Under the pieces are notes generated by a model. That model was not told where the DNA came from and did not search any database. It was given only the letters and a program-made list of their open reading frames with translations. A program made the translations under genes and the position numbers. Below, piece after piece: positions 1-64,000 of a DNA stretch of 64,000 nt (its first letter is position 1; each line of letters begins with the position of its first letter). The DNA comes from Blastopirellula sediminis (lineage in GTDB: Bacteria > Planctomycetota > Planctomycetia > Pirellulales > Pirellulaceae): positions 2,878,720-2,942,719 of the forward strand of contig NZ_JAJKFT010000010.1 in assembly GCF_020966755.1 (NCBI RefSeq). Reading direction: 5' to 3'.

Positions 1-231
1 GGGGCGGCGCTTGCCCTGACGCTGGTGAGCGTGGTGCCGTTTTTGAACGCTCCGCTGGATGGCGCTCCGTGGTGCATCGCGGCGGCGCTGCTGCTCGGGA
101 TCGCGCAGCTGTTGTTGGCGATTCGGTTTTCGGTTCGTCGCGACGATCAGAGCGCTCGCCATTTGTTGTGGGCGTCGCTCATTTACTTGCCGGCCATGCT
201 GGGCGTGTTGTTGGCGTTCCCGATTTTGTGA
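1..231 (+). CDS. ctaB: Protoheme IX farnesyltransferase (heme O synthase), C-terminal fragment
   Basis: This is the last 76 codons of a gene that begins before the window; the frame is open from base 1. It shows two hydrophobic segments joined by a short basic stretch and a final ASLIYLPAMLG segment, which resembles the last two helices of CyoE/CtaB heme O synthases. That family transfers a farnesyl group to heme b in the cytoplasmic membrane to make heme O, the precursor of heme A for cytochrome oxidase. The next two genes encode oxidase subunits III and IV, which supports the call. Only the C-terminus is visible, so no active-site residues can be checked. Confidence 0.7.
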   Translation, partial: GAALALTLVSVVPFLNAPLDGAPWCIAAALLLGIAQLLLAIRFSVRRDDQSARHLLWASLIYLPAMLGVLLAFPIL

Positions 232-257
232 CCTGTTAGCAGACCAGATTAAGACCT

Positions 258-1469
258 ATGTCGCAGCATCACGACGATCATCACGAGCATGGTCATATTC
301 AACTGGAATACCAGCCGGCGCTGCCGATTCCTAACGGCAAGCTCTGCTTGTGGCTATTCCTCTCGACCGAAATCATGTTCTTCGCGGGGTTGATCGGCGC
401 GTACATCGTGCTTCGCTTTGGCGCTCCAACCTGGCCGTCGCCGCATGACGTCCACCTGAGCGAACCGATCGGCGCGTTCAATACGTTCGTGCTGATCTGC
501 TCCAGCTTGTCGGTAGTTCTCGCGCTGGAAGCGGCGAAGTCGAACAAGACCGGGCTCGCCAAGTTCTGGATGTGCGTGACGTTTCTCTTGGGGCTCTCGT
601 TCCTGGGAGTCAAAGCGTACGAATACAAAGAGAAATTCGCCCACGGCATCTACCCGGCATACCCGCACGGATTGTTGTACGACAAGCCGGACGTCTATTA
701 TGCGTCGGCGGTAAAGGTGGCGCTGGAAGACGCTGCGAAAGAGTGCACGACCCAAATCGACCTGGTCGACAAGTCGGCGGCCGACATCGACGCGGCCAAG
801 TCTGAATTGGAAGAAGCCGAAAAGCCGGAAGATAAAAAGAAAGCGGAAGAGAAGCTGGCTGCCGCCCAAAAGGTGAACGAGCAAGCGGTCGCGATGGCCG
901 ACACTTACAAAGAACGTCGCGAGACGCTCGAACTGCTTCGCAACGGGCTGATCCAGTGGAACACGCGGCAAGCGACGCAAACCGCCAACCCGGTCGAAGG
1001 GCAAGCGCTGCTCAGCAGCATCGCCTACACGATTCAGCACCCGCACGAAGATGAAGAAGAGCTGACGCGTCTGGTCGAAGAGAAGGGGACGCTGACGACG
1101 AAGTTGGCCGAACTGGAGAAAGCGGAAGAAAAGGATCCGCAAGAGATCGCGTTGATCCAAACTCGTTTGAAGCTGATCGATTATCTGACGGCCGATAACG
1201 CCGAGGTTTTGCGTCACGGGGTGAATCACACCTACGATTGGCTTGATCTGCCGTTCGTGATCCCCAGCGGCAACATGTGGGCGAGCACCTACTTTTTGCT
1301 GACCGGTTTCCATGCGATTCACGTGCTGGTCGGGCTGATCGTCTTTGCGGTCGCGTTGCCGGCGACCTTGGGAGTCGCCAAAGCGACCTTCATTGAAGCG
1401 GCCGGGCTCTATTGGCACTTTGTCGATCTGGTCTGGATCTTCTTGTTCCCGATCCTTTACTTGTTTTAA
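258..1469 (+). CDS. ctaE: Cytochrome c oxidase subunit III with a large coiled-coil insertion
   Basis: Subunit III of a heme-copper oxidase, an integral membrane subunit without redox centres. The 403-residue protein starts with a His-rich tail (residues 3-13). Three helices follow at about 30-52, 73-90 and 103-121. The family hallmark [10 protein letters not shown] lies at about 350-359 and [13 protein letters not shown] at about 385-397, at the C-terminus. Between these halves, residues about 150-325 are highly charged, Glu/Lys/Ala-rich and predicted to form a coiled coil. Ordinary bacterial subunit III proteins have only a short loop here. By the usual N-in topology this loop faces the periplasm (inference). 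The subunit IV gene follows after 17 bp. The family call is firm; the role of the insertion is unknown. Confidence 0.92.
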
Positions 1470-1486
1470 CTCGCGTTCAGGAATCC

Positions 1487-1927
1487 ATGACCATGTCGTC
1501 TACCGAACACGCGCATCCGCACCACGAAGGGGCCCAAGAGTTTGGCCATGGCGGAACCGGCAAGTATTGGGCGGTCTTTTTGGCCCTCTGCTTGCTGACG
1601 GGGTGCTCGTTTCTGACCTATTTCGAGATGTGGCACCACGCGATTCCGGTCAGCGTCAGCCGCGCGTTTATGATGGCCGTTTCGGTCAGCAAGGCGTTGC
1701 TGGTGATGGGCTTCTTCATGCACTTGATCTGGGAAGCGAACTGGAAGTGGGTGCTGACCGTGCCGGCCGCGATGATGGCGGTCTTCTTGGTCTGCATGCT
1801 GATTCCCGATATCGGTTTCCGCACCTACCACTACAGCAGTCATCGCTGGAATCACACCCCGCAGCCGATTGAGCAACCGGCGGAGCAGCTGGAAGGCGCA
1901 CCTGCATCGCTCCAGCCGGGGCATTAA
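1487..1927 (+). CDS. ctaF: Cytochrome c oxidase subunit IV (prokaryotic type)
   Basis: A 146-residue protein with a His-rich N-terminus (HAHPHH) and three hydrophobic segments at about residues 28-45, 57-78 and 85-107. This is the size and layout of the bacterial small oxidase subunit IV (CtaF/CyoD-like). A conserved-looking LLVMGFFMHLIWE stretch lies in the second helix. The ATG at 1487 sits 17 bp after subunit III; an ATG two codons later is also possible. The open frame extends back into the subunit III gene, but those upstream codons lie inside the coding sequence and lack the His-rich start. Its position directly after subunit III supports the call. Confidence 0.8.
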   Translation: MTMSSTEHAHPHHEGAQEFGHGGTGKYWAVFLALCLLTGCSFLTYFEMWHHAIPVSVSRAFMMAVSVSKALLVMGFFMHLIWEANWKWVLTVPAAMMAVFLVCMLIPDIGFRTYHYSSHRWNHTPQPIEQPAEQLEGAPASLQPGH

Positions 1928-1936
1928 GCGTTTCGT

Positions 1937-2881
1937 ATGTCGGCGGTCGCCCTTTCTATCGAGAACGTCACGTATAACTACGGTACGCGGCGCGCGCTGA
2001 ACGACTTGTCGCTGCAAGTCGAGCCGGGGGAGATCTTCGTCTTTCTCGGGCCGAACGGCGGAGGGAAGACGACGCTGTTTCGTCTGCTGTCGACGCTCGC
2101 GCCGCTGCAAGCCGGGAAGGTGGATGTGCTGGGGTTCGATCTCGCGACCCAGCGTGATCAGGTCCGTCGCCGGATCGGCGTCGTATTTCAATCGCCCAGT
2201 CTCGATAAGAAGCTGACCGTCGCCGAGAACATGCGGCAGCAGTCGGCCCTCTACGGACTGAGCGGCGCCGCCGCCAAAGAGGCGGAAGAGCGAATGATGC
2301 GTCAGCTGGGAGTGCACGATCGCGCCGGTGATCTGGCCGAGCAGCTTTCCGGCGGGCTCCGTCGTCGCGTCGAACTGGCGAAGGGAATGATTCATCGCCC
2401 GCGATTGCTGCTGTTGGATGAGCCGAGCACTGGACTCGATCCAGGCGCCCGCAGCAGTTTGTGGGAATACCTACAGCGGATTCGAGCGGAGCAGGGGGTG
2501 ACGATCGTGCTGACGACCCATCTGCTGGAAGAAGCGGAGAAAGCGGACCGGATCGCGATTCTGGATCAAGGGACGCTCGTCGCGCTCGATACGCCGACGG
2601 CGCTCAAGTCTTCGGTCGGCGGCGACTCGGTCACGATCACGACCCGCGGCGACGCCGAAGCTTTGGCTATGGCGCTGCGGCAGATCGTCTCGTACGAGGT
2701 GCGCGTGATGGATAGCGCCGTTCGTTTTGAGGCGCCGGACGCGTCGCATCTGGCGCCGCACATTATGCAGGCGCTCGGCGAGCAGATCGATTCGATCACC
2801 TTCGGTAAGCCGACGCTGGAAGACGTCTTCATCGACAAGACCGGCCGCCAATACTGGCGCGAGGAGGCGACCCATGAGTAG
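1937..2881 (+). CDS. ABC transporter ATP-binding protein
   Basis: The 314-residue ATPase has Walker A GPNGGGKTT (about 38-46), the signature LSGGLRRRVELAKG, Walker B LLLLDEP and the switch His in LTTHLLEEAEKAD. It resembles the NodI/DrrA/CcmA-type partners of ABC-2 permeases, including the NosF-like ATPases of copper-oxidase maturation loci. The permease gene overlaps its end by 8 bp, so the two probably form a translationally coupled pair. Its position between oxidase subunits and a SCO-type copper chaperone suggests a role in oxidase assembly or copper handling. That role is inferred from context only; the substrate is not visible in the sequence. Confidence 0.9.
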   Translation: MSAVALSIENVTYNYGTRRALNDLSLQVEPGEIFVFLGPNGGGKTTLFRLLSTLAPLQAGKVDVLGFDLATQRDQVRRRIGVVFQSPSLDKKLTVAENMRQQSALYGLSGAAAKEAEERMMRQLGVHDRAGDLAEQLSGGLRRRVELAKGMIHRPRLLLLDEPSTGLDPGARSSLWEYLQRIRAEQGVTIVLTTHLLEEAEKADRIAILDQGTLVALDTPTALKSSVGGDSVTITTRGDAEALAMALRQIVSYEVRVMDSAVRFEAPDASHLAPHIMQALGEQIDSITFGKPTLEDVFIDKTGRQYWREEATHE

Positions 2882-3752
2882 CGACGTCGACGCTCCGATC
2901 GAGCCGAAGCCGCTGTTGGCCGCCGCTTCGCTCTGCAAACGAGAGATCGTCCGTTTCCTGCGACAGCGGAACCGGATCATCGGCGCGATTGGACAGCCGC
3001 TCCTCTTCTGGCTGCTGTTTGGCGCCGGGATGAGTCGGACGTTTCAGTTGCCTGGCGCGGCGACGGCGGCCGGCGTCAGCTTTTTGGAGTATTACTTCTC
3101 CGGCACGCTGATGCTGATCGTGTTGTTCACGGCGATCTTTGCGACGATCTCGATTATTGAAGATCGGAATGAAGGGTTTTTGCAGTCGGTCCTCGCGGCG
3201 CCGATTCCCCGCTGGTCGATGGTGCTGGGGAAGGTGATGGGAGGCGCGCTGCTGGCGACGATGCAAGGCGTGTTGTTCTTGCTGCTGGCGCTAACGCTGA
3301 AGGTCAACTTGGGGCCGCTCAACTTTGTGGTGATGGCGGTCTTCTTGCTAATTGTCGGGATCGGGCTGACGTCGCTCGGCTTTTTGCTCGCCTGGCGGAT
3401 GGAGTCGACGCAAGGTTTTCACGCGGTGATGAACTTGCTGCTGATGCCGCTCTGGTTGTTGTCAGGCGCCTTTTTCCCGGTTCCGTACGTCACCGCACAG
3501 TCTCCCTGGAGCCAGGTTGCGATGCATTGGGTGATGCGGCTGAACCCGGTCACCTACGCAATCGCCTCGCTGCGAGAGATAATGTACTGGGGTATGGGGA
3601 ACGACGCGCCGCTGCCGGGACGTGGACTGCCGGTCGAAGCGTATTGGTCGCCGAGTCCTGCCGTCGCCATCGAGGTGACGGTTGCGTTCGCCGTGTTGAT
3701 GCTTCTGTGGGCTTGTTGGTCCGCGGCGGAACCGAGAAGTGGAGACGCTTGA
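2874..3752 (+). CDS. ABC-2 type transporter permease
   Basis: This 292-residue membrane protein partners the preceding ATPase. It has about six hydrophobic segments and the ABC-2 family feature of a C-terminal region with the segment LWLLSGAFFPVPYV before the last helices, followed by the NPVTYAIASLREIMYWG region typical of NodJ/DrrB-like permeases. The ATG at 2874 overlaps the ATPase stop by 8 bp. Its own stop overlaps the next start by one base (TGATG). This tight spacing points to one transcript with the SCO-type gene. The substrate is unknown; export of a small hydrophobic molecule or help in copper insertion are both possible. Confidence 0.88.
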   Translation: MSSDVDAPIEPKPLLAAASLCKREIVRFLRQRNRIIGAIGQPLLFWLLFGAGMSRTFQLPGAATAAGVSFLEYYFSGTLMLIVLFTAIFATISIIEDRNEGFLQSVLAAPIPRWSMVLGKVMGGALLATMQGVLFLLLALTLKVNLGPLNFVVMAVFLLIVGIGLTSLGFLLAWRMESTQGFHAVMNLLLMPLWLLSGAFFPVPYVTAQSPWSQVAMHWVMRLNPVTYAIASLREIMYWGMGNDAPLPGRGLPVEAYWSPSPAVAIEVTVAFAVLMLLWACWSAAEPRSGDA

Positions 3753-4951
3753 TGAATAAAACGTTCGCCTTTTTCCTCGCCACCCTGTTCGTTTTGATTG
3801 GGGGAATGATCGTCTGGTTCGCCGCCAACGCGAAGAACCAGGAAAGCGGCATGCGCGACGTCGATTCCCCGAAGCACAACGTGACCGTTCCTGAGAACGT
3901 CTACATCGGTGAGTTCGCGTTAACCGATTCGGCTGGCGCCGAGTTCGACTCGAAAGAGCTGGACGGCGACGTCTGGGTCGGCAGCTTTTTCTTTACGACT
4001 TGCCCGTCGATCTGCCGGTTGTTGAATCAACAAGTTGCGGTGCTGGCCAAGGAGTTCAAAGGCCAGGACGTCAAGTTCGTCAGCATCACCTGCGATCCGG
4101 CGACCGATACGCCGGAAGTGTTGGCGAAGTACGCCCAGATGTTTGAGGCCGATCCGTCGCAGTGGAAGTTTTTGACCGGCGACCTGGAGAAGATCCAGGA
4201 GATTTCGGAAAAGCAGTTCCACGTCGGCTTCGCCAAGCAGACGCATAGCGAGCGGATGGTGGTCATCGATCGCAACGGCAAACTGCGCGGCAGCTTTCTG
4301 GCGACGCAAAACTCGGACTTCAAAGCCGCCCGCAAGTTAATCAAGGAGCTGCTGGAGGAGAAGCCGGAAGAAAAGAAGTCAACCGAAGAGCCGCCGGCTG
4401 AGCCGATGGAGTCGTTTACGCTCACCGAACGGAGCGGCCAAGAGTTTGACAGTAAATCGCTGGACGGAAAGTATTGGCTCGGCAGCTTCTTTTTCACCAC
4501 TTGCCCGTCGACGTGCACGCTGCTGAATCTGGAAAACTCGCGGTTGCAGGCCGAGTACGCCGATCGTGGTTTGAAGATTGTCAGCATTACCTGCGACCCG
4601 GCCAATGACACGCCGAACGTGCTAACCGGCTATGCCGAGCGTTTTATCGCCAAGCCGGACGTCTGGTACTTTTTGACCGGTGATCTGAAGTACATCGAAA
4701 AGATCGGCGCCAACTATTTTCACGCCGTGGTGAAACCGCAAACCCATAGCGAACAGCTGTACCTGGTCGGCCCGGACGGCAAAGTGATCGACTCGTACGC
4801 CGCACTCAACCCGACGCAAATGCGTCAGTTGCGTAAGAAGCTAGACGAGGTGTTGGGGCCGAAGCAGGAAGAGACGTCGGAGCAGCCCTCCGCTGAGTCT
4901 GCCGGAGACGAAGGTTCGTCGGCCGGCGAAACCGCCGCAAAGCAGGAGTAA
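3752..4951 (+). CDS. Tandem SCO1/SenC copper chaperone (two fused domains)
   Basis: SCO proteins are membrane-anchored thioredoxin-fold copper chaperones that help build the CuA site of cytochrome oxidase. This 399-residue protein has one N-terminal anchor (about residues 5-24) and two complete SCO domains in a row. Domain 1 has CPSIC at 84-88 and the distal His at 165 (QTHSE). Domain 2 has CPSTC at 251-255 and His 332 (QTHSE). Both therefore keep the CxxxC plus His copper site. They are joined by a charged linker at about 200-218, and the tail is Glu/Ser-rich. Normal SCO proteins have one domain of about 200 residues. The upstream open frame inside the permease gene is not part of it. Confidence 0.93.
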   Translation: MNKTFAFFLATLFVLIGGMIVWFAANAKNQESGMRDVDSPKHNVTVPENVYIGEFALTDSAGAEFDSKELDGDVWVGSFFFTTCPSICRLLNQQVAVLAKEFKGQDVKFVSITCDPATDTPEVLAKYAQMFEADPSQWKFLTGDLEKIQEISEKQFHVGFAKQTHSERMVVIDRNGKLRGSFLATQNSDFKAARKLIKELLEEKPEEKKSTEEPPAEPMESFTLTERSGQEFDSKSLDGKYWLGSFFFTTCPSTCTLLNLENSRLQAEYADRGLKIVSITCDPANDTPNVLTGYAERFIAKPDVWYFLTGDLKYIEKIGANYFHAVVKPQTHSEQLYLVGPDGKVIDSYAALNPTQMRQLRKKLDEVLGPKQEETSEQPSAESAGDEGSSAGETAAKQE

Positions 4952-4956
4952 TTCCG

Positions 4957-5403
4957 TTGGACCTGGTTCAGATTTTGCCGCATGTCAACGCTTCGCTGAA
5001 CGGCCTGGCGACCCTGTTGTTGGTCGTCGGTTTCGTCCAGATCAAGCGTCATCAGGAAGTCGCCCACAAGTGGACGATGCTCTCTTGTTTTGGCGTTTCG
5101 ATCCTCTTTTTGGGCTGCTACCTGACGTATCACGCGCTGCTGGAAGGGCATGGAAAGACGTTCCCGACCTATCCGTCGGCGGGCGTTCGCTACTTTTACT
5201 ACGGCATGTTGCTGACCCATGTCGTCTTGGCGGCTGCGGTCCCATTTTTGGCGGTTGCGACGATTTACTACGGTTTGCGTGACAATCGGCCGCTACACCG
5301 TAAACTAGCGAAAGTGACCTTTCCGATTTGGTTGTACGTCTCGGTGACCGGCGTGCTGGTCTACTTGATGCTGTATCAATTCTTTCCCCCGCAAGCGGTT
5401 TAG
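4957..5403 (+). CDS. DUF420 membrane protein (oxidase assembly associated)
   Basis: A 148-residue protein with four hydrophobic segments and conserved-looking His residues in HVNASLNG, RHQEVAHKW, TYHALLEGH and LTHVVLA, matching the DUF420 family. A member in Bacillus (CtaM) is needed for active cytochrome oxidase, so a role in heme or copper centre assembly is reasonable here, next to SCO and oxidase genes. The start is a TTG at 4957, five bases after the SCO stop; no ATG lies nearby in this frame. A second DUF420 gene is found at 49522-50016. Confidence 0.82.
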   Translation: MDLVQILPHVNASLNGLATLLLVVGFVQIKRHQEVAHKWTMLSCFGVSILFLGCYLTYHALLEGHGKTFPTYPSAGVRYFYYGMLLTHVVLAAAVPFLAVATIYYGLRDNRPLHRKLAKVTFPIWLYVSVTGVLVYLMLYQFFPPQAV

Positions 5404-5422
5404 CGGCTGAGAGGGAATCGTG

Positions 5423-5746
5423 ATGAACGCTCGACAACTTGCCGCTCGACTGGCCTGGCTATCGCTGGCGATCCTGATCGTGATCGTTCAGGCCGCGATT
5501 GTCGAAGCTTGTCCGACGTGCAAGGCCGGGTTTGGCGATCGACAGGCGGATGCTTACGGCTGGAGCATCATCTTCATGATGGCGATGCCGTTCACGCTGG
5601 TCGGCGCGTTTGCAGCGTATGTCTTTTGGTCGATTCGCAGCAAAGCTTCCGCCGCGATGGCTGCCGGATCGGATGAAGCGGTGGCGGAACTCGCTCGCCG
5701 CAAATCGGCTTCTGGCGTGCCGACGCAACCGCCGGTCGACGCGTAG
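5423..5746 (+). CDS. Small membrane protein with a CxxC motif
   Basis: I do not recognise a named family. The 107-residue product has a hydrophobic signal or anchor at about residues 12-29. CPTC follows at 30-33, and a second membrane segment spans about 48-70, ahead of an Ala-rich tail. A GTG one codon upstream could also start it, but the ATG at 5423 is well placed after GAGAGGGAA. The gene follows DUF420 closely and ends the oxidase assembly cluster. The exported CxxC could bind metal or act in redox, so an accessory role in oxidase assembly is plausible, as inference from context. Confidence 0.7.
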   Translation: MNARQLAARLAWLSLAILIVIVQAAIVEACPTCKAGFGDRQADAYGWSIIFMMAMPFTLVGAFAAYVFWSIRSKASAAMAAGSDEAVAELARRKSASGVPTQPPVDA

Positions 5747-5759
5747 AAAAGTCTCTCGT

Positions 5760-6140
5760 TTACGGCAGCCGCTCCGGGATGTCGGTGCGCGGATCCCAGT
5801 ATTGATCATGGCCGAGCCACAAGCTGCGCGCGAGCGGAAAAAATAAGAGTGGGAAGATCAAAACGAACGCGAGCGACGTAAAGAGCAACGTCTGCGAGTC
5901 GGCGATCCCATTGAAGAGAAGCAGCGGAAACGCAATCGCCACGATCAGCGTCGTCAGCCCGTAGTTGAAATAGATCGAGCCCAAAAAGAAGCCAGGCTCA
6001 CGTTCGATGAGGGCGCCGCACTCGGGGCAGTTCTTGTGCATGCGGAACCAACTGCGCATGATCCGCCCCTGACCGCAAACCGGGCAGCGCAAACGGAGGC
6101 TCCGGGAGACAAGTGTCCGGAATCTCATGAATTCCCTCAA
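5760..6140 (-). CDS. DUF983 family membrane protein with zinc ribbon
   Basis: The 126-residue protein starts with two Cys pairs, CPVCGQG and CPECG, spaced as a zinc ribbon (about residues 19-41). The EPGFFLGSIYFNYG stretch and two membrane segments follow. This is the DUF983 layout, a family often found beside cytochrome oxidase genes in other bacteria. It is convergent with the oxidase assembly cluster and ends 13 bp from it. Its biochemical role is unknown. Confidence 0.8.
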   Translation of the reverse strand: MREFMRFRTLVSRSLRLRCPVCGQGRIMRSWFRMHKNCPECGALIEREPGFFLGSIYFNYGLTTLIVAIAFPLLLFNGIADSQTLLFTSLAFVLIFPLLFFPLARSLWLGHDQYWDPRTDIPERLP

Positions 6141-6357
6141 ACTTTCCTACACAAGGGGACGGAATATCGTAGACGTAGATCGTAACTTCCCTCCTTTCTC
6201 GCTGGCAAACGCCAAAATGTCGCAGGCAGCGCCCCGACCAGCGGTTTTACGGCGAGCGGGCGTCCTGATTTTGTGATCTCCCCTTTGGGCCCTATACTTT
6301 CCAGTGTGGAAATACCGTCCGTTCCGCAGCCTCCTCCAATCCCCCTTCCGGCAGAGC

Positions 6358-8787
6358 ATGAAGTTCCTCCGATCTCTCCCTCGCGTCTCGCTGCTGGCCG
6401 TCGCAATTTGGATCGGTCTGGTCCAAGTCGATTTGGCGCAAGCGCAGATTCGGTTCTTGCCGCAGCCCCCGCCGACTCGGGGCCAGTTCTCGCTGACCGT
6501 CGAATTGCCGGAACTGAACAATGAGTCGCAGCAACTGTTGGTTCAGTTGGAGCAACGCCTCCGCGACGAGCAGTGGCAGGAAGCGATCGAAGGATACCGC
6601 CGCTTGATCGCGGCGCATGGAGATCAACTCTTCGAGGCCGATTCGCTGACGCTGCAGTCGGGTGACCAATACATCTTTTATGTCGGCCTCCGTCGCCGCT
6701 TGCATACCCAACTCGCCGAAATCGCACGTCGCAAGCCGGAACTGTTGGCTCCTTATCGTGAGCAGACCGACGTCTCAGCGAAAGCGGCCTATGAAGCGGC
6801 GATCGCCGCGCACGATTACGGGGAATTGGAACAAGCGATCGAACGTTACTTTCTAGCGAGCGGAACCGACCACGCACTTCTAGCGCTGGGCGACGTGCGG
6901 CTCGAACGAGGAGAGTTCGCCGCCGCGCGTGCTGCGTGGGAACAAATCGATCCGCGGCTGCGCGCTCCGCACGACGAAAAGTCATTGCTCTATGCGTTTC
7001 CTGGTCAGCCCCTGTGGGTGGCGGTCGACGGCGTCGATTGGGATCAGGATGGAGATGAGATCAAGAAGTTGTTGCTGCAGCCGCAGCGTCCTTCAAACCA
7101 TCGATCCGTTCCAAGTACCGACATTCCACTGGCCGATTTGCTCGCGCGATTGGCGTTGGCTTCGGCGCTGGAAGGAGATCAACCGCGGGCGGTGGTGGAG
7201 CTTGACCTGCTAAAACGTTTGGCGCCGAACGCCGAAGGATGGATCGGCGGCAAGCGGCAGCGTTTCGATACGGCGCTGCAAGCGATCTTGGAAGATATGG
7301 CCGGCAAGCAGTACGAGTTGCAGTTTGTTGAGAACTGGAAGACGTTCGCCGGCAGTGCGGAGCGAAACGCGATCGCGGCGCAGTCTCCCCGCGTTCAAAA
7401 GATCGCCTGGTCGACGGCCCTTCCTGGGCCGGCCGCCAATATCCGGTTTCAAGGTTTGCCGGAGATGACGCAAAGTGGCGAGACGCCGCTCAGCTTTTAC
7501 CCGATCGCGATCGGCAACGAACTGTTCGTTAACGACGCGCAGCGATTGCGGGCGTTCGTCTTGAGCGACGGCGTGCCGGCGTGGCCAAGCGGCGGCGGAG
7601 CCGATCCGAAGAATCCTGACTTTGGGACGTTTCATCGAAGCCAAATCGACTTGGCGAACGGTCTGCAGCTGGGGAATACCAATCAGTGGCAAGAGCGTCA
7701 TCTGCCGAAGCTGGAGTCGGCGATTGGGGCGCCCCGTTATACGCTTTCGGCCAACGGCCGCTTGATGGCCGCGCGGCAAGGAAACACGTTGTCGGTCTAC
7801 ACTGAACGAGCGTCGACCTTTTTCAAGTCGGCCGAAATTTACGTCATCGACCTGGCGGCGCAAGGTCGCATCGCGGCGATCATCGCCGCCAACGAGCCGG
7901 GCGAAGATGAGTGGGAGTTTGAAGGGACCGGGCTGATCGACAGCGGCAAGTTGTACGTCGCGATGACCAAGAACGGCGTCCGGAGCGAATCGGCGGTCGC
8001 GTGCTACGACGCTTCGACGGCGCGGCGGATCTGGCGGCGGAGCGTTTGTTCGACCGAACCGTATGGCGCCGGCCTGGTGCTGGCCGACCGAGCGGGACAA
8101 CGTTCGCACAATCTGCTGACGATGGCCGACGGCGTGATTTATTACAACACCAACCGGGGCGTCATCGCGGCGATCAGCGCCGCGGCCGGAGAGATCCAGT
8201 GGCTGACCCTTTATCCGCGCGGTCCGCTCGAAGCGGGCACGATGGCGCGGGCCAATCAGCAACTGACCCGCGATCTGAATCCCTGCATCGTTTCCGGCGA
8301 CATGGTGGTCACGATGCCGGCCGATTGCGACCGGATTGTGGCGCTCGACGCGGCGACCGGCAAACTGCAGTGGCAAACCGTTCCCGGCGGAGTCCAGGCG
8401 ACCCATTTGTTGGGGGCGACGAAGGAGGATTTGATCGTCACGGGAGACCAGGTTTACTGGATTCGGCTCGAATCGGGCCGCATTCGCAGCCAGTTCCCCA
8501 ATCCGCGTGATCCGAATAATCCGCAAGACGGCAAGCTGCTCCTGGGCTACGGGCGCGGGATCCTGGGGCGTGATACAATATATTGGCCGACGCAGGAGGC
8601 GATTTACGTCTTGAAGCAGCAGGTCGATTCGCACGAAAAGCCGGTAGCCGCTCAAGAGCCGATTGATTTGAAGGAGCTCGGGCTGACCGGCGGCAATTTG
8701 GCGATCTCCGGCGACTACCTGGTGATCGCGGGCCCGAAGCAGCTAACCGTCCTGAAAGGGGAAGCGGCGAGCGAGCCTTCTCGCTAA
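6358..8787 (+). CDS. Exported PQQ-type beta-propeller protein
   Basis: The 809-residue protein begins with a signal peptide (MKFLRSLPRVSLLAVAIWIG, cleavage near AQAQ). Residues about 45-170 form an alpha-helical, TPR-like region (QEAIEGYRRLI). The rest has repeated segments typical of PQQ-like propellers, such as SAVACYDASTARRIWRR, GVIAAISAAAGEIQWLTL and RIVALDAATGKLQWQT. PQQ cofactor binding is not shown; many such propellers act as scaffolds. A GTG 18 codons upstream extends the frame, but the ATG at 6358 gives a proper signal peptide. It lies 43 bp ahead of the MoxR gene and probably starts that operon. Confidence 0.82.
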   Translation: MKFLRSLPRVSLLAVAIWIGLVQVDLAQAQIRFLPQPPPTRGQFSLTVELPELNNESQQLLVQLEQRLRDEQWQEAIEGYRRLIAAHGDQLFEADSLTLQSGDQYIFYVGLRRRLHTQLAEIARRKPELLAPYREQTDVSAKAAYEAAIAAHDYGELEQAIERYFLASGTDHALLALGDVRLERGEFAAARAAWEQIDPRLRAPHDEKSLLYAFPGQPLWVAVDGVDWDQDGDEIKKLLLQPQRPSNHRSVPSTDIPLADLLARLALASALEGDQPRAVVELDLLKRLAPNAEGWIGGKRQRFDTALQAILEDMAGKQYELQFVENWKTFAGSAERNAIAAQSPRVQKIAWSTALPGPAANIRFQGLPEMTQSGETPLSFYPIAIGNELFVNDAQRLRAFVLSDGVPAWPSGGGADPKNPDFGTFHRSQIDLANGLQLGNTNQWQERHLPKLESAIGAPRYTLSANGRLMAARQGNTLSVYTERASTFFKSAEIYVIDLAAQGRIAAIIAANEPGEDEWEFEGTGLIDSGKLYVAMTKNGVRSESAVACYDASTARRIWRRSVCSTEPYGAGLVLADRAGQRSHNLLTMADGVIYYNTNRGVIAAISAAAGEIQWLTLYPRGPLEAGTMARANQQLTRDLNPCIVSGDMVVTMPADCDRIVALDAATGKLQWQTVPGGVQATHLLGATKEDLIVTGDQVYWIRLESGRIRSQFPNPRDPNNPQDGKLLLGYGRGILGRDTIYWPTQEAIYVLKQQVDSHEKPVAAQEPIDLKELGLTGGNLAISGDYLVIAGPKQLTVLKGEAASEPSR

Positions 8788-8830
8788 TTTCGGCGACGCG
8801 CAGCTTTGCGCGTCGCAGCACCTCGGAGTA

Positions 8831-9877
8831 TTGACGTTGGAAGAACAAGATATCGATGCGGTACGCCGGCTGAACGCCGCCTACGAGCAGATCACGCGCG
8901 AACTTTCGAAGGTGATCGTCGGCCAGCAAGAGGTGGTGGAGCAGCTGTTGATTTCGCTCTTCGCCGGCGGGCATTGCCTGTTGGTCGGCGTGCCTGGTTT
9001 GGCGAAGACGCTGATGATTCGGAGCTTGGCCGAATCTCTCTCGCTCGACTTCAATCGCATTCAATTCACGCCGGACCTGATGCCGTCCGACATCACCGGC
9101 ACGGAAGTGATCCAAGAGGACAAGTCGACCGGTCAACGCGAGTACCGCTTCATCCCCGGTCCGATCTTCGCCAACGTCATCCTGGCGGACGAAATCAACC
9201 GTACGCCGCCGAAGACGCAAGCCGCGCTGCTGGAAGCGATGCAAGAGCATCAGGTGACCGCCGGCGGCCAGCGGCATCGTCTGCCGACTCCGTTCTTCGT
9301 GTTGGCGACGCAAAACCCGATCGAACAGGAAGGGACCTATCCGCTGCCGGAAGCGCAGCTCGACCGGTTCATGTTCAACGTCCAGGTCGATTACCCGTCG
9401 CAAGCGGAAGAGCTCGAGATCGTCCGCCGCACGACCGCCGATCATCATGTGCTGATCACGCCGACCCTGTCGGCCGAGGATATCGCCCAGCTGACGCACG
9501 TCGTCCGCAAGGCGCCGGTCGCCGATCATGTCGCCGAGTATGCGATCCAGCTGGTTCGCATGACGCGCAAGGGGCGTGACGAGACGCCGGACTTCGTCTC
9601 GCAATATGTGCAGTGGGGCGCTGGACCACGCGCAAGTCAGTACCTGGTGCTGGGCGCCAAGTCGCGGGCCGTGTTGCAAGGGCGAACCTTCGTCACCACG
9701 CAAGACGTGCAAGCGGTCGCGCTGCCGGTGCTGCGTCATCGGATGCGAACCAATTTTACCGCCGACGCCGAAGGGATCACGACTGATGATCTGATTCGTC
9801 GCCTTATCGAACTCGTTCCCACGGTCGCCGCCGATGAACAAGCCGACAAAGCGTTTAGATCCGCAAACGCTGGCTAA
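8831..9877 (+). CDS. MoxR-family AAA+ ATPase
   Basis: This 348-residue AAA+ ATPase has Walker A GVPGLAKT (53-60), Walker B ILADEINR and the sensor region VLATQNPIEQEGTYPLPEAQLDRF, all hallmarks of MoxR. MoxR proteins act as chaperone-like ATPases with von Willebrand A (VWA) proteins, often inserting metals or assembling complexes. The gene is followed by DUF58 and two VWA genes, the standard MoxR/Bat arrangement. The start is TTG at 8831, with a second TTG two codons later; no ATG fits. Its 3' end overlaps the DUF58 gene by 44 bp. Confidence 0.95.
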   Translation: MTLEEQDIDAVRRLNAAYEQITRELSKVIVGQQEVVEQLLISLFAGGHCLLVGVPGLAKTLMIRSLAESLSLDFNRIQFTPDLMPSDITGTEVIQEDKSTGQREYRFIPGPIFANVILADEINRTPPKTQAALLEAMQEHQVTAGGQRHRLPTPFFVLATQNPIEQEGTYPLPEAQLDRFMFNVQVDYPSQAEELEIVRRTTADHHVLITPTLSAEDIAQLTHVVRKAPVADHVAEYAIQLVRMTRKGRDETPDFVSQYVQWGAGPRASQYLVLGAKSRAVLQGRTFVTTQDVQAVALPVLRHRMRTNFTADAEGITTDDLIRRLIELVPTVAADEQADKAFRSANAG

Positions 9878-10739
9878 GCTGCATGGCTTGAGAATGCGGG
9901 CCCAGCACATCGTCGAAGGGTTCGTCTCGGGTTCGCATCGTAGTCCCTATCGCGGCTTCTCGATTGAGTTCGCCGAACACCGAGAGTACGCGCCGGGGGA
10001 TGACCTGCGCTATCTCGACTGGAAGGTCTTCGGCCGAACCGACAAGTTCTATCTGAAGCAGTACGAAGACGAAACGAACCTGATCGCCTACCTGGTCCTC
10101 GACGTCAGCGAAAGCATGACCTACGCTGGGCCAGGTTCGCCGCTGTCAAAGCTCGAATACGCCGAGTGCATCGCCGCGACGATGGCCTGGCTGACGCTCC
10201 ATCAGCAAGACGCCGTCGGCTTGGCGACGTTCGACGAAGACGTGCGGACGTTGATCGAACCGGGCAGCAGCCCAACGCAACTTCAGCAGTTTTTCGACGT
10301 GCTTGATCGAACCGAGCCGCGTCGCAAAACCTCGACCGGACCGATCTTTCATCAGCTGGCCGAACGGTTCCGCAAGCGAGGGATCGTGCTGGTGATTAGC
10401 GACTTCTTTGACGACGTCGACGCGATGATCGCCGGGCTGAAGCATTTTCGGCATCGGCGGCATGACGTGGTGCTGGTTCATTTGCTCGATCCGGCGGAAC
10501 TCGATTTTCCGTTTCAGCAGCCGACGCTGTTTCATGGGTTGGAGCAGATGCCGGAACTGCTGGTCGATCCGCAGTCGCTTCGCAAAGCCTACTTGCGTGA
10601 GATCAACGCGGCGATCGACTCGCTGAAGGCTCAGGCTCGCAGCGCCAATATCGATTACTTGCAGGTACGGACCGATCAGCCGCTCGACGTGGTGCTGAAC
10701 GCGTTTTTGTCGGGACGTATGGCTAGGATGCATTCGTAA
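9834..10739 (+). CDS. DUF58 domain protein (MoxR partner)
   Basis: The 301-residue protein carries the DUF58 signature in SPYRGFSIEFAEHREYAPGDD and LRYLDWKVFGRTDKFYLKQYEDE, then a VWA-like fold starting at VLDVSESM with a degenerate metal site. DUF58 proteins almost always follow MoxR genes, as here, with a 44-bp overlap. The protein has no signal peptide or membrane segment and is probably cytoplasmic, perhaps linking the ATPase to the membrane VWA proteins encoded next (inference). Confidence 0.93.
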   Translation: MNKPTKRLDPQTLAKLHGLRMRAQHIVEGFVSGSHRSPYRGFSIEFAEHREYAPGDDLRYLDWKVFGRTDKFYLKQYEDETNLIAYLVLDVSESMTYAGPGSPLSKLEYAECIAATMAWLTLHQQDAVGLATFDEDVRTLIEPGSSPTQLQQFFDVLDRTEPRRKTSTGPIFHQLAERFRKRGIVLVISDFFDDVDAMIAGLKHFRHRRHDVVLVHLLDPAELDFPFQQPTLFHGLEQMPELLVDPQSLRKAYLREINAAIDSLKAQARSANIDYLQVRTDQPLDVVLNAFLSGRMARMHS

Positions 10740-10752
10740 GGAAAGATCGCTC

Positions 10753-12906
10753 GTGTCGCTTTTGGCCGTCAGCCCGTTTTTGTTTTCCAGCGCCGGTATG
10801 TTGGCGTGGGGACTGGCCGCCGCTGCGCCGATCTTGATTCACCTCTGGAATCGTCGCCGTCATCGCGAGACGACCTGGGCGGCGATGCAGTATCTGATCG
10901 CGGCGATGAAGAAGAACTCGCGGCGGATTCAGATCGAGCAACTGCTGCTGCTGATCATCCGCTGTGCGATCATGCTGCTGTTTGCCCTGGCGCTGGCTGA
11001 CATCTCTTGCACGACCGGCTCGCCATTGGCCGCTTCGGCGTCGCTTGATGCGCGGCATACGGTGATCGTGATCGACGGTTCGTACAGCATGGACTATCGC
11101 GAGAATGGCCGTTCGCGGTTTGACGCTGCCAAAGAGGAAGCTCGACATATTGTCGAAGCGACTTCGCAAGGGGACGGCTATACGCTGGTCCGCATGGGCG
11201 AGCCGCCGCTGGTCGTGATTGGCGATCCTGCCTACGACGCCGGCGACGTGCTGCAAGAGATCGACGCGCTGCAGATCGCTCATAGCGGCGCCAATCTCGA
11301 AGCGACGCTCGCCGAGGTTGAAAAAATCGTGGATGGCGCCCATGAGAATCACCCGCGGCTGACTCGCTCGCGAGTGATCATGCTCAGCGACTTGCAAAAG
11401 ACGACCTGGGAAGCGGCTTCGGCGGCGACTCCCCGGTTTGAACAACTCGCGAAAAAGAGCAGCCTCAGCTTGATCGACCTGGGGCAACCGTCGACCGGCA
11501 ACGCGTTCATCGAAAGCGTGCGAATGGTCGAGCCGTTTGCGACGCTCGCGGCGCCGAGCACGTTCGAGATTGACGTCCGTCGCTTGGGAGAACTTGGCGA
11601 AGGGGGCAAGAGCGTGCGGATGTTTGTTGACGATACGCTGGTCGGTCAGCAACTGATCGACCTGTCGAGCAGCGAAGCGGCCGCCGCGCAGTTCTCGTAT
11701 CGATTTGAAAAGGTGGGGGACCACGCGGTCGAGTTTCGGCTCGACGACGACGCGCTTCCGATTGACGATCATCGCTGGATCGTCGCGTCGGCGAAGGATC
11801 AAGTTCGCGTCTTGTGCGTCGCCGGTAATCCCGGCGCGGCGAAGTTTTTGAAGTTCGCCCTCCGTCCGGATGACGCGGCTGCGGCGGCGATCGCACCGGA
11901 AGTGATCAGTCAATCGGCGCTGGTCGAAATTGATCTGACTCCTTACGCTGCGATCTTCGTCGCCGACGCCGCCCGGTTCACGGCACAAGAAGCAGGCGTA
12001 CTCGCCGAGTATGCACAAACGGGGAAGGGGATCGCTTTCTTCCTGGGGCCCGACGTTGACGCTGACAACTACAACCGGTTGCTCGGCTCAAAGGAGCATC
12101 CGCTGCTTCCGGTGGTGTTGGAAGGGGCGAGCAACGAAGGGGACTTTCGGTTTGATCCCCGCGGTTACGAACATCCGCTGGTCGAGCCCTTCCGCGGCCA
12201 GCAAGGGGGCGGGCTATTGTCGACGCCGGTGTGGCGTTACTTCCGCCTTAAGAAAAACGAAACGGCTCGGACCGCGCTCTGGTTCGATAGCGGCGATCCG
12301 GCGATTGTGCTTGGCAGCGGAGTGACCGGCGACACCGGCGAAGCGGTCGACAACGTGGCGGTGATCGCATTGCCGGCGTCGATTGCAACCGGCTCGGGAC
12401 AGCCTTGGTCGGCGCTGCCAACTTGGCCTAGCTTTCCGCCGCTGGTGCAGGAAACGCTCGCCCAAGTCGTACGCGGCGAAAGCGATCAACAGAACGTGTT
12501 GGTTGGTCAGGTGCTGCAAGGTCGACTTACCGCCAGCAGCAGCGCCGTTACCGCGGCGATGACGACTCCGCGCGGCGAAACGCAGCGTCTGGGACGACTG
12601 CCGGACGGAAGCTGGGCGTTTGACGAAACCGAAACGAGCGGCATCTATCGCTTGCAAGTGAGCGATCGCCCGAAGGAAGACGAATTGTTTGCGGTCAATT
12701 TGCGCACGGCGGAGAGCGACCTGACGCAGGTGTCGCGGGAAGAGCTGCCGCCGGTGCTGTTTCAAGCGAGCTCCGACGAAGGCGCCTATTTGGCGACCGG
12801 AATTACCGACGGGATTCCACTCTTCCGGATGCTACTGATCAGCGTGCTGGCGCTGTTGTTGTTGGAACCGATTCTTGCCTGGAAGTTTGGATCGGCCGCC
12901 CTATGA
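10753..12906 (+). CDS. BatA-type membrane protein with VWA domain
   Basis: The 717-residue protein opens with the BatA N-terminal membrane domain: two hydrophobic segments (about 12-29 and 66-84) flank WNRRRHRETTWAAMQYL. A VWA domain follows with the metal-site motif DGSYSMD near residue 111. A long beta-rich, ligand-like region comes next and a final membrane helix lies at about 691-710. The start is GTG at 10753, 13 bp after DUF58. Bat proteins in other phyla affect oxygen or stress tolerance; the role in planctomycetes is not known. The following gene overlaps by 4 bp (ATGA). Confidence 0.88.
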   Translation: MSLLAVSPFLFSSAGMLAWGLAAAAPILIHLWNRRRHRETTWAAMQYLIAAMKKNSRRIQIEQLLLLIIRCAIMLLFALALADISCTTGSPLAASASLDARHTVIVIDGSYSMDYRENGRSRFDAAKEEARHIVEATSQGDGYTLVRMGEPPLVVIGDPAYDAGDVLQEIDALQIAHSGANLEATLAEVEKIVDGAHENHPRLTRSRVIMLSDLQKTTWEAASAATPRFEQLAKKSSLSLIDLGQPSTGNAFIESVRMVEPFATLAAPSTFEIDVRRLGELGEGGKSVRMFVDDTLVGQQLIDLSSSEAAAAQFSYRFEKVGDHAVEFRLDDDALPIDDHRWIVASAKDQVRVLCVAGNPGAAKFLKFALRPDDAAAAAIAPEVISQSALVEIDLTPYAAIFVADAARFTAQEAGVLAEYAQTGKGIAFFLGPDVDADNYNRLLGSKEHPLLPVVLEGASNEGDFRFDPRGYEHPLVEPFRGQQGGGLLSTPVWRYFRLKKNETARTALWFDSGDPAIVLGSGVTGDTGEAVDNVAVIALPASIATGSGQPWSALPTWPSFPPLVQETLAQVVRGESDQQNVLVGQVLQGRLTASSSAVTAAMTTPRGETQRLGRLPDGSWAFDETETSGIYRLQVSDRPKEDELFAVNLRTAESDLTQVSREELPPVLFQASSDEGAYLATGITDGIPLFRMLLISVLALLLLEPILAWKFGSAAL

Positions 12907-15290
12907 ACGACGCATTTGACCGCTGGGTTTACTGGTTCTTCGCTGGCGACGCCGAGCTGAAGGCGGAAGGTTTGCAGTCGAGTCTGCAATGGATCGCTCC
13001 CTGGGCGCCCTGGATCACGATTGCGATTCTGGTCGGCGGCGGACTGCTGGTCGCATCGATCTACTACCGCGAACGTTCGACCAAGCAGGCCTGGTACAAA
13101 GCGACGTTGGCCGCGATGCGAATCGCGCTGGTCGCGCTCGTCCTGTTTATGCTGTACGGCTTGTCGCTGCGTCCCTTTCGGACTGATACGCCGGACCTGG
13201 TGCTGGCGCTTGACGACTCGCAAAGTATGTCGCACGTCGACGCACTTAGCGGCGAAGAAGCGTCGCAGATCGAATCGCGACTTTCGGCCGCCGGCTACAT
13301 GCAGGCGTCGCGCTGGAATCAGGGACGGACGTTGCTACTGGGCGAAGAATGGTTCGATCAGCTGAAGTCGCGGTATCGGTTGAAGGGATACTTTGTCGGC
13401 GATAGCGGACGCGCGTGGAGCGGCGACGTCGAACATTGGCCCGACATGCTGAAGACCGCCGAAGCGACTCGGCCGGCAAGCCGGTTGGGAGATAGTCTTA
13501 GCGAAATCTTCCAGCAACAGCGCGGCCGACCGACCGCGGCGGTGGTCTTGTTGACCGACGGGATCACGACCGAAGGAAAATCGCTTTCCGATGCGGCGGT
13601 CGTTGCGCGACGTCGAGGCGCCCCGCTCTTTGTGGTCGGACTTGGCAGTCGTCAGCGGCAGTTGAATGCTCGCGTCGAAGATCTCGATGTCGAACGAGCC
13701 GCGTTCGTCGGCGATCCGCTCAGTTTCAAGTTTCGCTTCGGCGCGACCGGCATGGCGGGCAAAACGGCGAAGGTGACGCTCCGCAAGAAGGATGACTCCG
13801 AGATTCTGGCCGAGAAGAACGTTTCGGTCGCGACCGACGAAATGACGCGGCAGATGGAATTGCAGTTCCGCCCGACCGAGAAAGGAGACTTCACCTTCAT
13901 CATCTCGGTCGAAGCGGGAGACGACGAAGTCGATCTGAGCGATAACGAGGCGACCGCCCAAGTCGCCGTTCGTGATGATGCGATCAAGGTGCTGCTGGTC
14001 GATTCGCAGCCGCGGTTTGAGTATCGCTATCTCAAGACGTTGTTCGAGCGGCAACTGAAGCCGATCACCGCGAGCGGCAAACCGGAGAATGCGTTTGATC
14101 TGACGGCGATTCTTCAAGATTCCGACATGGAGTATTCCGACCAGGACGCCGTCGCAGAGCGGATATTTCCCTCGAGCCAGGAAGAGCTGTTCAAGTTTGA
14201 TGTGCTGGTGATCGGCGATGCAAACCCCGCGTTTTTGAGCCGCAGCAATTTGGACCTGGTCCACAAGTTTGTAGTGGAGAAGGGGGGCGGCGTCATCTTC
14301 GTCGCCGGCGATCAGTTTTTGCCGTGGCAGTATGGCGGAACTCCGGTTGCGGCCCTCTTTCCGTTTCAAATTGAAGGCGCCCAGCGACCTTCACCGCCGC
14401 TGACCAGTTCGATCCCGGTGAAGCTCAGCAATCTGGGCGTCACTTCGCCGCCGCTGCAAGTTGGCGCCAATACCAGCGAAACGCTCCGCCGTTGGGATTC
14501 GATCAAGCAGTTGTATTGGCTGCCGGAGTTCACGTCGCTGAAGCCTGGCGCCCAGGTCTTGGCGTCGGCCCGCGATCGGTTCGATCCGCAGGGTGATCCG
14601 ATTCCGCTGCTGATGCAACAGTTCGTCGGCGGCGGGAAGGTGATGTTTCTGGCGAGCGACGATCTGTGGCGATGGGAATACCACGACCCGTTCTGGATGC
14701 AGACGGTCCGTTATTTGGCGCGAGCGTCGGTCCTGGGCGGAGGCTGGGGCGCCGAGTTGGCTGCAAGTCGCAGCGAATACGAACGGGGCGAACCGGTGCG
14801 ATTGCGGGTTCGTTTCTTCGACGACCGCAAAGCGCCGACCAGCGACCAAGGGGTAACGGTGATGATCGAACAAGCGGGGGGACGCCAACGCCGCGTGTCG
14901 CTCGCTCGCAGTTCGGGAAGCCGCGACACGTTTGAAGCGGCAATCAGCGATCTGCCGGAAGGGGAGTATCGGGCCTGGATCGCCGAACCGGTGATGTCCG
15001 ACGCCCCCGAGCAAGCGGCGACTAATTTTCGAATTGAAGCGACCGCTGGCGAAATGGCCCGGTTGGCCGCCGATTTTGATGAGCTTCGCGCCGCTGCGAC
15101 CGCCGCCGGTGGAAAGTTTTATACCTTCGCCGAGGCGACGCAGCTGCTGAAAGACCTGCCGGAGGGGCGTCAGGTGCGGATAGAAACCTTGTCGCCGATT
15201 CCGGTTTGGAATTCGTGGAAACTAGCGACCCTGTTCGTCAGTCTCATTATTGGCGAGTGGTTGTTGCGCAAACGGGGAGGGATGCTGTAA
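12903..15290 (+). CDS. Membrane VWA protein with glutamine-amidotransferase-like region
   Basis: The 795-residue protein has two N-terminal membrane segments (about 35-55 and 68-88), then a VWA domain with the metal-site motif DDSQSMS near 104. A long extracytoplasmic region contains VLLVDSQPRFEYRYLKTLFER and VLVIGDANPAFLSR, which recall the class-I glutamine-amidotransferase-like domain seen in related Bat-operon proteins. A further membrane helix lies close to the C-terminus (about 774-788). It overlaps BatA by 4 bp. I infer that the two VWA proteins form a membrane complex served by the MoxR ATPase. Confidence 0.83.
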   Translation: MNDAFDRWVYWFFAGDAELKAEGLQSSLQWIAPWAPWITIAILVGGGLLVASIYYRERSTKQAWYKATLAAMRIALVALVLFMLYGLSLRPFRTDTPDLVLALDDSQSMSHVDALSGEEASQIESRLSAAGYMQASRWNQGRTLLLGEEWFDQLKSRYRLKGYFVGDSGRAWSGDVEHWPDMLKTAEATRPASRLGDSLSEIFQQQRGRPTAAVVLLTDGITTEGKSLSDAAVVARRRGAPLFVVGLGSRQRQLNARVEDLDVERAAFVGDPLSFKFRFGATGMAGKTAKVTLRKKDDSEILAEKNVSVATDEMTRQMELQFRPTEKGDFTFIISVEAGDDEVDLSDNEATAQVAVRDDAIKVLLVDSQPRFEYRYLKTLFERQLKPITASGKPENAFDLTAILQDSDMEYSDQDAVAERIFPSSQEELFKFDVLVIGDANPAFLSRSNLDLVHKFVVEKGGGVIFVAGDQFLPWQYGGTPVAALFPFQIEGAQRPSPPLTSSIPVKLSNLGVTSPPLQVGANTSETLRRWDSIKQLYWLPEFTSLKPGAQVLASARDRFDPQGDPIPLLMQQFVGGGKVMFLASDDLWRWEYHDPFWMQTVRYLARASVLGGGWGAELAASRSEYERGEPVRLRVRFFDDRKAPTSDQGVTVMIEQAGGRQRRVSLARSSGSRDTFEAAISDLPEGEYRAWIAEPVMSDAPEQAATNFRIEATAGEMARLAADFDELRAAATAAGGKFYTFAEATQLLKDLPEGRQVRIETLSPIPVWNSWKLATLFVSLIIGEWLLRKRGGML

Positions 15291-15375
15291 CGGCATACCG
15301 CGGGGTTTTTGACTAGAAGCCCCCGTCGAAAGGCCGGTATAGTGAAGGAAATGATCCTTAAACCATAGATAGGAC

Positions 15376-18300
15376 ATGAAGCACCCGATAATTCAGCAAG
15401 TCGAACGGATCCGAAACCGCGCCATGCGGTTGGTTCGGCTGCGCGCGCTCCTTTGGTGCGTCGCGGCGCTGTTGGGGGCGATTTGCGGAATCGCACTGCT
15501 CGACTATCTAGTCCATAGCGAAGATGCCGGGACGCGATACTTCTTCTCGCTCGCTGCGTGGGGAAGCTGCATTGCGATTGTCATTTATCTGTTGCCGGCG
15601 GCCTGGAAATGGAAGCCGAGTCTGCTGTCGACGGCGCAGCGGTTGGAGTCGTTCTTTCCGCAATTCCGCGATCGGATTTCGAGCTCGCTAGAGTTTCTCG
15701 AAAGCGGCGCTTCGACCGGTTCGTTGCAGTTGCAGCGGAACGTGGTTGCGGAAACCGAAGCGGACCTGCAGAGCTACGATCTGGAAGCGGCCGTCAATCG
15801 CGATCTCTACAAGCGTGGGGCGCTGGTGGCGATTGCCGCGATCGCGGTGGCTTCGATTCTGGCGGTTGCGGCGCCACGTTACGCCCAGATCGCGATGACC
15901 CGCTTGGCGGCGCCTTGGAGCGACGCCCAGTGGCCGCGCGTCAATCAACTGCAGTTCGTCGATCCGCCGAGCAGCGTTGCGGTCGGCGAAAGCGTGTCGC
16001 TGGAAGTGATCGACGGGGGCGGAAAACTGCCGGACGGGGTGACGCTGCAAGTTGATCGGGGAGACCGAATCGAATCGCTGCCGATGGAATTCGACTTCGG
16101 CAAATCGGTGATGAAACGGACGTTGGCCAACGTCACGACCGACTTGCGTTATCGCGCCTATGGCGGCGACGACGACGCGATGTCTTGGCGGACCTTGAAA
16201 GCGGTCGATCCTCCCAGAATCATCGACGTTCAGGTGACGGTCGTTCCGCCGGAATATACCGAGTGGGAGTCGACGCCGTCGCCGCGAGTGATCCTGGCGC
16301 TGCAAGGCTCGCAAATTAACATCGCCGGCAAGGTCGATCAACCGATCGCCATGGCCCGGCTGCACCTGGAAAACTCCGAAGGGAAGCGGACCATTCCGCT
16401 GAAAGTTGGGGACGATCAGCTTTCGCTCCTTAGCGATCCGGAGCAGCCGTTCCAGTTGACCGCGTCCGGCGTTTATTGGCTGGAAGTCGAAACTTCCGGT
16501 GGACTGGTTCGAACCGAGCGGGATCGTTTTCAAGCTCGCGCCGTGCAGGACAAGACGCCGGAGCTGGTTTGGAAAAAGCCGGAAGAGAACATCTTCGTCA
16601 CGCCGACCGCTAACATCGAATTGGCGGCTGATGCGATCGACGATCTGGGACTGGCCCGCGTCCTGCTGAAGTATATGAATCTGCGGGCGACCGACGCCGG
16701 AGCGACCGAGATCGAACTGTGGACGGCGCCGGCCGACGCGCAACTAGCCAAGTCGCTCGAGTCGCTCAGCGCCAACCCGTTGCCGCCGGTCCCGGTGACT
16801 TACCAGTGGCAATTGAAAGACCTGCAAGGTTTGCAGCCGGGCGACGTGTTGGAAGCGACGTTGGTCGCCTACGACCGGAAGCCGCAAGAAGGGGTCAGCT
16901 TGCCGCGGCGAATTACGATCGTCACGCCGGAGCAGATGGAAGAGCGGATCATCGCGATGCAGCGGCGACTGATCACCCAATTGAGCGAAGCGGCCCAGGC
17001 GCAAGCCGAAGCGAGGAGCGAAACGTCGGCCGTGGAAATTGCGGCCGGCGAAGGAAAGCCGCTCGGTCCGCAAGATCGATCGCGTTTGCAAAACGCCGAA
17101 CTGCGTCAGCGCCGGGTTCGTCGCGAGATCGCCGACCCGCAAACCGGCGTCGCCTCGCAGATCAAAAAGATCCAGCGTGAGATGGAACAAAACGGGCTCG
17201 ACGATCCCGACACCAAAGAGCAGCTCGCCGCCCTGAAGGCGCAGACCGAGAAGATGGCGAGCCAGGAACTGGCCAGCATCGAGAACAAGCTGGGCGAAGC
17301 GAAACGGGACATCGAACTGCAAGAGAACGCACCTCCGGCCGAACGTGCCGAGCAAGCGTCGGAGATGCGGGGCAAACTTTCCGAGACGGTCCAGCAGCAG
17401 CGTAACGCGGAGAATCAGCTGGAAGAGATGATCTCCGGGCTGTCGCAGTGGGATACCTATCGCCGTTTCGCGCTCGACCTTCGTTCGCTGCGTGAGCGTC
17501 AGCAAGATTTGCAAGAGCGGACGAAAGAGGAGCAAGCGGCGACGATCGGCAAAACTCCCGAGAATCTTGATCCGGCCGAACGTTCGGAACGAAAACGTCT
17601 GGCGACCGATCAGGCCGACTTGGCGAATCAGCTCGATCGAATCCAATCGCGGATGCGCGAGATGGAGCAACAACTCGCGGGCAAAGAGCCGGCGGCGGCC
17701 GAAACGCTCAAAGACGCCGTCGAACAGCAGCGGCAGCAAGCGATTTCGCAAAAGATGCGAGAAGCAGGCGTCCAGCTGGCGCAGAACCAGATGGGCGAAG
17801 CGGCCAACGCGCAGTCGGAAGTCGACAAGGAGTTGGGCGAGATGCTCGACATCTTGAACAACCGCCGCGAAAACCGTTTGAAGCAACTCTCCGAGAAGTT
17901 GAAAGAGGCGGAGCAAGAGCTGAAAGAGTTGACCGCCAAGCAGAAAGGTCTGCAAGACAAGCTGAAGCAAGCGGCCAAGACGCAGGACCCACAGGAGCGC
18001 CAGCGACAACTGGAGCGTCTCTCCCAAGAGCAGAAGAACTTGCAGGAGCAAGCGGAACGGTTGGCTCGCAAGTTGGAACGCTTGCGAGCCGACAAGGCGG
18101 CCAGCGCCGTTCGCAACTCGGCGCAGAAGCTGGAGAAAGCGGCTGACAACGCCGCCAACGATGACGCGGGGGCCTCGCTGGAACAACAAGAGCAAGCCGA
18201 GCGTGATCTCGAAGACGCGCAGCAAGAGCTGGCCGAAAAACAGAAGCAGGTCGAAAAGGACCTGGCCGACGAACAGTCGCAGCGACTGCGGCAGTCGATT

Positions 18301-19002
18301 GAGTCGATGGTGACGCAGCAGAAAACGGTGGTCCGCGAGATCGACCGGCTGCGGGAGATCGTCGGCAGTCGGGCCCCGAATGAGGCCGAAGGAGAGTCAA
18401 TCCGGCTCGTCTCGCAACTGCAAAAGGGGCTGATGACGGAAACCGCAGATTTTGCTCGGACGATTTCCAAGGCGGCGGTGTTCCATCTTTCGCTGACCAC
18501 GGCGGCCGATTTGATGCGGGAAACGGCCCGCGGACTCGACGCTCGCGACCTGTCCGATCTGACGCAGCGGACCGCCGATCAGGCGGCGACGCGGCTTGAG
18601 CAACTGCTGGTCGCGATGGACGAAAGCGATGCGGAAGAGAATCAGCCGCAAAAGAACGATCAGGGGGAACAACAAGGCCAACAATCGGGCGGCGATCAGC
18701 AAGGGAATCAGGACGGAATCAGCCAGATCGCCCAGTTAAAATTGCTGAAACTGATGCAGCAGGGGGTGAATGACCTGACCGCCGAAGCGGCGGCTCGCCT
18801 GGCGAAGGAATCTCCCCCCTCGGTCGAGCTGGAAATAGAATTGGCCCGCTTGGCGAAAGAACAGGGCGACCTGGCCGAATTGGCGTTAGAATTAACAAAG
18901 CCGGCCAAGGAAGATATCTTCGAGATCGAAGAAGAAGAGAAGGAAGCCGATCCCGCCGACCAGCCGAAGGCGGACGACAAAGCTGCGGAGGAGAATCTGT
19001 AA
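15376..19002 (+). CDS. Giant membrane-anchored coiled-coil protein (DUF4175-like)
   Basis: The product has 1208 residues. Two membrane segments lie at about 24-44 and 52-73 and a third at about 151-169. A beta-rich, Ig-like region runs to about 515. After that come some 500 residues of very charged Glu/Gln/Lys/Ala heptad sequence, predicted as a long coiled coil. A Gln/Gly-rich linker sits near 1095-1115, and the C-terminus is acidic. The general plan resembles the DUF4175 proteins of proteobacteria, which also occur in MoxR/Bat-like loci; I cannot prove homology by eye. The stop overlaps the next start by one base (TAATG). It is probably a periplasmic scaffold (inference). Confidence 0.75.
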   Translation: MKHPIIQQVERIRNRAMRLVRLRALLWCVAALLGAICGIALLDYLVHSEDAGTRYFFSLAAWGSCIAIVIYLLPAAWKWKPSLLSTAQRLESFFPQFRDRISSSLEFLESGASTGSLQLQRNVVAETEADLQSYDLEAAVNRDLYKRGALVAIAAIAVASILAVAAPRYAQIAMTRLAAPWSDAQWPRVNQLQFVDPPSSVAVGESVSLEVIDGGGKLPDGVTLQVDRGDRIESLPMEFDFGKSVMKRTLANVTTDLRYRAYGGDDDAMSWRTLKAVDPPRIIDVQVTVVPPEYTEWESTPSPRVILALQGSQINIAGKVDQPIAMARLHLENSEGKRTIPLKVGDDQLSLLSDPEQPFQLTASGVYWLEVETSGGLVRTERDRFQARAVQDKTPELVWKKPEENIFVTPTANIELAADAIDDLGLARVLLKYMNLRATDAGATEIELWTAPADAQLAKSLESLSANPLPPVPVTYQWQLKDLQGLQPGDVLEATLVAYDRKPQEGVSLPRRITIVTPEQMEERIIAMQRRLITQLSEAAQAQAEARSETSAVEIAAGEGKPLGPQDRSRLQNAELRQRRVRREIADPQTGVASQIKKIQREMEQNGLDDPDTKEQLAALKAQTEKMASQELASIENKLGEAKRDIELQENAPPAERAEQASEMRGKLSETVQQQRNAENQLEEMISGLSQWDTYRRFALDLRSLRERQQDLQERTKEEQAATIGKTPENLDPAERSERKRLATDQADLANQLDRIQSRMREMEQQLAGKEPAAAETLKDAVEQQRQQAISQKMREAGVQLAQNQMGEAANAQSEVDKELGEMLDILNNRRENRLKQLSEKLKEAEQELKELTAKQKGLQDKLKQAAKTQDPQERQRQLERLSQEQKNLQEQAERLARKLERLRADKAASAVRNSAQKLEKAADNAANDDAGASLEQQEQAERDLEDAQQELAEKQKQVEKDLADEQSQRLRQSIESMVTQQKTVVREIDRLREIVGSRAPNEAEGESIRLVSQLQKGLMTETADFARTISKAAVFHLSLTTAADLMRETARGLDARDLSDLTQRTADQAATRLEQLLVAMDESDAEENQPQKNDQGEQQGQQSGGDQQGNQDGISQIAQLKLLKLMQQGVNDLTAEAAARLAKESPPSVELEIELARLAKEQGDLAELALELTKPAKEDIFEIEEEEKEADPADQPKADDKAAEENL

Positions 19003-19856
19003 TGCGAATCATCCTGATGCTCGCGACAAGCGTTCTTCTGGCCGCCGCTTCGCCGGTGCTGGCTGCTCCCGCCGCCGACCAGGATTCGCTCGATCAAGAG
19101 CTGCTCGACGGCCTGGGCGACGATCTGTTTGAAGGGCTGGACGTTCCCGAGATGGTTCCGGCCAAGCCGAGCGAAAAAGAGCCCGCCGGCGAACAAGATC
19201 CGCTGCAGCCGGCCGAAGAGGGCGCCGCGAAGCCTGCCGAGCAGCCGGATGGGGAAGGCATCGGCGAAGGACCGGAGAACCCGCTGGTCAAAGTTGGTCG
19301 CGATATGCAGACGGTGCAGGACCGGATTGGCCAAGGTCAAGCCGAAGACGACACCCTCGCGATGCAGCGTTCGATCATCAAGCAGCTGGAAGACTTGATC
19401 GAACAGGCCAAACAGCAGCAACAGCAACAACAACAGCAGCAGAGCCAAAGCCAGCAGCAACAGCAACAGCAACAGCAACAACAAAAAAATCAGCAGCAAC
19501 AGCAACAGCAGCAAAACCAACAACAACAGCAGCAGTCGCAGCAATCGGGCCAGCAGCAACCGCAAAACGGCGGCGCCGAGCCTCAGCCTCAGGAAGGCGA
19601 AGGGGAGGAGCAGTCGCAACAGCAGCGCGAAAGCGAGCAGGCGATGGAAAGCAGCGACGAGGTGCGCGATACCGATTACAAACTATTGCCGCTCGAAGCC
19701 CGCGGTGCGTTGATCAAGGAAGTTTGGGGGCAACTCCCCGAGCGAGTCCGTCAGCAACTGCAAAACGCTTCGGTCGAAAAGTTTCTGCCAAAATACGAAC
19801 GCCTCACGGAAGACTATTTCCGCCGTCTGGCGGAAGAGGAGCAGGAAGGTCGATGA
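19002..19856 (+). CDS. Secreted polyglutamine-rich protein
   Basis: The 284-residue protein has a signal peptide (residues 1-22, ending SPVLAAPA). An acidic, Pro/Glu-rich section follows, then a short helical part (DMQTVQDRIG to LEDLIEQAK). Residues 138 to about 189 are almost only glutamine, with single Ser, Asn or Lys breaks. A C-terminal globular part (YKLLPLEARGALIKEVWGQL, VEKFLPKYERLTEDYFRRLAE) looks conserved. It is translationally coupled to the coiled-coil gene by a one-base overlap. I do not recognise a named family; the C-terminal part is the best query for relatives. Confidence 0.82.
   Translation: MRIILMLATSVLLAAASPVLAAPAADQDSLDQELLDGLGDDLFEGLDVPEMVPAKPSEKEPAGEQDPLQPAEEGAAKPAEQPDGEGIGEGPENPLVKVGRDMQTVQDRIGQGQAEDDTLAMQRSIIKQLEDLIEQAKQQQQQQQQQQSQSQQQQQQQQQQQKNQQQQQQQQNQQQQQQSQQSGQQQPQNGGAEPQPQEGEGEEQSQQQRESEQAMESSDEVRDTDYKLLPLEARGALIKEVWGQLPERVRQQLQNASVEKFLPKYERLTEDYFRRLAEEEQEGR
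19413..19566 (+). repeat. CAG/CAA trinucleotide tract encoding polyglutamine
   Basis: About 50 codons of mixed CAG and CAA, interrupted by a few Ser, Asn and Lys codons, inside the secreted polyQ protein gene. Pure runs are short because the two Gln codons alternate. This should reduce slippage compared with a pure CAG array, but length change between strains is still likely. Confidence 0.9.
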
Positions 19857-19905
19857 TTCGCCGCCGCTCACAACCCGCTTTGGCCGTCGTTCCTAGGGAG
19901 AGGTC

Positions 19906-20967
19906 ATGACGAAATCGAGCCGACGACAGTTTCTGACGGCGCTTGCCGCGGCCCCATTGGCCCTGCAAGCTCGCTATTGCCTGGCCCAGGTAGAGCCGGA
20001 GATGTCGCGCTCGGCCGACATGATCACGCCGGAAGCTCGCACCGCAATCGACGCCGGTTTAACGTATCTGGCCGATCGGCAGATCAAAGAAGGTCGCGGT
20101 CGCGGCTCCTTCGGCTTTGACGGCTATCGAGCCAATACGGCGGTCGTCGCCCTATCAGGCATGGCCTTCATGGCGCATGGCAGTTCGCCCGGTCGTGGGC
20201 CGTATGGTCAGAACATCGACTACTGCATCGAGTACATTCTCGCCAACTCGCAAGAGGGCGGTTTCATCGCGATTCCGGGCGCCGCGACGCACGGTCCGAT
20301 GTATGGACATGGTTTCGCGACGCTGTTCCTGGCCGAAGTTTACGGGATGTCGTCCGATTCGTCGGTGCGCGAAAAGCTGGCCGAAGCGGTCAAGCTGATC
20401 GTCGACACGCAAAACATCGACGGCGGATGGCGGTATGAGCCGGTTCGCCAGGACGCCGACATCTCGGTCACCGTCTGCCAGATGATGGCGCTGCGAGCGG
20501 CGCGTAACGCGGGGATTTACGTTCCGAACGAAACGGTCGATCGCTGCGTCGATTACGTCAAACGGAGCCAGAATCCGGACGGCGGCTTCATGTACATGCT
20601 GCAAAGCGGCGGACCGAGCGCGTTTCCCCGTTCGGCCGCTGGAGTCGTCGCGATGAACAGCGCCGGCATCTACTCTGGCGAAGAAGTCGATCGCGGGATG
20701 CAGTACCTGGTCGAGAATCTCCAGAACCCGCGTGAGATCCGCAGCAACAGCCACTTCTTCTACGGTCAGTACTACGCGTCGCAAGCCTTCTGGCATGCCG
20801 GCGACGCCATGTGGCGTCAGTATTATCCGGTAGTCCGCGAGTACCTGCTCAGTCGCCAGACCGCTGGCGGTTATTGGCCTGATTTCATCTGCCCGGAATA
20901 TGGGACTGCGATGGCCTGCATTGTATTGCAGATGCCGAACAACTACCTGCCGATCTTCCAGCGATAA
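19906..20967 (+). CDS. Tat-exported prenyltransferase/squalene-oxidase-repeat protein
   Basis: The 353-residue protein begins with a twin-arginine signal (SSRRQFLTALAAAPLA). The mature part is an alpha/alpha-toroid with repeats such as LTYLADRQ, GSFGFDGYR, LIVDTQNIDGGWRYE and VKRSQNPDGGFMY. These match the prenyltransferase/squalene-oxidase repeat found in terpene cyclases, prenyltransferases and thioester proteins. I do not see a DxDD or QW-type cyclase motif, so enzyme activity is doubtful. Such genes are common in planctomycetes and their function is unknown. It lies 49 bp after the polyQ gene in the same operon. Confidence 0.85.
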   Translation: MTKSSRRQFLTALAAAPLALQARYCLAQVEPEMSRSADMITPEARTAIDAGLTYLADRQIKEGRGRGSFGFDGYRANTAVVALSGMAFMAHGSSPGRGPYGQNIDYCIEYILANSQEGGFIAIPGAATHGPMYGHGFATLFLAEVYGMSSDSSVREKLAEAVKLIVDTQNIDGGWRYEPVRQDADISVTVCQMMALRAARNAGIYVPNETVDRCVDYVKRSQNPDGGFMYMLQSGGPSAFPRSAAGVVAMNSAGIYSGEEVDRGMQYLVENLQNPREIRSNSHFFYGQYYASQAFWHAGDAMWRQYYPVVREYLLSRQTAGGYWPDFICPEYGTAMACIVLQMPNNYLPIFQR

Positions 20968-20976
20968 CCAACCTTG

Positions 20977-22185
20977 ATGTTCTGTTTTCGATTAGTCGCG
21001 ATCGCGGTCTGCCTCGCTTCCGCACTGCCGCTGGTTCGCGCCGAAGGTACGCTGCTGAAGCTGGATCAAGTGCGGCGAACCTTGCAGTTGGCCGGTATCG
21101 AAGGGGACGAGTGGACCTTCCTGGATCCCCAAGGCCAACTGGAGAAGATTCCCAGCTCCCAAATCGTCCGCTATGGGGCTCCGGCTCCGCTGGTGAAGAC
21201 GCCGCTGATCGTGCTGGCCAGCGGAGGTCGAATCGTTCTGCAAGACATCCTGCTGTCGCGTCGCCAACTGGTCGGCTATCCGACCAGGACGTTCGACGAA
21301 GTCAAACTGCCGCTTCGCATGATTCGGGGCATCGCGCTGCGGCTGCCGCTGGACGACGTCAAACGCCAGGAACTGCTTGATCGAATCGAGAACTACAACG
21401 GGATTGACGATCAATTGCTGCTCGAAAATGGGGACGTCATTTCCGGATTGGTGGCGGCGATCAAGTCGGAAACGATTCAGCTGGAGACCGAATCGAGTTC
21501 GCTGGAAGTTGATCGGACGCGCGTTGCGGCGATTTTGTTCGCTCCAGGTTTGACGCCGACCTCGAAGGACTCGTTCGACGCCTGGATCGGTCTGCGGGAC
21601 GGTTCGCTGTTGCCGGTGCGCAAGATCAAATTTGCGGATGACGAAATGACGGCCGAAATCGGTCGGGACGTCACGTTGGTTTCGGTCCCGGGCGCTTCGC
21701 TGCTGCGGGATATCGTCTACGCCGAGCCTCACTCAAGCGACGTGATCTACGTTTCCGACTTGCCGAAGCTGCAGGACAAGCAGGTCTCGTTTCTGACGAC
21801 CGGCTGGAGCTTTCAGCGCGATCGGAATGTTCTCGGCGCCGAACTCTCGGCCGACGGACAGCTCTATCGCAAAGGGCTGGGCGTTCATAGCACCTCTCGT
21901 CTGGCCGCGCCGATTCCGAAGGGATTCAAGCGGTTTGCGGCCGAGATCGCCGTCGACGGTTCGTCGGGGAGCGAAGGAAGCGTGAACTTCCGCGTCTATC
22001 TTGCCGGAGCGGACGGCGTCTGGAAGCCCGCCTATCAAGGAGAGATCATCCGGGGCGGAATGCCGGCGGAACCGATCAGCGTGCCGCTGGGAGAGGCGGC
22101 GGCGATTGCGCTGGTGGTCGACTTCGCGGATCGTGGCGACGTCAAAGACCGGGCCGATTGGCTCTCGGCCCGCTTCGAAAAATAG
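20977..22185 (+). CDS. Exported NPCBM-domain protein
   Basis: The 402-residue protein has a signal peptide (MFCFRLVAIAVCLASALPLVRA). A middle region is built of short beta motifs, such as LIVLASGGRIVLQDILL. A C-terminal NPCBM/NEW2-type carbohydrate-binding domain has the hallmark RKGLGVHSTSRLA at about 300. NPCBM domains bind sugars or occur with glycoside hydrolases; no catalytic domain is present here. A TTG one codon upstream is possible, but ATG at 20977 is preferred. It ends the operon and is convergent with the DUF1569 gene, 12 bp away. Confidence 0.83.
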   Translation: MFCFRLVAIAVCLASALPLVRAEGTLLKLDQVRRTLQLAGIEGDEWTFLDPQGQLEKIPSSQIVRYGAPAPLVKTPLIVLASGGRIVLQDILLSRRQLVGYPTRTFDEVKLPLRMIRGIALRLPLDDVKRQELLDRIENYNGIDDQLLLENGDVISGLVAAIKSETIQLETESSSLEVDRTRVAAILFAPGLTPTSKDSFDAWIGLRDGSLLPVRKIKFADDEMTAEIGRDVTLVSVPGASLLRDIVYAEPHSSDVIYVSDLPKLQDKQVSFLTTGWSFQRDRNVLGAELSADGQLYRKGLGVHSTSRLAAPIPKGFKRFAAEIAVDGSSGSEGSVNFRVYLAGADGVWKPAYQGEIIRGGMPAEPISVPLGEAAAIALVVDFADRGDVKDRADWLSARFEK

Positions 22186-22197
22186 AGACGCGTTCTG

Positions 22198-22704
22198 CTA
22201 ACGCTTGGCGCCGGGGATCAGGAAGCTCAAGTGGTGTTGGCAATGCCAGAGATGGAGCTTGCGCCACTCCTCTTTCGTCAGTTGTCCCACCACCGGCGAT
22301 TCGACGAACTCGACGTCGTCTTGCATGACGCGAGCCATCGCTTGCTCTAGCTCCGCCATCCGGATTTCGTCATCGGCGTTGGTCGAGGGAAGGGTCGACG
22401 GGGGGGCTTTCGCGCGGATGCTGACGGCGCCTCCCTTGAGGATCGTCGGCAAGTAGAGCATTCGCACGACGGGACGCACAATCGGCAGCCAGAACGGGAT
22501 TGGATCTTTGTAGCCGTCAATCGATTGATTCATGCAAGCGGCCAGGTGCTGACAGATCTGTCCCAAGTTCCACTTGCCGACGCGGTGATAACCGACATCC
22601 GCCAGGTGACGACATTCTATGAGCACTTCGTCAAAGTTTTCAAACGATAATTCGCGGCGTTTCGTCGTCCCGACGTCGTCGCTTGCTCGACTGCTGGCAA
22701 TCAT
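22198..22704 (-). CDS. DUF1569 family protein
   Basis: The 168-residue protein resembles DUF1569, a DinB-like four-helix family with scattered His residues. The conserved-looking stretches are KWNLGQICQHLAACMNQSIDG and LTKEEWRKLHLWHCQHHLSFL. The open frame runs back into the terminator at 22759-22793, so the longer frame is not real. ATG at 22704 has AAGGA eight bases upstream; ATG at 22713 is an alternative. The function of the family is not known, though DinB-like proteins often bind metal through three His. Confidence 0.75.
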   Translation of the reverse strand: MIASSRASDDVGTTKRRELSFENFDEVLIECRHLADVGYHRVGKWNLGQICQHLAACMNQSIDGYKDPIPFWLPIVRPVVRMLYLPTILKGGAVSIRAKAPPSTLPSTNADDEIRMAELEQAMARVMQDDVEFVESPVVGQLTKEEWRKLHLWHCQHHLSFLIPGAKR

Positions 22705-22758
22705 GCTCCCCATCCTTTTCTTAAGGACCCACGCGCGACTTATAAATGCTTTTAAACC

Positions 22759-22793
22759 AAAAAAAAGGCCGATGTCGTACTGCGACATCGGCC
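22759..22793 (-). terminator. Intrinsic terminator after eboB
   Basis: On the minus strand a perfect 11-bp stem (22783-22793 with 22767-22777, loop TACTG on the plus strand) is followed by eight T residues (22766-22759). It lies 47 bp after the eboB stop, so eboA-eboB (and perhaps hemB) transcripts end here and the DUF1569 gene must have its own promoter. Confidence 0.9.
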
Positions 22794-22839
22794 TCTTCTC
22801 GTATTTCGTATTGTGAATCGCTTAGCGAGTTCCGGGTCG

Positions 22840-23748
22840 CTAAGAGATGATCTCGTCTTCTTGCGGCGCGCCAGGATCAGGTCGCTGGCCACGCAGCACG
22901 CTATTTCCCTCAAACAATCTCGATTCGTCGATCGGCTGAGGATTCAGCCAGTCCGTCTCGTTGAATTGTCCGCTCTGATTATATGCGGAAATTGCGTTCT
23001 TGTAACAAGTTAGCTGAACATCTTCTTCGCTGATACCCTGACTGAGCATCAGATTGCCCGTTTTGGTCACCGCGAGAGGGTCTGACATGCCCCAATCGGC
23101 GGAGGAGTCGACGATGATTCTGTCCGAGCCGTATTGTTTGACGATGTCGACCATCCGTTGGTTCCCCATCTTCGTCTTCGGGTAGATGGTAAACGCCGCC
23201 CAGTAGCCGCGGTCGAGAACCTCTTTGCAGGTTTCCTCGTTGTTGTGGTCGATGACGACCATGTGCGGCGCGAGGCCATGTTCTTCGATGATGTCCATGC
23301 TGCGGTACGTCCCCTTCTTCTTGTTGCGGTGGGGCGTATGGATCATCACTGGCAATTCCAGCTCTTTCGCCAGGTCGAGTTGCACGCGGAGCGCACGCTC
23401 TTCGGCGGCGGTCATGTCGTCAAAGCCGATTTCGCCGACGGCGACCACGTTGTCTTTCGCCAGAAACAACGGCAACATGTCGAGCACTTCTTCCGCCAGA
23501 CGTTCGTTATTCGCTTCTTTGGCGTTCAGGCCGATCGTGCAGTAATGCTTGATGCCGAACTGTCCCGCCCGAAAGCGCTCGAAGCCGACCAGGCTCGAAA
23601 AATAATCATGGAAGGCGCCGGCCGTGGTGCGCGGTTGTCCCAACCAGAAGGCCGGCTCGATCACGGCGACGATGCCCGCTTCGGCCATTCGCTCATAGTC
23701 ATCGGTCGTACGCGACGAGCAGTGGATGTGAGGGTCGATGTAACGCAT
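22840..23748 (-). CDS. eboB: EboB-like TatD-family metal-dependent hydrolase
   Basis: The 302-residue protein is an amidohydrolase of the TatD superfamily. It has the metal motif DPHIH at residues 4-8, SRTTDDYERMAEAG, VEP-type IEPAFWLGQPRT, VGEIGFDD, MIHTPHR and the late Asp in IVDSSADWG. The TTDDYERMA and PAFWLGQPRT stretches are what I recall of EboB-type hydrolases from cyanobacterial ebo clusters, rather than of housekeeping TatD DNases. The eboA-like gene ends 15 bp upstream. Ebo clusters act in exporting or modifying precursors such as the scytonemin monomer in cyanobacteria; the substrate here is unknown. An intrinsic terminator follows. Confidence 0.8.
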   Translation of the reverse strand: MRYIDPHIHCSSRTTDDYERMAEAGIVAVIEPAFWLGQPRTTAGAFHDYFSSLVGFERFRAGQFGIKHYCTIGLNAKEANNERLAEEVLDMLPLFLAKDNVVAVGEIGFDDMTAAEERALRVQLDLAKELELPVMIHTPHRNKKKGTYRSMDIIEEHGLAPHMVVIDHNNEETCKEVLDRGYWAAFTIYPKTKMGNQRMVDIVKQYGSDRIIVDSSADWGMSDPLAVTKTGNLMLSQGISEEDVQLTCYKNAISAYNQSGQFNETDWLNPQPIDESRLFEGNSVLRGQRPDPGAPQEDEIIS

Positions 23749-23763
23749 GCTGTTCCCTTCTGG

Positions 23764-24663
23764 TTAATTCGCGTACGCGGCGGCGCAAATGCCGCTCCAG
23801 GTTATCTTGCCTTGATCGATCTGGGCGGCGAGCTGCGGTTGGGTACGCAAGATCTCATCCGCTTCGTCCGTCGCACTCGCGGCTAGCGCCAAGGCGATCG
23901 CCTGCTTTTCTAGTTCGGTACCATCGGCGAGGATCGCCGTCATATCTTCCAGCGCCGTTTCATCGGCAAACGGGCCGACCATGCGCCACAGTTCGACCGG
24001 GATCGGACGTTTGGCGGCGCGACGTTCGTGAGCGTAGTCGATCAGCATCTCGGCCAACGTCGGATTGACGCGTCGATCGATGCCGATCATCGGGTCGAGT
24101 TCGGCGCCGATGAAGAGCGCCTTCAGCACCATCTGATTCCAGGCCGCTTCCGAGAAGTACTCTTCCGGAAATGGATTGTTGTGGGCGATCGCGGAGAAAA
24201 TGAATTTGACGTTCGTTCGCAGACCGTCGACGGCGCGATCGACCAGCAGTTCGGGATGGGGGAGAATCGGCAACGCTTGGAACAGCGCCACCGACTCTTG
24301 CAGTTCGGCCGCGTTGAACAACTTTTCCAGTCGGGCGAAGTAAGGCCCTGGATCGTCGCTCGGAATCGCCAACAACAAGAGCGTTCGCGCCGCTTGGCCA
24401 ATGTTCCAGGTCGAAGGATTCCATCCGCTCCGAGCTTCCCGCGCCAAGTCCAACTGAAGCGACGAAAGCTCTAGCGGGAGCTTGCCGACTTTGCGCGGGG
24501 CCAGACCAAACCCGAGATAAAGGGCCGACTCGTCCCCCGACTCGACCTTGGCGATGCGATCGTCCAGCCATGCGAGCGCCGCATCGTCAGCGGCGGTCTC
24601 AAGCCAGCTGCGGAGCAATTTCGCAGGGGTGGGCGGGGTTTTGTCTCGATTTTCGAAAAGCAA
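23764..24663 (-). CDS. eboA: EboA-domain protein
   Basis: The 299-residue, mainly helical protein has no signal peptide. The stretches GWNPSTWNIGQAARTLLLL, NPFPEEYFSEAAWNQMV and LKALFIGAELDPMIGIDRR match my memory of EboA, the first protein of the ebo (eustigmatophyte-bacterial operon) cluster. The eboB-like gene follows 15 bp downstream, the standard order. The other ebo genes (UbiA-like prenyltransferase eboC, dehydroquinate-synthase-like eboD and so on) are not in this window. EboA has no known catalytic motif. The start ATG at 24663 lies about 100 bp after hemB on the same strand. Confidence 0.78.
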   Translation of the reverse strand: MLFENRDKTPPTPAKLLRSWLETAADDAALAWLDDRIAKVESGDESALYLGFGLAPRKVGKLPLELSSLQLDLAREARSGWNPSTWNIGQAARTLLLLAIPSDDPGPYFARLEKLFNAAELQESVALFQALPILPHPELLVDRAVDGLRTNVKFIFSAIAHNNPFPEEYFSEAAWNQMVLKALFIGAELDPMIGIDRRVNPTLAEMLIDYAHERRAAKRPIPVELWRMVGPFADETALEDMTAILADGTELEKQAIALALAASATDEADEILRTQPQLAAQIDQGKITWSGICAAAYAN

Positions 24664-24766
24664 GGTAATTTGCCTTTAACAGCCGTTTATTGCTAACTAG
24701 TTTAGCCTAAGTCTTCGGCTCCGCCGCTGCAAGAACGTGAGCCTTGTTTCGCCACCTCCAGCGGCG

Positions 24767-26102
<1,336 letters not shown>

Positions 26103-27110
26103 ATGTCGACGAACTTGCCTACGTCTGAAACTTCCCCTGCGAACCTGGTCGATACGGCCGCCGCCCGACCGTTCGCCGTCGACACGCGGACCAGCATGTT
26201 GCCCGACGTCGCCGCGGACGCCGCGCCGCTGGTTGAGGGAAAACTAAACCGCGTCGGCATGTCCGGCATTGAAGTTGCGATTCGTCTACGTGACTCGAGC
26301 GGCGAGATGATGCGGATTCCGGCTCGCGTCGACGCCTACGTCAGCCTGGACGATCCCGAGGTCAAAGGGATCCACATGTCGCGACTCTATCTCTCGCTGC
26401 AAGACTCACTCGACGCCGAGTTCGGTCGCGCTCAGATCGAAACGATTCTCCAGCGGTTCCTGGCGACCCATAGCGACATCAGCGCGACCAGCTACGTCTG
26501 CTTCCGTTACGAACAAATGATCCGCCGCGAGTCGCTGTTGAGCGACCATTCGGCGTGGCGCAGCTATCCGGTCAAGATCGAAGCCTGGTCCAATGGCGGC
26601 AAGACGACCTATCGCGTTCATGTGCGTCTGACCTATTCGAGCGCATGCCCTTGCTCGGCCGCACTGGCGCGTCAGCTGCTGCAGCAGCAGTTTGAAGAAC
26701 AGTTCTATGGCCATCAGTGGCTCGCGACGGCGACGGTGCTCAACTGGCTTGGCTCGAACGAAACGTTGATGGCGGTCCCGCACAGCCAACGCAGCCATGC
26801 CGACATTACGATCGAATTGGATGGAGATCGTAGCGATCTGCCGATCGACGAGCTGATCACCAGGACCGAAGCGGCGCTGAACACTGCGGTGCAAGCCGCA
26901 GTCAAGCGAACCGATGAACAAGAGTTCGCTCGCTTGAACGGCGAAAACCTGATGTTCTGCGAAGACGCCGCGCGACGTCTGAAGAACGCCGTCGATGCGA
27001 TGGACGGAATCGTCGACTACCGCATTCAGGCGAGCCACTTCGAGAGTCTCCATCCGCACGACGCTGTGGCGATCGTCACCAAGGGAGTTTCCGGCGGCTT
27101 GTCGGCCTAA
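26103..27110 (+). CDS. folE2: GTP cyclohydrolase FolE2 (type IB)
   Basis: FolE2 converts GTP to 7,8-dihydroneopterin triphosphate, the first step to folate, queuosine and related pterins. The 335-residue protein shows family stretches VKGIHMSRLYL, TYSSACPCSAALARQ (with the metal-binding Cys), PHSQRSHADI, GENLMFCEDAARR and SHFESLHPHDAVA. The enzyme is the zinc-sparing alternative to FolE. A QueD/PTPS gene that uses its product lies 1.7 kb downstream in the same run of genes. ATG at 26103 is chosen; the first 45 residues are variable in composition. Confidence 0.96.
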   Translation: MSTNLPTSETSPANLVDTAAARPFAVDTRTSMLPDVAADAAPLVEGKLNRVGMSGIEVAIRLRDSSGEMMRIPARVDAYVSLDDPEVKGIHMSRLYLSLQDSLDAEFGRAQIETILQRFLATHSDISATSYVCFRYEQMIRRESLLSDHSAWRSYPVKIEAWSNGGKTTYRVHVRLTYSSACPCSAALARQLLQQQFEEQFYGHQWLATATVLNWLGSNETLMAVPHSQRSHADITIELDGDRSDLPIDELITRTEAALNTAVQAAVKRTDEQEFARLNGENLMFCEDAARRLKNAVDAMDGIVDYRIQASHFESLHPHDAVAIVTKGVSGGLSA

Positions 27111-27161
27111 GGGACTGACTGCCGATTTCTTCCGACTGCGCCTGTTGAAAGCGAGTTGCCG

Positions 27162-27512
27162 ATGACTTCCGAGCCATCCTCTGACATCACGATCCGTTCG
27201 GCCCAGGCCGAAGTGGACGATTGGATTCGGACGATCGGCGTGCGCTATTTTTCGGAACTGACGAACCTTGCCCAGTTGATGGAAGAAGTGGGCGAACTGT
27301 CGCGAATCATGTCGCGCACCTATGGCGAACAGAGTTTCAAAGAGGGAGATCGTCGCGGCGATCTTTCCGATGAACTCGCCGACGTGTTGTTCGTACTGAT
27401 CTGCATCGCCAATCAGACCGGCGTCGATTTAACCGCTGCTCTCGAAAAGAACCTGGCCAAGAAGACTGGCCGCGACTCGGAGCGTCACCTCAACAATCCG
27501 AAGTTGCGCTAG
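27162..27512 (+). CDS. MazG-like nucleotide pyrophosphohydrolase
   Basis: The 116-residue protein is all-helical and has the MazG-like metal motif: LMEEVGELSRI (ExxE) and, later, LSDELADVLFVLICIAN (ExxD). Single-domain proteins of this type hydrolyse nucleoside triphosphates to the monophosphate and pyrophosphate, for house-cleaning or signalling. ATG at 27162 is preferred over TTG at 27156. It lies between folE2 and the peptidase-like gene, which begins one base after its stop. Confidence 0.88.
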   Translation: MTSEPSSDITIRSAQAEVDDWIRTIGVRYFSELTNLAQLMEEVGELSRIMSRTYGEQSFKEGDRRGDLSDELADVLFVLICIANQTGVDLTAALEKNLAKKTGRDSERHLNNPKLR

Positions 27513-27513
27513 A

Positions 27514-28746
27514 ATGGCCGTTCGTCGTAAACCCAATCAGCTTCGGCGGATCGTCGGCGCGGCGCTTTTGCTCTTCGTCGCGATCTTGATCGCCTGGCCG
27601 GCGATCGAGTTTTTGGTCCGCAGTTCGGCGCCGACGCGACCCAGCGAAGCGATGGACCGCCTGGAACGTCTCTCGACGCTTCGCGACTGGATGATGAACG
27701 TCTTTGGCTACGGCTGGTTCTTCGCCGTCGGCGCGGTGATCGGCAGTTATCTGAACGTCGTCGTCTGGCGATTGCCACGCGGCAAGTCGGTGGTCGATAA
27801 GCCGTCGGCATGTCCTTTTTGCTGTACGAAGATTCGTGCGCTCGACAACGTGCCGGTCCTCGGTTGGATCAACCTGGAAGGAAAGTGCCGCGCCTGTCGG
27901 TTGCCGATTTCGTCGCGTTATCCGCTGGTCGAAGCGGCGATGGGGATGATCTTCGTAGCGCTCTTGATCGCCGAACTGCTCTCCGGCGGAAGCAACTTGC
28001 CGGGGGGAGAACTGACGAGCGGGCGAGGTTTCGCCGGGGTCGTCTTCGAGGCCCGGTGGCCGATCATTCGACTTTACGCTTACCACGCGGCGTTCTTTTG
28101 CTGGCTGTTGCCGTGGGCGCTGATCGCGTGGGATCGTCAACGAATTCCCAAGTCGACCGTCCTGGTGGCGGCGATCGTCGGAATCGGCGCTCCGCTGATT
28201 TGGCCTGGATTGCATCCCATTGCAGCGCTGGCGATCGACGCTTCTCCGCAAGTGACGGAACTAGTAACGATGTTGGTGGGAACCGCCGTCGGACTCATGA
28301 TAGGTATGGCGGTGCGACAGTTGGAAGCCTGTGAGGAAGACGATTTGTCGCGCGGCTGGGGGATGCCGACGATGCTAGCCTTTATGGGGCTCTTCCTCGG
28401 TTGGCAGGCGGTCGTGACGATCGCGGCGGTGATTCTGCCGCTGTACGGCGCCGCAGTCTTCGCGATGTCGGAACGCGGAAAGTTCGTCCGGCGCGGCTTG
28501 TTTGAGCTGCTGATGACGGCGGCGACGCTTGTTTATATTTGCTGGTGGGGATTTTGGGCGGGACTGGCCTGGTTGCCGGGTTCCACGTTTTCGCCGGTCG
28601 GATTGGCGGTCGTCGCTCCGCTCCTTTTGCTAGGTTTCGCACTGCTAGCCGTCGCCAAACGCCCGCAAGGCGCCGATTGGCGACGATTTCAAAACCATGA
28701 TCCGGTTTCGCCTCCACGCTGCGAACCGGTAGAATTCATTACGTAG
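27514..28746 (+). CDS. Prepilin peptidase homologue lacking the catalytic aspartates
   Basis: The 410-residue membrane protein has the N-terminal domain of type IV prepilin peptidases: GSYLNVVVWRLPRG, then CPFC and CRAC pairs around NVPVLGWINLEGKC, and SRYPLVEAAMG. The C-terminal membrane half aligns with the peptidase domain, but the usual GxGDxK motif reads GWGMPT. The first catalytic Asp, normally two residues after the ALI stretch and six before IP, is Ala (ALIAWDRQRIP), with an Asp shifted by two. I therefore doubt that it cleaves prepilins. No pilin genes are nearby. It starts one base after the MazG stop. Confidence 0.82.
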   Translation: MAVRRKPNQLRRIVGAALLLFVAILIAWPAIEFLVRSSAPTRPSEAMDRLERLSTLRDWMMNVFGYGWFFAVGAVIGSYLNVVVWRLPRGKSVVDKPSACPFCCTKIRALDNVPVLGWINLEGKCRACRLPISSRYPLVEAAMGMIFVALLIAELLSGGSNLPGGELTSGRGFAGVVFEARWPIIRLYAYHAAFFCWLLPWALIAWDRQRIPKSTVLVAAIVGIGAPLIWPGLHPIAALAIDASPQVTELVTMLVGTAVGLMIGMAVRQLEACEEDDLSRGWGMPTMLAFMGLFLGWQAVVTIAAVILPLYGAAVFAMSERGKFVRRGLFELLMTAATLVYICWWGFWAGLAWLPGSTFSPVGLAVVAPLLLLGFALLAVAKRPQGADWRRFQNHDPVSPPRCEPVEFIT

Positions 28747-28774
28747 ACGTTCAGAGTTCGAGGGAGATCAAGAG

Positions 28775-29254
28775 ATGAGTCTGGTTATCATGCGGCGCAT
28801 CAAGTTTTGCGCCGGTCACCGTTTGTACAAGCATGGCGGAAAGTGCGAGTTCTTTCATGGCCATAACTACGTCGCCGACTTCTACGTCACCGCGGACGAG
28901 GTCGACGCCGTCGGTCGCGTGATCGACTTCGCTGACTTGAAGGCGAAGTTCAAAGGCTGGCTCGACGAACATTGGGATCACGGCTTCATCCTGAGCGAAC
29001 AGGATGAGAACGGCATCAACGCGATCAAGCAGGTCGTGCCATGCAAGTATTTCATCATGCCGTACAACCCGACCGCCGAGAACATGGCTCGCTACCTGCT
29101 CGACTACGTTTGCCCCGAGTTGCTCGACCAGTCGAATGTTCGCCCGGTGAAGGTAGTGATCTGGGAAACGGAAGAAGCGTTCGCCGAAGCCCGCATCAGC
29201 GGCGACGTCGACGGTTCGACGACCGTTACGCTCAGCTCGGTCATGGTCGATTAG
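28775..29254 (+). CDS. queD: 6-pyruvoyl-tetrahydropterin synthase / QueD family
   Basis: The 159-residue protein has the family metal and active-site residues: His in FCAGHRL, CEFFHGHNY (catalytic Cys plus two His ligands), VIDFADLK, a WDHGFIL segment and the Glu in VVIWETEEAFA. QueD makes 6-carboxytetrahydropterin for queuosine from the FolE product; PTPS makes 6-pyruvoyltetrahydropterin. Which of the two is made cannot be decided by eye, so the symbol is tentative. FolE2, which would supply the substrate, is encoded just upstream. Confidence 0.88.
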   Translation: MSLVIMRRIKFCAGHRLYKHGGKCEFFHGHNYVADFYVTADEVDAVGRVIDFADLKAKFKGWLDEHWDHGFILSEQDENGINAIKQVVPCKYFIMPYNPTAENMARYLLDYVCPELLDQSNVRPVKVVIWETEEAFAEARISGDVDGSTTVTLSSVMVD

Positions 29255-29285
29255 TTCGGAAGTCTAGCGGAGAGGTCGACGAAGC

Positions 29286-29831
29286 ATGAGTAGCCAGTCG
29301 CCCGCCAAGATCGGCGTCGTCACCGTATCGGACCGCGCTAGTCGCGGCGAGTACGAAGATCGGGGCGGTCCGGCGATTCACGCCTATTTGACCGAAACGC
29401 TGACCTCTCCGTGGGAGGCGGTCCCCCGCGTGATTCCCGACGATCAGGCGGGCATTGAAGCGACGCTGCGGCAGCTCTGCGACGAGGAGCAGTGCTGCCT
29501 GGTGATTACGACCGGCGGGACCGGGCCGGCGCTGCGCGACGTCACGCCGGAAGCGACCGAAGCGGTCTGCGACAAGATGATGCCCGGCTTCGGCGAACTG
29601 ATGCGGAAGGTGTCGCTTGAGAAGGTGCCGACGGCGATTCTCTCGCGGCAGACGGCCGGGATCCGCGGGAAGTCGCTCCTATTGAACCTGCCCGGTCAGC
29701 CGAAGGCGATCGCCGAATGTCTCGATGCGGTCTTTCCGGCGATTCCTTATTGCATCGATCTGCTGGAGGGGCCTTACCTCACCACAGATCCTAGTCGGGT
29801 ACTGGCATTTCGGCCCGCCAAGAAATCGTGA
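29286..29831 (+). CDS. mogA: Molybdopterin adenylyltransferase (MogA/MoaB family)
   Basis: The 181-residue protein has the MogA signatures VTVSDRASRGEYEDRGGP, ITTGGTGPALRDVTPEATEA and LLNLPGQPKAIAECL. MogA activates molybdopterin with ATP before molybdenum insertion. The gene follows the QueD/PTPS gene by 31 bp and ends the pterin-related gene run. No other molybdenum-cofactor gene is in the window. Confidence 0.93.
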   Translation: MSSQSPAKIGVVTVSDRASRGEYEDRGGPAIHAYLTETLTSPWEAVPRVIPDDQAGIEATLRQLCDEEQCCLVITTGGTGPALRDVTPEATEAVCDKMMPGFGELMRKVSLEKVPTAILSRQTAGIRGKSLLLNLPGQPKAIAECLDAVFPAIPYCIDLLEGPYLTTDPSRVLAFRPAKKS

Positions 29832-30042
29832 CGTATCGCTGTCGTCACAATCGGCGTCACTAGCTGCGAGCCGCTCCACGAGTGGATGCGGGTAGGCGCA
29901 TCTTTTCCCCTGTTTTTAGCTACAGCCTACGCTTAGTTAGCGACGTCAGCAGCGTCGCTATCGGTTGAAAGCGATTCGATGTGGACCAGAGCGTCCGCTT
30001 GTCGATCGCTCACTGGGGGCAGTAACTGTAGGGGCATGCGCG

Positions 30043-31893
30043 ATGGACTTAGCAAAGCTAGAAAGCAAGATCAATCGTCGCGTTATCGTGATCGACGATA
30101 ACCCGTCGATTCACGAAGACTTTCGTCGGATTCTCTCAGGCAATAGCAACGTTAGCGGCTCTCCCCGCGATATTCGAGCGCTGCTGTTCGAGGAAGAAAC
30201 GCTGACGCCCAACGAAATCGACTTCGGTTTCGAGATTGAATCGGCGTTTCAGGGAGAAGAAGGGCTACGGAAGGTCGCCGCCGCAGAACAGGCCGGCCGA
30301 CCGTTCGCGTTGGCCTTCATCGACATGCGAATGCCGCCGGGTTGGGACGGGCTCGAAACGATCAAGCGAATCTGGCGCGACTATCCTGATATCCAGGTCG
30401 TCATCTGCACCGCCTATTCGGATCACACTTGGGAATCGCTGCTGGAAGAGTTGGGGGAAACTGACCAGCTAGTGATCTTGAAGAAGCCGTTTGACGTGAT
30501 CGAAGCTCGCCAGTTGGCGATCGCACTGACGCGCAAGTGGCAACTGACTCAGCAGGCTCGTTTGCGAATGGACGAGCTGAACCATTTAGTCGAAGAACGC
30601 ACCGCCGATTTGATGCGGGCTGCGACCGAACTGAAAAGAACCAACCAGCAACTGATTGAAGCGTCGAAAGACGCCGAAGCGGCCAACCGATCCAAGAGCG
30701 AATTCCTGGCGAACATGAGCCATGAGATTCGGACGCCGATGACCGCGATCATCGGCTATGCCGAGGAATTGAAAGAAGCAGGCGAGATCGAACGCGCTCC
30801 GAAAGAACGGGTTTTCGCGCTCGAGACGATCTTGCGCAACGGGCATCACCTGTTGCAAGTGATTAACGACGTGTTAGATCTCAGCAAGATCGAAGCAGGC
30901 AAGCTCGACGTCTACCTTCAGCCCGCGTCCCCGGTGCGGATCGTGTCGGACGTGTTGGCGCTGATGCACTTGCGGGCGTCGCAAAAGGGACTGCGGCTGG
31001 AAAACGAATTCTGCGGACCGATGCCGGCTTCGATCACGACCGACGCGACCCGTCTGCGTCAGATTCTGATCAACCTGATCGGCAACGCGATCAAGTACAC
31101 CGAGGAAGGGACGGTTTCGCTGCGAACCCGGCTGATTAACATCGGCAGCGACGATCCTCATCTCGAGTTTGAGGTGGTCGACTCCGGAATCGGTATGACC
31201 GAAGAGGAGATGCAGCGAATCTTTCTGCCGTTCGAGCAAGCCAATACGTCGATGAGCCGCAAGTATGGCGGAACGGGACTGGGGCTGTCGATCAGCATTC
31301 GGCTCACGGAACTGCTGGGAGGAATGATGTGGTGCGAAAGCAATCCTGGGCATGGGAGCGCCTTCCGCTTCACGATCGCCACCGGCGACCTGACGAACGT
31401 CAAGATTTCGAACTGCGCCGATGACTACAACTGGGTGCCGGTGAACGCCAGCAGCATTCCCTCTGCGGGCGTTTCGATCGAAGGGCGTTTGTTGTTGGTG
31501 GAAGACGGGCCTGACAACCAGCGACTGTTGCGGCTGATCCTGGAGAAAGCAGGCGCCGAGGTGACGATTGCGAATGACGGTCGGGACGGCGTCGACCTGG
31601 TCCTGACGTCGCGCAGACAAGGAATGCCGTTCGACTTGATCTTGATGGACATGCAAATGCCGATCCTGGACGGCTATCAAGCGACTCGGATGTTGCGCAC
31701 CGAAGGAGTCCGGACTCCGATTGTCGCGTTGACGGCGCACGCGATGAGCGGCGATCGACAGCGATGTCTCGACGCCGGCGCCGATGAGTACCTGACGAAG
31801 CCGGTCAATCGAAGTCTGCTGTTAGAGACGATCGCGGGCTTTTTGCAATTGTCCGCGAAGTTCAAAAAGAAAGCGGCCGAGGCTCAGTATTGA
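30043..31893 (+). CDS. Hybrid sensor histidine kinase (REC-HisKA-HATPase-REC)
   Basis: The 616-residue soluble kinase starts with a receiver-like domain (VIDDNPSIHEDF, phospho-acceptor Asp 94 in FIDMRMP, Lys in KKPF at 147-150). This domain carries a roughly 40-residue insertion after its first helix. A helical linker follows, then HisKA with His 227 in MSHEIRTP, an HATPase domain (GNAIKY, GIGMTEEE, GGTGLGLSIS), and a second receiver at about 495-610 (LLVEDGPDNQR, LILMDMQMP, KPVN). It has no membrane or sensor domain, so its input probably comes through the first receiver. ATG at 30043 follows AGGGGCATGCGCG; the longer frame to 29965 lacks support. Confidence 0.9.
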   Translation: MDLAKLESKINRRVIVIDDNPSIHEDFRRILSGNSNVSGSPRDIRALLFEEETLTPNEIDFGFEIESAFQGEEGLRKVAAAEQAGRPFALAFIDMRMPPGWDGLETIKRIWRDYPDIQVVICTAYSDHTWESLLEELGETDQLVILKKPFDVIEARQLAIALTRKWQLTQQARLRMDELNHLVEERTADLMRAATELKRTNQQLIEASKDAEAANRSKSEFLANMSHEIRTPMTAIIGYAEELKEAGEIERAPKERVFALETILRNGHHLLQVINDVLDLSKIEAGKLDVYLQPASPVRIVSDVLALMHLRASQKGLRLENEFCGPMPASITTDATRLRQILINLIGNAIKYTEEGTVSLRTRLINIGSDDPHLEFEVVDSGIGMTEEEMQRIFLPFEQANTSMSRKYGGTGLGLSISIRLTELLGGMMWCESNPGHGSAFRFTIATGDLTNVKISNCADDYNWVPVNASSIPSAGVSIEGRLLLVEDGPDNQRLLRLILEKAGAEVTIANDGRDGVDLVLTSRRQGMPFDLILMDMQMPILDGYQATRMLRTEGVRTPIVALTAHAMSGDRQRCLDAGADEYLTKPVNRSLLLETIAGFLQLSAKFKKKAAEAQY

Positions 31894-31899
31894 GCCTCG
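31878..31899 (+). terminator. Possible terminator hairpin at the end of the hybrid kinase gene
   Basis: A perfect 9-bp stem (31878-31886 with 31891-31899, loop GTAT) overlaps the kinase stop codon. The bases after it are only moderately T-rich (GGCTTTCCTGCTTTG), so termination is likely but not certain. Confidence 0.5.
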
Positions 31900-31920
31900 G
31901 GCTTTCCTGCTTTGCGTCGA

Positions 31921-34900
31921 CTATTCGAACGGATGGGCGCCAAGCGTCCCTTTGAGAGCGTCGAGGTAGTCGTCGTTCTCGGTCATCGCCAACTGAGCGG
32001 CGGCGTACTCGCGGCGAGCCGCCAGATTCAATTCTTTGACCGATTCGGCGTTGCGCGAGTCGGCGGCGAACTTGTCGAGTGCGGCGACGTGACGCTTCCA
32101 CAGGGCCGTGTCACGCAGTTTCTTCGTCGCGAGCCGCTTTTGATACCAGTCGCTGGCCAACAGATAGTCTTTGGTGAACATCTGCCGGATCTCAGGATCG
32201 GAGGCGGTTTTCCCTTCGTACGAGCCTTCGGCCATGATCATCAATAGCGCCTTCAGCGGCGGACAGGCCTCTTCGATCGAACCATCGTCCAGGTGACGCT
32301 GAGCGACCCGCTGCTGCGCTTCGACGATATGCTTGATGCCGTCGGCGTACGATTCGGGATCTTGCGTTTCGGGACGCAGGATCGAGTCGTCAAACACCTT
32401 CAGCGGGTTGTCGAAGACGCGGCCAAAGAAGGTTCGCACGAATCGGCGGGTGATGCGGAAGCCGAGTCGGCTGGCCGGGATCAATTCGCCGTTGTGGGTA
32501 AAGTCGTTGATCTTTTCAAGCATCCCTTCGCCGATCAGGAACTTCGGATCCCGTTCCTCCGGCGTCAAGCGACACCAGATCTCCGGAATCAGCAAGCTGA
32601 TGTCGTGATCGACGCGAACGTTCGGGCCGATGTAACCGGCCGCCGTCGAATAGCCGGCCAAACCGGTCAGGATGTAGCTGACCAGCGCGTTGTTCAAGTC
32701 GGCCGCTGGACGGAGTGCGTTGAACGGACCTTTGGTCAGCGCGCCTTCGCTGCCGGCGCCGGTGGTCGAAGGACTCTTGCCCGTCAACGAGCAGACGAAG
32801 TCCATGAACAGTTCCGGCAGCTCCTGGTAGTGAATCGGACCGTAGACCGCCAGGCTGCGAATGCCGGCCGCCGCATCGGGCGGATTGTTGCGGCGACCGC
32901 AGAGAACCGCGTTCACCGGAGTCGGCACCGGCTGATGGGCCGGAATCTTACGATAGAGCCGCGTGCCGACTTCGCCGACGTACCGGAAGATCGGATTCGC
33001 CATGTCAGGACGGGTTTGCAGGTAGCGCGGGTTCTTGGTCGGCGCCCCGTCGACGATGCGCGGGTTGGCTGAGCAGACGGCGTATTCGCTGGGCGTCTGA
33101 TCGTCGTCCAGGAACTCGCGGAGGAAGTTTTGCATCGGCGCAGTGAACCGATCGAACTCGGCGATTTGTTCCGCCATCGCCGCAACGTCTTCGCGCGAGA
33201 GGGGGGCGAAGTTCGAGATGAAGTTCCCCGGCTGCGACATGTCGAGCTCGGTCTGCTTGTCGAGCCCGCGATGAACGGCATCGTCCGGACGCTGGAATAA
33301 GCGGTATTCGCAGTTCGTCAGGAACTTGTAGCTGTCGGCGTTCAGCTGCGGATCAAGATTGAAGATCGCCTTGGCCGGTACGACGACCGACGCGGTGATG
33401 TCGTCTTCGGTCTGCACTTTGTCGGCGGCGTAGAAATCTTGACGCAACTTGTAGGTTCGCCACTGCTGCGTTTCGGAAAGACCGACCCGCAGATAGGTGC
33501 CGACCAGCGTACGATCGCGATACTTCAGCTCGTGCCCCGGCGTGCCGTTGACGATATCGACGCTGAAGTTTGCGCGCCAGTTGTGGTCCCAGTCGGGTTG
33601 CTGGAAACGCTTGATGATGAACAACATCGAATAGATGTGGTTCGGGATCGAAGCGAGCCACTCGTTGTACTTGTCGGTATAGTCGGAAGCGGGAGTCAAC
33701 AGTTTGATCACGCTGCCGAGCGAACGTTCCGGCGACAAGATCTTGCGGCTGGGACGTTCGGCGTAGTTCGGTTTGATTTGCGAGTCGTCGGCCCAGCGAT
33801 CGCTGTAATCGTGGTGGAAGATCTCGTCGATCAGGGCCAGGTCTTTGTCGATGTCGGAGACGAAGATCGGGCCATACAGCATATAGTCGGTCGCCGACTT
33901 GCTGATTTCGCTCTTGCCGCCGCCGCTGACGGTGCACGGCTTGTGGCAGTTGACCCCTTCGGCCGTCGTGCCGATCAAACGCCAGCTCGGCGCGGCGGGG
34001 TGTTTTTCCATTCGAATTTTGTAGCCCGACGGAGCGACGTAGATCTTGCCAGGAAGCAGCGGAATCGAACGTTCTTTCCCTTCGCGGGTCCATTTGATCC
34101 GCTGTTCGACCATCGTCGCCCGCGCGTCTTCTGGAATGTAGACGATGTCGGGGTGATTCTTGTCGATGCCGTAACCTTCCGGCTGCATGTCGATCCACTC
34201 GCCGTAGTCTCGGGCGACGTCGTCAATCGTGCGGCCGTTGTAGCGCTGGCTGTTGACGCGGAAGTCTTCGCCGAGATTCCAGCTGGTGTAAGCGACCACG
34301 CCGCCGGCATGTTCCTCTTCGACGTTGCCGTAGAGGTTAGCGGCGTAGCTGAGCTGCGTTTTGACTTCCTTCTTGCAGTAGCCGTAATAGTTGTCGGCGA
34401 TGATGGTGACGACGACGCCTCGCTCATCGCGACAAGTCGCTTTGAACGCCTGGCCGTTGTTGTATTTCTCCGACTCGTCCTTGTAGCACATGCCGTCCTG
34501 ACGTTGACGCGGCGTTGCGTCGTCGAAGTGGGGCAGCCCCAACTCTTTCTTGGTGACGCCGACCAGCTGCGGCGCGAGGATCACGCAGCCGGTATGTCCG
34601 GTCCAATGTTCGACATCGAGGGCGGCGTCATTCTTCGGAATGAACGGGTCGCCGGCGTTGCCGAAAATCGATTCGACGAAGTCGAGATTGCTGACCAGCT
34701 GGCCGGGGACGTAGAAGCGAACTTCCATCGTCTTCTCGGGCGTATAGCCGGGAACTTCCGGACAGACGATCGGCCGCAGCAACAGCGAGACGAAGGTGTA
34801 CGCTTTGTCTTCGTGCTGGCTGGTGTAAGGGAGCTCTAAAAACTCTTTGGGCGGATTCATCGCGATCTTGAACATCCGCGCGAAGGTGAGCTTCGGCACC

Positions 34901-35394
34901 GAGAGCTTGTCGCCGGCGATCGGCAGACCGCCTTCGCAAACGTGGAAGGTACCTTTCGTCGTACGACGATCGCTGCGGGGATTGTTCAAGACGCCATTTT
35001 CCAGGCGATACGATTCGACCAGTTCGCTTTCGAACTTGTTCCCGTGCACCGGCAGCGACAATTCGCGGGCGACGCCGTGACGATCGAGAACGAAAGACTC
35101 ACGCGGCAATTGCAGCGGACCGACGTCGAGGTCGGAGAAGTAGTCGTTTAAGAAGGTCTCGATCCGGCTATCGACCGGAGCCGGCACGTCGCGGAGCATC
35201 CGCGCCTTCTCGTGGTAGTTCGCGAGTAGACCTTTGACCAGGTCGGCGAACTCGGTTTCCTTTTCGTGGAGCGGAGGGGGAAGCTCATTCGCAATCATCT
35301 GCAAGTTGATGTAGCGAATCAGCCGACTCCGCTCGGCGTTACGTTGCTTTTTGGTCTGTGGTGCGCCGAATCCGAGCTTTTCTTTCAGGTCCAT
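31921..35394 (-). CDS. Large conserved protein, candidate PPi-type phosphoenolpyruvate carboxykinase
   Basis: The 1157-residue protein has no signal peptide or membrane segment. Its length and overall look fit PPi-dependent PEP carboxykinase, which interconverts PEP and oxaloacetate with pyrophosphate and was found in Entamoeba and Propionibacterium at about 1100-1150 residues. Stretches worth checking are [19 protein letters not shown] near the N-terminus, and [18 protein letters not shown] (about 870), [20 protein letters not shown] and [18 protein letters not shown] near the C-terminal third. I rely on memory of the family, not an alignment. Start ATG 35394 begins MDLKEKLGF; the longer frame to 35610 would cover the whole divergent promoter region. 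The alternative is an uncharacterised planctomycete protein. Confidence 0.55.
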
Positions 35395-35601
35395 CGTTGT
35401 TTTACACGGTGAGGACGAATTTTTAGTACACAGCTGCGCCTGCGATCTTAACCGGTTGGAAGATGGTTCGTCTGCGCTTTCCTTCCCTTGGCGGGGGGTT
35501 ATGGAAAAACCGCCGTCACAGGAGGCGAACAATGGCAGACTGGTAGGAAAATAGTTACCATTTCGAGAACTGTTTGCTCTTCTTTTCTCAGGATCCCCGC
35601 C

Positions 35602-36948
35602 ATGTTGCACCGTCCTGGATCTGGTTCCCGCCTATTCTGCTTTCTCGCCGTAGTCTTCCTTTTGGCCCCTTCCGCAATAGCGCAAGATCGCGAGACCAAG
35701 GTCCGCAATGATCGTCGTGACATCCTCGCTGACGGCACCTGGCACTACAACGATTTGCAAGGTGCGATGGATGCGGCGAAGACCTCGGGCAAGCCGATCC
35801 TGGTCATCTTCCGCTGCATCCCGTGCGAAGCCTGCGCTCAGCTGGATGAAAAGATCATCGAGCGCGACTCGGCGGTCCGCCGCGCGATGCAGGACTATGA
35901 GTGTGCCCGTATCGTACGGATGAACGGCGTCGACCTCGCGAAGTTTCAATTTGACTACGATCAATCTTTCGCTGCGTTTCTGATGAACGCCGACGGCACG
36001 ATCTATGGCCGCTATGGAACGCGCTCGCATCAAACGGAAGAAGAGGGAGACGTCGCGATCGAAGGGTTCGCGGCGACGCTCGACAAAGGTTTGATTTTGC
36101 ATGGTCTCTATCCGGCGAACAAAGAACTGCTGGCCGCCAAGACGACCGGCGACGTTCCGCCGGTTCCGTCGGCCGAAAAGTTTCCGCACTTGCGCAAAGG
36201 GGACTACGGCGAAGAGCTCGACTACGAAGGGAAGGTCGTCAAGAGCTGCATTCACTGTCACCAAGTTGGCGAGAGTTATCGCGTCAGCTACCGCTTCGAC
36301 GGGAAGCAGATTCCAGAAAAGATCTTGTTCCCCTATCCGCATCCGAAGGTGCTCGGCTTGATCATGGATCCGAAGACCGCGGCGACGGTCAAAGAAGTGA
36401 CGCCCGGTTCGCCGGCCGCGGAAGCGGGGATGAAAGCGGGAGACGAAATCCTCGCGCTCAATGGACAGCCGATCATCTCGATGGCCGATATCCAATGGAC
36501 GCTTCATCATTTGCAAGACGAAAGAGCGATCGCGGTGACGATGCTGCGAGACGGCAATCTCGCGAAGATTGATTTCCCCTTGCCGAAAGATTGGAAGAAG
36601 CAGGGAGACATCTCATGGCGAGTGACCAGCTGGGACTTGGCGCGTCAGGTATTCGGCGGCATGCGACTGAAAGATCTGGAGCCGCAGCAGCGGAAGGAAC
36701 TGGGACTGAAAGAGGACCAGCTAGGCTTGCTCGTCAAGCATGTCGGCAAATATGGCGATCATGCCGTCGCGCAAAAGGCCGGCATCCAACCGGGCGACGT
36801 GATCACCTCCATCTCCGGCATTAGAGAGAACCTGAACGAATCGAACCTGCTGGCCCGGCTCGCCAATGAGACGAAGCGCGGGCAGGAGGTGGAAGTGACG
36901 CTGCTGCGGGATGGAAAGACGCAGCGCACCAAGATTCGCATGCAGTAG
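35602..36948 (+). CDS. Exported Trx7/PDZ-domain protein with a CxxCH motif
   Basis: The 448-residue protein has a signal peptide (residues 1-27, cleavage after SAIA). A thioredoxin-like domain carries Cys 72, 75 and 78 in [14 protein letters not shown] motif at 216-220 could bind heme c or a metal. Two PDZ domains follow, at about 255-325 ([20 protein letters not shown]) and 375-445 ([14 protein letters not shown]). It matches the Trx7/PDZ (seleno)protein family, in which some members have selenocysteine at a Cys position; this one has only Cys. It is divergent from the 1157-residue gene. Confidence 0.82.
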
Positions 36949-36954
36949 CGGACG

Positions 36955-38643
36955 CTACTTCACGTCGTAAAACGCTTTGCTGATGCAACCGCTGTCGGCT
37001 TGCGATACGGTTGCGGCGAAGTCGGCCAGATAGCCGTGGTTGTACTTCAGCTCAGGCATTTTCCAGTTCGCGGCGCGGGTCGCCAATTCATCGGCAGCGA
37101 CGTGCAGCGTGATGTCGCCGCCAAGCAGATCGAACGAGATCTCGTCTCCATCTTCAACCAGCGCGATCGGACCGCCAACCGCCGCTTCCGGCGCACAGTG
37201 GACGCCGATCGCTCCGTGCGAAACGCCGGAGACGCGGGTATCGGAGAGAAACGCGACTTTGCCGTCCAAGTGCGGAACCGCCAAGGCTGCGGTGGCGACC
37301 AGCACTTCCGGCATGCCGGAGGCGACCGGGCCAAGGTATCGCAGTACAATCACGCTGCCGGGCGTGATCTTGTTCGCTTCGACCGCGTCGACGATGTCTT
37401 TCGCTTCGTTGAAGCAGATCGCTTTGCCGCGGAACTTCGAGTCGCGCATGCTCGAGACCTTGAAGACGACGCCGCCGGGCGCCAGGTTGCCGAAGCAGAT
37501 CTGCATGTCGGCGTATTCTTTTAGCGGCTTTTCGATCGGCGCGATCAGGTCCTGGTCCTGGGGAACTTCGCAGGCATCGGCGACGCTTTCGGCCAGCGAC
37601 ATGCCAGAAACCGTCAGGCACGAGCCATCGACGATGCCGGCCGAGATCAGGTACTTCAGCAGCATCGGCGTGCCGCCCAGCTTGTGCAGGTCGTACATCG
37701 TTCGCTTGCCGCGCGGCGCGAAGCTGCAGAGGACCGGCGTGTTGCGGACGATTCGCTGGATGTCGCGCAGACCAAAGTCGACGCCCGCTTCTTTCGCCAG
37801 CGCGGTCAGATGGAGCACGCCGTTAGTCGAACCGCCGATCGCCGCGATTACGGCCGCGGCGTTTTCAAACGCCTTCTTCGTCAGGATGTCGCGGGGGCGA
37901 ATGTTGTCGGCCAAGAGACGTTTGACGGCGGCGCCGATGCCACGGCATTCTTCTCGTTTGGCGGGATCGTCGGCTGGAATGGAACTGGAGTAGGGGAGGC
38001 CTAGCCCGATCGCTTCCAGCGCGATTCCCCAGGTGTTGAACGAAGCGGCGATGCCGCAGCCGCCGGGACCGGGGCAAGCGGTTCGCAAGATTTGATCCGC
38101 TTCGGTCGCGGTCATCGCGCCGACCGACGCTGCGGCTTGGGCGTCATAGACGTCCAGAATCGACGTGTCGCGTCCCAGGTGGCAACCAGGTTTGATGCTG
38201 CCGCCGTTGACGATCAGGCCGGGATAGTTGAGTCGGGCCAAGGCCATGGCGAAGCCGGGGCCGTTTTTGTCGCAGTTATGCAGACCGATCAAAAAGTCGT
38301 AGCCATGAGCGCTAACGACGCATTCGGCCGCGTTGGCGATCATATTGCGCGACGGCAGACTCGCATTTCCCCCTTCGTGCCCTTGGGTGATGTTGTCGCT
38401 GACGGCCGGGGTGCCGAACGGAAAGCCGATCAGGCCAGCCGCTTCGCAGCCGGCTTTCAGCTCTTGCGCCAGTTGGTAGGCGTGGACATTGCAGAGGTTG
38501 CCGTCCAACAGTGGTACGCCGATCCCAATTTGCGGCTTGTCAAAGTCGGCGTCGGTCAGTCCCAGGCCGTAATAAAAGGCGGTAACCCCTTTTTGCCATC
38601 CACGGGTCAAACGTCGGCTGTTCCAATTCAGGGGCTGAGACAT
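36955..38643 (-). CDS. ilvD: Dihydroxy-acid dehydratase (IlvD/Edd family)
   Basis: IlvD dehydrates dihydroxy acids in isoleucine, valine and leucine synthesis and carries an iron-sulfur cluster. The 562-residue protein has cluster-ligand candidates in HNCDKNGPG and ACPGPGGCG, GGSTNGVLHL, and SDTRVSGVSHGAIG near the C-terminus. The motif around the second Cys differs slightly from common IlvD (GPGGCGIAA rather than GAGACGGMY). A sugar-acid dehydratase of the same family is therefore a possible alternative. ATG at 38643 is chosen; the frame extends further but with no conserved sequence. Confidence 0.88.
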   Translation of the reverse strand: MSQPLNWNSRRLTRGWQKGVTAFYYGLGLTDADFDKPQIGIGVPLLDGNLCNVHAYQLAQELKAGCEAAGLIGFPFGTPAVSDNITQGHEGGNASLPSRNMIANAAECVVSAHGYDFLIGLHNCDKNGPGFAMALARLNYPGLIVNGGSIKPGCHLGRDTSILDVYDAQAAASVGAMTATEADQILRTACPGPGGCGIAASFNTWGIALEAIGLGLPYSSSIPADDPAKREECRGIGAAVKRLLADNIRPRDILTKKAFENAAAVIAAIGGSTNGVLHLTALAKEAGVDFGLRDIQRIVRNTPVLCSFAPRGKRTMYDLHKLGGTPMLLKYLISAGIVDGSCLTVSGMSLAESVADACEVPQDQDLIAPIEKPLKEYADMQICFGNLAPGGVVFKVSSMRDSKFRGKAICFNEAKDIVDAVEANKITPGSVIVLRYLGPVASGMPEVLVATAALAVPHLDGKVAFLSDTRVSGVSHGAIGVHCAPEAAVGGPIALVEDGDEISFDLLGGDITLHVAADELATRAANWKMPELKYNHGYLADFAATVSQADSGCISKAFYDVK

Positions 38644-38766
38644 GCGGCGAGCTGCTTTCAATCTTTGGGGGGATGAGGGGGAAGGGGGGAAACCGCTAGT
38701 ATCGCCGACGGGACGCTGCGGCTCAAGATGGAAGAGGGGCAGGGGATTTGCAGCCCTTTCGAAACG

Positions 38767-38800
38767 AAAAACCGCGGCTGGCCCAATGGACAGCCGCGGT
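38767..38800 (-). terminator. Intrinsic terminator after hsp20
   Basis: On the minus strand a perfect 10-bp stem (38791-38800 with 38771-38780) closes a 10-base loop and is followed by four to five T residues (38770-38767). It lies 55 bp past the hsp20 stop and before ilvD, so hsp20 is probably transcribed alone. Confidence 0.82.
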
Positions 38801-38854
38801 ACGGAGACAACCTCATCCTCTTCTCTGCTTCTCAACGCAAACCGATTGAGTCGG

Positions 38855-39295
38855 CTATTTCGCCGTCACTTCAATCTTCCGCGGTAGCGCCTTTACGGCC
38901 TTCGGAACGGTGACGTTCAGAATGCCATGTTGGTATTCGGCGGTGACGTGGTCTTCGTCAACCGGCGCCGAGAGACGTAGGCTGCGTTCAAACTTGCCGT
39001 AGCTCTGCTCGATGCGATGGAACTTCTTCTCGTTCGTTTCTTCCACCTGTTGGCGTTCGCCCGAAATCGTCAGCACGCCTTCTTTAAATTCGACGTGAAC
39101 GTTCTCCGGCTCCATGCCCGGAATCTCTACGGAGACTTCGTACGCCGTTTCCGATTCGGCGACGTTGAGCGCCGGCAACCACGAGGCGACCGCCGACGGA
39201 GCATCGCTGTTGAGCAGCGCGCCGAAGAGGCCATCCATTTCACGACGCAGGTCAGCGAAAGATCGCGGCTGATACCCAGTAAGTGCACGGACCAT
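38855..39295 (-). CDS. Small heat-shock protein (Hsp20 family)
   Basis: The 146-residue protein has an alpha-crystallin domain (NVAESETAYEVSVEIPGMEPENVHVEF, GVLTISGERQ, with GILNVTVPK as the final strand). It acts as an ATP-independent holdase for unfolding proteins in the cytoplasm. ATG at 39295 has a strong AAGGAGG ribosome site; the longer frame to 39421 starts inside the promoter. A sigma-54-type promoter at 39405-39421 and a 31-bp palindrome upstream suggest activator-dependent control instead of the usual heat-shock elements; I see no CIRCE element. Confidence 0.93.
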   Translation of the reverse strand: MVRALTGYQPRSFADLRREMDGLFGALLNSDAPSAVASWLPALNVAESETAYEVSVEIPGMEPENVHVEFKEGVLTISGERQQVEETNEKKFHRIEQSYGKFERSLRLSAPVDEDHVTAEYQHGILNVTVPKAVKALPRKIEVTAK

Positions 39296-39404
39296 GACTG
39301 TTCCTCCTTCTCTATCTATGAGAACGAAAATCGATCGAAGCCGGCGAACCCTTGTTCGTCGCTTTTTTGCTGTTTCACCGCTGTCTGGTGATGCCCTACC
39401 AAAA

Positions 39405-39421
39405 AGCAACAGGCGTGCCAA
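39405..39421 (-). promoter_or_regulatory. Sigma-54 (RpoN) promoter of hsp20
   Basis: The minus strand reads TTGGCACGCCTGTTGCT, which agrees at every fixed position with the sigma-54 consensus YTGGCACG-N4-TTGCW. The GG (-24) and GC (-12) elements have the correct spacing. Transcription would start near 39393, giving a leader of about 100 nt before hsp20. Confidence 0.8.
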
Positions 39422-39434
39422 TTCTCGGCGTTTG

Positions 39435-39465
39435 TCGCAAGTTCCGTTCTGAACGGCAGTTGCGA
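39435..39465. promoter_or_regulatory. 31-bp palindrome upstream of the sigma-54 promoter
   Basis: The layout is TCGCAA-N3-CCGTTC-T-GAACGG-N3-TTGCGA: two nested perfect 6-bp inverted arms. Its centre (39450) lies about 30 bp upstream of the -24 element. It could bind a dimeric bacterial enhancer-binding protein that activates the sigma-54 promoter; this role is inference. Confidence 0.55.
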
Positions 39466-39641
39466 AGGTTGTTTTTTTGCGACTGTAATTTTGGCGGTGT
39501 CAAATTGGCAAAATGGCAGCTTTGTTAAGAACCGATTTGCAAACCAAGAAGATATGGAGGGAATCGCGACGTCGCGGAAGGAATCAATCGCCAAGGAAAA
39601 AAAGACCGGTAGGATGAAGCGAATTCGGTTTCGAACGCTAC

Positions 39642-40364
39642 GTGTCCTTGAATAAGAGCCGACCCTTGCCAGACGCCCGACTGACCGACGACTCGGCCAT
39701 TTGGATTATCGTGCCGGCCTACAACGAGGCGGCTCGGATCGGTAAGACGCTAGCTCCCCTCTGCCGTGCGTTTCCCAATATTGTGGTGATCGACGACGGT
39801 TCGAGCGACGACACGGCTGCGATCGCCGCCAAGTCGCCGGTTTGGCTGCTGCAGCACATGATCAATTCGGGACAAGGCGCCGCTCTGCAGACCGGCATCG
39901 ATTTCGCCCTGAAGCATGGGGCCGGGATCATCGTCACCTTCGACGCCGACGGCCAGCATGACGCCGGCGACGTGTTGCGGCTGGTCGAGCCGATTCGCCG
40001 CGGCGAAGTCGACGTCGTCCTTGGTTCCCGTTTTCTGGGGAAGACGATTGATATGCCCTGGACGCGGCATGTGATGCTCAAAGGCGCCGTCTGGTTTACC
40101 CGCTTCTTCTCGCAGATCGCGGTGACCGACACGCACAATGGCTTTCGGGCGTTGTCCCGCCAAGCGGCCCAGACGATTCGGATCACCCAGAATCGGATGG
40201 CGCACGCGTCGGAGATTCTCGATCAGATTCGGGAGTACCAACTGCGGTACTGCGAAGCGCCGGTGACGATTCGCTACAACGTCGCCACGCTGGAAAAAGG
40301 ACAAAGTAACTCGGCCGCCGTGAAGATCGCCGCTCAGTTTCTGCTGGGGAGGCTTGTGCGGTGA
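39642..40364 (+). CDS. Family 2 glycosyltransferase
   Basis: The 240-residue protein has the GT2 features IIVPAYNEAARIG, VVIDDGSSDDT, the DxD-type FDADGQHD and GSRFLGK. It resembles DPM1-like polyprenyl-phosphate glycosyltransferases, but without the C-terminal membrane helices. The DUF2304 membrane protein encoded next (overlap 4 bp) is the usual partner for such GT2 proteins, probably anchoring it. The start is GTG at 39642; no ATG fits before the catalytic core. Confidence 0.9.
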   Translation: MSLNKSRPLPDARLTDDSAIWIIVPAYNEAARIGKTLAPLCRAFPNIVVIDDGSSDDTAAIAAKSPVWLLQHMINSGQGAALQTGIDFALKHGAGIIVTFDADGQHDAGDVLRLVEPIRRGEVDVVLGSRFLGKTIDMPWTRHVMLKGAVWFTRFFSQIAVTDTHNGFRALSRQAAQTIRITQNRMAHASEILDQIREYQLRYCEAPVTIRYNVATLEKGQSNSAAVKIAAQFLLGRLVR

Positions 40365-40720
40365 CGCCGTTTCAGTGGATTGCGATCTCCTTTATTATCT
40401 GCGCGGCCGGCTATGAGTTGGTGAACATTCGCCAGCAGCGCGCGGTACGCCTGGTCGTACTGTTTCGGGGCGTCATCTGGTTTGCGGCGGCGCTGGCGAT
40501 TCTGTTCCCCAATCAGATCGGTCGGTTGGCGACGTTGATCGGAATCGGCCGCGGCGCCGACGTAATCCTCTACTCGTTCGTGCTGATCTTTTTGGCGACT
40601 ACCTTCTACTTCTATTCGCGTTACTTGCGTTTGCAGCGTCAGATCACTGATGTCGTACGCTACCTGGCGATTCAGGAAGCGACGCGCGGCGCCGAAGAGC
40701 CGGCGCTGGAAGAACGCTAA
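40361..40720 (+). CDS. DUF2304 membrane protein
   Basis: The 119-residue protein has about three hydrophobic segments and the DUF2304 layout: an RAVRLVVLFRGVIW region in the middle and, towards the C-terminus, SFVLIFLATTFYFYSRYLRL. It starts with GTG inside the end of the glycosyltransferase gene (4-bp overlap, GTGA), implying coupled translation. The pair probably works at the membrane in polyprenyl-linked sugar transfer. Confidence 0.85.
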   Translation: MTPFQWIAISFIICAAGYELVNIRQQRAVRLVVLFRGVIWFAAALAILFPNQIGRLATLIGIGRGADVILYSFVLIFLATTFYFYSRYLRLQRQITDVVRYLAIQEATRGAEEPALEER

Positions 40721-40753
40721 GAACAGTTTGGACGAACAGGGTAACGCCCAGCG

Positions 40754-42904
40754 ATGGATAGTCAGAATTCGTCCTCCGAGTGGTGGAGCGCTCTTGGGTT
40801 CGCCCTGCTGCTGACGCTGGTCGTCGCGATCGCCTATAGCAACAGCTATGACGGCGAGTTCGTCTTGGATGACGCCGCGTTTCTCGACCTTGAGCAAGAG
40901 CCGAATCTGGCGAACTTGCCGGCGCGACTTTCCGCGGTCGCTGCGGGAAATATCCGCTCGGTCGGCAATCTTGGCTTTACGCTCAACTACTTGTTGATCG
41001 GCGATACGCCGACTGCGTTTCATATCGGCAACTTTCTAGTCCATCTGGCGACGGCGCTGGTGTTGTTCGACCTGCTGCGACGACTGTTGACGGCGCCTTA
41101 CTTTCAAGATCGCTACACGTCCGTGGCGACGCCGCTGGCCTTTTCGATCGCCCTGATCTGGGCCGTTCATCCCCTCGCGACGATGGGGGTGACCTATCTG
41201 ATTCAAAGGTATGAATCGCAATCGGCCCTCTTCTATCTATTGACGCTCTACTGCGTGACCCGCTGCTGCCTGGCCGATGATTGGCGGTGGGGCATCGCTT
41301 CGATCGCAACGTGCTTTCTGGCGATGGGAACGAAAGAATCGGCCATTTCCGCGCCGTTGATCGCGATCGCGCTTGATCGTGCGGTCTTCGCCGCCAGTTG
41401 GCGCGAACTGTTTCGCAAGCGTGGCTGGGCGTATGCCGGGATGCTGGTCGTCACCTCCTACGTCGCTGTGAATCTGCTGCCGGCATTTCAAGTAGGGACG
41501 TCGCACAACGTCGCCGTTGCAGGCAACGACCCGGTGACCCGCTGGGAATACCTTTGCACCGAGTCGCAAGTCATCACGCACTATCTGCGACTTGCGATCT
41601 TTCCGTATCCGCTTTGCTTCGACTACGAGTGGCCCATCGCACGTAACTTCAGCGACTACGCGGCGAGCGGCATTTTTGTCGTCATGTTATTGGGAGCGAC
41701 CTTCTATTCGCTGTGGCGCTGGCCGCCGATCGGCGTCGTCGGGCTGACCTTCTTTTTCATCCTCGCCCCTTCCAGCAGTTTCGTACCGATCGCCGATCCG
41801 GCGTTCGAGTATCGGATGTACTTGCCGCTGGCCTGCGTTGTGCTGTTGGCGGTCATCGGCGGGTACGAGCTGTGGCGTCGGTATGCGTCGGACGAAAGCG
41901 TGGTGGTACGTTACCTGCCGATCGCTGCGGTTTCGCTCGTGACGATCCTGTTCGTTGGCATGACGCTCCAGCGCAATCGGATCTACCGTTCGGCGGAAAC
42001 GGTCTGGCGGAGCGTTGTTGAGCTTCGCCCTGGTCATATTCGCGCCAATCACAACTTGGCGATGATCCTGAAAGGGGAAGGACGGGTTGGCGAAGCGCTG
42101 GCCGTCTTGGAAAACTCACGCCGGCAAACGGCCGACAACTCGGGAAGTGCGGCGGCGCTCGATATCGAACTCGCGGAGATCGCCGTCTGGGAAGGAAACG
42201 TCGCCATCTCCGAGCGTTACTTTCGCCAGGCGATCGAAGAGCTCGAGAAACTGGACGAGAACAGCAGCGAGACGCTCCGTCTCAATGCAGAAGCCCACAT
42301 CGGCCTGGGCGCTTTGAAGCAGCAGCTTGGCGATCATACGACCGCGTCTGAAATGCTGATCGCCGCCACCGAACTGCGACCGGGACTCTATCCCGAGGCG
42401 TACGGCATGGCGGGCGTTTCGCTGCGTGAACTGGGAAAGCTCGACGAAGCGAAGCGACAGTTGCAGCAAGCCGCACAGCTAACTAGCCCCGATCAGCCAT
42501 GGCGACGCGAGCTGGCGATCGTCCAATTTCAGCAAGGGGAGCTGAAAGCGGCGGCCGACGCATTTGAGGATTGGCGCGAAATCCACCCTGAAGACCTGGA
42601 AATTACCCTGCGTTTGGCTTGGCTGCGAGCGGCGGCCGAGCCGGATGACGTGCGCGATCCAGCCGCCGCAAAACAATTGGCCGAGTCGCTGATCGCTCAG
42701 TTAGGACCGCAACAGCAATTGCTCGATCTGGCGGCGACGGTTTTAGCCGCAGAAGGAAATTACGCCGAGGCGACGCGTCTCTGCAAAAGCGCGATCGCCC
42801 AGCAGCGCGATGGCGGTCCCGATCTGGCGCCGATCGAAGCGCGACTGCAATTGTTTGAACGGAAGCGTCCCTTTCGTTCGGCGGAGCCGAGTGAACTTTT
42901 CTAA
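40754..42904 (+). CDS. TMTC-like membrane protein with TPR repeats
   Basis: The 716-residue protein has about ten membrane segments over residues 10-410. The loop YSNSYDGEFVLDDAAFLDLE carries a DD motif typical of GT-C mannosyltransferase-like proteins, and HPLATMGVTYLIQRYES is characteristic of bacterial TMTC homologues. The C-terminal 300 residues form TPR repeats (for example LRPGHIRANHNLAMILKGEG). Eukaryotic TMTC proteins are O-mannosyltransferases; activity here is inferred. It follows the GT2-DUF2304 pair, which could make a lipid-linked sugar donor for it. Confidence 0.82.
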   Translation: MDSQNSSSEWWSALGFALLLTLVVAIAYSNSYDGEFVLDDAAFLDLEQEPNLANLPARLSAVAAGNIRSVGNLGFTLNYLLIGDTPTAFHIGNFLVHLATALVLFDLLRRLLTAPYFQDRYTSVATPLAFSIALIWAVHPLATMGVTYLIQRYESQSALFYLLTLYCVTRCCLADDWRWGIASIATCFLAMGTKESAISAPLIAIALDRAVFAASWRELFRKRGWAYAGMLVVTSYVAVNLLPAFQVGTSHNVAVAGNDPVTRWEYLCTESQVITHYLRLAIFPYPLCFDYEWPIARNFSDYAASGIFVVMLLGATFYSLWRWPPIGVVGLTFFFILAPSSSFVPIADPAFEYRMYLPLACVVLLAVIGGYELWRRYASDESVVVRYLPIAAVSLVTILFVGMTLQRNRIYRSAETVWRSVVELRPGHIRANHNLAMILKGEGRVGEALAVLENSRRQTADNSGSAAALDIELAEIAVWEGNVAISERYFRQAIEELEKLDENSSETLRLNAEAHIGLGALKQQLGDHTTASEMLIAATELRPGLYPEAYGMAGVSLRELGKLDEAKRQLQQAAQLTSPDQPWRRELAIVQFQQGELKAAADAFEDWREIHPEDLEITLRLAWLRAAAEPDDVRDPAAAKQLAESLIAQLGPQQQLLDLAATVLAAEGNYAEATRLCKSAIAQQRDGGPDLAPIEARLQLFERKRPFRSAEPSELF

Positions 42905-43171
42905 CGCGAGCCATTCCACGCTTCTGGGGAGAAAGGTTCGTAAACTTCGCTCAACCCAATGCGCTTCTCTGATCGGCGACGCAAAGCTTAATGACTAGTT
43001 AAACTGTTTCGCCCTAATCGCGCAAGATTTCGTAAAAGGCGCGAGAAGCGGTCGACTCATCGATCAACCTCGACTAATATCGGCACGTCGAGCGAGTAAT
43101 GCGAATTAATCGCTGCATTCGCTCTCCCGATCTTTTTTCCTCCCCCTTGTCTTTGATCGGAGTTGGCGTCT

Positions 43172-46093
43172 ATGTCCCTGGACCAACTTGCGTCGCTGTT
43201 GCGGCGCATTTCGGGCCGTGCTGCGCAATCGAAGCGCCGTCGGGCCGAAAGCTTACTTCCCCAAGTTGATTTTCTCGAGCGTCGCGAAGTGATGGACGCC
43301 TCTGGCGCGTTTCCCGCTCCGCTGGCCGATCCTGATAATCCGTTCGCCGTTGACGATAGCGCAGGCCTTCAGTCGTTTGGCGCCGCCGGCGATGCGGTCG
43401 CCGTGCTCGAAAACGGCGATTACGTCGCCGTCTGGATCGACAGCAGCGTATCGGGCGAATACTCGATTTACATGCAGCGCTACTCCGGTACGCAAGCCGG
43501 CGATCCGTTGGATCCGCTTCGGACCGATACCGGAACCCCGGAAGGGCCGCTCGTCTTGCTGAAGACGACGACCAGCGAAATTGACTCGGTGCAAATTACC
43601 AGCAATTCTTCCGGTCAAATGGTCGTTGGCTGGCGAGAGATTGACGGGTCGCAATTGCCGTTTCGAATGCAACGCATCGACGCCGATGGAACGCTGGTCG
43701 GCGGCGAAGTAGTCGTCGGACTGCAGGCGGCGAACGAGCCGACCTTCGCTCTAAGCGACGCGGGGCAGATCGTCGCCGTTTGGAGCCAGGTCAATACGCT
43801 CTCTGGCGTGGCGTTTGACGACTTCTACTTCGATGAATTGACGACCACCGGCGCATCGTTCAGCGTCCAGACGTTGCCGCTGGCGGCCAGCGGACAGGAA
43901 GTCGCGATTGACGATAACGGACGATTCATTGTCGTCTGGGCGGCGACCAACCAGACGAACGCTGGTTCACAGGTTTGGTATCGCCGCTTCGACATCACTT
44001 CCGGCGGCGTCGTCGCGGTCGAATTGGAGGAGGTGTCGATCACCAACCAAACCAGTCTGTCGACCGCTCGCTATGCGACGCCCGACGTTTCGGTCAATGA
44101 CGCCGGCGAGCTTGCGATCGCTTACACGCGACGCATTACGTCGAAGTCGAATTTCACGACCTACGACAACAACGAAGAGATCGTCCTGCAAGTCTTCTCA
44201 GGCTTCGGTGATGCGAACTTGACGTTAGCCTCCGGCAGTTCGGCTCTTCCGAACGCGTTTCCAAGCTTCGGCAACGAGATCATGGTGACCGGTACCGACG
44301 TCACCGGCTCGATAGGACGGCAACGCTTCGCCCGCATTGATATGGACAACGGCGGCAACATTGCGATCGGCTATCAAGAGTCGCTTTATACTGGCGCTCC
44401 GGTCAGCTTCTACGTCGTGCAGTACGGTAAGGATCTCCTCAACGGCGTTCCGGTTGGCTACGTCAAGGCGGCGACGGACGTCGTCGGCACGTCGGACGAC
44501 TACGAAAACGGCGCTGCGCTCGACTTCAGCCTGGGAATGAATGATCGCGGCGACATCGTCACGCTCTTCACCGGCGGCGTGAGCGCGACCGAAGTCGACG
44601 TCTTTGCGCGACGGTTGGGCTTCCAGCTGCCGCAAGATCCCGATACGCCGACTGAAGATCCGCCGACCGTCATCTTCACTCCGGGCGAAGTGCTCGGTTA
44701 TGGCGGCAGCGAGCAGGACAAAACGCCCGATGGTCTGGCGATCTCGGAAGATGGCAAGACGTTGACGTTGACCGGCAATACCTGGAAGCAGGTCCTCGGG
44801 ACGTTTGTGATTACTGAGTTCACGGTCCTCGAGTTCGACTTCAACTTGATCAGCGAAGGGGAAATCCACGCGATCGGCTTTGACGTCGACGACGACTTCG
44901 CCCCCGACACGATGTTCCGTATCGCCGGCACCCAGAACTGGGGAATCGACGCGACATCGCTGGTCGTTCCGGGAACCACGACGGTGCGAATTCCGGTCGG
45001 TCAGTTCTATACGAGTACGGCCGAGAATCCGTTTACCCGCATCGTGCTGGTCAATGATGACGACGCCAATTCGGCGGCGGAGTCTTCCTTCTCGAATATT
45101 CGACTCTTCGAGGAGATTCCGACCACGTCGATCGACTTGGGGGGAACCGGCATGACGGGGATCGTTTCGACCTACGGCGGCAGCCAGGACCACGCGATTA
45201 ACTCGGTGACGATCGATAACGAAGCCAACTCGATCACGATCCAAGGGAATTCGTGGAAGAAGATCGATCTTCCGGAAGATATCGTGATCAAGGCCAATAC
45301 GATTCTGCAGTTCGAGTTCGACGCCGAAACGTTGGGCGAAATTCACGCGATCGGCTTCGCCAACGATCCGGAGAACATTTCGCCTAGCCAAACGTTCCGC
45401 GTCGCCGGGTCGCAGAACTGGGGGATCAACGCGAGCAACGTCGATCAATTGCTGGTCGATCATGACGATGATCCGCTGACTCCGGACGTCTTCCAGATTC
45501 CGGTCGGTCAGTATTTCACCGGTTCGTTCGACTTCCTGACGATCGTTAATGACGACGACGTGTCGGACGCGGTCAAAGCGACCTTCAGTAACATCAAGAT
45601 CTTCGACGTGACCTACACGCCGACGATTACGATCGACGGCTTGCCTGACGAGGTCGCATTGATGAGCTTCGGCGGCGATCAGGACAAGGCGCCCAGCGTC
45701 GTCAGCATCGACGGCGACACGATTCGGATCGAAGGAAACGGCTGGAAGGCGCTCGCCCTGAACGGCGGTTTGACGATTACGTCCACCACCGTCCTGTCGT
45801 TTACCTTCGAGAGCGATTCGATCGGCGAAATCCATGGAATTGGATTTGCGACCAACGCGACCTTGGGGACGGCCGACGCGAAACGCAGCTTCCGGATGGC
45901 CGGTTCGCAAAACTGGGGGATCAACGCGACCACCGATATCTCGCCGTACATCACGATCGTCGGCAATGCCTGGACGATCGAAGTCGGCAAGTTCTTTACC
46001 GGTACGTTTGATTACCTGACGTTAATCTGTGACGACGACGCCGACGGTTACGCCGTCAGTCAGTTCTCCAATATCACGATTTCCAACAGCTAA
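43172..46093 (+). CDS. Large surface or secreted protein with three C-terminal repeats
   Basis: The 973-residue protein starts with a basic segment and a LERREVMDA motif (35-43), a variant of the LEPR/LEDR-type N-terminal motif of many planctomycete secreted proteins. Residues about 60-490 are beta-rich with repeated DIxxGD/NGxxVAVW-like strands, perhaps a beta-propeller. Residues about 506-648, 663-812 and 828-973 are three related repeats. Each carries a YGGSxQD-like start, GEIHAIGF and AGSQNWGI. The protein is acidic and poor in Cys. No enzyme motif is visible. ATG at 43172 is chosen over TTG at 43163. A strong terminator follows. Confidence 0.8.
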   Translation: MSLDQLASLLRRISGRAAQSKRRRAESLLPQVDFLERREVMDASGAFPAPLADPDNPFAVDDSAGLQSFGAAGDAVAVLENGDYVAVWIDSSVSGEYSIYMQRYSGTQAGDPLDPLRTDTGTPEGPLVLLKTTTSEIDSVQITSNSSGQMVVGWREIDGSQLPFRMQRIDADGTLVGGEVVVGLQAANEPTFALSDAGQIVAVWSQVNTLSGVAFDDFYFDELTTTGASFSVQTLPLAASGQEVAIDDNGRFIVVWAATNQTNAGSQVWYRRFDITSGGVVAVELEEVSITNQTSLSTARYATPDVSVNDAGELAIAYTRRITSKSNFTTYDNNEEIVLQVFSGFGDANLTLASGSSALPNAFPSFGNEIMVTGTDVTGSIGRQRFARIDMDNGGNIAIGYQESLYTGAPVSFYVVQYGKDLLNGVPVGYVKAATDVVGTSDDYENGAALDFSLGMNDRGDIVTLFTGGVSATEVDVFARRLGFQLPQDPDTPTEDPPTVIFTPGEVLGYGGSEQDKTPDGLAISEDGKTLTLTGNTWKQVLGTFVITEFTVLEFDFNLISEGEIHAIGFDVDDDFAPDTMFRIAGTQNWGIDATSLVVPGTTTVRIPVGQFYTSTAENPFTRIVLVNDDDANSAAESSFSNIRLFEEIPTTSIDLGGTGMTGIVSTYGGSQDHAINSVTIDNEANSITIQGNSWKKIDLPEDIVIKANTILQFEFDAETLGEIHAIGFANDPENISPSQTFRVAGSQNWGINASNVDQLLVDHDDDPLTPDVFQIPVGQYFTGSFDFLTIVNDDDVSDAVKATFSNIKIFDVTYTPTITIDGLPDEVALMSFGGDQDKAPSVVSIDGDTIRIEGNGWKALALNGGLTITSTTVLSFTFESDSIGEIHGIGFATNATLGTADAKRSFRMAGSQNWGINATTDISPYITIVGNAWTIEVGKFFTGTFDYLTLICDDDADGYAVSQFSNITISNS
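44687..46090 (+). repeat. Three tandem about 145-residue repeats within the surface protein
   Basis: The repeat units lie at about 44687-45115, 45159-45608 and 45654-46090. Each encodes a GG(S/D)xQD start, a GNxWK segment, a GEIH(A/G)IGF strand, an AG(T/S)QNWGI strand and a (V)NDDD or CDDD-type acidic loop near its end. They are diverged at DNA level, so recombination between them is unlikely. The fold looks like a beta-sandwich, possibly a carbohydrate-binding module. Confidence 0.75.
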
Positions 46094-46121
46094 GGGGGTT
46101 GGAAAACGGCTGATTTTTTCG

Positions 46122-46157
46122 GCGGGCGGCTCGTTCTGTGAGCCGTCCGCTTTTTTT
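46122..46157 (+). terminator. Intrinsic terminator after the surface protein gene
   Basis: An 11-bp stem with one G-T pair (46122-46132 with 46140-46150, seven-base loop) is followed by seven T residues at 46151-46157. It is 29 bp past the stop codon. Confidence 0.92.
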
Positions 46158-46258
46158 ATGCGCCGCCGTCTGGCAAAATCGATCCGAGCCAGATTTGCTG
46201 CGCGGCTGCTGCTCCTGACCGACTTGTTTTTGGATTTCGTCACGCGAAGGATTTCTTG

Positions 46259-46921
<663 letters not shown>

Positions 46922-46928
46922 TTCAGTT

Positions 46929-47009
46929 CACTAGCCCGCAGCGCAAGCGAGGGAATACGCCCGGATATAAGTGGCAAACCCATTCCCTCGCTTGCGCTGC
47001 GGGCTAGTG
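46929..47009. repeat. Perfect 28-bp inverted repeat (REP/BIME-like element)
   Basis: The left arm 46929-46956 and the right arm 46982-47009 are exact reverse complements over 28 bp, separated by 25 bases. The arms are GC-rich and include the core GCAAGCGAGGG. A diverged copy of one arm lies at 49277-49303. The element is intergenic and is followed by the terminator of the minus-strand flavoprotein gene. It resembles a palindromic repeat family scattered in planctomycete genomes, but I cannot count copies elsewhere. Confidence 0.85.
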
Positions 47010-47014
47010 TCGAT

Positions 47015-47044
47015 AAAAAACGGCGGCAAACGTTGTTGCCGCCG
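47015..47044 (-). terminator. Intrinsic terminator of the pyridoxamine-oxidase-like gene
   Basis: On the minus strand a perfect 9-bp GC-rich stem (47036-47044 with 47021-47029, six-base loop) is followed by six T residues (47020-47015). It is 31 bp past the stop codon of the gene at 47076-47585. Confidence 0.92.
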
Positions 47045-47075
47045 CTTCGCCTCTTGGATTCTAGGCACGCGTCAT

Positions 47076-47585
47076 CTACGTCGAAATCGCTGCGTGCTCT
47101 TCCCAGGTGATCCGTTCGTGATCTTCTGCGATTCGCTTGGTGAAGAGCGAGCGAACCATCCCTTTCATGCCGCGGGAATGATGTTTCCAATATTCGGCTT
47201 CATGGACGTCGACCCGAATTAGCGCCAAGTTCGGCGTCTCAAATCCGTCCGGGAACCAATCGTTGAGGTGATCATTCCAGAGGGCTTCAATCTTTTTGCG
47301 GTCTTTCACGATCTCGGCGCTGCCCGATAACGAAACGAAGTCGTCGTGCGTCGGCGAACCGTAACAGACGTTGACCTGTGGGTGGGCGGCGATTTCGCCA
47401 ACCTTGGGATCGTCAGCGCAGGTGACGAACCAAATGTCGCCGTCGAACTTGTGGCCCGCGGTGCACATCGGGCGGCTACGCAGTTGCCCCTCGCTGTCGG
47501 TCGTGACCAACATCGCGTGCCGGATGTTGTCGATCAGGCCTCGCAGCGTATCAATCACCTGTTGTCTTTCTGGTTTGTTGGTCAT
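47076..47585 (-). CDS. Pyridoxamine 5'-phosphate oxidase-like flavin-binding protein
   Basis: The 169-residue protein resembles the general-stress-protein-26 branch of the PNPOx-like split-barrel family. It has an N-terminal helix, MLVTTDSEGQLRSRPMC, DGDIWFVTCADDPKVGEIAAHPQVNVCY and the DDFVSLSGSAEIVKDR strand pair. Such proteins bind FMN, FAD or F420 and often act in stress. ATG at 47585 has a clear AAGGAG site; the frame continues to 47690 without support. A terminator follows. Confidence 0.88.
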   Translation of the reverse strand: MTNKPERQQVIDTLRGLIDNIRHAMLVTTDSEGQLRSRPMCTAGHKFDGDIWFVTCADDPKVGEIAAHPQVNVCYGSPTHDDFVSLSGSAEIVKDRKKIEALWNDHLNDWFPDGFETPNLALIRVDVHEAEYWKHHSRGMKGMVRSLFTKRIAEDHERITWEEHAAIST

Positions 47586-47867
47586 GGCGAACTCCTTGTA
47601 ATACGAACGGGTGGGAGTGCGGATCGCTTCAAATAACTCTGCGGGCGTATGCCGCTTGAAGCGTTGGGCGTCTACAGATACTCGCCGCAATACGCGTGCC
47701 GATGACCGTATTTACGAATGCATCGAGAGAAAAGGAAACCTTGCGCGCAAGCCGCCCTTAAGTGCTGGCGTCGAACCGTTCGGGCTGAACGCCGCGCGAC
47801 CAGAGAAGGGGAGCGAATCGTTACAATGAAAGGCGAATTTCGCTCCACCGATTCATGAGTCTTAAGA

Positions 47868-48191
47868 ATGCAAATCGCAGACCTCTTTGCCAACGTGCCG
47901 GCCGATCTCCCTGCCGAGTTGTTCGAGACGCTTTTAGAAACTGAGTCGCTGCGCATCGAACGAATCGTTTCGCACGCACATGCTTCGGAACCTGATTTCT
48001 GGTACGACCAGGACGAGCATGAATGGGTCTTGCTGCTGCAAGGCGCCGCGCGGTTGGAATTGGAAGGAGAAAGCGAACCGATCGAACTTCGCGCAGGTCA
48101 GGCGATCTTGCTTCCAGCGCATCAGCGACATCGCGTCGCCTGGACGACGGCGGAGGAATCGACCATCTGGCTGGCGGTTTTTTATCGTTAG
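47868..48191 (+). CDS. Small cupin-domain protein
   Basis: The 107-residue protein has the two cupin motifs. Motif 1 is EHEWVLLLQGAARLELEGE, with few His (a DQDEHEW metal region). Motif 2 is LRAGQAILLPAHQRHRVAW. Many such single cupins bind a metal and a small molecule. The gene has no obvious partner; it overlaps nothing and faces the lipoprotein gene convergently (7 bp gap). Confidence 0.85.
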   Translation: MQIADLFANVPADLPAELFETLLETESLRIERIVSHAHASEPDFWYDQDEHEWVLLLQGAARLELEGESEPIELRAGQAILLPAHQRHRVAWTTAEESTIWLAVFYR

Positions 48192-48198
48192 TACATCG

Positions 48199-48804
48199 CT
48201 AGTTGGCCAGCTGCGTTGCGGCCGACTCCGAGCGTACGAGCAGCCGCTGCTCGCCTTCTAAACGAGGAATCTCCAATTCGTCTTGCCGCGGCGGTTTGCT
48301 GAGCATCCCGGCGAGGTCGAAGGTCGTTTCGACCGTGCAATGAGGCGTGCCGTAGAAATAGTGGGCGCCGTTGAAGGAGATGATCGGCAACTCGATGCAA
48401 CCGCGATGGGATTCCGAAGGTCGAGAGGCGTCGCGATTGTGATGCGCGATGCGGACCCAATAAAGCGGCTGCGGCGAAATTGCGGCGTCTTGAAACTCTT
48501 CCGGCCGCTCGATCGTTTCGATCGACGTCTGCCCGCTGGAGGCGGAAGTTCTGACCAGCGCCCAAGTAATCGCTTGTCGCGTCAGGCGTCGCGACGGCTC
48601 GCCCCCTTCATACGGATCGGCAAGGTCGGGGCGGACGTCTTCCACCCAAACGATCAGCCGATTGATCTCTGTGTTGTCGTCAGAGGCTTGCGCCGCACGA
48701 TAAGCGGCGACCAACTCTGCGGAGGATTGCGGGCCGCTGGAGTTGCATCCCCCGATCACGGCCGGAAGTGTCAGCAATAACGCACAGGTGAGCAGTTTCC
48801 GCAT
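48199..48804 (-). CDS. Predicted lipoprotein of unknown function
   Basis: The 201-residue protein begins with a lipoprotein signal (MRKLLTCALLLTLPAVIGGC, lipidated Cys at 20). The mature part has a helical stretch rich in Ala/Arg, then a mostly beta region with scattered Cys (HRGCIELP, PHCTVETT). I recognise no family. It probably sits in the outer or cytoplasmic membrane as a lipid-anchored protein. Confidence 0.75.
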   Translation of the reverse strand: MRKLLTCALLLTLPAVIGGCNSSGPQSSAELVAAYRAAQASDDNTEINRLIVWVEDVRPDLADPYEGGEPSRRLTRQAITWALVRTSASSGQTSIETIERPEEFQDAAISPQPLYWVRIAHHNRDASRPSESHRGCIELPIISFNGAHYFYGTPHCTVETTFDLAGMLSKPPRQDELEIPRLEGEQRLLVRSESAATQLAN

Positions 48805-49129
48805 CCAGGAGATCCTTCCCAGGGGCTTGGGTTTAAAGATCCCCTATTGGACTGCCATTGGATGAATTTTTGCGGAGCGATGCATGAGGAACCGACGAGC
48901 GAAGCTTCGCTTTCTAACGAGTTTCCCCTTAGGTGGCGAAATCATTGGGCCAATTTGCAGGACTGTCCCCGTGAACGCCGAAGTTTCATTTGCTCACCGC
49001 CAACGCGACGAACTTTACGTTCGAATTGAAGAAGTAACAGAAAGCCCTGTTAGTAGCATCCCCATGCAAAGGCGTCACCGATCATCGGCGGCGCTTTTTT
49101 TGTAGTTTTATGCGTCAAAGCAGGAAAAG
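48805..49129. other. Gap without a supported protein gene; ends in a plus-strand terminator
   Basis: No convincing gene is seen. Two overlapping plus-strand frames (48847-49029 and 48884-49105) lack a ribosome site, and the second reads through the hairpin at 49072-49094. The palindrome AGCGAAGCTTCGCT lies at about 48899-48912. The terminator implies that some plus-strand RNA is made here. Confidence 0.45.
49072..49101 (+). terminator. Intrinsic terminator with no recognised upstream gene
   Basis: The stem pairs 49072-49081 with 49085-49094, with one mismatch and one G-T pair and a TCA loop, and is followed by seven T residues (49095-49101). The nearest plus-strand gene is the cupin gene, almost 900 bp upstream and separated by a minus-strand gene. 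The terminator may therefore end an unannotated short transcript. Confidence 0.7.
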
Positions 49130-49215
49130 TAGCCGAGGCGGGGCTCGAACCCGCACGGAGTGTTACCTCCACAGGATTTTAAATCCTGTGCGTCTGCCAA
49201 TTTCGCCACTCGGCC
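49130..49215 (-). tRNA. tRNA-Leu (anticodon TAA)
   Basis: Read on the minus strand, an 86-nt class II tRNA folds with a 7-bp acceptor stem (GGCCGAG with CTCGGCT, one G-T pair), a D arm, and anticodon stem CAGGA/TCCTG with loop TTTAAAA, giving anticodon TAA. A long variable arm (GGAGGTAACACTCC) and a T arm GCGGG-TTCGAGC-CCCGC complete it. The discriminator base is A and CCA is not encoded. It would read TTA and TTG leucine codons; a TTA codon occurs in the leuA leader peptide in this window. Confidence 0.96.
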
Positions 49216-49521
49216 GTGGTTTGGGGATTGGGCCCCGATTGTTTTGGGTTCCGACGGCGGCTTGATTGCGGGCCGCATTCCCTGGCTGGCTTGCGGGCCA
49301 GTGTCGGAGGGTGTCGCTATTCTGGCGACCGGGGGCAATCGTCACAAGTATAGGCTGCCATGCGACTTTCCTTTCGCGATTCCTGGGCAACCGCCGACTG
49401 ATTCGATCGTGGCGGACCCCTCGGTCTGCCGATAAAGGAATAGCAAACTGGCGGTTACGAGGCCGCAAAATCTCGCTAAACTATCCGCTTTCGCAGGCAT
49501 TCGCTACTGGGGGCGACGGGG
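49216..49521. other. Intergenic region upstream of tRNA-Leu
   Basis: About 300 bp without a gene. It must hold the minus-strand tRNA promoter. It also holds a diverged copy (49277-49303) of one arm of the inverted repeat at 46929-47009: the first seven bases and eleven of the last twelve agree. Confidence 0.5.
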
Positions 49522-50016
49522 ATGCTCACGCTGATCGCGCAAAACTATGGATTTCTGCCGACCCGTGGTTCGGTGATGCTCGACTTCGTCTTTCTGGCGA
49601 TGTTCGCCGTCATTGTGATCATGGGAATCAGCATTGCGCTGGTTCGTTTTCGGCGGATGTACAACCTCCACAAGTGGTTGCAAATCACGCTTGGCGTGGT
49701 GTTGCTGTTGGCGGTGGTCGCATTCGAGGTCGATATGCGGTTCTTCACCAACTGGCGCGAGTTGGCGGAGCCTTCTCCTTATTACGCGTCAGGGACGGTC
49801 GACTGGAGTCTCTACATCCACCTGGCGTTTGCGATTCCGACGCCGCTGCTCTGGATCTACGTGATCGTGATGGCGGTTCGCAAGTTCCCAGCGCCAGTGA
49901 TGCCGAATAGCTATAGCAACTCGCACAAGTTCTGGGCGCGGATCGCGGCGATCGGCATGACGATGACCGCGGTGACTGGGTGGATCTTTTACTACTTGGG
50001 CTTTGTGGCGTCGTAG
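49522..50016 (+). CDS. Second DUF420 membrane protein
   Basis: The 164-residue protein has four hydrophobic segments and DUF420-like features: RFRRMYNLHKWLQITLG, IHLAFAIPTPLLWIYVI and SHKFWARIAAIGMTMTAVTGW. It belongs to the same family as the gene at 4957-5403 but is clearly diverged and stands alone, away from oxidase genes. It may serve another heme-copper enzyme, or have a different role. Confidence 0.78.
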   Translation: MLTLIAQNYGFLPTRGSVMLDFVFLAMFAVIVIMGISIALVRFRRMYNLHKWLQITLGVVLLLAVVAFEVDMRFFTNWRELAEPSPYYASGTVDWSLYIHLAFAIPTPLLWIYVIVMAVRKFPAPVMPNSYSNSHKFWARIAAIGMTMTAVTGWIFYYLGFVAS

Positions 50017-50074
50017 CAAAGCAGGCCGCCCCGATAGCGTGAGCTACCGGGGGCAACCGTTTCTCTTGTCGCGA

Positions 50075-51622
<1,548 letters not shown>

Positions 51623-51774
51623 GGTATCTCGGTAAACCTGACGTAGGTGGATGTACTAATAATGTATCGAATCGGCGTGCCGGCCGGGCGCCGGCGCGGT
51701 TAGTAGCAGCCGGCCTCGACCGCCGATATGCGGTGCGTCAGGGTGAAAATGGGTAAACATCGATCGCGGAATCC

Positions 51775-51816
51775 AATAAAAAAGCCCCAGGACCTGTTCG
51801 GGGGGCCTGGGGCTTT
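51775..51816 (-). terminator. Attenuator hairpin between the leucine leader peptide and leuA
   Basis: On the minus strand a perfect 11-bp stem (51806-51816 with 51781-51791, loop of 14 bases) is followed by a T-rich tail (with the stem end TTTTTTATT, to 51775). It lies 41 bases after the leader-peptide stop and about 150 bases before the leuA ATG. On the plus strand the tail is weak, so the element is oriented to stop leuA transcription. Confidence 0.85.
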
Positions 51817-51857
51817 TGATCAATTTTGGTTGATGCAAGCGCTGCGTACGCTCTCCC

Positions 51858-51911
51858 CTACGGCCGAAGACCGGTTAGTAGTAGGAGCGGTAATAGCGAA
51901 ATGCAGGGCAT
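51858..51911 (-). CDS. Leucine-rich leader peptide of leuA
   Basis: This 17-residue reading frame (MPCISLLPLLLLTGLRP) contains seven leucine codons, four of them CTA and one TTA, and ends with TAG. It lies between a sigma-70-like promoter and an intrinsic terminator, upstream of leuA on the same strand. The leader peptides of leucine operon attenuation in enterobacteria have the same plan: ribosome stalling at Leu codons when charged tRNA-Leu is scarce prevents the terminator from forming. The ribosome site is weak (AAAGACG). No protein role is expected. Confidence 0.75.
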   Translation of the reverse strand: MPCISLLPLLLLTGLRP

Positions 51912-51962
51912 CGTCTTTGTTGGTCAGTTTTGGGCTACAAAAGTAGTCAAGCTTCTGTAGGG

Positions 51963-51991
51963 ACTGTAACTGCGCCACAAGGTTCAGTCAA
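51963..51991 (-). promoter_or_regulatory. Sigma-70-like promoter of the leuA leader
   Basis: On the minus strand TTGACT (51991-51986) and TACAGT (51968-51963) are 17 bp apart. Transcription would start near 51955, about 45 nt before the leader-peptide ATG. The match is reasonable but untested. Confidence 0.5.
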
Positions 51992-52179
51992 CCGGCAATC
52001 GGTCGCCAGCAAGCCGGAAATCGCGGCTTCATCAGACTTTAAGACTCTGCAGGGCCCGCGGAAAACCCTATTTTGGCCCCGACGGCGGGTGATAGCAGTC
52101 GAAATCAACCTAGGATTGCGGGCCTGCCGGGCGATAGAATTGGCGCCACGGTAGGAGGAAATAGAAAGGAGTTTCGCAA
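51992..52179. other. Divergent intergenic region upstream of the leuA leader
   Basis: I see no gene here. It ends with the ribosome site GAAAGGAG (52165-52172) of the plus-strand zinc-ribbon gene. With 51623-51991 it forms the long gap between leuA and that gene. Confidence 0.5.
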
Positions 52180-52419
52180 GTGCCGGGTGATTCATTAGAT
52201 CTCAGCAGCGATCCGAATCCGCGACCGCGTTCCGAAACCGGAAGCGCGAAGCGCCGCGACTTTCTGGGGATCCAGTTCTCCTGCTGCAGCGTTTACGTCC
52301 GCATCTATAAGAACCGGGAGGGGACGCACTACGAGGGGAAATGCCCCAAGTGCTATCGCACCGTCCGATTTGAAATTGGTTCTGGAGGAAGCGACTCGCG
52401 CTTTTATACTGCGTATTGA
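52180..52419 (+). CDS. Small Cys-rich (zinc-ribbon-like) protein
   Basis: The 79-residue protein has a CC pair and a CPKC motif separated by about 20 residues (FSCCSVYVRIYKN ... GKCPKCYRTV), the pattern of a small zinc ribbon. The start is GTG at 52180 with a strong upstream GAAAGGAG. I do not know the family name. The start, short length and ribosome site make it a likely real gene. Confidence 0.72.
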   Translation: MPGDSLDLSSDPNPRPRSETGSAKRRDFLGIQFSCCSVYVRIYKNREGTHYEGKCPKCYRTVRFEIGSGGSDSRFYTAY

Positions 52420-52523
52420 ACGACTTCCGCCGATTGCGTACTATCTGCCGCCGCCCTACCGAGGGCGAACCGTAGAAGACCGCCAGCAATTTAGTCAGAC
52501 GCGACGCCGCACGACGCTAGCCG

Positions 52524-53036
52524 ATGCACGTCGACGCGCAATACCAGCCCATGATGGATTTTGATGTTCAGCGGTGCACTCGCCGCTGTGCTGCGACAGA
52601 TCGAGAGCTTTTGCCGGGCGAGACGATTTACTCGGTCCTGGTCCGGGATGGCGCCGAGGTTGTGCGCCAAGACTACTCGGCCGAAGCCTGGCAAGGAGCG
52701 CCGGAAGGCGCCGTCGGTTGGTGGAAGTCGGAACTGCCAAGCGGCAAGTCGCGCGGTCCCGATTGGGCGCCAAGCGACGTGATGCTCGACTACTTTGAGA
52801 GTCTGGCCGAAGATCCGACCAAAGAAGATGTGCGGTACGTGATGGCGCTGCTGATGATTCGCCGCAAGATCTTGCGGTTGGATGAGGCGGACGGAGAAGG
52901 GGAGGGACCGGAGAAGTTGCTGGTCTATAGCGCGAAGCGCGAGATGCAGTACGAAGTGCCGGTCGCGAGTCCCAGTGCGGCGAGGATCGCCGAAATACAA
53001 ACCGAAGTCGCAAAGTTACTCGATTCGGCGGCGTAA
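52524..53036 (+). CDS. Conserved hypothetical protein
   Basis: A 170-residue soluble protein. It has an N-terminal RCTRRCAATDRELLPGE stretch with two Cys, an aromatic EAWQGAPEGAVGWWKSELP section and a helical C-terminus (VRYVMALLMIRRKIL; IAEIQTEVAKLLD). I do not recognise a named family. A start at 52551 or 52554 is also possible. It is 17 bp ahead of the lipoprotein gene and probably co-transcribed with it. Confidence 0.7.
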   Translation: MHVDAQYQPMMDFDVQRCTRRCAATDRELLPGETIYSVLVRDGAEVVRQDYSAEAWQGAPEGAVGWWKSELPSGKSRGPDWAPSDVMLDYFESLAEDPTKEDVRYVMALLMIRRKILRLDEADGEGEGPEKLLVYSAKREMQYEVPVASPSAARIAEIQTEVAKLLDSAA

Positions 53037-53053
53037 GCTGTCGAGCGAAAGGC

Positions 53054-54169
53054 ATGGAAGCCGTGTACGCGAAAACTTTTTGGCTGCTCCTCTGGGGCGG
53101 CGTCCTCTGCATGTCGATGGGCGCCGGTTGTCCCGCGATGCTCCGCCCGATGCCGGTCAACAACGCACCGGTTGCGTTCGCCACCGAGCCGACGCTGGAG
53201 CAGATCATCGCCCAGGTGAACGGCAACACCATGCGCGTGCAGACCGCCGAAACGACCGGCGCGACGATCTCGTTGCACGGCTTTCCCGCGATTCGCGCCA
53301 ACATCTCGATGGCGCCGCCGCGTAACTTTCGCCTGACCGGCGAAGCGGCTTTGATGGGGCAAGTTCTCGACTTCGGCAGCAACGACGAAGAGTTCTGGGC
53401 ATGGACCACCGCCGACGGTTGGCCGGGTCTCGTCTATTGCCGACACGATCAATACCAATACAGCACCGCACGGCAACTGCTGCCGGTCGAGCCGACCTGG
53501 ATCTCGCAGGCGATGGGCCTGGTCTACTTTGAACCGGGCGGCAATCACCAGGGACCGTTCCCGACGGCCGATGGGAACGTCGAAGTTCGCACGACGATCA
53601 ATGGCCCGAGCGGAACGATTACCAAGAGCACGATCATCGACAAGACGTACGGCTTTGTGCTGCAGCAGCATGTCTATGATCAAGCGGGCAACACGCTCGC
53701 GTCAGCGCTCGCTTCGGCCCATCGCTGGGATCCGACCACCGGCGTCTCGATGCCGCACCGGATCGATTTGAAGTTGCCGCCGGCTCAGATGGAATTCACC
53801 ATCAACGTCTACGACTATCGCATCAATCAGCCGATGACGTCGAACAACGTCTTCCTGAAGCCGCAGCGCAGCGACGCTCGCTCGGTCAATCTCGCCGATC
53901 CCAATCTGCAGATGGTGCAGCCTGGCTATGCTCCTCCGGCCGCGGCGTCGAACGTCTCGCCGGGCTTCATCCCGTCGGGCGGCTATCCGGCTCAGCCGCA
54001 GCCAGCCTATCAAGCGGCGCCGCAATCGCCTTACCAGGTGCAGCCGTACAATCAGATGCCGCAGTCGGGCGTGCCGGTTAACGCGATGCCGCAACAACCG
54101 GCGGCCAATTATCTGCCGCAGGCGCAGTACGACCAGCCGAAGATACGTGGTTTTGACGTGCGGCGATAA
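53054..54169 (+). CDS. Predicted lipoprotein with Pro/Gln-rich tail
   Basis: The 371-residue protein has a lipoprotein-type signal with MGAGC at 22-26 (lipidation at Cys 26). Residues about 45-280 form a beta-rich region with long alternating strands, somewhat like the LolA/LppX fold (ISLHGFPAIRANISMAPPRNF), but this is not proven. The last 80 residues are Pro, Gln, Ala and Tyr-rich and probably disordered. It may be a cell-envelope protein. Confidence 0.72.
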   Translation: MEAVYAKTFWLLLWGGVLCMSMGAGCPAMLRPMPVNNAPVAFATEPTLEQIIAQVNGNTMRVQTAETTGATISLHGFPAIRANISMAPPRNFRLTGEAALMGQVLDFGSNDEEFWAWTTADGWPGLVYCRHDQYQYSTARQLLPVEPTWISQAMGLVYFEPGGNHQGPFPTADGNVEVRTTINGPSGTITKSTIIDKTYGFVLQQHVYDQAGNTLASALASAHRWDPTTGVSMPHRIDLKLPPAQMEFTINVYDYRINQPMTSNNVFLKPQRSDARSVNLADPNLQMVQPGYAPPAAASNVSPGFIPSGGYPAQPQPAYQAAPQSPYQVQPYNQMPQSGVPVNAMPQQPAANYLPQAQYDQPKIRGFDVRR

Positions 54170-54256
54170 TCCCGGCGGCGTTCTAGCTTGGCGCTCTCCG
54201 CTCTATTATCCTGGGAGGAAATCGACGCCTGCCCCATTTCTTCCGGAGCCCCGCCC

Positions 54257-54883
54257 ATGTCTCGCTTCTGCTTTGCGCTTCCGCTGGTGATGTTTCTGGC
54301 CGCTTCCCTTTCGGCCGCTGACGCAGTGTCGCTGTTTGACGGCAAGACGCTGGATGGTTGGGAAGGGAAAGCGGAGTGGTTTCGCGTGGAGGATGGGGCG
54401 ATCGTCGCCGGTTCGTTGGAGAAATCAATTCCGAACAACGAGTTCCTCTGCACCAAAGAAGAGTACGGCGACTTTGAATTGACGCTCGAAGCGAAACTCG
54501 TTGGCCAGGGAACCAACGCCGGCATTCAGTTCCGCAGCCAACGCATTCCGAACCATCACGAGATGATCGGCTTTCAGTGCGACATTGGCAGTTCGCCGTC
54601 GCGGGTGATCTGGGGTTCGCTCTACGACGAGTCGCGCCGCAAGGTGTTCATGGCCGAAGGCCCGGCCGATGAAGTCGCCAAGGTGGTGAAGAAGGGGGAG
54701 TGGAACCAACTGAAGGTCCGCTGCGTGGGGCCGAAGATTCAGATTTGGGTCAACGGCTTGCAGACGGTCGATTACACGGAAGGGGATGACGCGATTCCGC
54801 GGACCGGGATCATCGGCTTGCAGATTCATAGCGGACCTGCCGCCGAAGCGTCGTATCGCAACTTGCAACTGAAAAAACTATGA
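54257..54883 (+). CDS. Exported DUF1080 (3-keto-disaccharide hydrolase-like) protein
   Basis: The 208-residue protein has a signal peptide (cleavage near LSAA). A DUF1080 domain follows, with LFDGKTLDGW, AGIQFRSQRI, GEWNQLKVRCVGPKIQIWVNG and GIIGLQIHSGP. This concanavalin-like fold is abundant in planctomycetes; some members hydrolyse 3-keto sugars. ATG at 54257 starts the signal peptide; the longer frame to 54188 does not. It overlaps the HAD gene by 4 bp. Confidence 0.92.
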   Translation: MSRFCFALPLVMFLAASLSAADAVSLFDGKTLDGWEGKAEWFRVEDGAIVAGSLEKSIPNNEFLCTKEEYGDFELTLEAKLVGQGTNAGIQFRSQRIPNHHEMIGFQCDIGSSPSRVIWGSLYDESRRKVFMAEGPADEVAKVVKKGEWNQLKVRCVGPKIQIWVNGLQTVDYTEGDDAIPRTGIIGLQIHSGPAAEASYRNLQLKKL

Positions 54884-55506
54884 GCTCCTTGCCCATCGAG
54901 TTCTTTTATTTCGATCTCGGTAACGTCCTGCTCTATTTCGATCATGACCGGGCCTGTCGCCAGATGGCCCGCGTCGCGGATGCGTCGGTCGAAGAAGTTC
55001 GCGAAGTCGTCTTCTTCAGCGGTATGCAAGTTCGCTACGAAACCGGCGAGATCGACACGGCCGGCTTTCACGACTATTTCTGTCACCGGACCGGACGATC
55101 GCCCAACATGGCGGAGCTCGCCTTGGCGGCCAGCGATATCTTTGAGCCGAACCATCCGGTGATCGAGATCGCTGAGACGTTGCATGCGCAATCGCGGCGG
55201 ATGGGGATCTTGTCGAACACCTGCGCCTGCCATTGGGACTTCTGCATCGACGGGCGGTATCCTTTTCTCCAGGATCGCTTTGAGCAATATGTGCTGAGCT
55301 ACGAAGCGAAGTCGATGAAGCCGGACGGGGGAATCTATCGCGCGGCGATTTCCCAGGCCGGGGTCGCGCCGTCGTCGATCTTCTTTGTCGACGACCGGCC
55401 GGAGAATGTGGCCGGGGCGCTCGAAGCCGGTCTCGACGCGGTGCTCTACATCGGCGCCGATCGGCTGCGGGAAGATTTGGAGAAGCGTGGGGTCGCAATT
55501 GGTTAG
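54880..55506 (+). CDS. HAD-superfamily hydrolase (YihX-like)
   Basis: The 208-residue protein has HAD motif I as FFYFDLGNVLLYFD (nucleophile Asp in DLGN, the variant of YihX-like sugar phosphatases), motif II in GILSNT, the Lys region YEAKSMKPDGGIY and motif IV FFVDDRPENVAGA. Such enzymes often hydrolyse sugar phosphates, for example glucose-1-phosphate. Translation is probably coupled to the DUF1080 gene (ATGA overlap). Confidence 0.9.
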   Translation: MSSLPIEFFYFDLGNVLLYFDHDRACRQMARVADASVEEVREVVFFSGMQVRYETGEIDTAGFHDYFCHRTGRSPNMAELALAASDIFEPNHPVIEIAETLHAQSRRMGILSNTCACHWDFCIDGRYPFLQDRFEQYVLSYEAKSMKPDGGIYRAAISQAGVAPSSIFFVDDRPENVAGALEAGLDAVLYIGADRLREDLEKRGVAIG

Positions 55507-55732
55507 TGCGATTGTGCGGGTCGCGCCGATTCTTCTTGAGGGAAACGCTAGTCCTAGGGGCCTAGGCGTCTAGGAAGGCGCAATTTTCGCGGATTTGTGC
55601 GCCGTTTCTGAAATAGTTTCCTACCCTTTCTAGTCTTCATCCGCAAAGGGATCGCCGATGCGATGGCGATTCCAGGGGCATGCGAAAAGCGATTCGGACG
55701 GTCGTCGTCAGGATCGCAATTCTCGGGAGCGA

Positions 55733-56158
55733 ATGACCGGAATGAACAAAAAGGTGCTGCATGTCGATGACGATCCGCAGATTCTGCGGCTTGTCGGGCG
55801 ACAGTTATCCAACGCCGGATACGAAGTCATTTCTTTGGATCAACCAGAGAAAACGATGAAAACGTTGCTGGACAGTTCGATTCGAGTTTGCATTCTCGAC
55901 ATCGAAATGCCCCGGATCAACGGGCTCGATCTGCTGCGCGACATCAAACAATACGACGGCGGCATTCAGGTCGTTATGTTGACCGGGCTCGTGACGTTGT
56001 CGACGGTGCTCGACTCGATGCGATACGGCGCCGAAGGCTGCTTGTTCAAGCCGGTGAATGATTTCGCACCGTTGATCGAGACGCTAACGGCCGCATTCAG
56101 CAAGAACGAGCGGTGGTGGATCGCGTTGCACGACTTGAAACAACGACAGCTTGCCTAA
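55733..56158 (+). CDS. Single-domain response regulator
   Basis: A 141-residue receiver domain with the acidic pocket VDDDPQ, phospho-acceptor Asp 56 in ILDIEMPRINGLDLL, MLTGL and FKPVND. It has no output domain, only a short C-terminal helix. It precedes a CheA-like kinase gene by 49 bp and is its probable partner. The start could be ATG at 55733 or 55742; the frame to 55658 has no support. Confidence 0.88.
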   Translation: MTGMNKKVLHVDDDPQILRLVGRQLSNAGYEVISLDQPEKTMKTLLDSSIRVCILDIEMPRINGLDLLRDIKQYDGGIQVVMLTGLVTLSTVLDSMRYGAEGCLFKPVNDFAPLIETLTAAFSKNERWWIALHDLKQRQLA

Positions 56159-56207
56159 AACGATTACCTATCCGTAGGCGGCGCAGTATCTGCGACTTTG
56201 AGCAAGT

Positions 56208-58418
56208 ATGAGCGAAAACGACGCGAATAACGAACTCCTGGTAGGCTTCATCGACGAATCGATGAACGCGATTCAGGATTTGCCTGCGCTGCTCGCGTCG
56301 TTTAAGAACGATTCCAGCAACGTTGAGGCGGTTCACTCAGTATTCCGAACCGTACACTCGATCAAAGGAAACGCCGGCTTCTTTGGTCTGACGGCGATCA
56401 AGAAATTCGCCCACTCGCTGGAAAACGCTCTCGACGAAGTTCGCAATCAAAAGACGCCGCTCACCGAAGATCTCTGTCGCGCCCTGATCGAAGGGATCGA
56501 CTCGCTCGACCATATGCTGCATGCGGTCGAGAACCAAACTCACAGCGAAACGCTGAGCGAAGCCGACCTGAAACTTCTAGAACAGGTCGCGATTCTCTCG
56601 AAGTCCAAAGGCGCCGGCGAAAGCGGCAGCGAAGAATCGGCCGCCGACGCACTGCTGGCCGATCTGCTGGAGATGGCGGACGAGATGACCGCCGCTGGTT
56701 TCCCCGAGTCGCTGCAATGGGCCGAACGATTGCGCGAACTTGGCCAAGTTTCGGCGCCTGCCCCCGAAGCGAAAACAATCGCTACTCCCGCCGATCTGCT
56801 TTCGCAGCAGTTCTCGATCGGCGGGTTTGAAGTGACGCTATCGGTTCGCCGATTAATCGAGATGTTCGTTCAGGCGGAAACGGCGCCTTTCGACGACGAT
56901 CGCTCGACGGCTTTTATGGAAGCGATGGCGGAGCTGAAGCTTTGTGCTCGCAACGCCTCCGATTCGACGCTGCTGACCGCCTTGGAAGAGGCGGGCCGCA
57001 ACTTCAAAACGATCTACGACAGCGGGATCGGCGTCGACGCGATGTTGCTGAGCATCGTCTGGGACCAAATCGCTCCGGCGCTGGAAAGTTTGACGCCGCA
57101 ACCGGAGCCGACGCCGGCGCCGGAAGCTGCCGCACCCTCGCAAGAAACCGCACCGCCGAAATCGCCTGAGAGCGAATCAGGCGATGCCGATTCTGCGAAG
57201 GAAAAAGGGGCGAGCGGCAAGAAGACCCGTTTCCTTCGCGTCAACGAAGAGAGCATTGATAACTTCTTGGACGACGTCTCCAGCTTGTTCATTACCTGCG
57301 AACGGCTGAAAGACATCCAGAGCCGGATGACCCACGCTACCGAACTTCGCGAATTGATCGAAGAGTTACGGCAAGTGAACATCTCGTTCAACATGCAAGC
57401 GAACCGCCTGCAGAAGAGCGTGGTGTCGCTCCGCCGAGTGCCGATCCGCGGGATGTTCTCCAAGTTTCCCCGCATGGCTCGCAGCTTGGCCAGCAGCCTC
57501 GGGAAAAAATTGGACGTTCATCTGGCTGGCGAAGACCTGGAAGTCGACAAGTCGCTGCTGGAAGAGCTTGACGCGCCGCTGACGCACATGATTCGGAACG
57601 TCGCCGATCACGCTCTCGAACTGCCGGAAGATCGCAAGGTTCGCGGCTTGAACGAAGTCGGCAACTTGTGGCTTGGCGCCGAGACGACTCGCACGCACGT
57701 TTTGATTACGATTCGTGACGATGGTCGCGGCATCGATCCGAACCGTCTCCGCCGCAAAGCGGTGCAGAGCGGTGCGATCACCGAGTCGCAAGCGGAACGC
57801 ATGTCGGATCAAGAGGCGGTCGAACTGATCTTCCATCCTGGTCTGTCGACGGCGGAGCAAGTGACCGAGATTTCGGGTCGCGGCGTCGGTATGGACGTGG
57901 TCCGGACGATGGTTCAAGACAATGGGGGTGAGATTCGAGTCGAGTCGACCGTCGGCGTCGGCACGAACTTCACGATCGAGATTCCGATTCGCCAGGCGGT
58001 GCTCGTGATCGACGGACTGTTGATTCACGAAGGGGAAGAGCGTTTCGTCGTACCGTTCGACGCGATTCGCGAAGTCCTCGACCTGCCGTACGAAGAACTG
58101 AAGACGGCCGGCGGCGCACCGGTCGTTACGTTGCGAGGGACGACCTACGCAGCCGTGTCGCTCGCGGAGACGCTCGACATTCCGCAGTCGGCGGAGAAGA
58201 GCAAGAGCGATCGTTTCTCGGCCGTTCTGATGACCAGTAAGCAGGGAGACGCCTGTTTGATGGTCGATCGCGTGGTCGGCAAACGAAAAGTGGTGGTCAA
58301 CAGCCTACAAAATATCTTGCCCGACGTTCGCTCGATTAGCGGCGTGGCCCAATTGGGCGGCGGCGAATTGGCGCTGGTCTTGTCGTCGACCGAGATTATC
58401 CGTTCGCTGAAACGCTAA
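56208..58418 (+). CDS. CheA-like histidine kinase
   Basis: The 736-residue protein has an N-terminal Hpt domain with His 50 (HSIKGNAGFF). A helical middle part (about 160-290) and a Pro/Glu-rich linker follow, then a dimerisation region. The ATPase core has HMIRNVADHALE, LITIRDDGRGIDPN and GRGVGMDVVRT. A C-terminal CheW-like domain ends it (VIDGLLIHEGEERFVVPFD). The usual CheY-binding P2 domain is not obvious. No receptor, CheW, CheB or CheR gene is nearby, so this is a non-classical CheA system paired with the upstream response regulator. Confidence 0.92.
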   Translation: MSENDANNELLVGFIDESMNAIQDLPALLASFKNDSSNVEAVHSVFRTVHSIKGNAGFFGLTAIKKFAHSLENALDEVRNQKTPLTEDLCRALIEGIDSLDHMLHAVENQTHSETLSEADLKLLEQVAILSKSKGAGESGSEESAADALLADLLEMADEMTAAGFPESLQWAERLRELGQVSAPAPEAKTIATPADLLSQQFSIGGFEVTLSVRRLIEMFVQAETAPFDDDRSTAFMEAMAELKLCARNASDSTLLTALEEAGRNFKTIYDSGIGVDAMLLSIVWDQIAPALESLTPQPEPTPAPEAAAPSQETAPPKSPESESGDADSAKEKGASGKKTRFLRVNEESIDNFLDDVSSLFITCERLKDIQSRMTHATELRELIEELRQVNISFNMQANRLQKSVVSLRRVPIRGMFSKFPRMARSLASSLGKKLDVHLAGEDLEVDKSLLEELDAPLTHMIRNVADHALELPEDRKVRGLNEVGNLWLGAETTRTHVLITIRDDGRGIDPNRLRRKAVQSGAITESQAERMSDQEAVELIFHPGLSTAEQVTEISGRGVGMDVVRTMVQDNGGEIRVESTVGVGTNFTIEIPIRQAVLVIDGLLIHEGEERFVVPFDAIREVLDLPYEELKTAGGAPVVTLRGTTYAAVSLAETLDIPQSAEKSKSDRFSAVLMTSKQGDACLMVDRVVGKRKVVVNSLQNILPDVRSISGVAQLGGGELALVLSSTEIIRSLKR

Positions 58419-58431
58419 GCTTGCGGTTCGC

Positions 58432-58842
58432 TCATTCTTGCACTCGCTTCGCCTTGAAAACCCACTTCTTGCCCGTTGCGTCAACGAGTTCTCCGGTCAC
58501 GTGCCCTTTTTCTTGAAAGGTGATTTGCCCCTCGCAGGCAAGCGTTTCACCCTTCTTACCGCTGCGCAGTTTATTAAAGACCACTTTCACCTGGCCTCCC
58601 TTATTGGGGATCGTCGGCGTCTTCCCTTCAATCTTGCCGATCACCGTCGGCTTTCCTCCCTGCGGCTGAAAGATGTCGGTTTTGAAAATTCGAAACATCC
58701 CGGCGCGTTCGTCGTCAGAGCTCGAAGATCCCGCTGGCTTCATCGAGTATTTCCAGACCGCACCCTCAAATTTGTCTTCAGCGGAGGCGATCGACGGCAG
58801 CAAACAGCAGAAGGCGATCAGGCAGAGGATGTGACGTACCAT
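58432..58842 (-). CDS. Small exported protein of unknown function
   Basis: The 136-residue protein has a clear signal peptide (MVRHILCLIAFCCLLPSIASA). The mature domain is lysine-rich and beta-rich, with a repeated pattern KFEGAVWKYSM and KKWVFKAKRVQ. I recognise no family. It is convergent with the CheA-like gene, 13 bp away. Confidence 0.75.
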   Translation of the reverse strand: MVRHILCLIAFCCLLPSIASAEDKFEGAVWKYSMKPAGSSSSDDERAGMFRIFKTDIFQPQGGKPTVIGKIEGKTPTIPNKGGQVKVVFNKLRSGKKGETLACEGQITFQEKGHVTGELVDATGKKWVFKAKRVQE

Positions 58843-58949
58843 GCGTTAGCTCGCGAATTAGGAGGATTCTGACGCGTTCGACGAGCTTCGATTTTAGGTG
58901 CTCCAATACGTCGCTTCAACGAAACTGACAATCGGAATTGGATTCGCAC

Positions 58950-58981
58950 AAAAAAAGCCGCCGGGGATAATCCCAGGCGGC
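58950..58981 (-). terminator. Intrinsic terminator after xylA
   Basis: On the minus strand a GC-rich hairpin (GCCGCC with GGCGGC outer stem, inner GGGA/TCCC) at 58957-58981 is followed by seven T residues (58956-58950). It is 33 bp past the xylA stop. Confidence 0.9.
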
Positions 58982-59013
58982 CGATGTCATTGTCGTTTGG
59001 CGAGTTCGCTCGC

Positions 59014-60324
59014 TTACATGTAGCGATTGAACAAGTTCTCGAGCATTTCCTGGCGACCGCTTTGATTCGGCGCCGCTTCCCCCTTGGCGAGCATGTACTT
59101 CTCAAGCGACTTCAGGTCGTGCTTGCCCGCTTCGATTTCGGCGCCGACGCCGCTCTCCCAACTGCTGTAACGAGCGGCGACGAACTTGTCGAATTCACCT
59201 TCGGCGCGAATCGCGGCGGCGATCTTCAGCCCCTTGGCGAACGCGTCCATGCCGCCGACGTGGGCGTAGAACAGGTCGATCGGCTCAAAGCTCTCGCGAC
59301 GAACCTTGGCGTCGAAGTTGACGCCGCCGCTGCCGAGACCGCCGTACTTCAGGATCGACAGCATCACTTCGGCCGTCAGGTAGTAGTTGGTCGGGAACTG
59401 GTCGGTATCCCAGCCCAACAACAGGTCGCCGGTGTTGGCGTCGATCGAACCGAGGATGCCGTTCATGCCGGCGTATTCCAGCTCATGCTGCATCGTGTGC
59501 GATGCGAGCGTCGCGTGGTTGGTTTCCAGGTTCATCTTGAAGTGCTTATCGAGATCGTACGTCTTCAAAAACGCCAGGCAGTTGGCGGTGTCGAAGTCGT
59601 ATTGATGCTTGGTCGGCTCTTTCGGCTTCGGTTCGATCAGGAACTGCCCGGTGAAGCCGATTTCCTTGGCGTAGTCGACCGCCATGTGGAAGAACTTCGC
59701 CAGGTGATCCAGCTCACGCTTCATGTTGGTGTTGAGCAGGTTCTGGTAGCCTTCGCGGCCGCCCCAGAAAACGTAGTTTTCACCACCCAGCTCTTTCGTG
59801 ATTTCCAGGCACTTCTTGGTCTGCGCGGCGGCGAAAGCGAAAACGTCGGCGTTGCAACTGGTCGCGGCGCCATGCATGAAGCGCGGGTTGCTGAACAAGT
59901 TGCAGGTGCCCCACAGCAGCTTGACGCCGGTGCGTTCTTGTTCGTCTTTCAACGCGGCGGCGACCTTGTCGAAGATCTTGTTGGTTTCGCTCAGCGAAGC
60001 CCCTTCGGGAGCGACGTCGCGATCGTGAAACGCATAATAAGGAGCGCCGAGCTTCTCAATGAATTCAAACGCGACGCGAGTACGCTTGACGGCGTTTTCG
60101 ACCGAGTCGGTTCCATCGTCCCACGGACGAATCGCCGTACCGGGACCAAACGGATCGGAGCCAGTGCCGCGGAAGGTGTGCCAATAGACGACGCTGAATC
60201 GGAGGTGATCGCGCATCGTTTTGCCTTCGATCACTTCGTCCGGATTGTACCAGCGGTACGCCAACGGATTCTTCGAATCAGGGCCTTCGTATTGAATCTT
60301 GTCGACTTCGGGAAACGCAGACAT
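59014..60324 (-). CDS. xylA: Xylose isomerase
   Basis: XylA interconverts xylose and xylulose (and glucose and fructose) with two divalent metals. The 436-residue protein has the class II length and motifs [13 protein letters not shown] (catalytic His), [24 protein letters not shown] and the metal residues in [23 protein letters not shown] at 60324 is chosen. No xylulokinase gene is in the window. A terminator follows directly. Confidence 0.97.
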
Positions 60325-60531
60325 GTCGGTACTTCGCTCGAGAGGAAAAGGGCGGGGCGAATGAAACGCGTGTCGCCAGCGGCGAGACGACGCAGACACT
60401 CTCTAAGATGGAGTCGATTAGAGAGTAAGAGCGCATCATAAAGCGCGAGGTAGCGGCATACAACCGACTGGAATTCCGCCGACCGAAGATATTTTACAAA
60501 CGCAACCCGTTTGCTTGCGTATTGAGTTTCC

Positions 60532-61353
60532 TTACCCGTTGCTGTTTTTAGACGAAAATTTCGCCTGCAACCAATCTCCCCAGCGCGGAGAAATCTGAGA
60601 AATCGCGAACAGGATCCGCGCTTTCCATGGGACGACCAGATCATGTTTACGCCCCTCGCATCCTTTCAAGATTGATACGGCAAGTTGATCCGGATCGATC
60701 GCTTTCAGTTTGACGCCCGCGCCGGGCTTTTGCGCTTCGTCCGGTAGTTTCCCCATTTGATGGTCGTAGCGGGTGCCGGCGTCTTCCCGCGCGATCGGAC
60801 CAGGACAGACCAGCATGACATGGACTCCGTCGTCGGCCAGTTCGAGACGGAGCTGCTGCGTGAAGCCCGCGAGCGCGAATTTGGTGGTCGCGTAGGGGCC
60901 GATAAAGCGAATGGCGCTCTTCGACGCCAACGAGCCGATGTTGATGATATGTCCCTGGCGGCGAATCAGAAGGGGAGCGAACGCTTGCACGCAGCGAATC
61001 GCCGCCATCACGTTCAGTTCCCATTGACGGCGGAAGTCGGCCAGTTGCGTTTCCAGCAATTTGCCGCGTGACGAAATGCCGACGTTGTTGACCAACAAGT
61101 CGAGTCCGCCGAAGCGCGACTCCATTTCCAGCTCAAGCCGTTTGACGTCATCATCGGAGGTGACGTCGGCGGCCAGCGGGACGGTCTGACCGGGGAGCGA
61201 ATTCAGCGACGCGGCGGCGGCGGTCAGCGCTTCTTCATCACGAGCGACCATCACGACCGTCGCCCCTTGGCTAGCGAGCTGGCGAGCGATCGAGAGTCCT
61301 AACCCGCGTGAAGCGCCAGTGACGAGGGCGACTTTTTCGTTCCAATAGGCCAT
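60532..61353 (-). CDS. Short-chain dehydrogenase/reductase
   Basis: The 273-residue SDR has the cofactor motif TGASRGLGLSIA, NNVGIS, the catalytic Ser in NIGSLASKSA and YATTK (Tyr and Lys). The C-terminal part has PGPIAREDAG. The substrate is not known; the extra C-terminal helix (WKARILFAISQISPRWGDWL) resembles membrane-associated SDRs. It stands alone between xylA and the Gfo/Idh/MocA gene. Confidence 0.92.
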   Translation of the reverse strand: MAYWNEKVALVTGASRGLGLSIARQLASQGATVVMVARDEEALTAAAASLNSLPGQTVPLAADVTSDDDVKRLELEMESRFGGLDLLVNNVGISSRGKLLETQLADFRRQWELNVMAAIRCVQAFAPLLIRRQGHIINIGSLASKSAIRFIGPYATTKFALAGFTQQLRLELADDGVHVMLVCPGPIAREDAGTRYDHQMGKLPDEAQKPGAGVKLKAIDPDQLAVSILKGCEGRKHDLVVPWKARILFAISQISPRWGDWLQAKFSSKNSNG

Positions 61354-61406
61354 CCGACCGCAATTTCGCTAGGGGAATTCAGGGAGAAACCTTCGCGATG
61401 ATAACG

Positions 61407-61440
61407 AAAAAGCCTCGGCAGGCAATTGCCCAACCGAGGC
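61407..61440 (-). terminator. Intrinsic terminator after the Gfo/Idh/MocA gene
   Basis: On the minus strand a stem CCTCGG/CCGAGG with an inner GGCAATTGCC stem (61412-61440) is followed by five T residues (61411-61407). It is 33 bp past the stop codon. Confidence 0.87.
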
Positions 61441-61472
61441 CCGGGGTGTTGCGAGAACGGGGCGTTCTCTCA

Positions 61473-62873
61473 CTACGCAGTGACTTCGTATCCCTTGCGG
61501 GCTTGGCGAGAGAGCCAGCCGTTGGCCTGCTCGTCTCCCACGATTTGCTCCGTCTTTTCGTCCCATTTGATCGTCCGGTCAAGTCGCAAAGCGATGTTGG
61601 CCAGATGGCAAGTGGTCATCGCACGATGGTGCGAGTAGACGTCCGAGATCGGATCTTTTCGGAGCTTGACGCATTCAAAGAAGTTGACCATATGGGCGTT
61701 GCCGCCGGACGGGGTCATCCCTTTGTAAACCTTTTGAATCGCATCTTCGGGCAGCGGGTTCGACTTCATTTCGTCGACCGGCGCGCCGACCAGCTTGCCG
61801 CGGTTGACCAGGAAGCGTCCCTTGGTCCCCTCGAACATGACGCCGTTGTCGAATCCAAGGTCGTTGCATTCATTACGAATGGCGACTTCGATATCGCGCG
61901 GGAACATCGCTTTGACGTGGAATTCGGTCGGCGTGTTGTAGCGATCGTCCTGGGTCGGCATGCCGTCCTGGTACGGAGTCGGGAACTTCGCCATGATCGG
62001 CTCCAGACTGACCGGGCCGCCGACGCCTTGTTGATCGAGACCCCATTGGGCGATGTCGACGTGGTGGGCGCCCCAGTCGGTCATCTTGCCGCCTGAGTAT
62101 TCGTACCACCAGCGGAATTCGTAGTGGCAACGGGAATTGCCCCAGCCTGGGCCCTGCTTAAAGCGGTAGTCGACCAGCGGGGCCTGACCGAGCCACATCT
62201 CCCAGTTGAGTTGCTTGGGAACTTCGGCGATCGGGATCGGACCGCTTGTCGGAGCGCCGCCGATGGCGACATGGATTTTCTGAATGTCGCCGATGCGACC
62301 TTCGTTGATCAGGGCGATCGCCTTCAGGAAGAGCTGCCCCATTTCGCTGCGCTGCTGGGTGCCGACCTGAAAGACGCGGCCGGTCTCTTTGGCGACCTTG
62401 CAGATCTTCTTTCCTTCGTCGATCGTCAGCGTGAGCGGCTTTTCGCAGTAGACGTCTTTGCCGGCCTTCATCGCTTCGATGGCGATTTTCGAGTGCCAGT
62501 GGTCGGGCGTAACGATCGTCACGATCTCGATGTCGTTGCGATCGAGGATCTTGCGGTAGTCTTCGTAGACGTCAACTTTCCGTTCGCGACCTTGTTTCTT
62601 GTTTTCCGCTTCGCTTCGTTGGCGACCTTTGGCGGCGTGATCAGCGTCGACGTCGCAGACCGCAACGACATCGCCCAGCTTCATCGCGTTCGGGCCGACG
62701 GCGTCCCAGCGTGATCCGGTTCCGATGCAACCGATCAGCGGACGATCATTGGCCGACTCCGCTTTCTGCTCGTCGGCGATCGATTTCGCGCCAGTAAAAA
62801 AATAGGGAAGGCTCAGGCCAGCAGCGGCGACGGTGCTGCTCTTCAGGAACTCGCGACGGTTCGAGCTACTCAC
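61473..62873 (-). CDS. Tat-exported Gfo/Idh/MocA-family oxidoreductase
   Basis: The 466-residue protein has a Tat signal ([18 protein letters not shown]), then an NAD-binding Rossmann domain ([18 protein letters not shown]) and the family motifs [29 protein letters not shown] and QVGTQQR. These enzymes oxidise or reduce sugars and related alcohols, and exported members are common in planctomycetes. The start is GTG at 62873 with GGAGACACC upstream; the longer frame to 62960 begins with a GTG but destroys the signal peptide. Confidence 0.94.
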
Positions 62874-63353
62874 TGAGGTGTCTCCAGGCGAATGGCCAGA
62901 TAAGTGAAGGCCGATGCATTTGGGGTGAGGTAGGCGGGCTCTTGGTTCTGCGGCGAACACTTCTCGATTGATTGCGCCTTTGCGGCAGTATCGTGCCTAG
63001 TGTATCTCTTCGGGAATCCGCAATCTAGCTTCATATGCCGGAAGCTAGACAAAAGTTATGCAAAAAAAGCAAATTACCGCAATTTGGGAACGGAAAAACG
63101 TGAAGTCATTTTAATTTTGGGAGGTTCCCCCCAAAGAGACTGGCCCGATGGAGAAACGGGGCGCGTTAAGACCGGACAATGAACGCCTAAATTCCGTTAA
63201 TAGCTGATAGGTGGTAATAGACGCCTGTTTGGCCTAAAAGAAGGGAGTTACGGGGGCCGGAACCGTCGCTATCCCTAGTCGTCACTTTCTTTCGAATGAA
63301 CTAGAGTACATCGAATTGGTAGACAACGATTTCGCATTTTTAAGGTCGTCGAT
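62874..63353. other. Divergent intergenic region upstream of pyruvate kinase
   Basis: In these 480 bp I see no supported gene. A perfect 8-bp hairpin (63025-63032 with 63041-63048, loop ATATGCCG) is present and is not followed by a T-run. The AT-rich part from 63050 to 63350 probably holds the pyruvate kinase promoter. Small frames at 62870-63182 have no coding features. Confidence 0.5.
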
Positions 63354-64000
63354 ATGTCCGCAGCCCGCTTACTTCCTCAGCGTGCCCGCACCAAGATTGT
63401 GGCGACGGTCGGTCCCGCGTGTAACACGCCCGAGATGCTGGAACAAATGATTCTGGCCGGCGTTGACGTTTTCCGGCTCAACCTTGCCCACGGCGAACTA
63501 ACCGAACATTCCCGCGTCGTCGACACGATTCGCGAGATTAGCGATCGCTTGAAGAAGCCGGTCGCTACCCTGGCTGACCTTTCCGGGCCGAAGATCCGTC
63601 TCGGCACCCTGGTTCAAGATCCGATCTACTGCACTGAAGGGGAGAACTTCCGCTTCGTGCGCGGCGACTCGGCCAGTGATCCGCACGAACTGGTCAGCAA
63701 CTACGAGCCGCTGATTGACGAAGTCAAAGTTGGCGACGACGTGATGCTGGCCGACGGTACGATCACGATGGAAGTGGTCGAGAAGACCGACGATATGGTG
63801 ACCTGCGTCGTCGTGGCCGGCGGCATCTTGCGTAGTCGCCAGGGGATTAACTTGCCGGCGACCAAGCTCGGCGTCGAAACGATCACTCCGCGTGACCGCG
63901 ATCACATCCGCTGGGCCGCCGAAACCGATCTCGACTACGTCAGCTTGAGCTTCGTTCGCGAAGCGGACGACATTCGCCAATTGCGTGATCTGCTGCAAGC
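63354..64000 (+). CDS. pyk: Pyruvate kinase, N-terminal part
   Basis: The gene runs off the end of the window. The visible 215 residues are the N-terminal TIM-barrel and B-domain start of pyruvate kinase: RTKIVATVGPACN, FRLNLAHGE, ATLADLSGPKIRLG, the lid region and LPATKLGVETITPRDRDHI. The enzyme makes pyruvate and ATP from PEP and ADP. The ATG at 63354 is chosen. The conserved Asn-Ser-His pattern of the substrate site reads LNLAHG here (Ser replaced by Ala), as in some bacterial members. Confidence 0.93.
   Translation, partial: MSAARLLPQRARTKIVATVGPACNTPEMLEQMILAGVDVFRLNLAHGELTEHSRVVDTIREISDRLKKPVATLADLSGPKIRLGTLVQDPIYCTEGENFRFVRGDSASDPHELVSNYEPLIDEVKVGDDVMLADGTITMEVVEKTDDMVTCVVVAGGILRSRQGINLPATKLGVETITPRDRDHIRWAAETDLDYVSLSFVREADDIRQLRDLLQ

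Follow-up and report, generated by a model that had tools for sequence, protein, structure and literature searches.

A leucine-run leader and terminator before leuA in Blastopirellula sediminis: a probable ribosome-mediated attenuator and its possible tie to a linked tRNA-Leu(UAA) gene

In the 64-kb stretch of Blastopirellula sediminis DNA analyzed here (the window), leuA, the 2-isopropylmalate synthase gene and the presumed target of control, lies on the minus strand at 50075..51622; its product exceeds the NCBIfam leuA_bact threshold (TIGR00973, 720 bits versus a cut-off of 598.7). Upstream of its start at 51622, in the minus-strand stretch 51400-52300 that was read, the features follow one another much as a preliminary description of this DNA had proposed. 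A sigma-70-type promoter (51963..51991) is formed by a -35 box TTGACT at 51991-51986, a 17-nt spacer and a -10 box TACAGT at 51968-51963, with nine of 12 consensus matches. Just 3' of the -10 box, an inverted repeat, CTACAGAAG/CTTTTGTAG (51935..51960), which includes the probable 5' end of the transcript, differs by one base among four genomes of the genus and is, from sequence, fold and genus alignment, a candidate 5' RNA hairpin or operator. The leader frame at 51911-51858 encodes MPCISLLPLLLLTGLRP in 17 codons before a TAG stop, and its seven Leu codons are, in order, CTA, TTA, CTC, CTA, CTA, CTA and CTT. An intrinsic terminator follows (51778..51817), consisting of AAAAGCCCCAGG, 14 nt, CCTGGGGCTTTT and then TTATT; the hairpin and T-run described earlier are thus present, although counting the outermost A-T gives a stem of 12 pairs and not 11. 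On the far side of the leader, the largest frame starts at 52524 and runs away from it, which means that the terminator does not close an upstream gene. Past leuA, a convergent DUF420 gene (Pfam PF04238, plus strand, 49522..50016) precedes a tRNA-Leu(UAA) gene on the leuA strand (49129..49215), 860 bp beyond the leuA stop.

Several of these features would carry little weight in a single sequence. Three promoter-like sites were found in 5.5 kb where 1.7 are expected, a number not above chance, and comparison must therefore decide. A generic terminator scan did not list the leader hairpin, as the 14-nt loop is longer than the 8 nt that the scan allows. The 191-nt leader RNA folds more strongly than expected (z -3.49). 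CTA and TTA, described earlier as rare, indeed make up 3.0% and 1.9% of the 1613 Leu codons in 34 long frames of the window. Rfam covariance models searched over the window matched the tRNA alone, without a Leu_leader hit, and no T-box or riboswitch model reached its curated score at leuA.

For the comparison, the best 80 of 583 confirmed leuA loci from a scan of species genomes were taken together with the window (81 loci). Under a strict rule (a Leu-run ORF, four or more Leu within 7 codons, with an intrinsic terminator 10-110 nt beyond it), a leader with terminator was found upstream of leuA in 52/81 loci, versus 2/405 dinucleotide shuffles. A covariance model, R2, was built from 42 of these leaders, leaving aside ten with a deviating layout; it matches the window at 51776-51872, the window sequence being among the 42. 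Beyond the 52, reading by eye revealed leaders with an imperfect stem at L004, L038, L042 and L047 (R2 E-values of 2.9e-5, 0.01, 0.051 and 1.5e-8, respectively), and L041, whose R2 match is at E 0.39, was counted as a leader by its likeness to L038. The promoter motif TTGAC-17/18-TANNNT recurs before the leader in 44/52 loci, at a distance of 35-139 nt, versus 0/203 control windows and 1/52 reverse complements, and an alignment within the genus shows the terminator stem maintained despite changes on both sides. At two loci of the window's genus (L227 and L228), the leader stop is shifted 12 nt downstream, with CGCAGGGG in place of CGTAGGGG; the GGGG segment is kept. One of the planctomycete-like leuA loci, L022, comes from a record titled Alphaproteobacteria, which is probably a mislabelled or mixed MAG.

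The feature is not universal, because by the rules used it is absent from 24/81 leuA loci and from 42/60 regions of a broader sample of the phylum. Fourteen of the 24 belong to more distant loci (at most 71% identity), and the upstream regions of L013, L016, L017, L020, L035, L037, L057 and L059 (72-76% identity) were read and held no leader. The phylum sample contained a close leuA in 83/216 genomes, and 60 upstream regions were taken from the 82 besides the window's own genome. Leader and terminator were found in 18 of them, a count made without a shuffle control: one from the same family, 11 from one other family of the same class (f18) and, outside that class, six that come from five families. 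The preliminary description had named relatives without the Leu frame or hairpin as evidence against an attenuator; most near relatives keep the feature, but not all. Additional sampling provided 80 regions from 102 other leuA-bearing genomes of the order, 11 of them duplicates of earlier loci, and a relaxed stem rule then detected leader and terminator in 111/150 distinct leuA loci. The relaxed rule lost L007, L047 and L041.

An attenuator also requires an alternative structure, for which the earlier description had suggested that GGGG after the leader stop pairs with CCCC of the terminator arm. The leader stop is TAG in 37/52 loci, and TAGGG in 33/52. In the window, the segment at the stop (segment 2, TAGGGGAG, 51853..51860) can pair with the terminator 5' arm (segment 3, AAAAGCCCCAGG, 51806..51817). 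Over the 52 loci, the stop segment pairs with its own terminator arm at a mean of -11.7 kcal/mol, versus -10.2 with the arms of other species; 0/20000 permutations were as low, and against shuffled arms the mean z is -1.15 (t -6.0). An antiterminator that overlaps the leader stop and excludes the terminator is thereby found comparatively, over 52 loci. The suggested pairing was therefore in the right place, but in the window itself it is limited to 4 contiguous pairs and, at -8.6 kcal/mol, falls short of the family mean, which counts against an attenuator there. A candidate segment 1, CTCCTAC within the Leu codons (51881..51887), emerges from minimum-energy folds as the partner of segment 2, and in the strongest leader fold of the window CUCCUAC, from the Leu codons, is paired with GUAGGGGAG. 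Comparative support for segment 1 is mixed: the 1:2 pairing, which would act as protector while no ribosome translates the leader, beats cross pairs (6/20000), but against shuffles it is weak (z -0.24, t -1.7), a second point on the unfavorable side. The control pair 1:3 gave no signal (4640/20000; t 1.1).

The strongest single argument that the leader codons are read comes from their agreement with the pathway of the gene that follows. A terminator lies within 600 bp at 55 leuA loci; at 54 of these the leader has a Leu run, and runs of any other residue occur in at most 2. In the window's own genome, the third-best R2 match (E 0.005) lies directly upstream of a leuA paralogue at C4:193087, the citramalate synthase gene cimA (TIGR00977, 674.6 bits versus a cut-off of 450), whose product catalyzes the first step of an isoleucine route. 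Immediately before this gene (G000:C4:192931-193087; L171, L190) stands an Ile/Val-rich leader, MPNTLINVGSQIGPITIVRIVVPGRCGLG, with a terminator, a sister attenuator of Ile type that the preliminary description had overlooked, along with a second ORF in the gap between terminator and leuA. In 37 genomes, own included, cimA is above the cut-off; of the 36 read (G004 lies at a contig edge), 18, again with the own genome, have an Ile-run leader and terminator, versus 0/360 mononucleotide shuffles, and runs of other residues are fewer (Leu 0, Val 6, Arg 3, Ser 2, Gly 1, Pro 1). Thus, leuA leaders carry Leu and cimA leaders carry Ile. No recognizable attenuator was found within 500 bp upstream of ilvB and trpE in the same genome, which, like the patchy distribution, counts against the attenuator reading. 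R2 itself did not serve as a finder of further attenuators in this genome. It gave 18 matches, those at leuA and cimA having leaders, and the others that were read (L170, L173-L178 and L180) have none; several of the leaderless matches are terminators at gene or tRNA ends, including the second-best one, L170 (E 0.001), at a gene end. Outside this reading were L172, which lies on the strand opposite to the cimA match, and the weaker L179 and L181-L186.

Two other readings of the element can be weighed against these observations. The terminated leader could be a small RNA gene, or a small RNA derived from the 5' UTR, with the Leu-rich frame as a by-product; a short terminated transcript is expected either way, and the leader fold is strong. 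Nevertheless, Leu-run frames recur while their codons and the hairpin sequences change, and a run of Ile appears at cimA, which makes this reading highly improbable. Leu-rich frames are also easily found in any one sequence, so that a constitutive partial terminator, or a chance frame without regulation, could be imagined; the excess over shuffles, the covariation of the pairing and the codon specificity leave very little probability for it. We conclude that the window element is very probably a ribosome-mediated transcription attenuator of leuA of the classical leader-peptide kind, in agreement with the plan proposed earlier, as judged from conservation, pathway-matched codons and a covarying antiterminator pairing.

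Under this attenuator model, transcription would start near 51960, as the promoter indicates, and a ribosome would trail the polymerase through the leader. When Leu-tRNA is plentiful, the ribosome would reach the UAG stop and cover the adjacent GGGG; with GGGG covered, the GCCCCAGG/CCUGGGGC hairpin would form and transcription would end before leuA. When Leu-tRNA is short, the ribosome would stall on the run of CUA and UUA codons and leave the segment at the stop codon free to pair with the terminator 5' arm, so that leuA would be transcribed. The UUA codon would render the switch sensitive to tRNA-Leu(UAA) as well, which is often encoded by the next gene downstream. Comparison provides the promoter, the leader, the terminator, the pairing between stop segment and terminator arm and the pathway-matched codons; the coupling to a ribosome and the response to leucine are inferred from what is established for trp, his and leu attenuation. 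Coupling of transcription and translation is assumed for planctomycetes.

The closest known counterpart is the attenuator of the enterobacterial leu operon (leuL; Leu_leader in Rfam). Both have a terminator before leuA and a stop-codon region that can pair with the terminator 5' arm, and a Leu-run leader with the rare CUA codon is common to both, as far as the accessible part of PMC1183508 describes the enterobacterial one. Unlike it, the planctomycete leaders differ in sequence, many relatives have a second ORF past the terminator, and a linked tRNA-Leu(UAA) gene occurs together with a matching UUA codon. Since no Rfam match was obtained, the element would work like a leu leader but stand outside the Leu_leader family. 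Elsewhere, a Leu-rich attenuator peptide is described for the branched-chain operon of Staphylococcus aureus in the available portion of PMC5794164; it is alike in its leucine content and in governing the synthesis of branched-chain amino acids, and differs in belonging to Firmicutes and acting beside CodY. The His leaders of hisS/hisZ in bacilli, in the portion of PMC2965389 at hand, likewise represent leader-peptide attenuation outside Proteobacteria and Actinobacteria, but in Firmicutes, for histidine and at other genes.

The choice of Leu codons in the leaders is far from that of the genes they precede. Over 111 leaders, CTA makes up 23.0% of the Leu codons, versus 1.6% in the leuA genes. 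This agrees with the theory developed for E. coli, which, in the accessible text of PMC1183508, gives CUA as the most suitable control codon for leu; by the same text, UUA should sense leucine poorly, and its presence in a leader therefore needs another reason. In 15/81 loci, leuA is followed within 1.2 kb by a tRNA-Leu(UAA) gene of the same strand, as it is at L044, where the tRNA gene overlaps the computed leuA end, and in the window. In the window's genome BLAST gave 12 further hits; the five that rank next include no second UAA tRNA, and three of the five are Leu tRNAs (anticodons CAA, UAG and GAG).

The preliminary description had mentioned the neighboring tRNA-Leu(TAA) in passing, a remark that proved meaningful, as this linkage tracks UUA in the leaders of relatives. 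We called a locus linked when a same-strand tRNA-Leu(UAA) gene lies within 1.3 kb downstream of leuA, and tabulated the 103 loci that combine a leader with the tRNA or, failing that, with 1 kb or more of downstream sequence. Eight loci with less than 1 kb and no tRNA seen were left out; unlinked loci needed at least 1 kb, whereas the linked loci L063, L065 and L071 were admitted with less, an uneven rule. L007, L047 and L041 also stand outside the table: L007 has a leader with TTA by the strict rule and the tRNA 3.5 kb downstream, and L047 has a TTA leader and the tRNA 152 bp downstream. The leader contains TTA in 26/28 linked loci (the exceptions are L268 and L274) and in 9/75 unlinked ones (p 1e-14), an association first noticed by eye and then counted; for the other five Leu codons p ranges from 0.11 to 1.0. 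The pattern holds in the later-fetched loci alone (TTA with/without: linked 10/2, unlinked 6/34, p 2.5e-5) and where the leuA gene itself has at most one TTA (linked 16/2, unlinked 9/50). Five of the unlinked TTA loci were followed further downstream: G003, from the window's genus, proved to be linked at about 1.2 kb once more DNA was read, and the other four have no tRNA within 2.7-4 kb more. With G003 moved, the table becomes linked 27/2 and unlinked 8/66. Among unlinked loci without TTA, further downstream DNA revealed the tRNA in 0/15.

Shared ancestry was taken into account on a leuA tree of the 103 rows, a quick tree on which the Pagel models were given one optimization start each. Linkage requires 12 changes on it, with 8 of them forced by supported branches. 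The tree-aware phi of 0.76 was reached in 0/5000 simulations with both traits simulated and in 0/5000 with linkage fixed, and the dependent Pagel model was better (LR 30.9, p 3e-6). Independent pairs are few: over supported branches, on average 3.6/8 agree and 0 disagree (median p 0.125), and in the reverse direction 5.2/10 agree and 0 disagree (median p 0.0625). An explanation of the linkage by chance or base composition is disfavored by the tree-aware and codon tests, the independent-pairs test alone not being significant.

These associations can be read as a loop in which leuA and the tRNA gene form one transcription unit and the leader UUA gauges the charging of the tRNA encoded there, adding to the sensing of leucine without replacing it. 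In favor, besides the association and its tree-aware tests, TTA is present in the leaders of all 17 loci with close linkage (at most 420 bp), and a search of the 17 spacers between leuA and tRNA, one of which (L063) contains a weak promoter match, revealed no terminator. On the other side stand the small number of independent pairs, the quick tree, the uneven downstream-length rule, and distance classes that were chosen after the data had been seen. Moreover, in the other 11 linked loci, including the window, leuA and the tRNA are 650-1048 bp apart, and an open frame of 145-228 codons runs between them on the opposite strand; 9/11 of these leaders contain TTA. Reporting on the tRNA is least certain in the window, because a convergent gene separates leuA from the tRNA gene there. 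On balance, we consider this loop an evenly poised possibility.

The second upstream ORF (ORF2, 51656..51760), between terminator and leuA, would encode MFTHFHPDAPHIGGRGRLLLTAPAPGRHADSIHY, and in the window it holds Leu-Leu-Leu and a GC hairpin that covaries among relatives. The core of this element spans 51676..51724, with the Leu codons at 51709-51701 and the hairpin GCCGGC/GCCGGC at 51695-51679. A 49-nt core of Leu-x-Leu codons followed by a hairpin GCCGGY/RCCGGC occurs in the terminator-leuA gap of 29/81 loci; these 29 built a covariance model, R1, and hence match it by construction. The core hairpin covaries, with 98.3% of cells paired and 15 cells changed on both sides (0/500 shuffles). 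An in-frame ATG without an intervening stop precedes the core in 29/29 loci, versus 3 and 5 for the other two frames, and in 26 of 27 further loci outside the building of R1 (again 3 and 5), the sole exception, L266, being probably aligned one base off. By eye, translation gives a motif close to [ST]R[AS]xLxLxxP, with differing codons for the same residues. We are therefore highly confident, from these comparative patterns, in predicting that ORF2 is translated. At L085 (G028:C241:16845-20392), two leuA copies stand back to back with identical scores and with second elements of identical score, probably an assembly palindrome.

The element is tied to leuA. R1 has one strong match in the window's genome, at leuA (E 4.2e-5; next best 0.045), and the twelve best R1 loci in relatives are all upstream of leuA; the single strong own-genome copy rules out a mobile repeat. 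Among the 60 regions of the phylum sample, L109 and L110, which alone belong to the same order, both have it; the remaining 58 gave no match at E<0.01 and one weak match at L131 (E 0.042). It is absent from 26/52 strict-rule attenuator loci and from 17/18 attenuator regions of the phylum sample, so the attenuator can do without ORF2. Pairing was evaluated over 28 loci, omitting L032, whose core lies 433 nt before leuA. The ORF2 Leu codons pair toward leuA better with their own sequence than across loci (-12.9 versus -11.3; 10/20000; z -0.73, t -2.7), and the stretch before them also pairs toward leuA (0/20000; t -3.8). Pairing of the core hairpin itself with the sequence before leuA was rejected, 19649/20000 permutations being as good or better.

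We interpret the second element, with modest confidence, as a control of translation or as an arrest peptide. Slowing of a ribosome, at Leu-x-Leu or through the nascent peptide, may change a stem that links the ORF2 codons with the pre-leuA region and so set the level of leuA translation. The preserved ATG, the peptide motif kept through differing Leu codons, the covarying hairpin, the pairing toward leuA and the position of the strong copies are consistent with a second, translational control. Conversely, the ORF2 stop varies from 340 nt before leuA to 117 nt inside leuA, there are just two or three Leu codons, their pairing in the window is weak (-7.9), and half of the strict-rule attenuator loci have no such element; we know of no homologue of ORF2. 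Such a second control is thus possible, at a little under an even chance. The nearest analogue is the actinobacterial LEU element, described in the accessible part of PMC1262725 as a Leu-codon upstream ORF before leuA with a conserved pseudoknot, for whose Leu codons a pairing with the Shine-Dalgarno box of leuA is proposed. That text mentions no terminator, and the planctomycete locus has one. Compared by description only, ORF2 is closer to the LEU element of that source than the first leader is; its Leu-codon pairing toward leuA is moderate over the 28 loci and weak in the window, and does not single out a Shine-Dalgarno box.

Taken together, leucine control here could have two layers, an attenuator whose UUA is matched to the downstream tRNA-Leu(UAA) gene and then an ORF2 stall site tuning leuA translation, a tentative combination that we hold to be somewhat less probable than its being wrong. 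As UUA is matched to a tRNA gene downstream, the switch in this two-layer reading would also regulate the supply of the tRNA that it reads. Rare UUA codons and tRNA-Leu(UAA) are a regulatory pair in the bldA system of Streptomyces, with UUA inside coding genes; the regulatory pair would be the same here, with the codon in an attenuator beside the tRNA gene. The authors of PMC2965389, in the available portion of the paper, knew of no leader peptide systems outside Proteobacteria and Actinobacteria and added Firmicutes; its main text contains no planctomycete word. PMC4833913, in its accessible part, gives leader-gene distance statistics that include Planctomycetes, and no leu attenuator. In the literature searched, which covers few subscription journals and some papers in part, no such leader or attenuator system is described for planctomycetes, and no case was recognized in which a leader codon matches a tRNA gene in this way.

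These results would carry leader-peptide attenuation into Planctomycetota, a phylum whose members have an unusual cell organization. If the switch works as proposed, transcription and translation would have to be coupled in planctomycetes, which makes coupling directly testable there. Furthermore, the correlation between UUA and the tRNA gene offers a natural experiment on synonymous codon choice in attenuators, the question treated in the accessible part of PMC1183508, and suggests that a tRNA gene may be controlled through its own codon.
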